Of a DNA stretch of 45,701 nt, positions 1 to 45,701 are shown piece by piece; positions within the stretch are counted from its first letter, which is position 1, and each line of letters opens with the position of its first letter. The notes below the pieces were generated by a model that saw only the letters and a program-made list of their open reading frames with translations, had not been told where the DNA came from and did no database searches. The translations under genes were made by a program, and so were the position numbers. The stretch is taken from positions 1 through 45,701 of the forward strand of contig JAJEAH010000060.1 in NCBI GenBank assembly GCA_022824225.1. Reading direction: 5' to 3'. Origin of the DNA: Chloroflexota bacterium. Its GTDB lineage: Bacteria; Chloroflexota; UBA11872; VXOZ01.

Positions 1-220
1 GCGTTCGGCGTGGCATGGATGTGCGTTCCCTGTCTTTTGTCATTCCGAGCCCTGCGAGGAATCTAGCGCCCGCGCAACGTGCCGCCCGCTTGGCGCGGCT
101 CCTTAGATTCCTCACTGCGCTGCGCTCCGTTCGGAATGACATTCGATGCACCTTTCGCGCTTCCACATCACTCCCCCGTCTCCCCCGTCTCCCCGCCTGC
201 TACAACATACAAATGACATA
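1..220. repeat. Composite dispersed repeat, copy A (cut by window edge)
   Basis: This stretch has three parts that recur together elsewhere in the window (3703-3982, 9930-10209, 10230-10535). They are a GCGTTCGGCGTGGCATGG-type head, a 104-bp palindrome at 38-141 running from TGTCATTCCGAGC to GTTCGGAATGACA, and a tail ending in CTACAACATACAAATGACAT. The palindrome arms carry GAGGAATCTA and TAGATTCCTC, so the transcript could fold into one long hairpin. No credible gene lies in 1-304. The family resembles the REP/MITE-like elements common in Chloroflexota intergenic DNA, but its mobility is not shown. Confidence 0.8.
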
Positions 221-304
221 GAGTGTTCGGAATGACACAGAGTTGCGCTCGGATTGCAGCCGGAAGCGAATTTCGGGTTGAGAACTGAGAACAGTAATTC
301 CTAC

Positions 305-829
305 CTAATCGGTGGATTGGCCCGATTCTTGTGAACCAAAGAGCGCCTTGTCCGCGGCGATAGCCACTTCGAGCCCCCGCACCACGACTCCCAACTGTTC
401 CACATCCAAGAAGTCCACCATTAGTTGCAGTCGCTCCCGCCGAATGCGCCAAAACTGCTCCATGCCTTGCTTACCCTGGTCGGTCAAGCGGCAAATCACT
501 ACGCGCCGATCATTCGGGTCCCAAGCCCGGTCCACCAGTCCTCTTTCTACCAAACGGTCCACGACGGTTGTGGTGGCGGAAAGCGCCCGGTCCAGGTAGC
601 GCGCAATGCTACCCATGCGCAACGGCCCCGATCTCTCCAGCAATACCAGCGTCTTGATCTGGGGAATAGTTATGTCCAAGCCCTGCCAGTCGTCAAGGCC
701 GAAGGTGTGCACCTGGCGGTTCAGGTAGTCTACGGCATTCATGAACCTCTCGGTCAGCTCTTCCTTGTCGTTGTCTTTCACCGGAAAACACCCTGTCTTT
801 CTTACGTCACTATTCCCATACGTTCGCAT
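305..829 (-). CDS. MarR-family transcriptional regulator
   Basis: A probable dimeric winged-helix DNA-binding regulator of the MarR family, cytoplasmic. The fold is recognisable from the run TIPQIKTLVLLERSGPL, the recognition-helix segment with SATTTVVDRLVERGLV, and the wing DPNDRRVVICRLTDQG, followed by a C-terminal dimerisation helix. The open frame extends upstream to 1021, but that part is basic and unlike the family, so I start at the ATG at 829 (about 174 residues). A GTG at 781 and an ATG at 742 are other possible starts, and none has a strong Shine-Dalgarno. The gene stands alone. Its ligand and target are unknown; MarR proteins often control an adjacent gene, but no obvious divergent target lies beside it here. 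Confidence 0.85.
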   Translation of the reverse strand: MRTYGNSDVRKTGCFPVKDNDKEELTERFMNAVDYLNRQVHTFGLDDWQGLDITIPQIKTLVLLERSGPLRMGSIARYLDRALSATTTVVDRLVERGLVDRAWDPNDRRVVICRLTDQGKQGMEQFWRIRRERLQLMVDFLDVEQLGVVVRGLEVAIAADKALFGSQESGQSTD

Positions 830-1567
830 AGTACCACAAGGCGCACGCTTGTTCGCGTACCGCAGGGCTGAACGAGCTATGCCTTTCCTCACTACCTTGT
901 TGCATTTGCAGGTGATTCGGAGCCGGTGTGACCTGTGTCGGATTTCCGCCGCGTCACGCGCGCCCGGGCCCAGGGCGACGGCCGGTTTACGAGGGCATCG
1001 CCGGCTATAGGGAGACGGCATGGCTTTTCTCTTCCTCAGAAGGAGTGTTTGGCCAGCCGGTGTCGGTGAAGATTAGGGCTGCCAATAGGCCTGCTTGCAT
1101 TGAGGTTCAGGGTCGAGCCCTACAAATTGTGGATTCTCGGCAATCCCTCGCACACTTCAATTGTCACAAACTGGGGCCTGTTCATAGCCATTGTCGTGCC
1201 TGTAAGTGGCAGGTGCTTCGTTGACCGATGTGGAAGACTCCTCAAGGCGCTTCAGTACTACACACCGTACACAGACATGGTATTCCGAATGGAGCGCAGC
1301 GGAGAGTCGCTACGAGCGAGGTATCCAATAGACCCCTGACTCTAGATTCTACGTCGCAAGACTCATCCTGAGCCTGCCGAAGGGCTTCTCAGAGAATGAC
1401 AGATTGAGGTACGGCTTGTGCGTGAGGGCGTGCGCTGTTTCGCATGTCCGTACGGGCCAAGTCCAAGTCTACCGATTGTCTACCAGACACCGGCAAGTCC
1501 CGAAAAGGACTAGACCCTGACGCCCGCGATTGCTGCGCGCGGACGTTTTCCCCGTTGTCTTGCGCCA
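830..1567. other. Intergenic stretch between marR-like gene and recF
   Basis: About 740 bases with no frame I can support as a gene. Around 1366-1402 there is a fragment of the dispersed TCATCCTGAGCCTGCCGAAGGG / GAATGACAG repeat type. No tRNA, riboswitch or clear terminator was recognised. Confidence 0.5.
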
Positions 1568-3028
1568 CTATGCGGGCGTGATCATATCGTTGCCGACCCG
1601 CATGACCTGGGCGTTCGCCACTACGTCCGGCGAGAATTGCTGGAGGTCGGAGGTGGTGGCGAACGCCTGGACGTTGGGGACAAGCGACGCGAGGACGTGC
1701 TGCCGGCGTTGGGCGTCGAGTTCGGAGAGGAAGTCATCGAGCAATATTACGGGCCATTCTCCGGACACCGCTTGGAGCAGGGCTATTTCGGTGAGTTTCA
1801 GCGTGAGGGCCGCGAGTCGCTGCTCGCCGCGTGAGCCATAGGCGGCGAGGGAATGGCTGCCGCGCAGGAACGTGAGGTCGTCGCGATGGGGTCCGACCAC
1901 CGTGACCGCTTGGGCGCGCTCGCGCGGGGCCTGCTCGGCGAGGGCGGCGGCAAAGGCCGTCTGAATGTCTGCCAGCCAGGCCTGGGACAACGCGCTGACG
2001 CGCAATTCGTCGAGAGGCGGCGGGGTTGGCGGTAGCGGCACGGTGGCTTCGTAGCGCAGGCGGAGTTCCGGGCCCTGCGCGGGCAACCCGGCGCGGGGAG
2101 GACCGGCCTCTGTGGTGCGCAAGGGCGGCGGAGCCTGCCGCGTCGGCGATTCCGCATTGCGCGATACCGGCTCTTCATGGCTTGGGCGGGAATGCTCATG
2201 CTGCGTGGAGGTTGCCGCATCCTGTAGGGGCGGTTTCGTATCGCGCGTCGGCGATGTCGCGTTGCGCGGTAGTGGCTCAGTACCGCCTTGGTGTCTCGCG
2301 GCATTGCTCGCGCCGGATTCCGCGCTGTCCGCAGTCCCGTCACCGCTCGTTCCCGCGAGCGCGGCGTAGTACGCGGCAAGCGGCGCGGCGACGTGGGCTG
2401 CGTAGGCGCTGCGAAACCCGATAAGCGTTGCGCCAAGGGACGTAAGCTCGTGGTTCCAGGCTTCCAGTTGCCGCAGGTCGCGGGTTGCGCCCTCACGCAG
2501 GGCGCGCAGGAGCGCGTTGCGTTCCGCCATGACGTGTTCATAGCCCTGGAGCGTGCGGAGATAGCTGGGATCGATGCGGCTGAGCAGGTAGTCGAGGTAG
2601 CGGCGGCGGCTACTCGGCGGGCCGTCCACCAGGGCAATGTCGTGGGGCGTGAACAGCACCACGTGCAGGTGTTGCAGCAGGCTGGAAGCGCGGCGGGGCG
2701 CGCCGCCGATGCGGATACGCTTGCTGAAGGCGGCGTCCTGGTCCTGTTCGGCGGCCCAGATCACTTCAAGCGTGGTCGCGTGCTCGCCGGCTGTCACGTC
2801 GCCCGCCACCCGTGTGTAGGGACGCGCCGGATCCGGGGCGATGCTGCGCAACTCCGCCTCAGACCGCGCGCGGTAGGAGCGGCCGGTGGCCAGGCAGTGG
2901 ATGGCCTCGAGGACATTGGACTTGCCGGCCCCGTTGGGTCCCGTCAAGATCGTGAGGCCTCGGGCGAGCGGGAGTTCCACGGCGCGGTAATTGCGAAAAT
3001 TGGTGAGGGAGAGTTTCGTAAGGTACAC
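1568..3028 (-). CDS. recF: DNA replication/repair protein RecF with a low-complexity insert
   Basis: RecF is an SMC-like ABC-type ATPase that works with RecO and RecR to load RecA at single-strand gaps. The N-terminus reads MYLTKLSLTNFRNYR, Walker A is GPNGAGKS at residues 30-37, and the C-terminal part has the signature-like GEQRLAALTLKLTEIALL and Walker B with the D-loop (VILLDDFLSELD). The protein has 486 residues against about 360-375 for the family. The excess is mostly a Ser/Pro/Thr/Arg-rich segment at about residues 226-318 (DNA about 2075-2353), which contains two similar units (RNATSPTR and RNAESPTR, 35 residues apart). The frame stays open and the catalytic motifs are intact, so the gene is probably functional. 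dnaN and gyrB, its usual neighbours, are not present. Confidence 0.95.
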   Translation of the reverse strand: MYLTKLSLTNFRNYRAVELPLARGLTILTGPNGAGKSNVLEAIHCLATGRSYRARSEAELRSIAPDPARPYTRVAGDVTAGEHATTLEVIWAAEQDQDAAFSKRIRIGGAPRRASSLLQHLHVVLFTPHDIALVDGPPSSRRRYLDYLLSRIDPSYLRTLQGYEHVMAERNALLRALREGATRDLRQLEAWNHELTSLGATLIGFRSAYAAHVAAPLAAYYAALAGTSGDGTADSAESGASNAARHQGGTEPLPRNATSPTRDTKPPLQDAATSTQHEHSRPSHEEPVSRNAESPTRQAPPPLRTTEAGPPRAGLPAQGPELRLRYEATVPLPPTPPPLDELRVSALSQAWLADIQTAFAAALAEQAPRERAQAVTVVGPHRDDLTFLRGSHSLAAYGSRGEQRLAALTLKLTEIALLQAVSGEWPVILLDDFLSELDAQRRQHVLASLVPNVQAFATTSDLQQFSPDVVANAQVMRVGNDMITPA

Positions 3029-3066
3029 AGACTGTCCTCGTAGCCGCTGCCGGGCATGCGGGGTCG

Positions 3067-3082
3067 CGTTTCACGTGAAACA
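3067..3082. promoter_or_regulatory. parS-like site 1 (15/16 match)
   Basis: CGTTTCACGTGAAACA differs by one base from the conserved chromosomal parS palindrome TGTTTCACGTGAAACA bound by ParB/Spo0J. It lies 39 bp upstream of the recF start codon. Two perfect copies follow within 1.4 kb. Confidence 0.8.
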
Positions 3083-3174
3083 TGGGGCCGCTGCCATTGC
3101 TATGGGAGTTGGTGAGAGTGTGCGGGATGGTATACGGTGCGTTACTGTGGCCGCGGCCTACCGCACAGACCGGT

Positions 3175-3190
3175 TGTTTCACGTGAAACA
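3175..3190. promoter_or_regulatory. parS site 2 (perfect palindrome)
   Basis: TGTTTCACGTGAAACA is a perfect 16-bp palindrome and an exact match to the common bacterial parS consensus. It is non-coding: the reverse-strand reading beginning MFHVKQ is simply the palindrome translated. It lies about 108 bp from site 1. Confidence 0.9.
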
Positions 3191-3191
3191 T

Positions 3192-4280
3192 GATACGCAG
3201 CCGGTGCGCGCGTTTGGCACGTTGGTGAAATTACGCGCGGAGAGATTCGCAATGCCCCTCTCTTGGGAAATCAATGGATTTGGGCTTGAGATTCTTGTTG
3301 GGCTAGGTCTCACGTCATACCGAGCGCAGCGTCGAACAGGGTCAGCGGAATCTAGGCTCTGTGGACCTTCAATGTCATTCCGAGCGCAAGCGTCGAACAG
3401 GGTTCGCTGACTTCGCCAAAGACGCGGGATCTCAAGCGTTTGTAAGGGACCATCCCTCTCGTATTGCTGCACAAAATGGCAAAGTACGCAATTGACATGG
3501 ATGGTACTTACGTATGTGGCCGTTTGCCACCCCGCGTAGCAGCACGGTCCAATGTCGCGTGAAGATGGAATCCGCGCCCCCGTGCGGGGGCGAGTTTTCA
3601 CGGGAATGAAGGCAAAATGTCCACAAAACCTCGTATGCTCCTGACTCTAGATTCTTCGTCGCTGCACTCCTCAGAATGACATTGATTGCCGTTCGGAATG
3701 ACATAGGGGGTGCCGCGTTCGGTTTGGCGAGGGCGCGTGCTGCTTTCGGCGTGGCATGGGTGTGCGTCTCCTGTCTTTTGTCATTCCGAGCGCAGCGAGG
3801 AATCTAGCGCCCGCGCAATGTGCCGCCCAATTGGCGCGGCTCCTTAGATTCCTCACTGCGCTGCGCTCCGTTCGGAATGACATTGGATTAGTCGCTACGC
3901 TCGGAATGACATTCGATTCGCCCTTCGCGCTACCTCTTCACCCTCCCCCGTCTCCCCGTCTTCTACAACATACAAATGACATTTATGCTGCACCCCTTAG
4001 AGTGACATCTCGGCTGCACTCCTCAGAATGACGTTTCGGCTACGCACCTAAGAGCCTGTTTACAATCGTTTCTTGCACGACAAACGTTCGCCCCCGTATC
4101 CAGTACGGGGCAGGCTCTGAGCACTTCGACAAGCTCAGTACAGGCTTGTCGAAGGGTGAGGAGAACCGCCGCAAGTTGGCAGATGGCCGCCCAAAACTCG
4201 ACAAGGGCTTCGCGCAGCCCTCAGCACGAACGGCATCCATCAGCCTTGTAGACTCCCGCCAAATATGATCGTAAACTGGT
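3192..4280. other. Repeat-rich intergenic region between parS sites
   Basis: No gene is supported here. The stretch holds fragments of the TCATTCCGAGCGCA family at about 3318-3410, the composite repeat copy B (3703-3982), and at about 4105-4235 pieces of the CTTCGACAAGCTCAG / CAGCACGAACGG repeat in both orientations. The region separates recF from the MBL-fold hydrolase gene. Confidence 0.6.
3703..3982. repeat. Composite dispersed repeat, copy B
   Basis: It has the same head, hairpin and tail architecture as copy A. The head is GCGTTCGGTTTGGCG-like, the 104-bp palindrome is at 3779-3882, and the tail ends CTACAACATACAAATGACATT. An extra half-arm, CGCTACGCTCGGAATGACATTC, follows the palindrome, as it also does in copy C. 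Confidence 0.85.
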
Positions 4281-4340
4281 TCTAAGAATGACATTTCAGG
4301 GAGCAGCCGTTTACGTTGGCGCTCACACTTGTGCAGCCTA
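4281..4340 (-). repeat. Dispersed repeat family 3, inverted copy
   Basis: Read on the minus strand this begins TAGGCTGCACAAGTGTGAG and continues through AACGTAAACGGCTGCTCCC to AAATGTCATTC. Closely similar sequences occur on the plus strand at 9703-9760 and 25254-25312, each running into a TGTCATTCTGAG-type palindrome arm. Confidence 0.75.
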
Positions 4341-4393
4341 GGTCAGAACCTACTTACCGCGCGTGCTTGACCGCAGGCGAGGGCTTGGAGAGA

Positions 4394-4409
4394 TGTTTCA
4401 CGTGAAACA
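4394..4409. promoter_or_regulatory. parS site 3 (perfect palindrome)
   Basis: TGTTTCACGTGAAACA, identical to site 2 and 1219 bp from it, lies just beyond the 3' end of the MBL-fold hydrolase gene. Three sites of this kind within 1.35 kb are typical of an origin-proximal centromere region. Confidence 0.9.
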
Positions 4410-4447
4410 TGCCGCGTCTCCGGAGCGGCAGGGCACGTGATGCCCGG

Positions 4448-5383
4448 CTATCCCTCGCGCCACGGCGGCACGTCCCACGTGTTCACCCACTCCCATTCCC
4501 ACCGCACCTGCTTGTCCGGCAGTGTGACCGCGTATTCCACGCCGGCCGTGAACGGCAGCACCTGGGTACGCCCGCCAATCTTGGCGCGAATGTACTCGAT
4601 AAACGCGCCCACGTCGCTCGCGTTCGGCGGCCAGTGTCCCTCCGGCACCGGATCGGACTTGCGGTCCGTGCGGTAGTGAATGGGAATCAGCGCATGTGGC
4701 CGTATGTAGCCCACGAAGTCTTCAAGTTCGGTTGTTTGGTCAGCGTTGCTTGTCGGCGTCAGCCCGAGTTTCATGTGGATGGCAAAGTCCACCCGCCCGC
4801 GCAACGCCTCCATCGCCGGATAGGCCGCCCAACTATCGCCAATATGCAGGAACGAGACCCCTAACGCCTTGTGCGATACCAGAAAGCCGAGATTTGGCAG
4901 ATCGGGACGCTGATTCTCGCCGCTCTCGATGGTTTCCACGTGCAATTCACCCAAGTCTACCTCGTCCGGGCCGGGAAACTCCCGCTCGTTCGCCGGTCCC
5001 GCCCACGGCCTGCCGCGCTGCTGTTCGTTCTGGTGCTTGGGATACATCACCTGAATCTTCTCGGCCGGCACGTGCTTGGTGATGGGCAGATCGCGGGAAA
5101 ACGCGGCGTCGCCGTACTTTTCATCGATCGGCTCGTCCGGCCACAGCGCGCCCGGCGGCACGAACATGCGCTTGAACCGGTCGCCCTGACAGAGCTTGCG
5201 CAGTGTCTTGGGATGGCAATGGTCGAAGTGCTCGTGACTGATGAAGATGTAGTCGTAAATCGGCTGCGCGTTCGCCAGGTTTTCGCCAAAGAGATACGGA
5301 TCGAAGGCAATGTTCACGTCGCCAAAACGCACGTCGAACGCGCCGCATCCCCACCAACGCAGCCAGATACGATTGCCACCCAT
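4448..5383 (-). CDS. MBL-fold metallo-hydrolase (UlaG-like)
   Basis: A 311-residue metallo-beta-lactamase-fold protein, probably a cytoplasmic binuclear-metal hydrolase. The metal-binding motif is HEHFDH at residues 50-55. Further candidate ligands are His/Asp in the FLHIGDSWAAY segment and the late IPIHYRT histidine. The start WLRWWGCGAFDVRFGDVNIAFDPY is typical of the UlaG-like branch, where a substrate-facing N-terminal strand precedes the motif. The substrate cannot be read from the sequence; lactonases and phosphodiesterases both occur in the family. The ATG at 5383 follows an AAGGG-like ribosome site. The gene is followed by parS site 3. Confidence 0.88.
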   Translation of the reverse strand: MGGNRIWLRWWGCGAFDVRFGDVNIAFDPYLFGENLANAQPIYDYIFISHEHFDHCHPKTLRKLCQGDRFKRMFVPPGALWPDEPIDEKYGDAAFSRDLPITKHVPAEKIQVMYPKHQNEQQRGRPWAGPANEREFPGPDEVDLGELHVETIESGENQRPDLPNLGFLVSHKALGVSFLHIGDSWAAYPAMEALRGRVDFAIHMKLGLTPTSNADQTTELEDFVGYIRPHALIPIHYRTDRKSDPVPEGHWPPNASDVGAFIEYIRAKIGGRTQVLPFTAGVEYAVTLPDKQVRWEWEWVNTWDVPPWREG

Positions 5384-5413
5384 CTAAACTACCCTTAGTA
5401 CCTCGACCACTGC

Positions 5414-5871
5414 CTAGTCACTGATGCTATAGACTCCCTTACTCTTGAACCATCCTACCTTTTCATGACGCTTCATCCCCAGTGTTGGACGGGTATAGAG
5501 CGCTCCGGCTCTTTCAAGCCCTTCTAGTACACCATATTTCAGATACGAGGCGCTTACATGGAGCTCAATTTTCTTGTCTCGTATTCCCCGTTCCTTCTCG
5601 ATCAATTGCTCCACTACTCGCAGTGACCACTGGCGCCGCTGCTGAAGAGTCAGGCATTCGATGGACAAATCGTAATCCTCAATCCTATCTCCTGGAGCCA
5701 AGAACCCATACTTTGGGCTCAACGCATACCACTTGCACCCTAGCATTTCGGCATACTTGCGAGTCCAACGAAAGAGAGAGTTTGCCCTATAGCCGTAATG
5801 GTCCTCAACGAGGTTCCGCCCTGGTCTTTGACCTTGACACAAGAAACCAAAATGAAGTCCGGGATTTGCAT
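5414..5871 (-). pseudogene. DUF6884-like (YaaA-related) protein gene, frameshifted near its 5' end
   Basis: The long frame contains SLFRWTRKYAEMLGCKWYALSPKYGFLAPGD, which resembles the DUF6884/YaaA-like fold. In that frame the N-terminus is wrong (TTG start, MLDNANPGLH). In the neighbouring frame an ATG at 5871, with GAAGGAGA upstream, gives MQIPDFILVSCVKVKDQG, which matches the expected 'LVSCVKxK' N-terminal strand of such proteins before hitting a stop. The two parts join only by a one-base shift at about 5815-5830. The reading is therefore a broken gene or an assembly indel. The function of the family is uncertain. Base composition is visibly more AT-rich than the flanks, consistent with acquired DNA. 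Confidence 0.6.
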
Positions 5872-6650
5872 TGTCTAGCAATCTCCTTCTGTTGCGGGCT
5901 TATTTGTAGCAAGCTGACGATTGCTGACACTGTCGCAAAAGGCCGAGCAGATCAGGATGAGCAATCGGCTCTCACGGCGGCAAAGCTAACGACACCTCAT
6001 CGTGTGGCATTGGAGTGTCTTGGACGATCAAGTTAGCGATTTCGTAGGTATGTGAATACTGTTGTAGCCGCTGCCATCACAGTGACATATCGGAGGACAT
6101 CCACCTATTGTTACGCTGCCTATCGGTACCAGTTCAACTCACAGGTCGTTTGTTTGAGCTCAATTCAGGCTGGCGAACAAGACTGAGGCGACCTGATCCC
6201 TTCCGAGAATGAGATTGTCCCTAACCAGAATACCTCAGCACAAGGAGAATAATGCCTGAGAGCGTGGTAAACGAGTGTCTACCTCCAACTTGCTCGCAAT
6301 CTCGATCATCGGAAAGTACCGGCATTGACGTACACCTCTTCTCCACCCTTAGAGCGATAGACCCCATTCCAGTTGCTGTCTCACTCAAGTGTAGGTAACG
6401 CGTACTGTGGCGACAAACGCCCGGCCCGTGATCGCCGGGGCGGGCTGACCGGGGACTAGAGTACAATGAGAAACGTGCGGGTTCGTCAGTCTTTGGGTTC
6501 CCGGCGGTGGCGTCTGTGCGGCGGGGTGCAACGGAAGTCCTGCCGGCGCATGGTGCGGCAGTTCTCGGGGGCCGGTGAGGCAGGCAACTCACATCCGCAA
6601 TAGGACGGGTCTCATGCCAAATTCAAGACATACGAGAGGGCAGCACATCC
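5872..6650. other. Intergenic stretch upstream of the M16 peptidase
   Basis: No gene is supported. The first 550 bases are relatively AT-rich like the broken gene beside them. The last 200 bases are GC-rich and probably form the leader of the peptidase operon. No repeat family from elsewhere in the window was recognised here. Confidence 0.5.
6462..6467 (+). promoter_or_regulatory. Possible -10 element for the M16 peptidase operon
   Basis: TACAAT in the context TAGAGTACAATGAG. No convincing -35 hexamer was found at the expected distance. If used, it would give a leader of about 175 nt before the start codon at 6651. Confidence 0.35.
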
Positions 6651-7916
6651 ATGTTCGAAAAGTCCACTCTGGCCAACGGTATGCGCGTCGTTTCCGCGCA
6701 TTTGCCGCACACGCGCTCGGTATCGGTGATCGTGATCGTGCGCGCCGGTTCGCGCTATGAACGCGACCCGGAGGCCGGCATCGCCCACGTCTTCGAGCAC
6801 ATGCTCTTCAAGGGCAGCGCACGCTTTCCCACCGCGCAAATCGTGAGCGAGTCCATCGAGGGCGTGGGCGGTTCCATGAACGCCAGCACGGACAAGGAAA
6901 TCGTGGACTACTGGTGCCGGGTGGCCCAGCCACACTACGGCGTGGCGATGGAGTTGCTGGCGGACATATTTCTCAACCCGCTGCTCGCCCCGGACGAACT
7001 CAAGCGCGAGCAGGGCGTAATTCTGGAAGAATTGCGGATGTATCACGATGACCCCCGCAGTTGGGTGAGTATCCTGAGCGACCAAATCTGCTGGCCGGAG
7101 CATCCTCTGGGACGGGATATTGGCGGCAGCGCCGAAACCGTGCAGGGCATCACGCCGGACATGATCAATGACTACCGCAGCCGCATGTATAGTCCGGTGA
7201 ATACGGTATTGTCGGTGGCGGGCAACGTCACCCACGCGCAGGTGATGGCCGACGCGGAACGGCTCTACGGCGCGTGGACGAACGGCCCGCCGGCAGACTA
7301 CGTGCCGTGGACAGGAAACGGCCAGGAGCCGGCCGCCATCGGCGAAGGGCGCGAATCGGTGGAGCAGATGACGATGCTGCTCTCGTTCCCGGGGCTTTCC
7401 ATGTTCGATGAAGACCGTTACGCCCAAGGGCTGCTGAATACCGTGTTGGGCGAAGGCATGAGTTCGCGGCTCTTCCTGGAAGTGCGGGAGAAGCGCGGCC
7501 TGGCCTACAGCGTCGGCTCGTATCCTCACCACCACTTCGATACCGGCACGCTGACCGTTTACGGCGGCGTGGACCCCGCAAACGCGGCGGACGCGCTGGG
7601 CTGCATCATGGAGCAGATTGGGGGCATGCGGGAGCTCGTGCCGGAGGCGGAACTCCGGAAAGCGAAGGAGTTTACCAAGGGCCACCTTCTGCTGGGCATG
7701 GAGAGCACCCAGCGCGTGGCGGGTTGGGGCGGCGTGCGCGAATTGCTGCACGACGAACTCATCACTCCGGATGATGCTGTGGCTCGTGTGGAGGCGGTGA
7801 CGGCCGACGACATCCAGCGGGTTGCCGAGCGCGTGTTTGGCGGCAATGCCGCCAAGCTTGCCGTAATCGGTCCGCAAGACCTTAGTCAAGACTTGTTGCC
7901 CATCGTGACCCGCTAA
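6651..7916 (+). CDS. M16-family zinc metallopeptidase (insulinase/processing-peptidase type)
   Basis: A 421-residue M16B peptidase. The inverted zinc motif HxxEH is HVFEH at residues 46-50, and the third zinc ligand is a Glu in QGVILEELRM at about residue 126, the usual distance of about 76 residues. The C-terminal half holds the second M16 domain with the REKRGLAYSVGSYPHH segment, in which the R...Y pair binds substrate. The length is normal for bacterial single-chain M16B enzymes, which act as dimers on short peptides. No signal peptide is seen, so it is probably cytoplasmic. The gene is followed after 12 bases by a lipoprotein gene, likely in the same transcript. The ATG at 6651 opens directly into the family N-terminus (FEKSTLANGMRVV). 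Confidence 0.95.
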   Translation: MFEKSTLANGMRVVSAHLPHTRSVSVIVIVRAGSRYERDPEAGIAHVFEHMLFKGSARFPTAQIVSESIEGVGGSMNASTDKEIVDYWCRVAQPHYGVAMELLADIFLNPLLAPDELKREQGVILEELRMYHDDPRSWVSILSDQICWPEHPLGRDIGGSAETVQGITPDMINDYRSRMYSPVNTVLSVAGNVTHAQVMADAERLYGAWTNGPPADYVPWTGNGQEPAAIGEGRESVEQMTMLLSFPGLSMFDEDRYAQGLLNTVLGEGMSSRLFLEVREKRGLAYSVGSYPHHHFDTGTLTVYGGVDPANAADALGCIMEQIGGMRELVPEAELRKAKEFTKGHLLLGMESTQRVAGWGGVRELLHDELITPDDAVARVEAVTADDIQRVAERVFGGNAAKLAVIGPQDLSQDLLPIVTR

Positions 7917-7928
7917 GGACTCGTGTGC

Positions 7929-8459
7929 ATGCCCGGCGCGGCGCAAACCATGCGAATTGACAGACTGGCGGCAGCCCTGCACCGGGGGCGCGCGTTCATC
8001 CGGGCGGCCCGCCGGTTGGGGAGCGTTGCGCTGGTGTGCCTGGCGCTGGCCGGGTGCGGCTTCCTGGGCGAGGAGGAAGGCCAACGCTTGGAGTTCAGCG
8101 GCAGCGCGCGCCTGGATAGCGCCGGCAATACCGTGATTACGATTACGGTGCGCAACGTCAGCGACCGGCTCTATACCGATGAAGAGGTGTTGGACGCCCG
8201 GGGCGAGGTCTTCAACGCCCAACAACAGTTGTTAGCGCGGTTCACGCAATTGCCGGTGGAGCGGCTTTCGGCGGGCGAAGAGGTAACTATCGCCAGGTGG
8301 CAAGGCACACTGGAGCCGGGCGTGTACTTCATGCAGTGGACAACGTCGCGGCACGGCGGCGTGGAGTTGGATTTCACCTTGCTGACGCGGTTTGGGGTCC
8401 TGGAAGTGGACGGAGTGCGAGAACGGAAGATCGCGCCGGACCCCGCGCTGTCGCCGTAA
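7929..8459 (+). CDS. Lipoprotein with a BsuPI-like beta domain
   Basis: A predicted membrane-anchored lipoprotein of about 176 residues. A hydrophobic segment ends in the lipobox LALAGC (Cys about 43), followed by an acidic stretch. The mature part alternates short beta strands (FSGSARLDSAGNTVITITVRNVSD, then a late GVYFMQW), which resembles the immunoglobulin-like BsuPI/FxLYD domains. I cannot name a function. An AAGGA at 7915-7919 that overlaps the upstream stop codon sits about 9 nt before the ATG at 7929. An upstream GTG (7923) is too close to it, and an ATG at 7950 is an alternative that gives a shorter signal peptide. It is probably co-transcribed with the M16 peptidase. Confidence 0.75.
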   Translation: MPGAAQTMRIDRLAAALHRGRAFIRAARRLGSVALVCLALAGCGFLGEEEGQRLEFSGSARLDSAGNTVITITVRNVSDRLYTDEEVLDARGEVFNAQQQLLARFTQLPVERLSAGEEVTIARWQGTLEPGVYFMQWTTSRHGGVELDFTLLTRFGVLEVDGVRERKIAPDPALSP

Positions 8460-8765
8460 GCGCGCAGCCGGGCCTTGCCGCTTGCTCTTAGCGGTCCCGC
8501 CCCAACCCGCTCCTCCAGAAGTACTGTACCGCCAAAGCCCGGGTCGCGTGGCCCGGAGAATCTCGCCGGCGGCGGCGACAGGAGCGGCGTAAAGCGTTGG
8601 GATTGGCACGTGAGCGCCCTTTTTCCTGCTCCTGTCGCCCTCGGCGGAGCGCAGATTTTGCATGCTTCACCCGCTGGTAAGGTCGTTGCGCACGTGGGGC
8701 ACGGTTCGGACAGCATCAGGCCGAAGCGCTACGTCGGGGCAGGCTCATGGGCGCGGGCGGGCTAG
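8460..8765. other. Convergent intergenic region
   Basis: Space between the lipoprotein gene and the oppositely oriented methyltransferase gene. I see no gene and no clear intrinsic terminator. The right-hand end carries the 17-bp tandem array described separately. Confidence 0.4.
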
Positions 8766-8850
8766 AGCGCACGCACTGCCAAGGCGCACGCATGGCTAGG
8801 ACGCACGCACGATGAGGGCACACGCACGGTTAAGGCCCGCGCACGATTAG
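8766..8850. repeat. 17-bp tandem array, five units
   Basis: Five consecutive 17-bp units of the type GGCGCACGCATGGCTAG, GACGCACGCACGATGAG, GGCACACGCACGGTTAA and GGCCCGCGCACGATTAG. The last unit overlaps the stop codon (8847-8849) of the methyltransferase gene. There are no spacers, so this is not a CRISPR array. It may be a slippage-prone minisatellite. Confidence 0.8.
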
Positions 8851-9680
8851 GGCCCACCCCTCTTGCGCGCCCGCAGCACGATGCCTACGGAGGGAAGTTC
8901 CGCGTCGCGCACCGGTTCCGGGTCGTCAAAAGCATAGAGCAGGCGGCGGGCCCACGTTAGCAGCCGTGAAGCGCCTTGTTGCTGGCCAAAGCGATTGCAG
9001 GACGGGCAAAGGCCACGTTCCACGAAGTTTTTGCCGACGCCGTAGAGCAAGAAGTGGGCGAAGGGCAGGGAGCGCGGGGTTGTGAACCACACGTTTTCCA
9101 CCGTGAAACCCGCGGCCTGCACGCGGCTGCGCAGCGCCGCGGCCGTATACAAGCGCACGTGGTCGGCCCAGATGCCGGCCAGCCACCACACGTGGGACGG
9201 CACGTGGGTGCGAAAAGCCCGCTCCAGCGCCCAGTTGAGCGGGTCCCAGAGAAACGGATAGCGTTGGTGGGGCACCGAGATGAGGAGCACGCCGTCGTCG
9301 GCGAGCACGCGGAAAATCTCGGCCAGCGCCGCGTCGTCGTCTACGACGTGCTCCAACACTTCCGAACACACCACCCCGCCGAACGCGCCGGACGCATACG
9401 GCAGCGCGCGGGCGTCGGCGCGGGCCAGGGGCGCCGACGTGCTTCCGTCTGCAGCGGCCATGAGGTAGTCGCGGCTGTAGTCTAGGCCGATTACGGCGGC
9501 GTTGGGGTAGAGATCGGCCAGCGCCTTGACGTAGAAGCCGCGGCCGCAGCCCACGTCCAAGATTCTACCGTCGGCGGCGGGTTGCAGGCGCCGAAGGATG
9601 AGGCCGGCACGGGCGGCAAAGGCCGGATCGAGTTCCCGGGCCAAAAGCGCGTCTATGCTCGTGTCAAGTGGAGTAGACAT
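8847..9680 (-). CDS. Class I SAM-dependent methyltransferase
   Basis: A 277-residue protein with a Rossmann-like methyltransferase core. Motif I is LDVGCGRGF at about residues 41-49, the acidic end of strand 2 is GLDYS, and motif III/IV lies in VVCSEVLEHVVDDDAALAE followed by LLISVPH. The C-terminal third adds a CPSC pair (ERGLCPSCNRF) that may bind metal. This arrangement is typical of Methyltransf_11/UbiE-like enzymes acting on small molecules or lipid-linked sugars; the substrate is not identifiable. The ATG at 9680 fits the family N-terminus, although no Shine-Dalgarno is visible. It is monocistronic, and its 3' end is embedded in the 17-bp tandem array. Confidence 0.88.
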   Translation of the reverse strand: MSTPLDTSIDALLARELDPAFAARAGLILRRLQPAADGRILDVGCGRGFYVKALADLYPNAAVIGLDYSRDYLMAAADGSTSAPLARADARALPYASGAFGGVVCSEVLEHVVDDDAALAEIFRVLADDGVLLISVPHQRYPFLWDPLNWALERAFRTHVPSHVWWLAGIWADHVRLYTAAALRSRVQAAGFTVENVWFTTPRSLPFAHFLLYGVGKNFVERGLCPSCNRFGQQQGASRLLTWARRLLYAFDDPEPVRDAELPSVGIVLRARKRGGP

Positions 9681-9702
9681 CGCGATTAGTAGGTATTGAC
9701 TT

Positions 9703-9910
9703 TAGGCTGCACAGGTATGGGTGTCAACGTGAACGGCTGCTCCCCGAAATGTCATTCTGAGAAATACAGCCGAAATGTCATTCCGAGGAGTGCGGCTGAC
9801 ATGTCATTCTGAGGAGTGCAGCGACGAAGAATCTAGAGCCGGGAGCACACTAGATTCCGCGTCTTTGACGAAGTCAGCGAATCCTGTTCGACGCTGCGCT
9901 AGGAATGACA
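9703..9910 (+). repeat. Dispersed repeat family 3 joined to a TGTCATTCTGAG palindrome
   Basis: 9703-9760 matches 25254-25312 (plus strand) and 4281-4340 (minus strand). It runs into several GTCATTCYGAG arms, then GCAGCGACGAAGAATCTAGA, and closes with CGACGCTGCGCTAGGAATGACA at 9910. The arms could fold into a long imperfect hairpin. The composite copy C follows directly. Confidence 0.75.
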
Positions 9911-9929
9911 TTGAGTGCCGTTCGGTAAT

Positions 9930-10209
9930 GATATAGAGGGTGCAGCGTTCGGCGTGGGCGCGTACCGCGTTCGGTTTGGCATGGCTGTGCGTTCCCTGTC
10001 TTTTGTCATTCCGAGCGCAGCGAGGAATCTAGCGCCCGCGCAACGTGCCGCCCGCTTGGCGCGGCTCCTTAGATTCCTCACTGCGCTGCGCTCCGTTCGG
10101 AATGACATTGGATTAGTCGCTACGCTCGGAATGACATTCGATACACCCTTCGCGCTACCTCTTCATCCCCTCCCCGTCTCCCCGTCTTCTACAACACACA
10201 AATGACATT
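9930..10209. repeat. Composite dispersed repeat, copy C
   Basis: The head is GCAGCGTTCGGCGTGGGCGC, the 104-bp palindrome is at 10004-10107, there is the same extra half-arm as in copy B (CGCTACGCTCGGAATGACATTC), and the tail ends in CTACAACACACAAATGACAT. It is followed head-to-tail by copy D. Confidence 0.85.
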
Positions 10210-10229
10210 GATTGCCGCTCGGAATGACA

Positions 10230-10535
10230 TAGCGCGTGCAGCGTTCGGTTTGGCGTGGGCGCGTGCTGCGCTCGGTTTGGCGTGGGCGCGTACCGCGTTC
10301 GGTTCGGCGTGGGCGCGTGCAGCGTTCGGCTTGGCATGGCTGTGCGTTCCCTGTCTTTTGTCATTCCGAGCCCTGCGAGGAATCTAGCGCCCCCGCAACG
10401 TGCTGCCCGCTTGGCGCGGCTCCTTAGATTCCTCACTGCGCTGCGCTCCGTTCGGAATGACATTCGATACACGCTTCGCGCTACCTCTCACTCCCCTCCC
10501 CCGTCTCCCCGCCTTCTAGAACATACAAATGACAT
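10230..10535. repeat. Composite dispersed repeat, copy D, with four 27-bp head units
   Basis: Here the head is amplified to four 27-bp tandem units (10233-10340, type CGCGTGCAGCGTTCGGTTTGG plus CGTGGG). The 104-bp palindrome (10359-10462) and the standard tail follow. Copies A-C carry one or two head units, so head number varies between copies. Confidence 0.85.
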
Positions 10536-10980
10536 GAGATCTAGCCCAAGAAGGTGATCAAGTCAAACGCTACTGATTCCCGTAGACATGTTGTGCTCGC
10601 GTGATTGGAGGACCGGGTAAGACCGACAGGTACGCAAGTGCGGCGGTTCGTGCCGGCCGGCGGTGTGCTAGCCGCACGCCGGCGCTGACCGGGTTAGCCC
10701 TTTCCTGGGTTGACGACGATGGAGCCAACGTCCCGCACGCCGGCGGTGGCCGGGTTAGCCCCCTGCCGTCGGTTTACAGCGTGCCATTGCTCCTGCCATA
10801 GTAGTACCATACGTGCTGCCGGCCGGACAGAGCTTCCCCAATGTCGTCCCGGCGCACAACCGCGCGTACCCCCTGCCGAGCTCAATCGACCCGGGAAGCT
10901 GCGTGACGAATGAGACGTGGTACACCGGGCCGCCGGTTCCGGCCCACGGCAGGGATAGCGGCGACAATTCGCTACGCCCG
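10536..10980. other. Leader region of the glycosyltransferase gene with a direct repeat
   Basis: No gene is supported. A 28-bp direct repeat beginning GCACGCCGGCG and ending CCGGGTTAGCCC occurs at 10673-10700 and 10735-10762. The open frame of the downstream gene runs back to 10813, but its first 56 codons look non-coding. Confidence 0.55.
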
Positions 10981-12186
10981 ATGCGGATACTCTACCTCAC
11001 AACGTACTATCTGCCCCATAGTAGCGGCATCACCGCATACATGCACCGTGTCGCGCGGGGGCTCGCGGCGCGCGGCCACGAGGTCACCGTGCTCACGTCG
11101 CGCCACCGGCCCAACCTGCCGGCGGAAGAGCGGCTGGAGGGCGTGCGCGTCGTGCGGCTGCCGGTGCTCTTGCGGGTGAGTAAAGGGACGGTGCTGCCGT
11201 CGTTCTTTCGCGTGTTGCCGCGATACCTGGCAGGCCACGACGTGGTGCACGTCCACCTGCCGTATTTCGAAGCCGCGTATGCGGCTCTGCTGAACCGGGG
11301 ACGCCGCCCGCTCATACTCACGGCGCACACGGATCTTCACTTGCCCGCCGGATTCGTAAACCGCCTGGCGGGCACGGTGGTCAATTTGATGCAGCGCTAC
11401 GCGGCGGACCGGGCCGACTGGCTGTGTTCGTACACCTGGGATTTTGCCCGGCACTCGTACCTCCTTTCCGGTTACTTGGCGAAAGCCGTGGTCATCCACC
11501 CGCCGGTAGCGGTGGCTGCCGTGTCCCCGGCGGAAGTAGCCGCGTTCCGCGAAAGGCACGGGTTGGAGGATGCATTCATTGGGTTTGCGGGCCGCTTTGC
11601 CGAACAGAAGGGCCTCCACGTGCTGTTCGACGCGTTTGCCGCCGTGCAGCAGCGTGTCCCGGACGTGCGGCTGGCGCTGGCGGGAGAGTACCGCAACGTG
11701 GTCGGCGAGAACTACTACGCGCAGCTGCGCCCCCGGTTGGACGCGTTTGGCGACCGCGTCGTGCTCCTGGACCACCTGGAGGGCAAGGAACTGGCGTGCT
11801 TCTATGCGGCCTGCGACGTGCTGGCGTTGCCGAGCATCAATCCCATGGAGTCTTTTGGCATCGTGCAGGTAGAGGCGATGCTCTGCGGCACGCCCGTGGT
11901 TGCGTCCGACCTGCCCGGTTGCCGCCAAGCGGTGCGCCTGACCGGCATGGGCCGCATCGTGCCGCCGGGCGAGACGGGCGCGCTGGTGGAGGCCCTGATT
12001 GCTGTGCTGGAAAACCCAGACCGGTACGCGAAATCGTCCGACGAGATTGCGGCGGTGTTCAACTACCAGCGCACCGTAGATCTGCACGAAGAACTCTACC
12101 GCGCCAACCGGCTCGAAAGCGACGACCGGGAGCCTGAACTTGCGTCCCCCGCCGCGGCATTGGCCTGTGCGTCTCAGGTGGAATGA
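10981..12186 (+). CDS. Glycosyltransferase family 4 protein
   Basis: A 401-residue GT-B fold retaining glycosyltransferase. The N-terminus MRILYLTTYYLPHSSGITAY and the ARGHEVTVLTS strand are the acceptor-side Rossmann fold. The C-terminal donor-binding half has GFAGRFAEQKGLHVLFDAF and the E-x7-E signature in NPMESFGIVQVEAM followed by GTPVVASDLPG. The start at 10981 is where the family similarity begins; the frame upstream is not protein-like. The stop codon overlaps the start of the next gene (ATGA at 12183-12186), so the two are translationally coupled. It probably acts at the cytoplasmic face in glycolipid or cell-surface polysaccharide assembly. Confidence 0.92.
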   Translation: MRILYLTTYYLPHSSGITAYMHRVARGLAARGHEVTVLTSRHRPNLPAEERLEGVRVVRLPVLLRVSKGTVLPSFFRVLPRYLAGHDVVHVHLPYFEAAYAALLNRGRRPLILTAHTDLHLPAGFVNRLAGTVVNLMQRYAADRADWLCSYTWDFARHSYLLSGYLAKAVVIHPPVAVAAVSPAEVAAFRERHGLEDAFIGFAGRFAEQKGLHVLFDAFAAVQQRVPDVRLALAGEYRNVVGENYYAQLRPRLDAFGDRVVLLDHLEGKELACFYAACDVLALPSINPMESFGIVQVEAMLCGTPVVASDLPGCRQAVRLTGMGRIVPPGETGALVEALIAVLENPDRYAKSSDEIAAVFNYQRTVDLHEELYRANRLESDDREPELASPAAALACASQVE

Positions 12187-15100
12187 GTAGCCCCGCCCCC
12201 ACAGAAGCGCCTGCTCGTGGTGAGCGCCCGGCGGGCGAGACACCGGCAGAGCGCGCGTTTGACACGGTGTTTGCCGTGTGCCGGATGCATGGGCCGTGGC
12301 TGCTGCTGGGACTGGCGTTGCTGGCCGGGGCGTGGCTGCGGTTCACCGGCTTGAACTGGGATGCCGGCGCCCACCTGCATCCCGACGAACGCCACATCAC
12401 CATCACGACGACGGCAATCCAGTGGCCGGATTCCCTCGCCGGGTACTTCGACACCGAGACCTCACCCCTCAATCCCTACAACCAGGGCATCGGCTCGTTC
12501 GTCTACGGCACGCTGCCCATGTTTCTCACGAAAGCCGCAGCCGGACTCCTCGATAGAGACGTCTATGACGGCGCCCATCTCGTGGGGCGCGCGCTCACCG
12601 CCGCGCTGGACGTTGTGACGATAGTGATCGTCTTTCTGCTGGGGCGGCGACTGCGGGGACTCTGGGCCGGCGCGCTTGCCGCGGCGCTCTACGCGTGCGC
12701 GGTGCAGGCCGTCCAGCAAGCGCACTTCTACACCATGGACACGTGGGTTACGTTCTTTGCCACGCTTGCGCTCTGGTGGGCGCTCCGCTGGCAGGAAGAC
12801 GGACGCTGGTACGACCTGGTCGGTGTCAGCGTCGCGGCGGGTCTGGCCCTGTCCAGCAAGTTGGGGGTGGCGACGCTGGCGGCGCCGATCGGGCTTGCCT
12901 TTGCGCTGCGGGCCTGGCGGGAGACGCAGCCCCCGGCGCTGGCCGTGAATTACCGCTTCCTCGCGCGTCTGGGCGTACACGTGCTATTGGGCGGCGCGCT
13001 GGTGTATATCGTCCTCCGCCTCTGTCTGCCCTACGTCTTTGCGGGGGCCGCGACCTGGGACCCCCGGCTCAATCCCCGGTACGCCCAGGATATCGAGACG
13101 TTGCGCCAACTCGCCGGCGGCAGCGTGGACTTTCCGCCGTCCTATAGCTGGGCCACCGCGAACTACGCGCTGTTTCCCATCGAGCAGATGTTCCGTTGGG
13201 AGATGGGCTGGGCGCTGGCTGCGGCGGCGTGGCTGGGGCTGTTCTGGGGAATCTGGCGCGTGGCGGGTCGGGGCAACCTGGTGTTTGCGCCGGTGGTGGT
13301 GTGGGTGATAGCCCACTATGGCTATCAGGCCATGCAGTTCGCCAAGCCCGGCCGCTACTTTCTGCCCATCTACCCGGCCTTTGCCGTGTTGGGCGGGGCG
13401 TTTCTGTGTTGGTTGGTGTACGCATGCGCCCAGGGCAACGCTCAGACCTGGCTGCGGCGCATGGGGCGGGAGGCGGGCCGCCTGCGCGCGAGGGAAGCGG
13501 CGTTGCTTGGGCGAGTGTTGCCCTATGCCGGAGCGGCCCTGGCGGGGATCGTTCTGCTAGGCGCGTTCGCGTGGGCGTTTGCCTATTCGCGCATCTATGC
13601 CGAACCGGTGGCGCGTACCCGCGCCAGCCAATGGCTGTACGAAAACGTGCCCGCGGGTGCGGTGCTTGCCGCAGAGCACTGGGACGACGCCCTGCCGCTA
13701 CGGCTGCCGGGATCGCAACGCGGCCCGGAGCAGTTCCAATACGTGCAGCTTCCCGTCTTTGCCCCGGATACCGGCGGCAAGCTGGAAGAGATGGTAGCGG
13801 CCTTGACCCAGGCCGACTACATCGTCGTGAGCAGCAACCGCACCCACGGCGTCATCCGCCAACTGCCAGCGCGGTTTCCGATGACGGCGGCGTACTACGA
13901 CTTACTTTTTGCAGGCCGGCTTGGCTTCGCCCCGGAGCAGACATTCACCCACTTTCCCCGCCTGTTCGGGTGGGAGATCGACGACAGCGCGGCGGAAGAG
14001 CAATTCATCGTCTTCGACCATCCCCCGGTGCATCTCTTCGCCAAGACCGCCGCATTCGATCCGGACCGTGTGCGGACACTGCTACTGCCCCACCTGACCA
14101 CGCTGCCGCAGACCCTCACGCCGGCCCAACTGGCGTACAACGGCCTCTTGCTCGACACGGCGCAGCGCGACGGGCTGCGTGAAGCGGGCACGTGGTCGGA
14201 CTACTTCAACCGCGCGAGCATCGTGAACGCCGTACCGTGGCTGGTGTGGTGGCTGGCGATTCTGCTGGTGGGCTGGCTCACGTGGCCGCTGCTGTGGCAA
14301 ATCGTGCCCATGGTTCCCGACCGCGGCTATCTGCTGGCGAAGAGCGTGGGCTTGCTGTTCTTCGCGTTCGTTCCCTGGTGGCTGGCGAGCAACGGCGTGT
14401 GGACGGCGGGTCGCGCCGGCACGTGGCTGGGCGTCATCCTGATTGCCGGCGCCAGCGCGTGGGCGCTCATGCGTTCGGGCGGACGGTTTGCCGGTTTTCT
14501 CGCGCGGCGCCGGAAGGAAATCCTGCTCAGCGAACTGGTCTTCACCGGCGTCTTCGCGTTCTTCCTCTGGGTGCGGCTGACGAATCCCGACCTCTGGCAC
14601 CCGCACTTCGGCGGCGAGAAGCCCATGGACTTTGCCCACGTGAACGCCCTCATCAAGGCCGAACGGTTCCCGCCCTACGACCCCTGGTTCGCCGGGGGCT
14701 ACATCAACTACTACTATATGGGGCATCAGGTGTTCGCCACGCTGATTCGGTTGCTTGGCATCGTGCCGTCGGTGGCGTACAACCTGGTGGTCCCGCTGTT
14801 GGCGGCGCTGCTGGCGGCAAACGTCTACACCTTTGGCAGCACGGTATGGCGTGATTCCTCGCGGGGCATGCGCTTGCTGGCGGGGCTGGGCGGCATTGTG
14901 CTGGTGGCGGTGGTGGGCAATCTGGACGCCGCCGTGCAGTGGGCGCAGCGGCTCACGGCCAGCGCGGGGCCGAACCGCCTGGCCGCAGGCGGCGCGTGGC
15001 TCGGCGAGGCGCTTAGCAACCTTGTCCGGGGCGCGCCGCCGCCGGGCTTCGACTACTGGCTCAGCACGCGGCTCATCGAAAACGCCATCCATGAGTTCCC

Positions 15101-16544
15101 GTTCTTCAGCTTTCTCTACGGCGACCTGCACCCCCACGTGCTGGCGCTGCCGTTTACCATGCTTGTGCCGGTGCTGGCCCTGGCGTTCGTCTTGAGCTAC
15201 CGCCAAAACGCCGCCTACGAAGTGCAGAACCCAAGCCCATTAATACGTACCTGGCTGCGGCCGCTCCTGCGCTTTCCCACAGTGCCCTTGCTCCTGTTGG
15301 GCGGATTCGTGTTGGGCTTCCTGCGCACCGCCAACACCTGGGACTACCCCACGTACGCCCTGTTGCTCGGCGGCGGGGTGGCCCTGGTTGAGCGCCGGGG
15401 ACTCTTGCGCCTGGAGCTGCCGGCGTGGGCGCGGGTGGGCGCGGCGGGAATCGGCCTGTATCTCGTGGGCCGCGTCGCCTTCGGGCCGTATATCCAGCAC
15501 TACCAGTCGTTCTTCCTGGGCGCAAACGGCATAGACATGCAGACGCCGCTCTGGCAATACCTGGTAATTCACGGCGTACCGCTCTTCTTCGTCGCGGTGT
15601 TCTTGCTGCGGGAGCTGTGGCGTTGGCGGGCGGACCGCAACATCCTGTTGGCGGGCGCGGCGCTTGTGTTGCAGATTGCGCTTGCCGGCGTGCTCTGGCA
15701 GCGGCCCATCGTGTTGCTGCTGCAAGCCATGGTATTGCTGGCGGTGCTGGCGGCGCTGCGGCCCCAAGCACAACGATCGACGCGCCTGCTGGCGGGCATG
15801 GCGGCGCTGGCGGGGGCGCTGGGCATCTTCCCGGAGTTCTTCGCCATCGACGGTGACGTGTGGCGCATGAACACCATCTTCAAGTTCTACCTGCAGGCCT
15901 GGAACCTGCTGGCGCTTGTGGCCGCTTGTACCTTGCCGCTGCTGTGGCAAGAGTTGCGGTTGCGCCGCTTCGTATTGCCCGTGGGCGGCTTGCTGGTGGG
16001 GCTGGCCTTGCTCTATCCGCTGTCGGCCATCCCCGACCGGGCCGAGCAGCGGCTGGCGCCGGGGCTGGTGACCCTAGACGGCGCGGCGTTCATGCAGGAT
16101 GCCGTGATACACGACCAGGAACGGCAGATTCCGCTCGCGTGGGACTGGGAAGCCATCCGCTGGGTGCAGGACAACGTGGCCGGCACGCCTACGGTGTTGG
16201 AAGCTACCATCCCGTACTTTCGCTGGGGCGCGCGGGTGAGCATCCACACCGGCCTGCCGACCGTGCTCGGCTGGGATTCCCACCAGTGGCTGCAACGCTG
16301 GGAGTACCGCCCCATGATCGAGCAGCGCAAGCTCGACGTCCAAACGATCTACGAGACCGCCGACGTAGATTTGGCGCTCACGCTCCTGCGGCAATACGGC
16401 GTGGACTACATCTACCTGGGGGAACTGGAACGCGCCTACTACCAGGGGCCGGGACTGGATAAATTCGATCACATGGGCGAACACGGCATCTCGCCGGTCT
16501 ACCGCAACGAGGGGGTGACGATCTACCGCGTGGCTCAAGGCTGA
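12183..16544 (+). CDS. Giant GT39-like / DUF2298 (Chlor_Arch_YYY) membrane protein
   Basis: A 1453-residue polytopic membrane protein. The N-terminal half looks like a GT39/ArnT-type GT-C glycosyltransferase: after the first membrane helix comes an acidic loop with HLHPDERHI, then many hydrophobic helices and a soluble segment at about residues 480-680. The second half is a DUF2298 module with the namesake tyrosines in GGYINYYYMGHQVF (near residue 839), then NAIHEFPFFSFLYGDLHPHV and RTANTWDYPTY. DUF2298 proteins are known mainly from Chloroflexota and Archaea and are presumed lipid-linked sugar transferases; the exact reaction is unknown. It overlaps the GT4 gene by 4 bases, implying a joint role in surface glycan or glycolipid synthesis. 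The fusion is much longer than a single GT39 enzyme. Confidence 0.92.
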   Translation: MSSPAPTEAPARGERPAGETPAERAFDTVFAVCRMHGPWLLLGLALLAGAWLRFTGLNWDAGAHLHPDERHITITTTAIQWPDSLAGYFDTETSPLNPYNQGIGSFVYGTLPMFLTKAAAGLLDRDVYDGAHLVGRALTAALDVVTIVIVFLLGRRLRGLWAGALAAALYACAVQAVQQAHFYTMDTWVTFFATLALWWALRWQEDGRWYDLVGVSVAAGLALSSKLGVATLAAPIGLAFALRAWRETQPPALAVNYRFLARLGVHVLLGGALVYIVLRLCLPYVFAGAATWDPRLNPRYAQDIETLRQLAGGSVDFPPSYSWATANYALFPIEQMFRWEMGWALAAAAWLGLFWGIWRVAGRGNLVFAPVVVWVIAHYGYQAMQFAKPGRYFLPIYPAFAVLGGAFLCWLVYACAQGNAQTWLRRMGREAGRLRAREAALLGRVLPYAGAALAGIVLLGAFAWAFAYSRIYAEPVARTRASQWLYENVPAGAVLAAEHWDDALPLRLPGSQRGPEQFQYVQLPVFAPDTGGKLEEMVAALTQADYIVVSSNRTHGVIRQLPARFPMTAAYYDLLFAGRLGFAPEQTFTHFPRLFGWEIDDSAAEEQFIVFDHPPVHLFAKTAAFDPDRVRTLLLPHLTTLPQTLTPAQLAYNGLLLDTAQRDGLREAGTWSDYFNRASIVNAVPWLVWWLAILLVGWLTWPLLWQIVPMVPDRGYLLAKSVGLLFFAFVPWWLASNGVWTAGRAGTWLGVILIAGASAWALMRSGGRFAGFLARRRKEILLSELVFTGVFAFFLWVRLTNPDLWHPHFGGEKPMDFAHVNALIKAERFPPYDPWFAGGYINYYYMGHQVFATLIRLLGIVPSVAYNLVVPLLAALLAANVYTFGSTVWRDSSRGMRLLAGLGGIVLVAVVGNLDAAVQWAQRLTASAGPNRLAAGGAWLGEALSNLVRGAPPPGFDYWLSTRLIENAIHEFPFFSFLYGDLHPHVLALPFTMLVPVLALAFVLSYRQNAAYEVQNPSPLIRTWLRPLLRFPTVPLLLLGGFVLGFLRTANTWDYPTYALLLGGGVALVERRGLLRLELPAWARVGAAGIGLYLVGRVAFGPYIQHYQSFFLGANGIDMQTPLWQYLVIHGVPLFFVAVFLLRELWRWRADRNILLAGAALVLQIALAGVLWQRPIVLLLQAMVLLAVLAALRPQAQRSTRLLAGMAALAGALGIFPEFFAIDGDVWRMNTIFKFYLQAWNLLALVAACTLPLLWQELRLRRFVLPVGGLLVGLALLYPLSAIPDRAEQRLAPGLVTLDGAAFMQDAVIHDQERQIPLAWDWEAIRWVQDNVAGTPTVLEATIPYFRWGARVSIHTGLPTVLGWDSHQWLQRWEYRPMIEQRKLDVQTIYETADVDLALTLLRQYGVDYIYLGELERAYYQGPGLDKFDHMGEHGISPVYRNEGVTIYRVAQG

Positions 16545-16581
16545 GCGCGGCCCGGCGGATGCCACGAGATGATGGCGCCGG

Positions 16582-16623
16582 CAAACACGTAGGGGCACGA
16601 CATGTCGTGCCCCTACGTGTTTG
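16582..16623. terminator. Perfect 42-bp palindrome, terminator-like
   Basis: Two 21-base arms (centre between 16602 and 16603) beginning CAAACACGTAGGGGCACGAC are exact reverse complements. The element lies 38 bp after the DUF2298 gene and before a convergent gene. It has no T-run, so it may be a bidirectional terminator or a mobile palindromic repeat. Confidence 0.65.
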
Positions 16624-16737
16624 AGACGAGCTACCCCGACGTCGCCTGCTGGCTGGACCGGCCGTCGTGCCCTTTCGTCATCGACACGAGGAATGGCGGC
16701 AACGATGGGTAAATCCCGTTAACGGCTTCGTGCGGCC

Positions 16738-17658
16738 TTACACCGCGGCGGCGACCGTTTCCCGCAGGCCGATCTTGTCCACCGCCGCGTGCACGGCGGC
16801 TTTGTCGTCCGGGGCCAGTTCGGCCAGCGGCGGGCGGACGGGGCCTCCGGCCAGGCCGATAGCCATCATGACTTCTTTCATCACCGTGACCTCGTAGCCC
16901 CGCACCTTGTAGCGAATGTCGTAGATGGGGAGCGTTTCGCGTTCGATCTTGGCCTGGAGTTCGCTGAAGCGGCCCGCGCGGGCCAGTTCCAGGGCCTCGA
17001 TGGCCGATTTGGGATTGTAGTTCGCGTTGCTGGAGGTGTAGCCCTCGGCGCCGGCGGCAAAGTAGGCGTGCACCATATCGTCGCCCACACCCGCCAGCCA
17101 GAGCAGCCGATCGCCCACGTGGGAGCGGACGCGTTGGAACATGCGCACGTCGCCTTGGCCGTCCTTGAAAGCCACGATATTCGGCACGTCGGCCAGGCGG
17201 TCGACCAGTTCCGGGCCGAGCTTGGCGTGGTCGCGGGCATAGGGGAAGACGCCCAGGCTCGTGGCGTCGGCGATGGCCTTGTAGTACTGGTAGAAGCCCT
17301 CGTCGCTGGACGCGCCGTAGTAGGGCGGCATCATGAGCAAGCCGTCCACACCGACGCGTTCGGCAAAGCGGGCCATCTCCGCGCCCACGGCCGGATTGAC
17401 ACCCACGCCCGCCAGCAGGAGGCAGCGACCGGCGGCCGCCTCGATGGTGGTGGTCACCACGTCCTGCCATTCGGTGAAGGTGAGGGAGAAGAACTCGCCC
17501 GTGCCGCCCGCGGCCAGCACGGCGGGAGATCCCTCCCGCGCCAGAAAGTCGATGTTGCGAGCCAACCCGTCCAGATCGAGAGAGTAGTCGGCATTGAACG
17601 GGGTCACGGGAAATGGGATCACGGTGCGCAAGCGTTCGCGCAGTTCCGCAGGACTCAT
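16738..17658 (-). CDS. kdgD: 5-dehydro-4-deoxyglucarate dehydratase-like (DapA/NAL superfamily)
   Basis: A TIM-barrel class I aldolase-superfamily enzyme of about 306 residues. It resembles 5-dehydro-4-deoxyglucarate dehydratases, which convert 5-dehydro-4-deoxyglucarate to 2,5-dioxopentanoate in glucarate/galactarate breakdown. Visible features are GGTGEF at 51-56, the family-like GVFPYARD with Tyr 140, and the Schiff-base Lys 165 in VAFKDGQGD. The FKDGxGD block favours KdgD over dihydrodipicolinate synthase. An AAGGAG lies upstream of both a GTG (17661) and an ATG (17658); I list the ATG. It appears to be a single-gene unit, convergent with the DUF2298 gene. The substrate assignment is by similarity and could be a related keto-acid. 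Confidence 0.82.
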   Translation of the reverse strand: MSPAELRERLRTVIPFPVTPFNADYSLDLDGLARNIDFLAREGSPAVLAAGGTGEFFSLTFTEWQDVVTTTIEAAAGRCLLLAGVGVNPAVGAEMARFAERVGVDGLLMMPPYYGASSDEGFYQYYKAIADATSLGVFPYARDHAKLGPELVDRLADVPNIVAFKDGQGDVRMFQRVRSHVGDRLLWLAGVGDDMVHAYFAAGAEGYTSSNANYNPKSAIEALELARAGRFSELQAKIERETLPIYDIRYKVRGYEVTVMKEVMMAIGLAGGPVRPPLAELAPDDKAAVHAAVDKIGLRETVAAAV

Positions 17659-17845
17659 CACGGTCGTTTGCTCCTTGGTGGGCTATGGCTGGTCTGAGAA
17701 GACAGTATACGCCGGAATACTATGGCCTATCGTACCAATGCCCGGGGCCAAATACCAAACGGCACGGGCGGCGCGACCCGGGAAAGCCGTCCGGCGGCAG
17801 CTCCGGGCCTAGGCGCATTCTCAGGCAAGGCTAAGAGTGAGCGGG

Positions 17846-17851
17846 TACAAT
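17846..17851 (+). promoter_or_regulatory. Possible -10 element for the YceI lipoprotein gene
   Basis: TACAAT within GGGTACAATATAGGG, about 42 bp before the start codon at 17894. The -35 region is weak. Confidence 0.4.
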
Positions 17852-17893
17852 ATAGGGCTAATGTGGCGCTTTGCAGCAGGGAAGGAGCCCGGC

Positions 17894-18598
17894 ATGCGGC
17901 GAGTAGGTGTTCTGTTTCTCATTTTGGCAATTGCCATCGGCATGATAGCCTGCGGCGGCGACGAGCCGGCGGAGGCGGAACCCACGGCGGAACCCGCGGC
18001 CACCGCCGCCCCGGCGGCCACGGCGGCGCCGGAACAGGCGGCGGAGCCCGCAGAGGGCGCAACCGTCTATACCATCGACCCCGCGCGTTCTACCGCCCGC
18101 TACTTGGTCAAGGAGCAACTCGCCAACCAGGAGTTGCCCAATGACGCAATCGGCGAGACCATGGACGTCACTGGCGCCATTGTGTTCGACGCCGAGGGCA
18201 ATGTGGTCAGCGACCAGTCACAGATCGTGGTCGGCATGGCCGGCCTCACCAGCGACTCCTCGAGGCGCGACGGCTACGTCCGGAGCAGAACGTTGGAGAC
18301 CGACCAGTATCCCAGTGCCACCTTTGTGGTGAAAGCAATGCAAGGTTTGCCCTGGCCGCTGCCGACCTCCGGTGAAGTGACGGTGCAAATGGTGGGCGAC
18401 TTGACCGTCAAAGACCAAACCCGTGAAGTGACCTGGGAAACGGTCATCCAGGCCGGCGCCAGCGAAGCGGCGGGCACCGCCAAGACGATGATTACGTTCG
18501 ACCAGTTCGACATGACGAAGCCAAGCGTGGCCATCGTGCTGAGCGTGGTGGACGAAATCCGCTTGGAGATCGACTTTACCGTCACGCGGGAAGAATAG
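17894..18598 (+). CDS. YceI-family lipoprotein
   Basis: A 234-residue exported protein. The signal peptide ends in the lipobox GMIAC (Cys 20), followed by an Ala/Pro/Glu-rich tether to about residue 52 and then a YceI domain. The domain opens with VYTIDPARSTARYLVKEQL and ends with the strand LEIDFTVTREE. YceI domains are lipocalin-like barrels that bind polyprenoid or amphipathic ligands; the ligand here is unknown. GAAGGAG at 17881-17887 sits 6 nt before the ATG at 17894, which decides this start over the upstream one at 17837. It is a single-gene unit convergent with the first Ldh2 gene and separated from it by a hairpin. Confidence 0.9.
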   Translation: MRRVGVLFLILAIAIGMIACGGDEPAEAEPTAEPAATAAPAATAAPEQAAEPAEGATVYTIDPARSTARYLVKEQLANQELPNDAIGETMDVTGAIVFDAEGNVVSDQSQIVVGMAGLTSDSSRRDGYVRSRTLETDQYPSATFVVKAMQGLPWPLPTSGEVTVQMVGDLTVKDQTREVTWETVIQAGASEAAGTAKTMITFDQFDMTKPSVAIVLSVVDEIRLEIDFTVTREE

Positions 18599-18638
18599 GA
18601 CGCGCCGCAGCCTGCGCCGACGCGGAATTGGGTGATTG

Positions 18639-18662
18639 CCGGGCGCGGCTGGCCGCGCCCGG
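18639..18662. terminator. GC-rich hairpin between convergent genes
   Basis: CCGGGCGCGG, a 4-nt loop, then CCGCGCCCGG form a perfect 10-bp stem midway between the YceI stop codon and the Ldh2 stop codon. It has no T-run. A bidirectional terminator is likely. Confidence 0.6.
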
Positions 18663-18675
18663 TATGGCTAATCGC

Positions 18676-19740
18676 TCAATCCAATTGCCAGAGGCGGGGA
18701 TCCAGCCCCAGGCCGCGGGCGTCCGCGCAGATGTGTTCCCAGGTCGTCTCGTCGATGGGGATGCCCGACTGGGCGCGTTCGCGCTCGGCGCGGTACTCCG
18801 GCTCGCCCGCAATCAGAATCTCTTGGACGCCCTCCGCCGTGCGGCTTGACTTGACGTGGCTGATGAGGGCTTCCATCTCGTCGTAGAAGAAGTCCGGCTC
18901 TACGAACTGGGCGATGTCGTAGGCGATGAGGAGCACGCCGTTGCTGTCCACGCGCATGTCGCCGGCGGACATGCCCTGGCCGCTCATGCCGCCGCCGCAC
19001 ACCTCGATCATCATGCTGAGCGCCGTGCCCTTGTGCCCCAGCGGCCCGCCGAGGGGCAAGATGGCGCCGTGGGGTTCATCCACGTAGTCTTCCGGTCGTG
19101 TGCTCGGTTTGCCTGCGGCATCCAGCAGCCAGCCCTCCGGCAGCGGTTTGCCCGCGTTGGCGGCGACGCGGATCTTACCGTCGGCCACGGTTGAGGTGGT
19201 CATGTCCACGAAGAAGGGCGGCGCGTCCCGCCGGGGCGCGGCAAAGGCCAGCGGATTGGTGCCCAGGCGTCCGTCTATGCCGCCAAACGGCGCCACCTGA
19301 AAGCCCAGCCTGCCGGCGTTGACGTAGATGTGGCCGATCATGCCGGCCTGCGCCACCAGCAGGGGATAGGCCCCCACCCGCCCGATGTGGCTCGTGTTGC
19401 GCAGCGAGACGGCGGCGATGCCGTTGGCGCGCGCTTTGTCGATCAGAAGTTCCGTGGCAAAGGTCGCGCCGACTTGCCCAAAGCCGTTGTGCGCGTCCAC
19501 CACGGCGGTACAGGCGTGTTCACGCGCGATTTCGGGTATGGCCTGCGGGTCCACGACGCGTTTTTCGCGCACGGACTCCGCATATTGGCGCATGCGCACC
19601 ATGCCGTGGGAATCATGGCCGTACAGGTTGGACTGCACCAGATGGTCGGTGACCGTGCGTGCGTCTGCCGCGCTGCACCCCAGGGCGCTGAAGAACGCGT
19701 TGCCAAGGCGGCGCAGTACGGCGGCGGATACGGTAGGCAC
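18676..19740 (-). CDS. Ldh2/malate-L-lactate dehydrogenase family oxidoreductase, paralog 1
   Basis: A 354-residue NAD(P)-dependent 2-hydroxyacid (or delta-1-piperideine-2-carboxylate-type) oxidoreductase of the Ldh_2 family, which has its own non-Rossmann fold. Conserved elements include YGHDSHGMVRM (His 42, His 45), a substrate/cofactor block TSHIGRVGAY, and FGGIDGRLGTNPLAFAAPR. A GTG start at 19740 is preceded by AAAGGAGCCGCTC. It is the last of three tandem paralogs on the minus strand, with a 211-bp gap to the next. It is the most divergent of the three by eye (for example VEPDFFYDEMEALISHVKSS). The substrate cannot be told from sequence. Confidence 0.9.
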   Translation of the reverse strand: MPTVSAAVLRRLGNAFFSALGCSAADARTVTDHLVQSNLYGHDSHGMVRMRQYAESVREKRVVDPQAIPEIAREHACTAVVDAHNGFGQVGATFATELLIDKARANGIAAVSLRNTSHIGRVGAYPLLVAQAGMIGHIYVNAGRLGFQVAPFGGIDGRLGTNPLAFAAPRRDAPPFFVDMTTSTVADGKIRVAANAGKPLPEGWLLDAAGKPSTRPEDYVDEPHGAILPLGGPLGHKGTALSMMIEVCGGGMSGQGMSAGDMRVDSNGVLLIAYDIAQFVEPDFFYDEMEALISHVKSSRTAEGVQEILIAGEPEYRAERERAQSGIPIDETTWEHICADARGLGLDPRLWQLD

Positions 19741-19951
19741 GAGCGGCTCCTTTCAGCGCCGGGCTTCTATTGTATTGCGCAACGATTCGAGGCGTGTTCG
19801 AGCTTGTGCGTGCCGCTGTTGCCCTCACCGAACGGCGCGGCGGTCCGGTCTTAGCGCACCGGCGCGGCGGCGCGCCCGCAGCGAGGCCGGGGCGCAGCCG
19901 GAGCGGGCTTTTCCATGGTATCCCGGGGCATCCCGGCCTACCGGCGTCCAA

Positions 19952-21013
19952 TCACGCTAGTTCCCAGGCGGTTGGGTCGAGCCCGATGTCACGGGCCGAC
20001 GCGCAGAGCTTTTGCCAGGTGGTGTCGTCGATGGGAATGCCCGTTTGCGCGCGCTCGCGTTCCCTGCGAAATTCCGGCTCGCCGGGCACCAGGATTTCCG
20101 TTACGCCGGGCGCCGTGCGGCTCGACTTGACGTGGTTGACCAGGGCTTCCACCTCGTCGTAGTAGAAGTCCATGTCCGTAAAGAACTCGATATTATAGAC
20201 CGTGAAGAGCACGCCGTTGGCCGGCGCGCGCCGATCGCCGGAAGACATGCCCTGGCCGCTCAGGCCGCCGGCGCAGATTTCCATGAACATGCTCAGCGCG
20301 TAGCCCTTGTGACCCAGCGGCCCGCCCAGAGGGAGAATGGCGCCGCGCGGCTCTTCCCAATACGCCACAGGGTCTGTGCTGGGATTGCCCTGCGCGTCGA
20401 TGACCCAACCTTCCGGCAGCGGCTTGCCGAGATTGGTAGCCACCCGGATCTTGCCGTCGGCCACCGTGCAGGTCGTCATGTCCACCATGATGGGCGGATC
20501 GGCGCGGCGGGGCGCGCCAAAGGCCAGGGGATTCGTGCCCAGGCGGCCGTCGATGCCGCCGAAGGGCGTGACCTGAAAGCCCATGCGGCCCGAGTTTACG
20601 TAGACGACGCCGATCATGTTCGCCGCGGCGATAGTGACGGGATACGCTCCGGCGCGGCCGATGTGGCTGGCCCGGCGCAGCGCAACGCTGCCAATGCCGT
20701 GTTCCCGCGCCTTCTGTATGGCCAGGTCCGTGGCCAGCGCCGCGCCCACCTGCCCAAAGCCGCCGTGGGCGTCCACCACCGCCGTGCAGGCGCGGTCGCT
20801 CACCACCTCCGGCGCGCCCTGGGGATCGACGCGGCCTTCGCTCACGGCGCGGGCGTACTCATACATGCGCAGGAGGCCATGGGACTCATGGCCGTACAGG
20901 TTGGATTGCACCAGGTGGTCGGTGACGATCCGGGCGTCATCCGGGCGGCAGCCCAGCGCCGTGAAGAATTCTTGGCCGATGCGGCGCATGGCCGCGGCGG
21001 TGAGGGTGGGCAC
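19952..21013 (-). CDS. Ldh2/malate-L-lactate dehydrogenase family oxidoreductase, paralog 2
   Basis: A 353-residue Ldh_2-family oxidoreductase with YGHESHGLLRMYEYAR, ASHIGRAGAY and FGGIDGRLGTNPLAFGAPR. The GTG start at 21013 is preceded by AAAGGAGCCGTTC, nearly identical to the block before paralog 1, so the duplication included the ribosome-binding region. It shares the MYEYARAV.EGRVDPQG run with paralog 3, suggesting these two are the closest pair. Each gene has its own 150-210 bp spacer, so separate promoters are possible; the paralogs may serve different hydroxy acids. Confidence 0.9.
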   Translation of the reverse strand: MPTLTAAAMRRIGQEFFTALGCRPDDARIVTDHLVQSNLYGHESHGLLRMYEYARAVSEGRVDPQGAPEVVSDRACTAVVDAHGGFGQVGAALATDLAIQKAREHGIGSVALRRASHIGRAGAYPVTIAAANMIGVVYVNSGRMGFQVTPFGGIDGRLGTNPLAFGAPRRADPPIMVDMTTCTVADGKIRVATNLGKPLPEGWVIDAQGNPSTDPVAYWEEPRGAILPLGGPLGHKGYALSMFMEICAGGLSGQGMSSGDRRAPANGVLFTVYNIEFFTDMDFYYDEVEALVNHVKSSRTAPGVTEILVPGEPEFRRERERAQTGIPIDDTTWQKLCASARDIGLDPTAWELA

Positions 21014-21163
21014 GAACGGCTCCTTTCGGCTTGTGCTCTACGATACGGATTCGCTGAACGCGCGGGCCGTGCCATGGCGACCCCCGGCTTGCGCGCCGCG
21101 ATCGGGCGAATGCGCCCAATGCCGGGCCGCGGCGCGGGTGCGGCGCGTTGCATTCGCCGAGCG

Positions 21164-22225
21164 CTAGGCGTGCTGCCAGGCGCTGGGGTCCAGGCCCATC
21201 CCGCGGGCGGATTCGCAGATTCTCTCCCAGGTGGTGTCGTCGACGGGTATGCCCGTTTGCGCGCGCTCGCGTTCCGTGCGAAACTCCGGCTCGCCGGGCA
21301 GGAGCACCTCGTCCACGCCGGGTTCGGTGCGGCTCGACTTGACGTGGGCGACCAGGGCTTCCACCTCGTCGTAGTAGGATTCCAGGTCCGTGAAGTGGGC
21401 GATGTCGTAGACCGAAAACAGAACGCCGTTGCCGGGATAGCTCAAGTCGCCGGAAGACATGCCTTGACCGCTCAGCCCGCCGGCGCAGAGTTCCATCATC
21501 AAGCTCAGCGCGTAGCCCTTGTGGCCCAGCGGGCCGCCGAGCGGCAGGATAGCCCCGCGCGGCTCGTCCCAGTAGACGTGGGGGTCCGTGCTGGGATTGC
21601 CCGCGCCGTCGATGATCCAGCCGGCCGGCACCGGCGTGCCGCGATTGGTCGCCACGCTGATCTTGCCTTCGGCCACCGTGCAGGTGGTCATGTCCACCAC
21701 GATCGGCGGCGCGTCCCGGCGGGGCGCGGCGAACGCCAGCGGATTCGTGCCCAAGCGCCCGTCGATGCCGCCGAATGGCGCGACCTGAAAGCCCTTGCGG
21801 CCGGTGTTGACGTACATTATGCCGATCATGCCGGCCTGGGCTGCCATGGTGGGGAATTCCCCCGCGCGGCCAACGTGGCTGGTGTTGCGCAGCGTTACAC
21901 TGGCTATGCCATAGGTGCGGGCTTTGTCGATGGCAAATCTGGCGGCATAGGCGGCGGCAACCTGCCCGAAGCCGTCTTGCGCTTCCAGCACCGCGGTGCA
22001 GGCGTGCTCGCGCACGACGCGGGGCGTGCCTTGGGGATCGACGCGGCCTTCCCGTACGGCGCGGGCGTATTCGTACATGCGCAGTATGCCGTGGGAATCG
22101 TGGCCGTAGAGATTCGACTGCACCAGGTGGTCGGCCACGATCCGGGCGTCTTCGGGCCGGCAGCCCAGCGCGGTGAAGAAGTCTTGGCCGATGCGGCGCA
22201 GGGCGTCTGGGGTGAATGTGGGCAC
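21164..22225 (-). CDS. Ldh2/malate-L-lactate dehydrogenase family oxidoreductase, paralog 3
   Basis: A 353-residue Ldh_2-family oxidoreductase with YGHDSHGILRMYEYAR, TSHVGRAGEF and FGGIDGRLGTNPLAFAAPR. The usual Tyr after GRAGxY is Phe here, a possible specificity change. The GTG start at 22225 follows AAAGGAACCGCCT. It is the first in transcription order of the tandem triplet and lies 96 bp downstream of the small unknown gene at 22322-22615. Confidence 0.9.
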   Translation of the reverse strand: MPTFTPDALRRIGQDFFTALGCRPEDARIVADHLVQSNLYGHDSHGILRMYEYARAVREGRVDPQGTPRVVREHACTAVLEAQDGFGQVAAAYAARFAIDKARTYGIASVTLRNTSHVGRAGEFPTMAAQAGMIGIMYVNTGRKGFQVAPFGGIDGRLGTNPLAFAAPRRDAPPIVVDMTTCTVAEGKISVATNRGTPVPAGWIIDGAGNPSTDPHVYWDEPRGAILPLGGPLGHKGYALSLMMELCAGGLSGQGMSSGDLSYPGNGVLFSVYDIAHFTDLESYYDEVEALVAHVKSSRTEPGVDEVLLPGEPEFRTERERAQTGIPVDDTTWERICESARGMGLDPSAWQHA

Positions 22226-22321
22226 AGGCGGTTCCTTTCCGCCGGACGGGACCGGGAGTAGGGCTGTGGGGCGCGATACGGGTGTGGGGCGTGGCCGAGC
22301 GGGTGTCCCCGGCGGCGGGCG

Positions 22322-22615
22322 TCAGCCGGCGGGGTAGCCCGCGACCGTTGCCACCAGCGCATCCACCGCGGCTTCTTCCATGAGCAACTGCGGGCCATGG
22401 GGGAAGTCGGGGTGCTTGGCCACGCGGCCCCGGCGTTCCAGCGCGCACTCCCAGCCGTCGTCATTGTGCTCGGCGCGCGTGATCTGCAGAACGTAGCCGT
22501 TGGCGAAGGGCACGGTGTAGCGCTCGTTGATGCGGAGACACCAGTCGTTGGGCAACTCCTTGCGGAAGGCGCGCCACGATAGCTCGGGTTGCCAGATTTT
22601 CTGTTGTACTGCCAT
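22322..22615 (-). CDS. Small conserved-looking protein of unknown function
   Basis: A 97-residue protein that I do not recognise. It is rich in Trp and charged residues, with no membrane segment or signal peptide. The pattern RINERYTVPFANGYVLQITRAEHNDDGWECALERRG suggests a compact beta-rich fold. A good AAGGGAG lies 8 nt before the ATG at 22615, and codon use matches the flanking genes, which supports a real gene. It is on the same strand as and upstream of the three Ldh2 genes, so it could be the first gene of their transcript. Confidence 0.65.
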   Translation of the reverse strand: MAVQQKIWQPELSWRAFRKELPNDWCLRINERYTVPFANGYVLQITRAEHNDDGWECALERRGRVAKHPDFPHGPQLLMEEAAVDALVATVAGYPAG

Positions 22616-22755
22616 GGGTCATGCTCCCTTGCGTGCGTACTCACTGCACATGATACTGTGCGGCGTGGGCGGCGTACAGTTTTTGCCCCGGTACCCGGCG
22701 CGGGATAGAATAGAGCGGAGACACCTGACGCACCGTTCGCGGGAAATGAGCAAAC

Positions 22756-24195
22756 ATGTTCGATATCGGTCTGCCGGAACTAATGGTAATCCTGCTGCTC
22801 GGCCTTGTCCTGCTGGGGCCGGACCGGTTGCCGGGGGTGATTCGCCAAGTCACCGGGGTAATCCGACAGCTCCGGTCGAGCTATGGCGATGCGCTCGCGG
22901 TTTTCAAAGACCAGCTTGGCGACGTTCAGGAAGACATCGACGCCATTCGCGGCGAGATTTCATCCATCCAGGGCGAAGTGCGCTCCACGGCTGAAGACGT
23001 GGAAAAGGACGTAAAGAAGGTCCAAGGCGAAGTAAAGACCGCTGGCGCGGAAATCCAGCAGGGCCTCGATGAGACGGCAAAGGAAGCGGCGGAGGTTGCC
23101 GGGACCCGGCCGGACCAGGCCGGCGCGGAAGCCAATGCGCCGCCGGCGGTTGCGGCGATCGCGGCAGCGCGACGCCCCGCTCCGAGCGAACGAGGGCCAG
23201 CCTGGACGCCCCAGGGGGCGCAGGGCGGCGGTGGATCACCGCTGCAGCAAGACCTGTTTGCCGGTCTGATGCGCAGCCTCAAAGCCCGGCTGGGTGAGGA
23301 CTGGCTGGTGGAGCAGGCGGACATCTACCGGGATATGGGCGCCCGCGCCGCCCAACGCGCCGCCGGCGCCAAGGAGGACACTGCGGAGTTGGCGCGCACC
23401 TGGGCGGACATGCACCGCAATACGTTGCCCGAAGGCAGCCTGCAAATCATCGAAACCGGACGTGACTATCGCGTGCGCATGCGCCAGTGTCCGTTCGGCT
23501 TTGCGGATAGCGACGACGCGGCGCTGTGCCAGTCGTGCGGCGCCTACGATCTGGCGTACCTGGCGGAGCGCGCTGCCGAGGTGAAGTGGGAATCTCACCT
23601 GACGGCGGGCGATCCGTGGTGCGAGCTCGTGTTTGCCAAGCCGCCTCTGCCGCCGCAGCCGGAGGTTGAAAGCCCGGCGGCGGACACCGCCGCGGCGGTG
23701 AACGGCGACACCGCGCCGGGCGCTGCGCCGGACGCCGTTGACGCCGCGTCAAAGTCCGCTGACGCAGCGTCAGATTCCGCTGACGACAAAGCGGACACGG
23801 CCCCGGAGACGGCGCCTGCGAGCCCGGCTGGGGACGCCAAGGCAGGATCGGAATTCGCCGCGCTGGCGCAGGCGTACGGCAGCGCCGCTGAGCCGGAAGA
23901 TGCGGCGGAAGATACGGCGGGGGACGACGGCGGGGCGGCTGCGGAACGCCCGGCGGGCGCCGCGAGCGAGTCCGAACCCCAGGCGCCCGATGCCGAAACG
24001 GCGCAGACCAAAGTGGCTGCCCCGCCTGATGGGCCGGAAGGGACCGCCGGCGCGGCCCGCGCTGAGGACAAGCCGGACAAGACGGTGGCGGAAGCCGCCG
24101 GTGAGAAGACCGCGACCGCGCGAAATGCGACGCCTGCGCAGGATGCGAAGACCGCGCGGAATGCGAAGACCGCGCAGAAAGCGAAGACCCCATGA
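22756..24195 (+). CDS. TatA/TatB-like protein fused to a Cys-containing domain and an Ala/Glu-rich tail
   Basis: A 479-residue protein with a clear TatA/B-type N-terminus: a short periplasmic start, a membrane helix (ELMVILLLGLVLLGPDRLP) with the Gly-Pro hinge, and an amphipathic helix to about residue 55. A long coiled-coil segment follows (56-115, DAIRGEISSIQGEV). Residues about 165-293 form a globular domain with Cys 245, 258, 261 and 289 in RMRQCPFGFAD, CQSCGAYD and GDPWCELVF, resembling the fold of ATC-hydrolase/V4R-like domains. The tail from about 300 is low-complexity Ala/Glu/Asp-rich and ends in ARNAKTAQKAKTP repeats. Normal TatA has 60-100 residues. The stop overlaps the next gene's ATG (ATGA). 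Whether it works in Tat export is unproven. Confidence 0.75.
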   Translation: MFDIGLPELMVILLLGLVLLGPDRLPGVIRQVTGVIRQLRSSYGDALAVFKDQLGDVQEDIDAIRGEISSIQGEVRSTAEDVEKDVKKVQGEVKTAGAEIQQGLDETAKEAAEVAGTRPDQAGAEANAPPAVAAIAAARRPAPSERGPAWTPQGAQGGGGSPLQQDLFAGLMRSLKARLGEDWLVEQADIYRDMGARAAQRAAGAKEDTAELARTWADMHRNTLPEGSLQIIETGRDYRVRMRQCPFGFADSDDAALCQSCGAYDLAYLAERAAEVKWESHLTAGDPWCELVFAKPPLPPQPEVESPAADTAAAVNGDTAPGAAPDAVDAASKSADAASDSADDKADTAPETAPASPAGDAKAGSEFAALAQAYGSAAEPEDAAEDTAGDDGGAAAERPAGAASESEPQAPDAETAQTKVAAPPDGPEGTAGAARAEDKPDKTVAEAAGEKTATARNATPAQDAKTARNAKTAQKAKTP

Positions 24196-24788
24196 AGGTG
24201 GCCGCCTTCGTCCGGGGCCCGCTGCTAAACAACGTCTACGTGCTGTGGGACGAGTCTACCAAGCACGCGGCCATCATCGATCCCGGCATCGCCAGCGACG
24301 ATCTGCTGGGAGTGATCCAGGCCGAGCGGCTCAACCTGCGCTACATCCTCAATACCCACCACCACTTCGATCACGTCGATAACGACTCGTTCTTTCGCGA
24401 GCAGACGGGCGCGCCCATCGTGGTGCATCAGGATGACGCCGCGCTGCTAGAGGAACGGGCGGGCGTTGCGGCGGACGTGCTCTTGCGCGATGGCGAGGAA
24501 CTCGCCCTGGGCGCGTTGACGATCCGCACCCTCCATACGCCCGGCCACTCCGCCGGCGGGGTGTGCTTCCTGGTGGAGGACCACCTCTTCGCCGGTGACA
24601 CCCTCTTTGCCGGATCGGTCGGCAGAAGCGACTTCGAGGATAGCGACGGCGAATTGCTGCTCAAGGTCATTGCCGAGAAGATTCTGCCGCTACCCGCTGC
24701 CACCCGCGTGCTGCCCGGCCACGGCGACGAGACAACCGTCGGCGCGGAGCGGGCGAATAATCCCTTCTTGCAGGGGCTTGTGGGGTAG
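24192..24788 (+). CDS. MBL-fold hydrolase, GloB/hydroxyacylglutathione-hydrolase-like
   Basis: A 198-residue metallo-beta-lactamase-fold hydrolase. The motif HHHFDH is at 56-61, followed by HTPGHSAGG, FAGDTLF and LPGHGDETT, which supply the remaining metal ligands of the glyoxalase-II-like group. It lacks the extra C-terminal glutathione-binding domain of true GloB, so the substrate may be another thioester. It overlaps the TatA-fusion gene by 4 bases, indicating translational coupling. No signal peptide; probably cytoplasmic. Confidence 0.9.
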   Translation: MKVAAFVRGPLLNNVYVLWDESTKHAAIIDPGIASDDLLGVIQAERLNLRYILNTHHHFDHVDNDSFFREQTGAPIVVHQDDAALLEERAGVAADVLLRDGEELALGALTIRTLHTPGHSAGGVCFLVEDHLFAGDTLFAGSVGRSDFEDSDGELLLKVIAEKILPLPAATRVLPGHGDETTVGAERANNPFLQGLVG

Positions 24789-24941
24789 AAGTCCGCACGT
24801 GGGGTCGACGCACATGCGCGGGGCTGACTGGAGAATTGGGGAAGGGCGACAGTATGGCATTGGACGTTGAACGCCCTACCTTGCGTGTCTCACTTGCATT
24901 CGCGTTGGGCGATAGGGCACAAGGAACTGCTGCAGTTCGCG

Positions 24942-25136
24942 CTATCGGGCGGAAAATGCCAAGATGCCAACTGCTAGACCGGCTAACGCTATAGACGCAA
25001 TCAATGTCCACTTGATGCCGCGAAACTCTCCACGAATCTCCGCCATCTGCGTAAGCACGGTTTGTATGTCGGCTTTCGTCGCCAAGTGCTCGAAGCCGAC
25101 TTCAACACGAGCGAGTCGCTCTTCCGGAGTAGACAT
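24942..25136 (-). CDS. Small coiled-coil membrane-anchored protein
   Basis: A 64-residue protein with an N-terminal amphipathic/coiled-coil segment (RVEVGFEHLATKADIQTVL, then QMAEIRGEFRG) and one C-terminal membrane helix (TLIASIALAGLAVGILAF). The layout resembles small DUF1640/XhlA-like proteins. The ATG at 25136 has GAGGA about 7 nt upstream. The function is unknown. It begins a relatively AT-rich stretch of small genes. Confidence 0.7.
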   Translation of the reverse strand: MSTPEERLARVEVGFEHLATKADIQTVLTQMAEIRGEFRGIKWTLIASIALAGLAVGILAFSAR

Positions 25137-25253
25137 GGATATATCCTCAAACCACCGTCAAGGTGCCAGTACGAATCTGACTATGTCCAAATGTAAGCGC
25201 AACTGCGCAGGAGTGTCAAAGGAACGGAAGAGCAGAATTAGTAAACTTTGACT

Positions 25254-25381
25254 TAGGCTGTAGAGATGTGAGTGTCAAAATGTAAAGCCACTCCCCGATA
25301 TGTGATTCTGAGGAGCGTAGCGACTAAGAATCTAGAACTTGTGTACACGAGACTCTTTGTCGCTACGTTTCTTAGAATCAC
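25254..25381 (+). repeat. Dispersed repeat family 3 plus palindrome
   Basis: 25254-25312 matches 9703-9760. It continues into an inverted repeat at 25301-25381, from TGTGATTCTGAGGAGCGTAG to TCGCTACGTTTCTTAGAATCACC. The remaining bases of the 25137-25460 gap show no gene. Confidence 0.75.
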
Positions 25382-25460
25382 CAACAAAGGCAACGAGTCA
25401 CGCAGGGGTGCGCAAGTGTCCAATACCCAGACCTAGCCAGAGTCCAAGTCTAGAGAATAC

Positions 25461-25664
25461 CTACTTCGATTTCGCGGCCAGCACTTGTTGGACGGCGTAG
25501 ATATCCACGCTCTTGTTGAACTTCTTCTCGATCGGATCAGGGTTGCTGCCTACGGCTTGAACTAGGTCTATTTCACCACGCACACCCCATTCAGGAGCAG
25601 CAGTCTGCCATCTTGAAACCACTGGGTCGTGCGAGTTTTGATAGCGAAATACAATACGCTGCAT
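25461..25664 (-). CDS. Small hypothetical protein
   Basis: A 67-residue frame with no recognised domain. Composition is protein-like (IVFRYQNSHDPVVSRWQTAAPEWGV). No convincing ribosome-binding site precedes the ATG at 25664. It sits on the same strand as its neighbours in an AT-richer stretch. It could be a real small gene or the remnant of a longer one. Confidence 0.4.
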   Translation of the reverse strand: MQRIVFRYQNSHDPVVSRWQTAAPEWGVRGEIDLVQAVGSNPDPIEKKFNKSVDIYAVQQVLAAKSK

Positions 25665-25793
25665 AGCGTATGTTGCTTGCTCTTAGCGTCTAAACACGAC
25701 TGGATTGCAGCCAGTCATGTTTCTCTTTTGCGGGACCCGAAAGTTAGAGTCTAACCAATAGCTGTTCGTGACCCGTCAGTGCTTTCACACGAA

Positions 25794-26033
25794 TCAATCA
25801 GTCTGCTGATGCTTCTCCGATTCCTCTTTCCGCATTGCGTTCGATCCTGAACGGATTGCAGATAGGCTCCGAGCAAAGCAGTATGGCATCACTGCAATAC
25901 CTAGGGCAATCCCCGCAATTGCAGCCTCCTGTGGCGAACTCTCCGCTGTGGAAACGCCGCCGACCAGCACTGCGCATCCAACAAGCGAGCCAAGCATTGC
26001 CCAAATCCACGCCAAAGCTATGATGGTACGCAC
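25794..26033 (-). CDS. Small two-helix membrane protein
   Basis: A 79-residue protein with two hydrophobic segments (TIIALAWIWAMLGSLVGCAV and AAIAGIALGIAVMPYCFA) and a charged C-terminal tail (MRKEESEKHQQTD). The GTG start at 26033 is supported by AAGGAG about 7 nt upstream. It lies 17 bp downstream of the 26051-26722 gene and is probably in the same operon. The function is not known. Confidence 0.75.
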   Translation of the reverse strand: MRTIIALAWIWAMLGSLVGCAVLVGGVSTAESSPQEAAIAGIALGIAVMPYCFARSLSAIRSGSNAMRKEESEKHQQTD

Positions 26034-26050
26034 TAGATGTCTCCTTGCTT

Positions 26051-26722
26051 TCAGTCCTCTTTAGGCACTGTGTACTCCTGCGCCTCCGGCACATCTACAG
26101 TGCGCTCGGCAAGCGCGTGAACTTCAATCTTGGCGAGTGTGATGTCCTTCATGACATCGAAGATTGCAATGCACTGAATTCTCTCGCCGGGATGTGCCTC
26201 GTCGCAACCGACAATCTTCTCATTCTCGAACTGGCGGCCCAGGTCATCAATGCCTAACAGCGTGTCATCGCTGAACCAACTGTCGAAGTCTTTGGCCGTG
26301 TCGCTGAGATTTGTCAGAGCAAAGATGACCAGCAGTAGTTTGTGCTCATCGCTACTTGGTTTGTACGTGTCAAAGTAACCGAACTTCAACTCATCAGTGG
26401 TCTCAAGAACCCTAACTACCTCAATGCCGTAGACTCCAACACGAGCCGTGCTTTCAGTGACGGTCATGCTATCTGCCAACGGAATCGTCTCGCTGATGTC
26501 GATGGTCACCGGCACTTTCATCTGGTAGTCTTTGCCGTCATGGGTGAAGGTTACCAGCGCGGTGCTTGTGACCGAATCCTCAAGAGTGATCGAGGATTCG
26601 TTGTCGGAGAAGATCAACTCGACCACCTGTCTTGCTGTCTCGGATTGAGCGAAAAGAGCCACTGGGGTCAGCAGCAAGAGCAAGACAACTACGACAATGG
26701 ACCGACGGATAGGAATGCGCAT
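26051..26722 (-). CDS. Secreted protein with a DUF4352-like domain
   Basis: A 223-residue protein with a signal peptide (basic MRIPIRR, then VVVVLLLLLTPVALFAQ, probable cleavage after about residue 25). The mature part has a first beta-rich section and a second section, FKLLLVIFALTNLSDTAKDFD-like in character, that resembles the immunoglobulin-like DUF4352/Telomeric-repeat-like extracellular domains. The ATG at 26722 is preceded by a near-ideal AAGGAGG 6 nt upstream. No lipobox Cys is seen, so it is probably released to the cell exterior or envelope. The small membrane protein gene follows 17 bp downstream. The role is unknown. Confidence 0.72.
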   Translation of the reverse strand: MRIPIRRSIVVVVLLLLLTPVALFAQSETARQVVELIFSDNESSITLEDSVTSTALVTFTHDGKDYQMKVPVTIDISETIPLADSMTVTESTARVGVYGIEVVRVLETTDELKFGYFDTYKPSSDEHKLLLVIFALTNLSDTAKDFDSWFSDDTLLGIDDLGRQFENEKIVGCDEAHPGERIQCIAIFDVMKDITLAKIEVHALAERTVDVPEAQEYTVPKED

Positions 26723-27307
26723 ATGGTGCCTCCTTGCGACACGCTACAAAGTGAACGGGTTGCTTCAGCCTCACACCAGAGTGGGTCTCAAGGTCACGCA
26801 CAAAGCACGTCACCACGATGGTGTCTCATTCTGAGACTCACTGCGGATGTTAATTCAAGTACTTATTTCCCAGCGAACTACGCTTTATATTCAAGTAGCG
26901 ACTTATGTGAGATAAGTTAGATCTTAGACTATTTTAGTCATCATGATAGCAATAGGTATAAAAGAACTCAATGCACTCGTGGGAAGGGATTTGCGGAATT
27001 GCGCGAACACTCTACGGATCTCCAAACTGCACAAACTGACGCGCTCACCAGTGCATTAATCTGTCATTCTAAGGAGCGCAGCGACGAAGAATCGAGGGTA
27101 CGTATACTTCGAGATTCCTCGCTGCGCTCGGAATGATACAGAAAGCAACCCTGCGGAGCATTCAAGTCTATGTCTGCAAATTCAGTTATGCGATTGCATA
27201 GTCCACAGCCGCTGGGTGTGCCATACGCGGTACAATAGTGTATGCCAAACTTGACCTACTATCGGCATGCAACGACGTAGATCCCAATAGCCGGAAGGAC
27301 GTGCAAA
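26723..27307. other. Intergenic region with a divergent promoter area and one palindromic repeat
   Basis: No gene is supported. The left part is AT-rich and probably holds the promoter of the 26722 gene. A 77-bp palindrome at 27062-27138 (TGTCATTCTAAGGAGCGCAG to GCTGCGCTCGGAATGATA) is another member of the dispersed family. Confidence 0.6.
27231..27236 (+). promoter_or_regulatory. Possible -10 element for the moaB-like gene
   Basis: TACAAT in CGCGGTACAATAGTG, about 72 bp upstream of the start codon at 27308. The -35 region is weak. Confidence 0.4.
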
Positions 27308-28123
27308 ATGGAAGGCGAACAGAAACACGAACACGATCATGACCACGAGCATCACCAAGGGCGCTCGCTCATTGCCAGGCAACCGTATCGCCCGCCGCCG
27401 TGTGAGGCTGATGAAGAAGAACTAGCAGCCGCCGAGGCAGGACAGCATGCCGGTGAACGGCAGGGCGGGGACACCCACGGCCACGCCGACGACCACGCCC
27501 ATGCGGAGCACCAGCACGGGAGTGACGCAGATTCTCACGCGCACGATGAGCACCAGCATGGGTCGGAAGAGCACGGTCACGACGCCCATCGTCACGACGA
27601 GCCCGCCGCCACGTCTTCTCCCGACGAGCACCGTCAGGCCGGGGCGCGGCAGTTCCCCTCCATCGAGTGCGCGGTGATCACGGTCAGCGACACGCGCACC
27701 GAACTCGACGACAAGTCCGGCGCGCTCATTCAGAGCATGCTGCAGGAAGCCGGGCACGAGATCGTCGGCTACCGGTTGGTGAAGAACGACGCGCAGCAGA
27801 TTACCCAGGCCCTTACCCACATGCTGGCGGGCCGGGCGCGGTTCGTCATGCTCACCGGCGGCACCGGCCCCGGCACGCGGGACATCACGGTGGAGACGGT
27901 GCAGTCGCTGCTGGAGAAAGAACTGACGGGCTTTGGCGAACTCTTCCGCATCCTGAGCTACGAGGAGATCGGCGCGGCGACAATTCTCAGCCGGGCCACC
28001 GCCGGCCGCATCGGCAACAAGTTCGTGGTTTGCTGTCCCGGCTCCTCCGGCGCGGTGCGCTTGGCGCTGAGCGCGATTCTCATCCCGGAGCTGGCGCACA
28101 TTCTCCGTGAAATGAACCGGTAA
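27308..28123 (+). CDS. moaB: MoaB/MogA-type molybdenum cofactor protein with a His-rich N-terminal extension
   Basis: A 271-residue protein in two parts. Residues about 1-112 are a hydrophilic, low-complexity extension with 22 histidines, many in HxH or HDH patterns. Residues about 115-271 are a MoaB/MogA domain (ECAVITVSDTRTELDDKSG, and GGTGPGTRD at 184-192), which adenylates molybdopterin before metal insertion in moco synthesis. The domain alone has the usual length of about 160. The His tail is likely to bind Ni, Zn, Cu or possibly molybdate; this is inference. AAGGA lies 8 nt before the ATG at 27308. The PhnP-like gene follows 9 bp downstream and is likely co-transcribed. Confidence 0.88.
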   Translation: MEGEQKHEHDHDHEHHQGRSLIARQPYRPPPCEADEEELAAAEAGQHAGERQGGDTHGHADDHAHAEHQHGSDADSHAHDEHQHGSEEHGHDAHRHDEPAATSSPDEHRQAGARQFPSIECAVITVSDTRTELDDKSGALIQSMLQEAGHEIVGYRLVKNDAQQITQALTHMLAGRARFVMLTGGTGPGTRDITVETVQSLLEKELTGFGELFRILSYEEIGAATILSRATAGRIGNKFVVCCPGSSGAVRLALSAILIPELAHILREMNR

Positions 28124-28132
28124 GGGAGCACC

Positions 28133-28957
28133 ATGCGAGTACTTTTCCTGGGCACGGGAGCGGCTGAAGGCTATCCGGCGATCTTCTGCGAGTGCGCGCA
28201 CTGTTCCACGGCCCGCGCGCTGGGCGGCCGCAACCTGCGCCGCCGGTCGGCAGTGCTGGTGAACGACGACCTGCTGATAGACATTGGGCCCGACATGGTG
28301 GCGAGCATGCACGCCACCGGCGCGAACTTTGGCCGGGTGTCCAATCTGCTCGTCACCCACAGCCACGGCGATCACGTGCAACTGGCGAATCTCTACATGC
28401 GCCGGCAGAGCTTCTGCGCCACGACGCCGGCCCTGATGGACGTCTACGGCACGCCGCCGACCATTGAGGGGATCATGGGCGCGGCCGCCGCGCGGAGCCT
28501 CGCCGCCGACGAGTTCCACCTGCGCCTGAACACCATCCGCCCCGGCGATTCGTGGCAGGCCGGCCGCTACCGGGTGACGGCGTTCGCGGCCGCCCACGCG
28601 CCGGAACTGACGCCGGTGTTCTTTGCGCTGGAGCAGAACGGCCGCACGCTGCTCTATGCCTCCGACACCGGGCCGTTTCCGGCGGAGACCTGGGAGCAAC
28701 TGCAGGACTTTGCGTTCGATTGCGTCATCATCGAGTCGACGATGGGCATCGGTCCGCCGGGCACCCACCACCTCTCCATGCACCAGTGCGTGGAGCACCA
28801 CCAACGGTTGGCAGACGAGGGCAGGCTGCGCCCCGGCGCGCGGCAGTTCGCCACCCACTTCTCCCACAACCGCACGCCGCCCTATCTGGAGTGCGTTGAC
28901 TTCTTTGCGCCCCACGGCATCGAGCCGGCGTATGACGGGCTGGTGGTGGAAGTTTAG
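28133..28957 (+). CDS. PhnP-like MBL-fold phosphodiesterase
   Basis: A 274-residue metallo-beta-lactamase-fold protein of the PhnP/PqqB-related branch. It starts MRVLFLGTGAAEGYP, then a CECAHC cluster at 19-24 resembling the structural zinc site of PhnP, and the metal motif HSHGDH at 76-81. Later YASDTGPFP supplies an Asp ligand and ATHFSHN a His ligand. Cyclic phosphodiesterase activity is the best guess, but no other C-P lyase gene is present, so phosphonate metabolism is not implied. AAGGGAG lies 4 nt before the ATG. It follows the moaB-like gene closely. Confidence 0.85.
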   Translation: MRVLFLGTGAAEGYPAIFCECAHCSTARALGGRNLRRRSAVLVNDDLLIDIGPDMVASMHATGANFGRVSNLLVTHSHGDHVQLANLYMRRQSFCATTPALMDVYGTPPTIEGIMGAAAARSLAADEFHLRLNTIRPGDSWQAGRYRVTAFAAAHAPELTPVFFALEQNGRTLLYASDTGPFPAETWEQLQDFAFDCVIIESTMGIGPPGTHHLSMHQCVEHHQRLADEGRLRPGARQFATHFSHNRTPPYLECVDFFAPHGIEPAYDGLVVEV

Positions 28958-29043
28958 GCGCTGCGACGGCTGGGGATCGGTCTTGCCGGGGTGAGTGATG
29001 GGCTGTGAGCGGGTTTAGTGCGGCTATTGGTGCGCGCCTGAGC

Positions 29044-29189
29044 GGTGTGTGCTTCGACAAGCTCAGCACGAACGGATTGGGGTGTGCGCTTCGACAGGCT
29101 CAGCGCGAACGGATTGGGGTGTGCTTGGACAGGCTCAGCGCGAACGGTGAACGGTGTGCGCTTGGACAAGCTGAGCGCGAACGGTGAGC
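29044..29189. repeat. Tandem repeat of the CTTCGACAAGCTCAGC family, four units
   Basis: Four units of 35-37 bp beginning GGTGTGYGCTTCGACA and containing GCTCAGCRCGAACGG. The family also occurs at 4105-4235, 37451-37629 and 45489-45701. The array directly abuts the mgtE remnant. Confidence 0.85.
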
Positions 29190-29508
29190 GGCGTGCGCCT
29201 GGGGCAGGTCTTGCGGGTGCTGCAGAGAGTTGCTGGTGGTGCCGGCCATGGGCCCGTTGCTAGCCCTCGCGGTCAATCTACGCACGCTGACCTTGGGAGT
29301 GCCCGTCAGTATCGCCTTGACCGTGGGTCTGATACCGCTGGCATCATCGTCTGAGCGGTGTTCGCGGTGGCCGGTGCTGCTCCTGGCGCTGCAGAAGATC
29401 GGCATCGATCCGGCAGTGGTCTCCTTGCCCTTGATTACGACTATCATGGACGGCGCCGGCTTGGTGGTCTGCTCCATGCTGGCGCGTGTTCTGTTGGGTC
29501 TGGCGTAG
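29190..29508 (+). pseudogene. Decayed 3' remnant of an MgtE-type magnesium transporter gene
   Basis: Translated with frame changes, the stretch reads VRLGQVLRVLQ, then RELLVVPAMGPLLALAVN, VPVSIALTVGLIPLA, and finally LLLALQKIGIDPAVVSLP, then LITTIMDGAGLVVCSMLARVLL. This order matches the last membrane helices of MgtE Mg2+ channels, which end in a 'LPLLLKRLGIDPAxxSGPxxTTxxDxxGxxxYF' pattern. At least two frameshifts are needed (near 29226 and between about 29350 and 29385), and the whole N-terminal and CBS part is absent. It is therefore a fossil, cut at its 5' side by the tandem repeat array. No function is expected. Confidence 0.72.
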
Positions 29509-29682
29509 TCGGTCAATCGGCGGGTGCGTATTTCCTGGTGGTTAGGTAGGGTTAAGTGTAAGGACAGAGCGCTATGGATGCGCCGGGGATATGCATGGCG
29601 GAGTCCCGGCATGGCAATGGAGGCGGCATGGCAGTGGTCCCGGCATAGCACTAGGGGCGGCGGGCAGTAGTCCCGGCATAGC

Positions 29683-29712
29683 GGTAGGGGCGGTTCGCGA
29701 ACCGCCCCTACC
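29683..29712. repeat. 30-bp perfect palindrome
   Basis: GGTAGGGGCGGTTCG followed by its exact reverse complement. Similar in style to the 42-bp palindrome at 16582-16623 (a GTAGGGGC core in both), although the two differ otherwise. Confidence 0.8.
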
Positions 29713-29734
29713 GGCCACGTACCGCGCATCCACG

Positions 29735-29838
29735 TGTCATTCCGAACGGAGCGGAGCGCAGAGAGGAATCTAGGGTGACGCGCGAGCCGAGGCGGTTGAG
29801 GCACGGGCACTAGGTTCCTCGCTCCGCTCGGAATGACA
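29735..29838. repeat. 104-bp palindromic repeat, variant
   Basis: The arms run TGTCATTCCGAACGGAGCGG to CGCTCCGCTCGGAATGACA and are again 104 bp overall. The usual composite head and tail are missing. Confidence 0.8.
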
Positions 29839-29970
29839 GAGGGTTGGGCAGGGAATGACATGGAGTTGCGCAGGGAATGACGTGGAGTTGGACTGGGAGT
29901 GACGTGAAGTTGCGCTCGGAGTGACGTGGAGTTGCGCAGGGAATGACAGAGGAATGCGCTGGGAATGGCA
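29839..29970. repeat. Short tandem array derived from palindrome arms
   Basis: About five to six units of roughly 22-25 bp, of the type GGGAATGACGTGGAGTTGCGCA, with variants TGGACTGGGAGTGACGTG and CGCTCGGAGTGACGTGG. The unit looks like an expanded GGAATGACA arm end. Confidence 0.7.
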
Positions 29971-30140
29971 TTGAGCCATGCTCAGTGAGACTTGGGATGC
30001 CAAGACCAGCCGGTTGAGAGGAGCTTCTGTCAACGAGTTAGCGGGCATTTGCCGGAGTGACGATACTGAGCGCAGACTGGCATGACAGCAGTTTTAAGCG
30101 TTGCGTGATTTCTCCTTGAATCGGGGTTAGACGAAGCGAA

Positions 30141-31508
30141 ATGAGCCTATCGCGCCGGAAATTCCTCATGGCGTTCGGGTCGCTGCCCATATTGCCGTTG
30201 TTGGCGGCGTGCGGGAGCAGTATGCCCGATTCGATACGTCCCGGCGGCGACTCTAACGTGCCCACGGTGCACGTGGTGGCGCCCAACATTACGCTGGTAG
30301 CCGCCACGAACCTCATTCGCGCCATTCAGGCGTGGAACGCCGGCGACATCGATCCGGGGTCGGGTGAGCGCTTCCGTATTTCCTTGCAGATCATCAAAGC
30401 GCGGGAAGACGGCGGCGTGACCGCCAGCGGCAGTCCGCCGACGTGGACGTACTTTCGCCGGGGCATAGACGCCGAAGCCGCCGCGGGGCGGCCGGCGGAC
30501 ATTGCCATGCTTACCGGCGGCATCTTCACGCTCCCGGGCATTGCCAGTCCCTTCTTCGCCCAGCTCAATGACTACGTGCAGCGCGACCGGAGCTTTCTCA
30601 ACGAGTTTCTAACGCCGGCGGTGGAGGCGACGACGTTCGGAGGCCGTATCCAGGCGGTGCCGGTGGTGCTGGGCGCGGGTGTGATGGCGTGGCGTCCGGA
30701 CCGTTTCGACGATACCGACCTGCCGCCCCCGCCGGCCGCGTGGTCGTGGAATGACTTCGTGGGCATAGGCCAACAGTTCATGAGCGCCGCCCGCGCGCGC
30801 AACAAGGACGAGTGGTGGGCGGTGGGCGAAGGGCTGTATACGGGGCTGTGGGCGCACCTGATGACCCAGGGCGGCGGGGGCGTGCTGGACATGCGGGAAG
30901 GCCGCCTGAACCTCACCTCCGATGAGTCCCGGTCGGCGCTGCAAGCCTGGCAAGACCTGGCCTACGAACACCGCATCATGCCGACGAGCGCCGACATGTC
31001 ATTCCGCGACATGACGCGTTTGGTGCCCCGCAAGGAAGCGGCGCTGCACCACGCCATGGTCTACTCCGGCGAGAATATCGGGCGCGGCTGGCAGATACAG
31101 CACGCGCCGTCGTTTGCCGGCAATGCCAATAGTTCCCTCTACGTGATGGACGTCTTGGGCATTCACGGCAAGTCGGTGCAGACCGAACTGGCGTATGAGG
31201 CCATCAAGGCGCTGGCGCCGTACGTGGCGGAGCGCTCGCTGGCGCCGGCGTGGATACCGGCGCTCACCCACGTGGAGAACCCCTCGGGCGATCAACCGGA
31301 ATTGGCCATGGTGGAAGAGCGGGTGCCGGTGGTGATGGCGGCGCTGCGCAACGGCCGCGGCAGCATGCTCCTGCCGTGGACGGAGATTGGCACGCTGCTG
31401 CTGCGAAGTATGATTCAGCCGCTCTATGCGGGAGAACTGGACGTGGAGGCCGCCACCGAACGCGCCACGCGGGCCGTGGCGAACGCCCTGCCGGGCGTGC
31501 TGGTCTAA
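30141..31508 (+). CDS. Tat-exported lipoprotein, ABC-type extracellular solute-binding protein
   Basis: A 455-residue lipoprotein with a twin-arginine signal (SRRKFL at 4-9) and lipobox LLAAC (Cys 24). The mature domain has the two-lobe pattern of family-1 (sugar-type) binding proteins: AGRPADIAMLTGGIFTLPG in the first lobe, then the WSWNDFVGIGQQFM and LMTQGGGGVLDMREGRLNL substrate-cleft segments. The ATG at 30141 fits the Tat signal but has only a weak ribosome site. No permease or ATPase genes lie beside it, so its transporter must be encoded elsewhere. The ligand is probably a carbohydrate, by family only. Confidence 0.88.
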   Translation: MSLSRRKFLMAFGSLPILPLLAACGSSMPDSIRPGGDSNVPTVHVVAPNITLVAATNLIRAIQAWNAGDIDPGSGERFRISLQIIKAREDGGVTASGSPPTWTYFRRGIDAEAAAGRPADIAMLTGGIFTLPGIASPFFAQLNDYVQRDRSFLNEFLTPAVEATTFGGRIQAVPVVLGAGVMAWRPDRFDDTDLPPPPAAWSWNDFVGIGQQFMSAARARNKDEWWAVGEGLYTGLWAHLMTQGGGGVLDMREGRLNLTSDESRSALQAWQDLAYEHRIMPTSADMSFRDMTRLVPRKEAALHHAMVYSGENIGRGWQIQHAPSFAGNANSSLYVMDVLGIHGKSVQTELAYEAIKALAPYVAERSLAPAWIPALTHVENPSGDQPELAMVEERVPVVMAALRNGRGSMLLPWTEIGTLLLRSMIQPLYAGELDVEAATERATRAVANALPGVLV

Positions 31509-31596
31509 GGCTGCTGTCGCCAGTTGCCGACCGGTCTGTTCGTAGGCTGGCGCGGTTGAGCGGCGGCGACGCGGCGTCGATCCGGCCGGCGTATGC

Positions 31597-31977
31597 TCAG
31601 GCCGCCAGCGGCTCCAGCTTCCCCAGCAGCGCTTCTACGCGCTCGATACCGTCTTGCACGGAATTGTCCGTCTGCCAATTCTCGTAGAGATTCATGTGCA
31701 AGGAGTTGGCTGACCTAAAGAGGACAAGAATCTCCGAGTCACCCGTCTCGCGATAGATGTTGTCGATTGCCTGAAAGAGATACCGATGCCCGTCGTGTTG
31801 CCACCCGCGCTGCTGGGCAACGGCTTTCACGGCGTGGGCTGCCGCGCCCCAGGCTTTTTCCGAAGCTTGGAGCCGGTCACCTTGCGCGAACTCTTCCTGT
31901 GCTTGGCGCAGGAATTGGCGGCTGATGCGCAGGTGTTCTTCTACTTTGGGGTCTCTGCCGTTTACGTCCGCAACCAC
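31597..31977 (-). CDS. HEPN/PaREP1-like helical protein
   Basis: A 126-residue all-helical protein with the pattern HLRISRQFLRQAQEEFAQGD, QASEKAWGAAAHAVKAVAQQRGW and HRYLFQAIDNIY, typical of PaREP1/HEPN-like proteins. In toxin-antitoxin pairs HEPN proteins act as RNases with an Rx4-6H motif and a nucleotidyltransferase partner. No nucleotidyltransferase gene is adjacent here, so a solo role is likely. The GTG start at 31977 has AGGAG 8 nt upstream and a TATAAT-containing promoter about 50 bp further up. Confidence 0.75.
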   Translation of the reverse strand: MVADVNGRDPKVEEHLRISRQFLRQAQEEFAQGDRLQASEKAWGAAAHAVKAVAQQRGWQHDGHRYLFQAIDNIYRETGDSEILVLFRSANSLHMNLYENWQTDNSVQDGIERVEALLGKLEPLAA

Positions 31978-32022
31978 CGCCCGTTCTCCTGCTCACGTGC
32001 TTGGTTCGTGCGATACAATTGT

Positions 32023-32028
32023 ATTATA
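32023..32028 (-). promoter_or_regulatory. -10 element for the HEPN-like gene, beside a TACAATTGTA palindrome
   Basis: On the minus strand TATAAT is followed by ACAATTGTA. The 10-bp palindrome TACAATTGTA at 32014-32023 overlaps the expected transcription start and could be an operator. Confidence 0.5.
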
Positions 32029-32198
32029 CAATGGCATTTGCAGCCGTCGCGAACAAGAGCCGACACTGTCTGGATCTGCACTGGGGTCTGCAACGTGTGT
32101 TTGCGGGGCATGGCGGCAGGCCGTAGGGCGCATTGCGTGTTTTCGCCCCATCGCGCTGGGAAAGGACATGTCCAAGCTGGACGTATGAGCGGCCCCGG

Positions 32199-32654
32199 TC
32201 ACACCGGCAGGTCGTCCTCGCTGCGGGCCGCTTCACGCGCCGGCTCGATGAGGCAGCGTTGGAAGCGCACGTGGGGCACGGAGAGGTTATAGGTGCGAAT
32301 ACGGCGATTGATGGCGGCGGCTTGGTCATAGAACTCGGCGCGGGCCCGATGCCAACGCCGCTCTGCGGCCGCATTCGGAGGACCTGCGTTGCAGCTAGCA
32401 ACGTACGCCGCGCGGGAGCGCGCCAGGGCTGCGCGGGCCGTGCTGAGGGATTGCTCGATGCGTTTCCGGTCTTCGACCCACGGCAGGCTCATGCCGCTAT
32501 TGCGCAGGATGTGGCGCGCCAGCCACTGGGACGGGTCCGCCAGCGGGTCTTCGTCAAATTCAAGCGGCTTGCCCTTGCCGGGCAAGTTCTCGAACGCGCC
32601 ATCGTTGAACGCCTCTTGCAGCCGCTCCTCGACCAACCTGCCCCACCTATCCAT
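32199..32654 (-). CDS. DUF1992 (DnaJ-C28-like) domain protein
   Basis: A 151-residue protein beginning with the DUF1992 signature (RLVEERLQEAFNDGAFENLP, then GKGKPL), a conserved module also found in eukaryotic DNAJC28. The rest is helical and basic (WVEDRKRIEQSLSTARAAL). The molecular role is unknown. The open frame extends to 32864, but the family starts at MDRWG, whose ATG (32654) overlaps the preceding TGA by one base (TGATG), so translation is coupled to the SRPBCC gene. Confidence 0.88.
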   Translation of the reverse strand: MDRWGRLVEERLQEAFNDGAFENLPGKGKPLEFDEDPLADPSQWLARHILRNSGMSLPWVEDRKRIEQSLSTARAALARSRAAYVASCNAGPPNAAAERRWHRARAEFYDQAAAINRRIRTYNLSVPHVRFQRCLIEPAREAARSEDDLPV

Positions 32655-33163
32655 CAGCCGTACCATCCCTGGGGGCGCGTGCCGTCGGCGACCGCGGCCA
32701 GACGTTCCAGATAGCGCGCCCAGCCTTCGGCGTGCACGTCCCGCTCCAGAGGCGGGGCCGCGGCGAATCCGGTCTGGCGCAGGCGCAGCGTGGTTGCGCT
32801 GGCGGATTCCGTCAACGTGATGCGCACGTGCAGCGGCGGGAACGTCCAGTCCGCGTGGCGCCACGTGAAGCCAAAGCGCGCGTTGGCCGCAAATGCGGTG
32901 ACTTCCCCGCTAAAGACGCTCACCGTGCCGTTGTCGTTGAAGAAGACGAACTCGACGCTCCCGCCCACGCGGGGCTCGATGCCGGCCACCTGGGCGAACC
33001 AGAGGCCGATGCCGTCGGGATCGGTAAGGAGCCGAAAGACGCGCGCTCGCGGCGCCGCGATGCGCAGGGAGAGTTCCAGGGCGTCGGCGGGGGTTTCCCC
33101 GGGGCAAGCGCCTGCGGCGTCTCCGGGGGCGTCCGGACCGTTGGCTGTGGCGGCTGCCGGCAT
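32654..33163 (-). CDS. SRPBCC/AHSA1-like domain protein
   Basis: A START-fold protein of about 169 residues. After a disordered Ala/Pro-rich head (about 25 residues) comes LELSLRIAAPRARVFRLLTDPDGIGLWF, the typical AHSA1/SRPBCC opening, then GGSVEFVFF and the late HAEGWARYLERLAAVADG helix. Such proteins bind hydrophobic ligands or act as stress factors; no ligand can be named. GGGAG lies 5 nt before the ATG at 33163; an ATG at 33175 is the alternative. It is coupled to the DUF1992 gene by a TGATG overlap. Confidence 0.87.
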   Translation of the reverse strand: MPAAATANGPDAPGDAAGACPGETPADALELSLRIAAPRARVFRLLTDPDGIGLWFAQVAGIEPRVGGSVEFVFFNDNGTVSVFSGEVTAFAANARFGFTWRHADWTFPPLHVRITLTESASATTLRLRQTGFAAAPPLERDVHAEGWARYLERLAAVADGTRPQGWYG

Positions 33164-33360
33164 GTTTTCTCCCATCCGGGTGTTGGGCGCGTCTGCGTAA
33201 GTATGGCAGCGAGGCCGCGTGCGGCGCGGCGGCGGTCAGGCCGCACGGGGGCCTGATTCACAGCAGTCATCGAGGCCGTGAGCGCCGCGTGCGCCGGCCG
33301 CAACCGGAATAGGCCTTCCGGCCACGTTGGCGCCTGCCATGTGTTTAACCGGCGTCCGGC

Positions 33361-34518
33361 CTAGGCGTATACCGTCTCCCCGGTCTTGTTGGCGTTGATG
33401 AAGTCCCAGTCGAGGTCCACGCCGAGGCCGGGGCCTTCCGGCACGGCCAGGCAGCCCTCGGCGTCCACCGAGTAGAGTTCGTCTCGCCACTTGGGGTCGG
33501 CGTAGACGGGCGCTTTCGTGTGGGGCACGTTGGGGTGCACGAGGCCGAGTTCATAGTAGTTCGTGTTGCGGATAGCCGCCATGCAGTGGCGGTGGGCCAG
33601 ACTGCCGCCGTGCAGTTCCGCGTCCAGCCCGTGGGCTTCCGCCAGCGCGGCCAGCTTCATCACGCCCGTGATGCCGCCGTCGCGCCCGGCGCTGGCGCGC
33701 AGGTAGTCCACGGCGCCGGCGTGGATGGCGTCGGCTTTCGTTTCCAAGCTGCGGATGTGTTCGCCCATGAGAACGGGCGTCTTGATGAACTGGCGCAGTT
33801 TCGCGTGGGCGAATTGGGAGACTCCGCCGCCGCGAAAGGCGTCTTCGTACCAAAAGTACCGCGCTTCGTCGCAGGCGCGGCCCACTTTCAGGACGTCGTC
33901 GAACGTGCCGTACGCTCCGGCGGGATCGAGCATGATGTCCATGTCGCCGCCCACGGCGTCGCGGATGGCGAGCACCGCCGCCACCTCCCGCGCGATGGGC
34001 GCGCCGATCCAGCCGTGGATCTTGAAAGCCGGATAGCCGTAGTCTTCCTTGCAGCGCAGGGCGAACTCGCCGTAGTCTTCCGGCGTGGTCAGGCCGCCGT
34101 TCTCGTCGCCGTGGTAGGTGCTGGCGTAGCAGGGCAGGCGGGTACGCCAGCCGCCGAGCAGCGTGGCGATGGGGAGACCGGCCAGCTTGCCGGCGATGTC
34201 CCACAGCGCAACGTCGTACTCGCCCGGCGGCGTGGCGGTAGTGCCGCGATTGAGGCGCTTGAGGTCCTGCCAGATGATTTCGCGTTGCAGGGGATCGCGT
34301 CCGAGCAGGTACTGCGCGGTGCCAGAGTCGATGCCGCCGGGAGTTTCCCCGCGCACGCCCGCGTCGGTCTCGATGGTCAGGATGCTGCCTCCGCCGCCCA
34401 AGCGGCCGCCCGGCGTGTACACCATGTCGAACCCATAGGTCTCTTCCATGCCCAGTTCGGCGACTTCGTGCGCGTAGCGCGTCACGACGATGCGGGTGAT
34501 CTTCGGCCGCGAGCCCAT
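33361..34518 (-). CDS. Mandelate racemase/muconate lactonizing enzyme family (enolase superfamily)
   Basis: A 385-residue enolase-superfamily enzyme, probably an acid-sugar dehydratase or racemase. Metal ligands appear as Asp 198 (MLDPAGAY), Glu 225 (WYEDAF) and Glu 253 (MGEHIR). The second-strand base motif is KIH (Lys 166, His 168) rather than the commoner KxK, and a His in ELHGGS (303) could be the opposite-face base. Together these place it in the mandelate-racemase-like subgroup, but the substrate is open. AAGGAGC lies 8 nt before the ATG at 34518. It is a single-gene unit, divergent from leuS. Confidence 0.9.
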   Translation of the reverse strand: MGSRPKITRIVVTRYAHEVAELGMEETYGFDMVYTPGGRLGGGGSILTIETDAGVRGETPGGIDSGTAQYLLGRDPLQREIIWQDLKRLNRGTTATPPGEYDVALWDIAGKLAGLPIATLLGGWRTRLPCYASTYHGDENGGLTTPEDYGEFALRCKEDYGYPAFKIHGWIGAPIAREVAAVLAIRDAVGGDMDIMLDPAGAYGTFDDVLKVGRACDEARYFWYEDAFRGGGVSQFAHAKLRQFIKTPVLMGEHIRSLETKADAIHAGAVDYLRASAGRDGGITGVMKLAALAEAHGLDAELHGGSLAHRHCMAAIRNTNYYELGLVHPNVPHTKAPVYADPKWRDELYSVDAEGCLAVPEGPGLGVDLDWDFINANKTGETVYA

Positions 34519-34726
34519 GCGTTTCTGCTCCTTGCTGCGTGGTGGCGTTGGTCGGTTTGCTAGTTAGGGTACCATTTTGCGCGGCTGTGATTGCGCATGG
34601 CCCTTAAAGTTGGTTCTACGCGTTTTCCCTGACGGGCCGCGCGTTACCGGCGGGAGGAAGGCGGCAGGGCTGCCTTTCTAATGAGCCGTGGACAGTCGGC
34701 GGTAACAGGGTGAGGGCCTGATTCTG

Positions 34727-34735
34727 TGCTACAAT
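34727..34735 (+). promoter_or_regulatory. Extended -10 promoter of leuS
   Basis: TGCTACAAT, a TGn-extended -10, lies 65 bp before the leuS start codon. No T-box antiterminator sequence (AGGGTGGNACCGCG) was seen in the short leader. Confidence 0.5.
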
Positions 34736-34799
34736 GTGCGTATTAAGCAGCCACGAACAGACGTTTTGGCATATTTCGCGTGCGGAGGCGTGGGAAAAC

Positions 34800-37433
34800 A
34801 TGAGCCAGACGGAGGAGCAAACGCCGCAGAGCGCCGTAGACGCCCCTGCGGAAGCGTCACCGGAGGCGGAACAGGCAGACGCCGCGCCGGCGGCGGAAGC
34901 GCCGGAAGAAACCGGCCAGGAGGCAGCGGCGGCAGCCGACGCGCCGGTGGCCGACGCGCCGGTGGCGACGAAAGTAGTGTCGGCAGATTACCAACCGCAG
35001 GAATTTGAGCAAGACTGGCAGGCGCGCTGGCGCGAAACGAAGCTATACAAGACCGTGGAGGAAGAGAGCAACCGCAAGACCTTCTACTGTCTTGACTTCT
35101 TCCCCTACCCATCCGGCGACGGGCTCTCCGTCGGTCATTGCCATAACTATATTCCCACCGATGTCATATCGCGCCAGATGCGCATGCGCGGCTATAACGT
35201 GCTGCATCCCATGGGCTGGGACGCGTTTGGCTTGCCCGCCGAGAACCGCGCCCGCGATACGGGCATCTCGCCCCGGCTGACCGTGGACCAAAACACCGAC
35301 AATTACAGACGCCAACTCGACCTGATCGGCTGCTCGTTCGACTGGGACCGCGAGATCGATTCCAGTTCGCCGGAATACTACAAGTTCACGCAGTGGCTCT
35401 TCCTGCTCATCCACCGCCGCGGCTTGGCGTATAAGTCCAAGGGCCAACAGTGGTGGTGCCCTTCCTGCGAGACGATCTTGGCCAACGAGCAAGTGCATGA
35501 CGGCCGCTGCTGGCGCTGTGAATCCCTGGTGGAGAAGAAGAGCCTGGAGCAGTGGTACTTCAAGATTACGGACTACGCGGACCGCTTGCTCGATGACTTG
35601 GAGAAGATCGACTGGCCGGAATCCACTAAAGAGATGCAGCGCAATTGGATTGGCCGCAGCGAGGGCACGGAGGCGGTCTTTCTGACGGAAGCCGGCGACG
35701 AACTGCGGGTCTTCACCACGCGGGCGGATACGCTGTTCGGCGCTACCTTCATGGTGCTGGCGCCGGAGCACGAACTGGTGGACAAGCTGACCAAGCCGGA
35801 GCAGAAAGAGGCTGTGGACCGCTACGTGGCCGCCGCGGCGCGCACGGATGATACCGAACGTCAATCCGCCGAGCGCGAAAAGACCGGGGTCTTTACCGGG
35901 TCGTATGCCGTCAATCCGGTGAACGACGAGCACATTCCCATCTGGATCGCCGACTACGTGCTGGCGACCTACGGGACCGGCGCGATCATGGCCGTGCCCG
36001 CCCACGACCAGCGCGACTTCGAGTTCGCCCAGAAGTTCGGTCTGGACGTGCGCGTGGTGGTACAGCCCCCCGACGACGTGGACTGGGCCGTTGCCGACGC
36101 CTACGAGGGCGAGGGGACATTGGTCAACTCCGGTGATTTCGACGGGGAGACATCCACGATAGGTGGAGAGAAAATTACGGAATGGCTGGAGGAACGCGAG
36201 TTGGGCGGCGCCAAGGTGCAGTACCGCATGCGCGATTGGCTGATCTCGCGCCAGCGCTACTGGGGCGCGCCCATCCCCATGGTGAAGTGCCCCAAGTGCG
36301 GCTGGGTGGAGATGCCCACGCCCCAGTTGCCGGTGCTCTTGCCGGAAGTGGACGACTTTCAACCCACCGGCGACGGGCGCTCGCCGCTGGCCAAGGTGGG
36401 CTCGTTCATGGCGACCACGTGCCCCACGTGCAAAGGCCCCGCGGAGCGCGAGACCGATACCATGGACACCTTCGCGTGCTCGTCGTGGTACTTCCTGCGC
36501 TTTGCGGACCCGCACAACGACGGCTTGCCCTTCGACCTGGGCAAGGCGCGCTACTGGCTGCCGGTGGACCTCTACGTCGGCGGTTCGGAGCACGCCACGA
36601 TGCACCTGATCTACGCGCGCTTCTGGACCAAGGTGATCAAGGATGCGATGCTCATCGACTTCAATGAGCCGTTCACGATGCTGCGGCATCAAGGCATGGT
36701 CTTGGCTCCGGACGGGAGCAGGATGTCCAAGAGTCGCGGCAACGTCATCACGCCGGATGAGATGGTAGAAAAGTTCGGCGTGGACGCGCTGCGCGTGTAC
36801 GAGCTCTTCATGGGCCCGTTCGACCAGGACATTAGCTGGAACACGGAGGGCATTCCCGGCGCGCGCCGGTGGTTGGTGCGCGTCTGGAATCTGCTGCTGG
36901 ACCGCGTGGAGCAGGGCAGCGAACCGCTCCCGGTTGCGCAAGCCGAGCCGGAACTGACCCGCTGGATCAACCGCGTGGTCAAACGCGCCGGCGAGGATAT
37001 CGACGCGCTCAAGTTCAACACCATGATCGCGTACTTCATGGAGTTCACCAACTGGCTCTACAAGGTCTACTCGCCGGAACTGGCGGCCACGGAGACGTGG
37101 CAGAAAGCGCGGGAGCAGTTCCTGTTGGTGCTGGCCCCGGTTGCGCCGCACCTGGCGGAAGAAATCTGGGAGCGCTGGGGCCGGGAGTACTCCGTCCACC
37201 AGCAGGAGTGGCCGGAATTCGACGAATCGCTCATCCATGAGGAGACGTTTACGCTGGTCGTGCAGGTGAATGGCCGGGTGCGGGATACCATCGAGGCCAG
37301 CGTGGCTCTGGATGAAGACGGCGCCCGGGAACTGGCGCTGGCGAGCGACCGTGTGCAGCAGTTCCTGGACGGCCGGGACGTGAAGCTGGTGAAGTACGTG
37401 CCCGGCCGCTTGATCAACGTGGTGGTGGGCTGA
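34800..37433 (+). CDS. leuS: Leucyl-tRNA synthetase
   Basis: A class I aminoacyl-tRNA synthetase of 877 residues that charges tRNA-Leu. The HIGH motif is SVGH (110-113, after PYPSGDGL), KMSKS is RMSKS (641-645), and zinc-finger-like CPSC..CWRC and CPKC..CPTC pairs are visible. The CP1 editing domain is present (TRADTLFGATFMVLAPEHEL). The family normally begins at YQPQEFEQDWQARW; here about 63 Ala/Glu/Pro-rich residues precede it. The ATG at 34800 has GGAGG 11 nt upstream. It is a single-gene unit. Confidence 0.96.
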   Translation: MSQTEEQTPQSAVDAPAEASPEAEQADAAPAAEAPEETGQEAAAAADAPVADAPVATKVVSADYQPQEFEQDWQARWRETKLYKTVEEESNRKTFYCLDFFPYPSGDGLSVGHCHNYIPTDVISRQMRMRGYNVLHPMGWDAFGLPAENRARDTGISPRLTVDQNTDNYRRQLDLIGCSFDWDREIDSSSPEYYKFTQWLFLLIHRRGLAYKSKGQQWWCPSCETILANEQVHDGRCWRCESLVEKKSLEQWYFKITDYADRLLDDLEKIDWPESTKEMQRNWIGRSEGTEAVFLTEAGDELRVFTTRADTLFGATFMVLAPEHELVDKLTKPEQKEAVDRYVAAAARTDDTERQSAEREKTGVFTGSYAVNPVNDEHIPIWIADYVLATYGTGAIMAVPAHDQRDFEFAQKFGLDVRVVVQPPDDVDWAVADAYEGEGTLVNSGDFDGETSTIGGEKITEWLEERELGGAKVQYRMRDWLISRQRYWGAPIPMVKCPKCGWVEMPTPQLPVLLPEVDDFQPTGDGRSPLAKVGSFMATTCPTCKGPAERETDTMDTFACSSWYFLRFADPHNDGLPFDLGKARYWLPVDLYVGGSEHATMHLIYARFWTKVIKDAMLIDFNEPFTMLRHQGMVLAPDGSRMSKSRGNVITPDEMVEKFGVDALRVYELFMGPFDQDISWNTEGIPGARRWLVRVWNLLLDRVEQGSEPLPVAQAEPELTRWINRVVKRAGEDIDALKFNTMIAYFMEFTNWLYKVYSPELAATETWQKAREQFLLVLAPVAPHLAEEIWERWGREYSVHQQEWPEFDESLIHEETFTLVVQVNGRVRDTIEASVALDEDGARELALASDRVQQFLDGRDVKLVKYVPGRLINVVVG

Positions 37434-37450
37434 GCCTGCGCGTTGAACGT

Positions 37451-37629
37451 TGTGGGCCCCGCGCGGGGCGCTGTGTTGTTCATGCTTCGACTAAGCTCAG
37501 CACGAACGGCTGCGGGCCCCGCGCGCGGGGCTGTGTTGTTCGTGCTTCGACTATGCTCAGCACGAACGGCTGCGGGTCTGCGCGCTGCGCTGCGTCGTTC
37601 ATGCTTCGACTGTGCTCAGCACGAACGGC
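37451..37629. repeat. Three 60-bp tandem units with the GCTCAGCACGAACGG core
   Basis: Units of 59-60 bp start TGYGGGYCYCGCGCGSGG and end GCTCAGCACGAACGGC. They are longer than the 35-37 bp units elsewhere because each includes a GGGCCCCGCGCGGGG hairpin-prone half. Located 18 bp after leuS. The rest of the gap to 37915 shows no gene. Confidence 0.85.
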
Positions 37630-37915
37630 TGCGGGTCTACGGTGGACGTTTGGGTCGATGTGTCGCGGCGCGAACAGTTCGCTGGCCGTTGGCCTATGTA
37701 TGCTGGAGCTATGACGTCCGGCGAACGCCCCGGCCCGCAGACTGTCCCAGCGCTTGCGGTTGGCGGGGAGCCGCCGCAAGCGGCAGACCGGGTAAGGGCC
37801 CCGGGACTCTGCCGGAAACGCGCCCATGCCGGACGTGCCTGTGGTGAAGGGGCGCTGGCGGCGGAGCGGCCTGGACGTTGAACGGACCCAATTGGCGGGC
37901 GCCAGAAGGAGCGCG

Positions 37916-38482
37916 ATGATGCAGAGACGACGTTTGCTGTACGGATTGGCTGGCGGCGCGGCGGCGGTTGGGCTTAGCGCGTGCGGGCAGTCCATCATGG
38001 GGAGGCAGAGCGGCGCCGCGACCGTGAGCGAGTTGCCGGTGCTCGGCAAGGCGCCGGAGTTCGAGTCACCGACGTGGATAAACTCCGAACCGATTACGCT
38101 GGCAAGCTTGCAGGGCCGATCGGCGGTCGGCCTCGCCTTCTGGACCTACGGCTGAATTAACTGCCGCAACGATATCCCCGGTCTGGTGGATATTCATGAG
38201 ACCTACGCGGACGACCGATTCACGCTGCTCAGCATCCATACGCCGGAGTTCAGCCACGAAAAAGTGGTGGATAACGTGCGCGCCGCCGTGGAGCGGCTGG
38301 GCGTGCCGTATCCCGTCGCCATCGACAACGATTTCAAAATCTGGCGGGCGTTCGGCAACCGCGCCTGGCCGACCCTCTATCTGATCGACCGCCAGGGAGA
38401 CGTGCGTCTGGCCAAGGTGGGCGAGGGCCGCTTCGACATGGTGCGCGGCGCGATCGAGTACTTGAGGGAAAACGAGGTCTAG
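37916..38482 (+). CDS. Candidate selenoprotein: DipZ/TlpA-like thioredoxin-fold Tat lipoprotein with UxxC
   Basis: A 188-codon frame read through TGA at 38153-38155 (codon 80). The start is a Tat-type lipoprotein signal (QRRRLL, lipobox LSAC). The redox site is FWTYG-TGA-INC-RNDIP: DipZ/TlpA-like and NHLRC2-like thioredoxins have FWTYxCINC, so the TGA sits exactly at the first active-site Cys, with Cys 83 kept. The sequence after it remains fully conserved (SIHTPEFSHEKVVDNV, YPVAIDND, AWPTLYLIDRQG, GEG), so the frame is intact. A hairpin with a GGUCU loop follows (see 38171-38194). Reading TGA as selenocysteine is inference; a nonsense mutation of TGC/TGT is the alternative. AAGGAG precedes ATGs at 37916 and 37919. 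It would be a membrane-tethered thiol/selenol reductant outside the cytoplasm. Confidence 0.8.
38171..38194 (+). promoter_or_regulatory. Putative bacterial SECIS hairpin
   Basis: GATATCC pairs with GGATATT (six Watson-Crick pairs plus one G-U), then CC pairs with GG across a bulged U, leaving the apical loop GGUCU at 38180-38184. The loop is 25 nt after the TGA, within the usual SECIS distance. E. coli fdhF SECIS also has a GGUCU loop and a bulged U, although the bulge there is on the other arm. Confidence 0.65.
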
Positions 38483-39078
38483 GACTCTCTACAAGGGATC
38501 TCATCTCGGACTCACAATGGGGCAAGTCGAGCCCATCTGTCATTCCGAGTGGAGCGAGGAATCTAGTGCCACGTTCTACGCGGCTCGAATTCCCGGCACG
38601 CCAGTTTCCTCGCCGCGCGCAGGGCGCGGAAACCAAGGCGCTGAGCCAATTGCGCCGGTTGGGGTACTGACCCTAGATTCCTCAGTCGCTACGCTTCGTT
38701 CGGAATGACAAATCTCTTTGGCCATACCGGGCAGAAGCCCATGTCGTTCCGAGCATTGCCCACTGTCATTCCGAGTGGAGCGAGGAATCTAGCGCCACGT
38801 TCTACGCGGCCCGTAGTCCCGGCACGCCAGTTTCCTCGCCGCGCGCAGGGCGCGGAAACCAAGGCGTTGAGCCAATCGCGCCGGTTGGGGTACTGACCCT
38901 AGATTCCGCGAACCTTGTTCGACAGTCGCTACGCTTCGTTCGGAATGACATATAGTCGCGGCGAGCCAGGCCGAATTCTCTTGATTCGGCTCCCCCCGGG
39001 TCTGTTTATGCATCAGTCAACGTTCGTAGGCCTTACGCAGAACTACCCCAGACTACCTTGACCGATTGCAACGCCCGC
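38483..39078. other. Intergenic region with two long palindromic repeats
   Basis: Two related elements, 38538-38710 (173 bp) and 38764-38950 (187 bp). Each begins TGTCATTCCGAGTGGAGCGAGGAATCTA and ends CTACGCTTCGTTCGGAATGACA (the quoted ends are only the arm tips). They share an inner stretch with TTTCCTCGCCGCGCGCAGGG. No gene is present. Confidence 0.75.
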
Positions 39079-39990
39079 CTATAGCCCCGCTGCCGCTACG
39101 ATATGATTGATCTCCCGCACCTGTTCCGGGGTCAGTTCCCAGTCTCCCGCGCCGATCCAGCCATCCACCTGCGCCGGACTCTTCGCGCCGATGAGCGCCG
39201 TGGTCATGGCGGGGTGGGCCAGCACCCACGCCACGTCGAGCTCGATGAGGGTATGGCCGTGATCGGCGGCGTAGGCTTTGAGCTGCTTGGCCATGCGGAT
39301 CGTCTGCCGGAAGCGCTCGCCGGTGAAGTCCTCCCGTCCGCTGCGCACGTCATCGGCGGCGAAGACGTGGTCCTCGTCATAGCTGTCGGTGAGCAGGCCC
39401 TGTCCCAAGGGCGCGTAGGCGAGCACGCCAATGCCCTGCTGGGCGCAGAATGGCAGGATTTCGTCTTCTATCTGGCGGGCGATGAGGTTGTACTTGGGCT
39501 GGAGCGAGTCCACGTGCCGCACCTGCAAGCACGCCTGCATCTGCTCCACCGAAAAGTTGGAAACGCCCGCGTACCGGATCTTGCCCTGTTGGATCAGGTC
39601 GTCTATGGCGCGCATGCATTCCGCGAAATCCATATCGTCGCTGGGCCAGTGGACTTGATAGAGGTCCATATAGTCGGTGTGCAGGTGCCGCAAGCTGCGT
39701 TCGGCGGCGGCCACGAGATCGGCGCGGCGCCAGTTGTGCGGGCTGACTTTGGTGGCAATGAAGAGGTCCGCGCGCCGGTTGCCGACGGCTTTGGCCACGA
39801 GTTCCTCGGACAGCCCGCCGCCATAGCCTTCCGCCGTGTCGATGAGCGTCACGCCGCTGTCCACCGCGCGCCGGATTGCCGCCACCGCGTCGCGTTCGGC
39901 CACGGCGCCCATCTTGCCCGCAATCGGCCACGCGCCAAAGCCAAGCACCGAGACCGGCGGTCCATTCTTGCCCAAGTTTCGCGATCGCAC
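39079..39990 (-). CDS. Aldo/keto reductase family oxidoreductase
   Basis: A 303-residue (alpha/beta)8-barrel NADPH-dependent reductase. The catalytic tetrad is Asp 51 (LIDTAEGYG), Tyr 56, Lys 81 (IATKVSP) and His 114 (YQVHWPSDD). The C-terminal NADPH-binding segment is ALIGAKSPAQVDG. It acts on aldehydes or ketones of unknown identity, possibly sugars given its neighbours. The GTG start at 39990 has AGGAGG 8 nt upstream. It is divergent from the aldolase/SDR gene. Confidence 0.92.
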   Translation of the reverse strand: MRSRNLGKNGPPVSVLGFGAWPIAGKMGAVAERDAVAAIRRAVDSGVTLIDTAEGYGGGLSEELVAKAVGNRRADLFIATKVSPHNWRRADLVAAAERSLRHLHTDYMDLYQVHWPSDDMDFAECMRAIDDLIQQGKIRYAGVSNFSVEQMQACLQVRHVDSLQPKYNLIARQIEDEILPFCAQQGIGVLAYAPLGQGLLTDSYDEDHVFAADDVRSGREDFTGERFRQTIRMAKQLKAYAADHGHTLIELDVAWVLAHPAMTTALIGAKSPAQVDGWIGAGDWELTPEQVREINHIVAAAGL

Positions 39991-40212
39991 GAGAGGGTCC
40001 TCCTGTTGTCAGATCGTTTCCATTAGCTTACCGTACTCACTCGCAGCCCCGCACGGTGCTGGGCTTGGTAGAGCGCTTGCGTGCGGCAGTCGAACGTAGC
40101 TCGTTCGCTCATTGGATTGCGTGCACGAGCCGCCTCCTGACCGTTGTAATTGGGCTGCGGCGGGACCCCTGGTGTGCTGGCATGGCCGATGCCATGGTGT
40201 GTAGACGCGCCC

Positions 40213-40221
40213 TGCTATAAT
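40213..40221 (+). promoter_or_regulatory. Extended -10 promoter of the aldolase/SDR gene
   Basis: TGCTATAAT, an extended -10 of the same form as the leuS promoter, lies 68 bp before the start codon at 40289. Confidence 0.5.
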
Positions 40222-40288
40222 CGGGTTGCCAACGATTGGGCCTGTTCATCTGATAGTTCTCGCTCAAAGGGCGTAAGGCAGCAGAGCT

Positions 40289-42370
40289 ATGGCGATGCAA
40301 ACTGAAGTCGTGAACTACTGGCGCGATGCCGATGCCGCACAACACACCGGCGTGGGCGAGGTGGTCTACCGTTCGCGGTTGTTGGGCAAAGACCCCTCGA
40401 TCGTGAACTGGGGCGGCGGCAATACCTCGATGAAGCTCACCGAGACCGACTTTCGCGGTCAGGACGTGCGGTCGCTGCGGGTGAAGGGCAGCGGGTACGA
40501 TCTCGCCACCATCGTGCCGGAGGGCTTCACCGGCCTCTACCAGGACGCGCTGGAGGATATGCTGCGCAGCGACGACATGACCGATGAGGAGGTGGCAACC
40601 TACCTGGCGCACTGCTACCTGGACCTGGATCCGCCCCGGCCGTCGGTGGAAACGACCATGCACGCCTTCCTGCCCTTTACCCACGTCGACCACACGCATC
40701 CCGACGCCGTGGTGTCCCTCTGCTGCACGGAAGACGCGGTGGCCCTGGCGGCGCGCATCTATGGGCAAGAAGCCATCTGGATGCCGTTCTTCCGGCCCAG
40801 CTTCAGCAGCGCGAAAGAGATGAGGGAGCTTGTGGCGCAGCATCCGGCGGCGCGCTGCGTGCTGATGCAGAAACACGGGCTGGTGACGTGGGGTGAGACT
40901 TCCAAGGAGTGCTATGAGAATACGCTGGAGATGGTGGCGCGCGCCCAGAGCGCTATCGCTGACGCGGCAACGGGGAAGCGAGTCTTTGGCGCGGTAGCCG
41001 CACCGGCGCTAGCGGAAGACCGGCGCAGACGAATTGCCCGGCAGGTGCTGCCTACGCTGCGCGGCGCGGTAAGTCAACACCGGCGCGCAGTCTTGAAGTA
41101 CGACGACTCGCCGGCAGTGCTCGACTTTGTGAACAGCGCCCACGCGCCGGAACTCTCCCAGCGCGGCGCGGCCTGCCCCGATCACCTGGTCCATACCAAA
41201 CACCGTCCGCTCTTCCTGCAATGGGATGCGGCCACTGAGCCCGTGGCGGACTTCTGCGCGCGCATTCCCACAGAAGTTGACGCATACGCCCAGGCATACG
41301 AACGGTATTTCACCATAAACGCCCAGAGCGGCGAGACCATGCTCGATCCTTACCCGCGTATCATCCTCATCCCCGGCTTAGGCATGGTGACCACCGGCAA
41401 GGACATGCCGAACGCGGGTGTGGCCGGGGGCCTCTATCACCGCGCCATCGCCGACATTGCCAGCGCCGAGGTCTTGGACCGCTACACGTCCATGACCGAC
41501 CCGGAAGCGTTCAGCATCGAGTACTGGCCGCTGGAGCTGCTCAAGCTCACGTTGGCGCCGCCGGAAACCGAGTTCTCTCGACGTGTGGCGCTGGTCACCG
41601 GCGCTGCCAGCGGCATCGGCAAGGCGATAGCGGAGCGGCTGGCCGCGGCCGGCGCCAACGTGGCGGCGCTCGACATCGATGCAGAAGGCGCGGAACGGAC
41701 TGCCGCCGCGCTCAATGACACCCACGGCCCCGAGTGTGCGCTGGCCGTGCCCGCCGACGTGCGAGACGAAGCGAGCGTGCAGGCGGCCTTCGACGCCGCG
41801 GTGCTGGCGTACGGCGGCGTGGACGCCGTGGTATGCAGCGCGGGCATTGCCGCCGCCCAGCCGGTGGCAGAGACTACCGCCGCACAGTGGGACGATCTTC
41901 ATGCGGTGCTGGCGCGCGGCTATTTTCTGGTGGCGCGGGAGGCGTTTCGGGTCATGAAACAGCAGGGACTCGGCGGCGCGCTGCTCTTCATTTCCTCGAA
42001 GAACGGGCTGGCGGCGAGCAGGAACAACAGCGCCTATAGCGCGGCCAAGGCGGCTGAACTCCACCTGGCCCGCTGTCTGGCCGAAGAGGGCGGCCCGGAC
42101 GGCATTCGCGTGAATGCGCTCTGCCCCGATGCCGTGCTGGAAAACTCACGGCTCTGGTCCACCGGCTATCGCGAGGCGCGGGCCCGGGACCACGGCGTCG
42201 CGCCCGACGACCTCGCCGCGTACTATCGCGAACGCACCGCCCTCAAGGTAAACGTCACACCGGCCGACGTGGCCGAAGCCGCCGCGTTCCTGCTTTCCGA
42301 CCGCGCGGCCAAGACCACCGGCGCGGCGCTCACCGTGGATGGCGGCCTGGCGGCGGCCTACGTGCGCTAG
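40289..42370 (+). CDS. Bifunctional class II aldolase / short-chain dehydrogenase (RhaD-ADH-like)
   Basis: A 693-residue fusion. The N-terminal half is a class II (zinc) aldolase/epimerase of the RhaD type (zinc ligands in HVDHTHPDAVV, residues about 131-141). From about residue 430 comes a Rossmann SDR domain with VTGAASGIGKAIAERLAAAG, the catalytic Ser in FISSKNG and the YSAAK site (Tyr 583, Lys 587). The family splits a ketose-1-phosphate such as rhamnulose-1-phosphate and oxidises or reduces the aldehyde product. The sugar is not certain, and no rhamnose isomerase or kinase gene is present in the window. The start at 40289 is a convenient ATG; 40295 is possible. Confidence 0.9.
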   Translation: MAMQTEVVNYWRDADAAQHTGVGEVVYRSRLLGKDPSIVNWGGGNTSMKLTETDFRGQDVRSLRVKGSGYDLATIVPEGFTGLYQDALEDMLRSDDMTDEEVATYLAHCYLDLDPPRPSVETTMHAFLPFTHVDHTHPDAVVSLCCTEDAVALAARIYGQEAIWMPFFRPSFSSAKEMRELVAQHPAARCVLMQKHGLVTWGETSKECYENTLEMVARAQSAIADAATGKRVFGAVAAPALAEDRRRRIARQVLPTLRGAVSQHRRAVLKYDDSPAVLDFVNSAHAPELSQRGAACPDHLVHTKHRPLFLQWDAATEPVADFCARIPTEVDAYAQAYERYFTINAQSGETMLDPYPRIILIPGLGMVTTGKDMPNAGVAGGLYHRAIADIASAEVLDRYTSMTDPEAFSIEYWPLELLKLTLAPPETEFSRRVALVTGAASGIGKAIAERLAAAGANVAALDIDAEGAERTAAALNDTHGPECALAVPADVRDEASVQAAFDAAVLAYGGVDAVVCSAGIAAAQPVAETTAAQWDDLHAVLARGYFLVAREAFRVMKQQGLGGALLFISSKNGLAASRNNSAYSAAKAAELHLARCLAEEGGPDGIRVNALCPDAVLENSRLWSTGYREARARDHGVAPDDLAAYYRERTALKVNVTPADVAEAAAFLLSDRAAKTTGAALTVDGGLAAAYVR

Positions 42371-42387
42371 CCGAACGGCTGCGGCCT

Positions 42388-43413
42388 TCACTTCCGCGCT
42401 GACGCGGCTACGATCTGCTCGCAGAGCGCGATGTCGGCGACGCCTTCCGCCGCAGCGGGCCGCGGAGTATCGCCCCGCTGCACGCAGCGGAGGAAGTAGC
42501 GTAGCTCCTCGGTAAAGCCCTCCTGGGACGGCACGTTCAAGCGCGAGGAGCCCTCCGGTGTATGCAACGTCACGGCGGAGGGTTTACGGAAGAGCAACGG
42601 CGGCGCGTGGGTAAGTTCGATCCGCCCGGCGGCGCCGTAGATGGCAGATCCCTGGTCCCAGGGCGCGTTTGGATAGTTCAAGTGTCCGACTTCCAACACG
42701 GTCTCATGCGAGCCGTGGTCCAGCACGGCCAGGCGCGGCGGGCCCTGCGACGCGTAGCGCACGCCGCTTGGCGCGCCCAGCAGGTGTTGCATGAGGTTAA
42801 CATCGTGCACCCAGACCTCGATCCACTCGTGCAGCGTGCGGTCCAGGGATTCCGGGTGTGGCGGCGCTGGGGGTGCAGATGCGGCGGGAACTGCCGGCGG
42901 GGGTTCGAGGGCAAGAGAATTGAGCGTGGCCGCGCCCATCTGCCAGTTGCCGCCAAAGTCCCGAAACTGGGCGAAACGCACGTCGCCGACGGCGCCTTCC
43001 GCCAGCAAGCGCTTGGCCGCCTGCACGCCGGGATCGAATTGGCGCATGTAGCCCACCATCACCGGCGTGCCCGTGCGGTCGCTGGCCGCGTGAATCCGCT
43101 CGGCATCCGCACGCGAACCGGCCAGCGGCTTCTCGGTGAAGACCGGCACGCCGGCTTCCAGCAGCGGAATGATGGCAGCCGCGTGCACCTCTCGTTGCGT
43201 TACGACCACGGCGCAATCGAGATCGTTCGCATGGGCGGCGAGCTCAGCCGCGCTGGCGTAGATGCGCGGAATCCCGTACGCTGCCGCCAGCTTCTCGGCG
43301 CGGTCCCGGTCAAGCTCGGCGACCGCAACCACCTGCACTCCGGCAATTTGCATGAGCGACGGCAGATGCGTGATCTGCATCATGTTTCCCGCGCCGACTA
43401 GTCCGACCCGCAT
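42388..43413 (-). CDS. Gfo/Idh/MocA-family oxidoreductase
   Basis: A 341-residue NAD(P)-dependent sugar/inositol-type dehydrogenase. The Rossmann start is VGLVGAGNMMQITHLP (third Gly replaced by Met), the catalytic-Lys motif EKP is at 94-96, and the C-terminal domain has the HDVNLMQHLLG segment. It probably oxidises a sugar or cyclitol; the substrate is not identifiable. GAGGAG lies 6 nt before the ATG at 43413. It converges with the aldolase/SDR gene, the stop codons being only about 18 bp apart. Confidence 0.9.
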   Translation of the reverse strand: MRVGLVGAGNMMQITHLPSLMQIAGVQVVAVAELDRDRAEKLAAAYGIPRIYASAAELAAHANDLDCAVVVTQREVHAAAIIPLLEAGVPVFTEKPLAGSRADAERIHAASDRTGTPVMVGYMRQFDPGVQAAKRLLAEGAVGDVRFAQFRDFGGNWQMGAATLNSLALEPPPAVPAASAPPAPPHPESLDRTLHEWIEVWVHDVNLMQHLLGAPSGVRYASQGPPRLAVLDHGSHETVLEVGHLNYPNAPWDQGSAIYGAAGRIELTHAPPLLFRKPSAVTLHTPEGSSRLNVPSQEGFTEELRYFLRCVQRGDTPRPAAAEGVADIALCEQIVAASARK

Positions 43414-43560
43414 GGCAAACTCCTCACGACTACACCGACTTCAGTCTCAACCAAACACCGGCGAAAGCTTGCTCTCCACCAAAGCATCGGCTGCTGCTCG
43501 AGCTTTTGGCAAGGAGGCATGGTTACGCCCTGGCAGGGCCTCTGCCGCCTCTCGGCGCGG

Positions 43561-44688
43561 TTACTTCTTTGCGCCGGAGCGAAACGCGTCGATGCCTGCC
43601 AGCAGGCGGTCTATGTCCGCGCGGTTGTTGAAGATATGGGGGTCTACACGGAAGAGTTCGCCGGCGTTGTAGGTATCCACGCCCCGGGCCGTGAGAAACG
43701 CTTGCAGTTCCCCGGCCTCGGGCAGTTCGGCGGCAATCACGCCGCCGCGTTTTGCGGGATCGCTGGGCGTGCGCACGGCGATGCCCCGCTCGCGCAGGCC
43801 CTCGATGCAGTAGCCTGTTAGGTCGAGCACGTGGGTTTCCACCACGTCCATGCCGGTCTCCAGCAGAATGTCGATGCCGGGCAGCGAGGCGGCCACGCCC
43901 ATGAGATTTGGCATGCCGAGTTGGAAGCGTTCGGCGCTGGACTGTAGCCGCAGGCGCTCCATGTCTGTCTGCGACGTGCTTACCCAGCCCGCCGTCGGCG
44001 GCTGGCGGTCCAGGTGGCGTTTCGCCACGTACAGGAAACCCAAGCCGGCGGCGCCCAGCAACCACTTCATGGCGGTGGTGGCGAAGAAGTCCACGCCGCT
44101 GGCATGGAGATCGATGTTGAGCGCGCCCGCCGACTGCGCGCCGTCCACCAGGAGCGCCGCGCCGTGGGCGTGGGCCATGTCTGCCAGTGCGCCAATATCG
44201 TGGCGGAAGCCCTGGGCGGGCGTGACGTGGGAAACGCTCACCGCCACGGTATTGTCGTCGATGGCGCGCGCCATGTCCTCCACGTGTATCAGGCCGTCTC
44301 GCGGCTGAACGAAACGGCGTTCCAATATGTCGCGGGGCGGGAACATCCACGGATAGACGCTGGAGGGATAGGGGAAGCCGTCGAAGACCACGTTGCCGCC
44401 CGGCGTGGGCTCCACCAAGCTTACGGCCAGGCTCGAACCCGCCGAGGTGCTGTCGTTGATTACGATTTCGTCCTCGTCGGCGCCCAGCAGCGCCGCGAAG
44501 CGTTCGCGCAGCGCGCGGGGTTCGTCCATGAAATCCACGTAGAGATCGCCGGTGTTGTGGGTGAGCGCGGCCAGATGGTGCTCGATGGCCGTGAGCATGG
44601 GCGAGGACGCTGGCGCAATGCCGCCGCTGAAGAGATACGCGCGCTCGGCGAGAATGGGGAACAGGCTGCGTACGTCCGCCGGGGTCAT
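43561..44688 (-). CDS. Class V aminotransferase-fold PLP enzyme
   Basis: A 375-residue fold-type I PLP enzyme of the class V group (cysteine desulfurase / isopenicillin-N-epimerase-like). The PLP-binding Asp is in LLVDGAQSAG (182) and the Schiff-base Lys is 208 in TTAMKWLLGA. The extra catalytic Cys of NifS/SufS is not evident, so a desulfurase is not favoured. AAGGAG lies 6 nt before the ATG at 44688; the open frame continues upstream, but the family starts at MTPADVRSLF. The substrate amino acid is unknown. Confidence 0.88.
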   Translation of the reverse strand: MTPADVRSLFPILAERAYLFSGGIAPASSPMLTAIEHHLAALTHNTGDLYVDFMDEPRALRERFAALLGADEDEIVINDSTSAGSSLAVSLVEPTPGGNVVFDGFPYPSSVYPWMFPPRDILERRFVQPRDGLIHVEDMARAIDDNTVAVSVSHVTPAQGFRHDIGALADMAHAHGAALLVDGAQSAGALNIDLHASGVDFFATTAMKWLLGAAGLGFLYVAKRHLDRQPPTAGWVSTSQTDMERLRLQSSAERFQLGMPNLMGVAASLPGIDILLETGMDVVETHVLDLTGYCIEGLRERGIAVRTPSDPAKRGGVIAAELPEAGELQAFLTARGVDTYNAGELFRVDPHIFNNRADIDRLLAGIDAFRSGAKK

Positions 44689-44861
44689 CTGGCGCTCCTT
44701 GCGTGTGGATGCTGGTTTGTGGGTCTGCCGTAGGTTGTGTGGATTTGGGCGCCGGTGGGGCGCGGGCTGTGGTCGCACTGCGGATCCTGTCCGCGCTGCG
44801 GGCTAAGACCGTAGCGCCGCGGGCGATGAAATAGGCGGCTGTTTGGCTCCGGCGCCGCTGT

Positions 44862-45302
44862 TCACTCGCCGGACGCGGCGGCAGCGGGTGCCGGAAAGAC
44901 GATGCCCGCTTCCTGCACCTCCTGGTAGGGCAACAGCCACACCAGTGACTCGTCGTGGAGATCGACAACCTGGATGCGGTTGCCCCACGGATCGCGAAAG
45001 TCGCAGCGTATGTGGTCGTTGGACATCACCTCGAGCCTGTACGTGGTGCGCAATTTATCACGCACGTGGGCGAGTTGTTCCTCGTCGCGCACCATGATGC
45101 CAAAGTGGCGGGACCGCTCCGGCTGCAACTCATCCACCTCGAATATCGCGAGGAACTGGTGATTTCCCAATTGGCACCACGCGGCGCCTTCGCCGCCGCG
45201 CAGCATCTCCAGGCTGAAGACGTCCTCGTAGAAGGCAACCGCCTTTTCAACGTCGTCTACTTCGATGCCGACGTGATTCACACCGTACACTTGAACGTCC
45301 AT
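44862..45302 (-). CDS. VOC-superfamily (glyoxalase/dioxygenase-like) protein
   Basis: A 146-residue single-domain VOC protein. The pattern is VYGVNHVGIEVDDVEKAVAF (metal-ligand His 10), then HFGIMVRD, and RCDFRDPWGNRIQVVDLHDE near the end. Members are metal-dependent lyases, epimerases or antibiotic-resistance proteins; activity cannot be assigned. AGGAG lies about 10 nt before the ATG at 45302. It is upstream of the aminotransferase gene with a 173-bp gap. Confidence 0.85.
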   Translation of the reverse strand: MDVQVYGVNHVGIEVDDVEKAVAFYEDVFSLEMLRGGEGAAWCQLGNHQFLAIFEVDELQPERSRHFGIMVRDEEQLAHVRDKLRTTYRLEVMSNDHIRCDFRDPWGNRIQVVDLHDESLVWLLPYQEVQEAGIVFPAPAAAASGE

Positions 45303-45488
45303 GTGTGAGAATCTCCTGCTGCGCGTGATCTGCTGAAGCTGCTTGTTCTCACAATATACCAAGCCGACGGGGCGGAGGGTGCGCGGGTGAGAGACAAGCG
45401 TGTTTGCGTGGGAGTGGGCTTGGGGGTTGCGGCGGGGTGTGGGTCCGGCGAAAGGGTATGGCAGGTGAGCGAGTGATTGTGTGGGATA

Positions 45489-45701
45489 GGTAGCGCTTCG
45501 ACGGGCTCAGCGCGAACGGGATCGGTGGCGCTTCGACGGGCTCAGCGCGAACGGGATCGGTGGCGCTGCGACAGGCTCAGCGCGAACGGGATGGGTGGCG
45601 CTCCGACAGGCGCAGCGCGAGCGCGGGGGGGTGGGCGCGGCGACAAGCTCAGCGAGAACGGGATCGTGAGAGCGCTCCGACAAGCTCGGCGGGCACGGGA
45701 T
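45489..45701. repeat. 35-bp tandem array, about six units, running off the window
   Basis: Units GGTGGCGCTTCGACGGGCTC followed by AGCGCGAACGGGATC repeat about six times, the last ones being degraded. It is the CTTCGACAAGCTCAGC family again. The rest of the 45303-45488 gap shows no gene. Confidence 0.85.

Follow-up and report, generated by a model that had tools for sequence, protein, structure and literature searches.

How the Tat system judges the folding and the cofactor loading of its cargo is named as an open question in PMC9436932. The window analysed here, a stretch of 45,701 nucleotides from a Chloroflexota bacterium (contig JAJEAH010000060.1), contains a gene that raises a related question. 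An intact open reading frame of 479 residues on the forward strand (22756–24195) begins with a Tat-type membrane anchor and continues with a globular domain containing four cysteines and a long acidic tail. Is this protein a part of the Tat translocase, and what could the added domain be for? The preliminary description, made from the sequence, had proposed a tether or sensor that borrows the TatA fold rather than a translocase part. The features it had read from the frame, namely the 479 residues, the cysteines 245, 258, 261 and 289 and the ATGA overlap with the next gene, were all found again in the window. The coordinates are collected in Table 1.

Table 1. Positions in the window of the tatB gene, the parts of its product and the following gene.
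Feature	Positions	Strand	Description	Basis
tatB gene	22756..24195	+	479 aa plus stop; TatB-type protein with C-terminal Cys domain and acidic, Ala-rich tail	ORF, TIGR01410 score, orthologues
Residues 1–22	22756..22821	+	short transmembrane helix, polar E8 and G21-P22 hinge	alignment with E. coli TatB 2mi2
Residues 23–115 (limits approximate)	22822..23100	+	amphipathic helix, then a long charged region outside the membrane, predicted as coiled/helical	TatB profile and PDB matches
Residues 161–301	23236..23658	+	globular domain, predicted TRAPPC3/V4R-type fold, HHH-bb-H-bb	AlphaFold2 model, VIA
Cys245 codon	23488..23490	+	conserved Cys 1, just past strand 2	kept in 26/28 complete domains
Cys258 codon	23527..23529	+	conserved Cys 2, within helix 4	kept in 26/28 complete domains
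Cys261 codon	23536..23538	+	fourth Cys, own genus only	6/6 f1 rows, 0/22 other complete rows
Cys289 codon	23620..23622	+	conserved Cys 3, start of strand 4	kept in 26/28 complete domains
Residues 302–479	23659..24192	+	acidic, Ala/Pro-rich low-complexity tail	translation, alignment
GloB-like gene	24192..24788	+	hydrolase of metallo-beta-lactamase fold; 4-bp ATGA overlap with tatB	PF00753, E=2.6e-25

The anchor belongs to the TatB type. With the NCBIfam tatB profile (TIGR01410), the window protein scored 54.7 bits in hmmscan, just below the cut-off of 56.5, and 57.0 bits in a six-frame search of the genome, which is above it. Its relatives in family f2 scored 64.9–69.5 bits in the six-frame search, all above the cut-off. 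The tatAE profile (TIGR01411) gave 18.5 bits and did not reach its cut-off of 53.9, and identity as TatA was rejected on this score. The best PDB match of residues 1–110 was E. coli TatB (2mi2, E=1.1e-9), and the TatB chains of 9dzz and 9e02 were also matched. The profile match extends to residue 73 and the matches to 9dzz and 9e02 to residues 80–95. In the PDB alignment, E8, G21-P22 and L25-P26 are in register with E. coli TatB. The transmembrane helix with E8, the G-P hinge and the R-L-P motif, all of them TatB features, are found both there and among the invariant columns of alignment A5, and E8 together with L20-G21-P22 is present in 29/29 rows of the relatives' alignment. Models of the E. 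coli complex place E8 of TatB in contact with T208 and Q215 of TatC, and this residue is reported to be required for TatB-TatC binding (PMC5201420). When the single TatC of the genome was aligned to E. coli TatC (9dzz), T208 and Q215 were retained and M205 was replaced by Ala. The membrane anchor of the preliminary description, left there as TatA/B-like, is therefore of TatB and not of TatA type (54.7 versus 18.5 bits).

The Tat components of the genomes were then counted. The window's own genome contains exactly two PF02416 matches, a TatA of 97 residues on contig C41 and the window protein on contig C27, and one TatC on contig C43, so that a normal tatA and tatC do exist elsewhere in the genome. 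The three genes lie on separate contigs, and no operon joins them. The wider set consisted of 41 genomes of the class in families f1–f5, with the rows of f1 representing the window's genus. PF02416 was found in all 41 of these genomes and TatC in 40, the exception being a genome of 69% completeness. In families f1–f3, exactly two PF02416 matches, one short and one long, were found in 28 of the 30 genomes; the other two have a single match and are 69% and 76% complete. With one short TatA, one TatC and no other TatB candidate in the genome, the window protein is, judged from sequence, the TatB of this lineage rather than a spare anchor. The proposal of a tether or sensor outside the translocase does not agree with this TatB-type sequence, the single TatB candidate per genome and the retained T208 and Q215 of TatC.

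The unusual architecture is not an artefact of one assembly. The protein is present in 6/6 genomes of its order (its own and five others, all of one genus), and the five congeners share 67–71% identity with it over nearly the full length. Four named Chloroflexota records are also nearly full-length matches, at 64–70% identity. The anchor and the Cys domain occur together in 30/30 genomes of f1–f3, and each of these 30 genomes gave one match at TatB to the domain profile A2. A frameshift or an assembly join between two genes, which had been named as a possible refutation, was tested and excluded by the same architecture in the 6/6 and 30/30 genomes. Two profiles of the domain were used, A1 built from 19 and A2 from 15 of the 29 rows, with the two Cys-less rows described below omitted from A2. 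One row (L013), truncated by a contig end, was excluded from A1, A2 and the Cys count. The acidic tail, which makes up the last 180 residues of the window protein, varies in length between congeners.

Outside f1–f3, A2 found no match at TatB in any of the 11 genomes of f4 and f5. Across 34 genomes of the phylum, strong A2 matches were obtained in four known carriers only. Two further matches, each with E=0.007, were discarded: one in G015 lies in a frame that looks non-coding, and the frame of the other, in G180, appears to be antisense. Regions with long TatB frames in other parts of the phylum were also inspected. TatB was recovered in 9 of 14 such regions, with lengths of 139–277 residues, low-complexity tails and no Cys domain by eye; A2 found nothing in the genomes of the remaining five. 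The TatBs read from f4 (L043, L044) and f5 (L045–L051) carry a different, short C-terminal module. The one f4 TatB scanned matched UPF0175 with 32.2 bits, above the cut-off of 27.9, and three of the four f5 TatBs scanned gave a weak UPF0175 match, the fourth none. Because f4 and f5 end in this UPF0175-type module, the tails of TatB, as read from these sequences, differ between families of the class.

Residues 161–301 are predicted to fold on their own. AlphaFold2, given the A1 alignment (19 rows, window sequence first), modelled them with a pLDDT of 90.0 and a pTM of 0.81 as H-H-H-b-b-H-b-b, in line with the earlier suggestion of an independent domain after residue 160. Among the matches listed by Foldseek against the PDB were BcsD (7e-4), MopR (1.5e-3) and Bet3 (1.7e-3). 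The best of the VIA matches listed was Bet3 (1wc9, Z 10.1, rmsd 4.2, 134 residues aligned); the list also contained Asgard TRAPPC3 (7yh3, Z 8.2), MopR (5kbi, Z 7.7), the H-NOX protein 2kii (Z 6.0) and the V4R protein MJ1460 (Z 5.9). VIA Z values of 7–8 are common by chance, and the case for the fold is that the matches listed belong mostly to one superfamily. The model thus confidently predicts an independent domain of the TRAPPC3/V4R/H-NOX fold. The V4R fold (PF02830) is recognised through MopR in both searches and through MJ1460 in VIA.

Profile searches were less informative about the family. The window's own domain had no Pfam match and only chance-level NCBIfam matches, and the domain profile matched no PDB sequence at E<=10. 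When the 19 members were scanned at a lax threshold (E<=10), nine Pfam families appeared, and V4R (PF02830) was absent from them. MetOD1 was weakly matched by 6/19 members (best 0.0011) and ATC_hydrolase by 4/19 (best E=0.0028); for the latter (PF14196), one relative scored 15.5 bits with a gathering score of 28.1. PMC5847659 describes MetOD1 as akin to H-NOX, V4R and ATC hydrolase and as sharing three cysteines with the last two. Of the V4R/ATC-hydrolase resemblance noticed in the preliminary description, the relation to the V4R fold therefore holds, and the ATC-hydrolase part comes down to weak profile matches of relatives. The ligands of the fold relatives are diverse, including Zn, phenols, palmitate and heme, and binding of a small molecule by the added domain is possible.

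Three of the four cysteines are characteristic of the domain as a whole. Spaced by 13 and 31 positions, they are kept in 26 of the 28 complete domains, and they are also present in G023, which lies outside these 28. The extra Cys261, three residues past the second, gives the pattern C-X12-C-X2-C-X27-C in 6/6 members of the window's genus. The four-Cys domain first described is thus real, with three cysteines conserved and the fourth a property of the genus. Two f3 domains (G025 and G029; loci L015 and L017) lack all three cysteines and keep the domain. In the tree these two rows form one clade with long branches, so a single loss of the triplet is possible, and long-branch attraction may instead explain the clade. 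The joint loss of the three cysteines suggests that they share a ligand. Since these two members have the domain but not the cysteines, a putative cluster would not be universally needed in the lineage.

A lead to the relatives of the domain came from the genome searches. Over the 41 class genomes, the best match of A2 outside TatB was a protein of G032 (E=0.001), which had first appeared in the phylum search, before any SufR was sought. It belongs to the winged-helix regulators of SufR type (SufR_cyano family, TIGR02702, E=7.6e-20, below the curated cut-off). SufR-type proteins were taken from the phylum with TIGR02702, none of them above the curated cut-off, and the sensor domains of 23 of the 25 loci formed alignment A3. 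These sensors read CPYYQIGVSHPEVC...GGSHC, where one of the TatB domains, for instance, has CPYGLKSGDAHPVC...DGAAHC. In most of A3 the cysteines are spaced by 13 and 28, compared with 13 and 31 in the TatB domain, and they lie in like elements. The winged helix that precedes the sensor in SufR is replaced in TatB by the anchor and linker.

The two sets were compared by profile alignment. With hhalign, A2 and A3 were aligned with a probability of 55.8% and a score of 31.6, with the cysteines in register, and A3 and A1 with a probability of 62.9%; overall, the probability for the TatB domain and the SufR sensor was only 45–63%, with E about 1e-4. Against the 31.6 of the real alignment, the best of 200 column shuffles scored 22.5, and when the Cys columns were kept fixed the best of 150 shuffles reached 20.9. 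As controls, reversed A3 scored 13.4 and the GloB profile 10.7. When the cysteines were masked, the path was unchanged and the score fell to 15.1, inside the range of the shuffles; the sequence case consequently rests on the cysteines and their context. In an hmmsearch over 2151 ORFs, SufRs ranked high with weak E-values (best 0.068 for A2 and 6.3e-4 for A1), and most of those ranked came from one family. MetOD1 and ATC_hydrolase are weak Pfam matches common to both sets. The model of a SufR sensor (pLDDT 90.5) has an element order identical to that of the TatB domain and the same PDB neighbours among the matches listed. Its first Cys lies just past strand 2, and its second and third stand where helix 4 and strand 4 begin. 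The TatB model places the first and third Cys as in SufR, but the second within helix 4.

In SufR Rv1460, which binds an Fe-S cluster, C203, C216 and C244 are required (PMC6034842). ArnR, which responds to NO and has a sensor resembling TRAPPC3, carries a [4Fe-4S] cluster whose likely ligands are C179, C193 and C223 (PMC12343034). In the V4R-type redox regulator MsvR, by comparison, the cysteines are 206, 232 and 240, with spacings of 26 and 8 (PMC3729527). By this measure of the sequences, the Cys spacing of the TatB domain fits the iron-sulfur type of SufR and ArnR better than the V4R type. The domain most resembles the SufR/ArnR branch of the superfamily, and kinship with that branch is probable but not proven.

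The gene neighbourhood was examined for partners. In 6/6 congeners, tatB is followed by the GloB-like gene, and the two overlap by ATGA each time; the product encoded in the window scored 97 bits with the gloB profile of NCBIfam, below the cut-off of 200.8. In the other families, none of the loci read has a GloB homologue next to tatB. The translational coupling noted earlier therefore stands for the genus, and the role of an obligate partner was rejected, the adjacency being confined to it. In f3, tatB lies 30–91 bp downstream of a gene for a truncated Lon-type AAA+ protease of about 520–575 residues with a Lon_C domain, in 4/4 genera read (L054, L055, L057, L058). No Lon-type gene was found beside tatB in the f1, f2 and f5 loci with named immediate neighbours. 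The upstream gene is recA in both f5 loci scanned and of the isocitrate/isopropylmalate dehydrogenase type in one f2 locus, the f2 genes being called by codon composition. Since the neighbours differ between families, the tatB neighbourhood does not appear to be conserved, and only the gene order of f3 offers a hint that TatB and proteolysis are linked. Just upstream of tatB, the window also contains three tandem Ldh_2 (malate/L-lactate dehydrogenase) genes on the reverse strand (18676–22225); in the relatives L003 and L005 there are four of them. Divergent from tatB is an ORF of 97 residues (22322–22615, reverse strand) without a Pfam match, which is 87–91% identical in the other genomes of the genus whose contig covers the locus.

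Taken together, the best overall reading is that the protein is TatB, the receptor subunit of the Tat system, with an appended SufR/ArnR-like three-Cys cofactor-sensor domain of the TRAPPC3/V4R fold; we put its probability at roughly one half. The parts of this reading differ in strength. A TatB joined to a TRAPPC3/V4R fold is highly probable. That the cysteines hold a cluster or a metal is rather probable, and a regulatory or quality-control role in Tat export comes close to being probable without quite reaching it. As a tentative and more specific version, TatB itself may be an iron-sulfur sensor, in which the redox or NO state of a [4Fe-4S] cluster would gate the export of folded cofactor proteins and the translocase subunit would replace the DNA-binding half of a SufR/ArnR-like regulator.

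Such a mechanism could work as follows. The membrane helix of TatB would bind TatC, and its extrinsic helices would sample the folded cargo. A flexible linker would join the sensor-type domain to TatB in this lineage, and the domain would face the cytoplasm, as is known for TatB. The three cysteines and a fourth ligand, Cys261 in the window's genus, may hold a [4Fe-4S] cluster or, less likely, Zn2+, which would tie the sheet to helix 4. Loss, oxidation or nitrosylation of the cluster could then alter the conformation or dimerisation of the domain, and this may tune whether TatBC accepts or rejects folded substrates that bear cofactors.

Other explanations fit part of the same evidence. The domain could be a structural, Zn2+-binding and dimer-forming ligand pocket of the V4R/TRAPPC3 kind, which oligomerises TatB or binds a small molecule without redox sensing. 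The nearest solved folds among the matches listed, which include Bet3/TRAPPC3 and the phenol sensors MopR and PoxR, would suit this idea, as would the Asgard TRAPPC3 described in PMC10933270, which dimerises via its first two helices and, like PoxR, binds Zn via four cysteines, with the sheet tied to the last helix. Four cysteines are also present in the window's genus. However, there are only three outside the genus, and their spacing is unlike that of MsvR (26 and 8) and fits SufR (13, 28) and ArnR (14, 30). We consider this account possible but doubtful. The domain could also be a cofactor-proofreading or holdase module that contacts Tat substrates with Fe-S or other cofactors, withholds their export until they are mature and passes failures to proteolysis. 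Folding quality control is reported for the extrinsic helices of E. coli TatB (PMC9436932), and tatB lies directly downstream of the Lon-type gene in all four f3 genera read. The lack of such a gene beside tatB in the f1, f2 and f5 loci with named immediate neighbours, together with the coordinated loss of the cysteines, which is more suggestive of a bound cofactor than of a surface for clients, makes this explanation unlikely.

Least probable by far is an enzyme like ATC hydrolase that is tethered to the membrane by a borrowed Tat anchor and processes a small thiol compound together with the GloB-like hydrolase. The weak ATC_hydrolase matches in 4/19 members, the resemblance of the genus pattern C-X12-C-X2-C-X27-C to the ATC-family proteins L095 and L096 and the overlap with the GloB-like gene in 6/6 congeners would be in its favour. 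But the match scores below the Pfam gathering threshold, the loci read in other families that share the domain lack GloB, and the protein is the sole TatB of the genomes, with its TatC-contact residue kept.

If the reading as a TatB with a sensor domain is correct, a domain that is attached to a natural TatB and fixed across 30 genomes may give the cell a means of coupling export to its redox or cofactor state. Such a TatB with a three-Cys sensor-type domain would be a ready system for probing redox-dependent export and cargo rejection. If a cofactor is bound, it would be, to our knowledge, the first known Tat component with its own cofactor site. No report of a fusion between TatB and a sensor domain was found in the titles and abstracts of the open-access literature searched. 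The parts, TatB and the SufR/ArnR-like sensor fold, are known already, and their combination is new as far as this literature goes.

Compared with known systems, the protein shares with TatB (TIGR01410; E. coli 2mi2, 9dzz) the anchor, E8, the G21-P22 hinge, L25-P26 and the amphipathic and helical extrinsic parts, and in both cases each genome has a single TatB in addition to TatA and TatC. TatB usually exceeds TatA in length, and that of E. coli has 171 residues (PMC9436932), whereas the window TatB has 479, with the added globular Cys domain and the long acidic tail. With V4R, MetOD1, ATC_hydrolase and H-NOX (PF02830, PF18546, PF14196, PF07700), the predicted domain has the fold of V4R and H-NOX in common, but no significant family match, and the Cys spacing of V4R type is absent. 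For MetOD1, a three-Cys cluster is noted in PMC5847659, and class relatives of the window domain match it weakly. TRAPPC3/Bet3 is the best VIA match among those listed but has only 13% identity to the window domain; it is a eukaryotic vesicle tether, and the likeness implies no functional link. ArnR, a NO sensor of Corynebacterium, has its cysteines 14 and 30 apart, compared with 13 and 31 here, and is TRAPPC3-like (PMC12343034); the two are likened by Cys spacing and described fold, and ArnR is a soluble DNA-binding regulator, unlike the window TatB. The sensor of SufR (TIGR02702) shares the predicted order HHH-bb-H-bb, three cysteines in the same elements, the motif CP(Y/F)...C...G..C and the distance of 13 between the first two cysteines. 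The distance from the second to the third is 28 in SufR and 31 in the TatB domain, which in the window's genus also has the fourth Cys. In SufR the sensor follows an N-terminal, DNA-binding winged helix, whereas the window domain sits on a membrane translocase subunit.

Follow-up and report, generated by a model that had tools for sequence, protein, structure and literature searches.

A gene predicted to encode a selenocysteine-containing DipZ-like thioredoxin lipoprotein in a Chloroflexota bacterium, with probable selenoprotein relatives of the NHLRC2/SOQ1 type

We analyzed a stretch of 45,701 nucleotides of DNA from a Chloroflexota bacterium (hereafter, the window) and found in it a gene whose product, judging from the sequence, is almost certainly a DipZ-type redox protein of the cell surface that contains selenium. 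The reading frame of this gene has a single interruption, a TGA, and when the TGA is read through, the product is a protein of 188 amino acids. By computation, it is near certain that this UGA is decoded as selenocysteine (Sec). The computation gives good support for the recoding signal, the decoding machinery and a conserved frame, as well as for the fold and family of the protein, and we infer the export and lipid anchoring of the protein, the attack by Sec80 with resolution by Cys83, and the re-reduction through CcdA from the fold, the motif and the neighborhood of paralogous genes. The most likely role of the protein is that of an extracytoplasmic selenol-thiol reductase re-reduced through CcdA. 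Taken as a whole, we consider it highly probable that the gene encodes a genuine selenoprotein, that is, an exported lipoprotein acting as a UxxC reductase that receives its electrons through CcdA.

The features of the gene are listed in Table 1. The start codon may be the second ATG (37919) rather than the first one (37916), and this choice agrees with the orthologs. The gene stands after leuS throughout the genus, and its other neighbors vary between species. Short repeats of the types GTGCTCAGCACGAACGGCTGCGGG and CATTCCGAGTGGAGCGAGGAATCTAG, some of them inverted in order, flank the gene at 37443-37700 and 38520-38800 of the window; they resemble dispersed intergenic repeats.

Table 1. Positions in the window of the predicted selenoprotein gene, its parts and its upstream neighbor
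Feature	Position	Strand	Remarks
Predicted gene for a Sec-containing DipZ-like thioredoxin lipoprotein	37916..38482	+	stop codon TAG, 38480-38482
Shine-Dalgarno-like AGAAGGAG	37904..37911	+	4 nt before ATG 37916, 7 nt before ATG 37919
Predicted signal peptide, RRR-LL (twin-arginine-like) and lipobox LSAC, putative lipid anchor Cys23	37919..37984	+	from sequence
Thioredoxin-like domain (AhpC-TSA / DipZ-like), residues 45-186	38048..38473	+	PF00578, E 2.3e-14; match to 2hyx; predicted fold
TGA as predicted Sec, residue 80, first position of UxxC	38153..38155	+	aligned homologs, hairpin contrast
Putative resolving Cys83 of UINC	38162..38164	+	invariant in 37 relatives
SECIS-like hairpin	38171..38194	+	9-bp stem, 5' arm 38171-38179, loop GGUCU 38180-38184, bulged U 38187
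leuS, upstream neighbor	34734..37433	+	kept there across the genus; ends in TGA

The genus was sampled with six genomes, five of them complete, and these six also represent the whole order as sampled. The TGA is found at the same codon in 6/6 of these genomes, and the proteins are 81-85% identical. Over the six species, the part of the gene after the TGA has a mean dN/dS of 0.073, and the part before it one of 0.10. The alignment of the six orthologs and the downstream value thus bear out the original prediction of a frame that remains conserved before and after a single TGA. Among 80 relatives from named genomes, the four congeneric ones have TGA, and the other 76 have Cys exactly at the position of the TGA. 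That is, the TGA replaces the first Cys of FWTYxCINC while the second Cys is kept, as had been proposed. With Sec at residue 80, the motif reads FWTYGUINC, and the CxxC position lies at the start of helix 1.

It could be supposed that the gene is a pseudogene or that the assembly is in error, with TGA in place of a former Cys codon (TGC or TGT) and a product of only 79 residues; a standard annotation would indeed end the gene at 38155. However, the TGA occurs in ten paralog copies as well as in the six genomes, which were assembled separately, the frame downstream of it evolves with a dN/dS of 0.07, the TGA always falls on the catalytic Cys, and the hairpin described below is confined to TGA loci. 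Since six independently assembled genomes have the TGA at the same codon, sequencing error is ruled out. We therefore rejected the supposition of a pseudogene or sequencing error, on the conservation of both the TGA and the frame downstream, and regard it as very improbable.

A hairpin with a GGUCU loop and a bulged U had also been predicted, at the spacing of a bacterial SECIS element (bSECIS). This hairpin is present, with its arm 15 nt and its loop 24 nt from the TGA. Published bSECIS criteria are a loop of 3-9 nt with G at loop position 1 or 2, a distance of 16-37 nt from the UGA, an upper stem of 4-16 bp and a minimum free energy (MFE) of -7.5 or lower (PMC13188914). In the window hairpin, the loop is GGUCU, the distance 24 nt, the stem 9 bp and the energy of the forced structure -8.6 kcal/mol, all within these limits. 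In most orthologs, the minimal element is weaker than -7.5. In the window, nothing about the energy of the 25-nt element by itself stands out (z -1.4), and folding longer stretches of the window gives other structures. An energy-only bSECIS scan of the short family at -7.5 kcal/mol or lower gave a hit in 13/20 Sec and 25/59 Cys members, that is, no separation of Sec from Cys, and for this reason we used a test of fixed geometry. Among 144 relatives, the hairpin of fixed geometry was found in 44 of the 45 TGA loci and in none of the 99 Cys loci; the p-value of 2e-36 overstates the contrast, since the geometry was chosen post hoc from the TGA loci and these relatives are not independent of one another. 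The contrast itself is plain. The weight of the hairpin thus comes from its conservation, its fixed position and its presence only in TGA loci, and not from its energy. The comparison of homologs agrees with this: congeners keep both the TGA and the hairpin, whereas more distant homologs have Cys and lack such a hairpin.

Eighteen nucleotides, ATCCCCGGTCTGGTGGAT, are identical in the six orthologs, synonymous positions included; this is the longest synonymously frozen run, with the hairpin within. Taken by itself, the frozen run has a P of about 0.09 in the family of the window gene, 0.012 in paralog A and 0.67 in paralog B. The stem recurs in two paralog groups that are only 45-49% identical, with the loops AGUUU and AGUUG. 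Covariation of the stem was weak against a shuffle control, with one compensatory pair (A-U to G-C). A search of 37900-38500 against Rfam gave no SECIS match and a single chance match, and was uninformative.

The host genome (3.37 Mb, 95% complete) belongs to Chloroflexota. Such an origin had been suspected, and those relatives that have names in public collections are MAGs of Chloroflexi/Chloroflexota (SB0662_bin_44, RHO3_bin_22, Plut_88905 and CATQHC01). Their isolate names point to marine sponges, and the host is apparently sponge-associated. The original prediction, which found no sel genes in the window, left them to be sought in the rest of the genome, and tRNA-Sec, selA, selB and selD are all found there. 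The tRNA-Sec scored 67 bits (Rfam cut-off 47), has the anticodon TCA (UCA) according to ARAGORN, and possesses an 8-bp acceptor stem, a 6-bp D stem and a long variable arm. The scores were 460 bits for selA, 375 bits for selB, which is full length, and 365 bits for selD, which has its own in-frame TGA in CAGUAGKL; at this selD locus (L056, G000:C86) the Sec codon is accompanied by a GCGCAGGUCCUGCGC hairpin. In the class, selB is present in 36/41 genomes. The same genus also has selenoproteins of the WASWUGC/WASWURC type (L035, L038, L026) that resemble NF041054; in one of them, URC takes the place of UGC. In the proposed mechanism, UGA codon 80 would be read as Sec by SelB and tRNA-Sec at the SECIS hairpin 24 nt downstream.

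A genome-wide reassignment of TGA to Trp or another amino acid has nothing in its favor except the in-frame TGA itself. TGA still acts as a stop codon here, since leuS in the window terminates with it at the homologous end. Furthermore, the tRNA(UCA) of the genome is tRNA-Sec, and each of the in-frame TGAs that we inspected (the Trx family, WAxxUGC and selD) falls on a position known for Sec or for a catalytic Cys. We rejected reassignment on these three grounds and give it practically no chance.

By sequence search, the closest solved structure was the C-terminal domain of DipZ (2hyx, E 5.5e-33), and SOQ1 and NHLRC2 came next. The predicted model, whose pLDDT exceeds 90 for almost the whole Trx domain, matches DipZ, SOQ1, NHLRC2, ResA and Etrx2 at Z 19-23 (22.8 over 151 residues for 2hyx, 19.2 for Etrx2). 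DipZ of Mycobacterium tuberculosis (2hyx, 5cyy) resembles the window protein in the Trx-like domain and FWxYxCINC. However, DipZ carries Cys and, besides the Trx-like domain, a fused CcdA membrane domain and another domain at the C-terminus. The window protein, whose Trx domain extends to residue 186 of 188, has neither of these two additional domains and is predicted to be a stand-alone Sec lipoprotein. NHLRC2 and SOQ1 (6gc1, 7djj) likewise share the Trx-like domain with (C)xINC, but the human NHLRC2 and the plant SOQ1 have Cys, whereas the window protein has a predicted Sec and no NHL propeller. The ResA-like WAxxUGC selenoprotein (NF041054) is also Trx-like, and its WASWUGC form exists in the host genome; against this model the window protein scored 26.3 bits (cut-off 300), and the motif and the architecture differ.

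As for the location of the protein, the product would be exported and lipid-anchored at the outer face of the membrane. The residues R4 and R5 and the residues L20, S21, A22 and C23 of the signal peptide are invariant in the alignment of the six orthologs. RRRLL and LSAC were read by eye, and the Tat signal model TIGR01409 gave 11.8 bits, below its cut-off of 16.7. The claim of Tat-anchored export is thus less secure than it had been made: the RRR-LL and LSAC kept in the six orthologs speak for it, and the score of the model against it. The term selenol reductase, which had been proposed for the predicted activity, is also less secure.

The genus has further TGA lipoproteins, with the motif FWTYTUPVC. 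Two of them, forming a divergent pair, are encoded in each of the five complete genomes, in every case directly beside a CcdA-type gene (PF02683, E 8e-19). One such pair (L167, 10128-11335 and 11735-12487, G000:C30) is separated from selB by about 8 kb. Beside the window gene there is no CcdA gene; CcdA adjoins the paralogs only. In DipZ, a CcdA and a Trx-like domain of this kind are joined in one protein, and the CcdA-Etrx systems pass electrons likewise. The paralog pair together with CcdA is, by its predicted products, the DipZ arrangement in a split form, and for this reason we propose CcdA as the electron donor. In the UxxC pair, Sec80 would attack and Cys83 would resolve, so that disulfides or other oxidized thiols are reduced, and the resulting oxidized selenenyl-sulfide would be re-reduced by electrons crossing the membrane through a CcdA protein.

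The pneumococcal Etrx1 and Etrx2, which work with CcdA and MsrAB2 (PMC3914529), are lipid-anchored extracytoplasmic thioredoxins, as is predicted for the window protein, and in pneumococcus they are fed by CcdA. They use Cys and the partner MsrAB2, whereas the window protein has a predicted Sec and its host genome has no match to MsrB (PF01641) at 95% completeness. MsrB, the substrate suggested by the pneumococcal model, was therefore rejected.

Two other roles were weighed against that of a general disulfide reductase. In the first, Sec is inserted but serves mainly to reduce peroxides or organic hydroperoxides, in the manner of a peroxiredoxin (Prx). The position of UxxC at the N-terminus of helix 1 is the layout of DipZ/TlpA and differs from the PxxxTxxU that Prx have. 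Moreover, DipZ, SOQ1 and NHLRC2 are the nearest relatives, and CcdA adjoins the paralogs. Although the match to AhpC-TSA (PF00578) and the similarity to AhpE of M. tuberculosis (Z 17) agree with a peroxidase, and Sec raises peroxidase rates, we regard this role as unlikely. In the second, the protein serves as the reductase of one particular maturation pathway, such as that of cytochrome c, copper centers or another selenoprotein. The structural neighbors do include ResA, StoA and CcmG, and the genome also has the ResA-like WAxxU selenoproteins; however, the adjoining genes are leuS and species-variable genes, with no cytochrome maturation gene among them, so that this role is possible but rather doubtful.

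The window protein has candidate relatives beyond the genus. Short TGA lipoproteins of its type, with MWTFGUINC or FWTFGUINC, and with the hairpin ATTCCYTCGKTGARGGAAT, were found in two other Chloroflexota families (L178-L182). One of these two families, f10, also contains Cys members (L177, L198, L199 and L200), in which the G of the loop or the stem is gone and selB is still present. These Cys siblings apparently carry a fossil SECIS left by a reversion from Sec to Cys. Loss of selB as the cause of this reversion was rejected, since selB is present in all of them.

A second branch consists of long proteins, full-length NHLRC2/SOQ1 orthologs, mostly with FWTFCUINC and with hairpins of the CTTCCGCAGTTGCGGAAG type (25 loci read). 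In the loci L158-L165, L173-L175 and L183-L197, the TGA is at the second Cys of CCINC, the hairpin is about 25 nt downstream, and the loci are spread over many Chloroflexota families. For example, L161 (1728-3203) matched SOQ1 at 4e-105 and NHLRC2 at 1e-101, and has NHL repeats and a Trx domain. A tree was built from the Trx domains of 89 sequences. It groups the long Sec members in a single clade with a support of 91 and requires at least four Sec/Cys changes overall, but it is based on few columns and its deep forks are weak. Full-length NHLRC2/SOQ1-like TGA proteins probably constitute an unreported selenoprotein family.

A DipZ-like or NHLRC2-like selenoprotein family is absent from the 2026 catalogue of 119 prokaryotic families (PMC13188914). 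The UxxC families in this catalogue (PF00578 Prx-like, cd02966 thiol-disulfide isomerase-like and Redoxin) resemble the window protein in having UxxC in a Trx fold and belong to the same broad superfamilies, but there is no DipZ-like, NHLRC2-like, FWTYxUINC or CcdA-linked lipoprotein entry. For the proteins compared with NCBIfam, which included part of the short Sec lipoproteins, all models scored below their cut-offs, and a literature search on selenoprotein and NHLRC2 found no relevant paper. The short branch may overlap with the 'thiol-disulfide isomerase-like' family of the Sargasso Sea (PMC1088965). We think it likely that the window gene is a branch of unrecognized DipZ/NHLRC2-type thioredoxin selenoenzymes across Chloroflexota, including full-length Sec orthologs of NHLRC2/SOQ1.

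NHLRC2 is an essential human protein whose mutation has been associated with FINCA disease, which is fatal, and the Trx domain of this protein did not reduce insulin (PMC6107167). The predicted natural occurrence of Sec at exactly this site, reported as inactive in NHLRC2, argues for redox catalysis there. If our reading is true, the CCINC of NHLRC2 would be a true redox center with the second Cys attacking, and the bacterial NHLRC2/SOQ1 orthologs would be a place to seek its substrate. The finding would also add a kind of selenoprotein whose genes a standard annotation would truncate at the UGA. Moreover, it suggests that uncultured bacteria of sponge-type samples carry out selenium chemistry outside the membrane, probably fed by CcdA.
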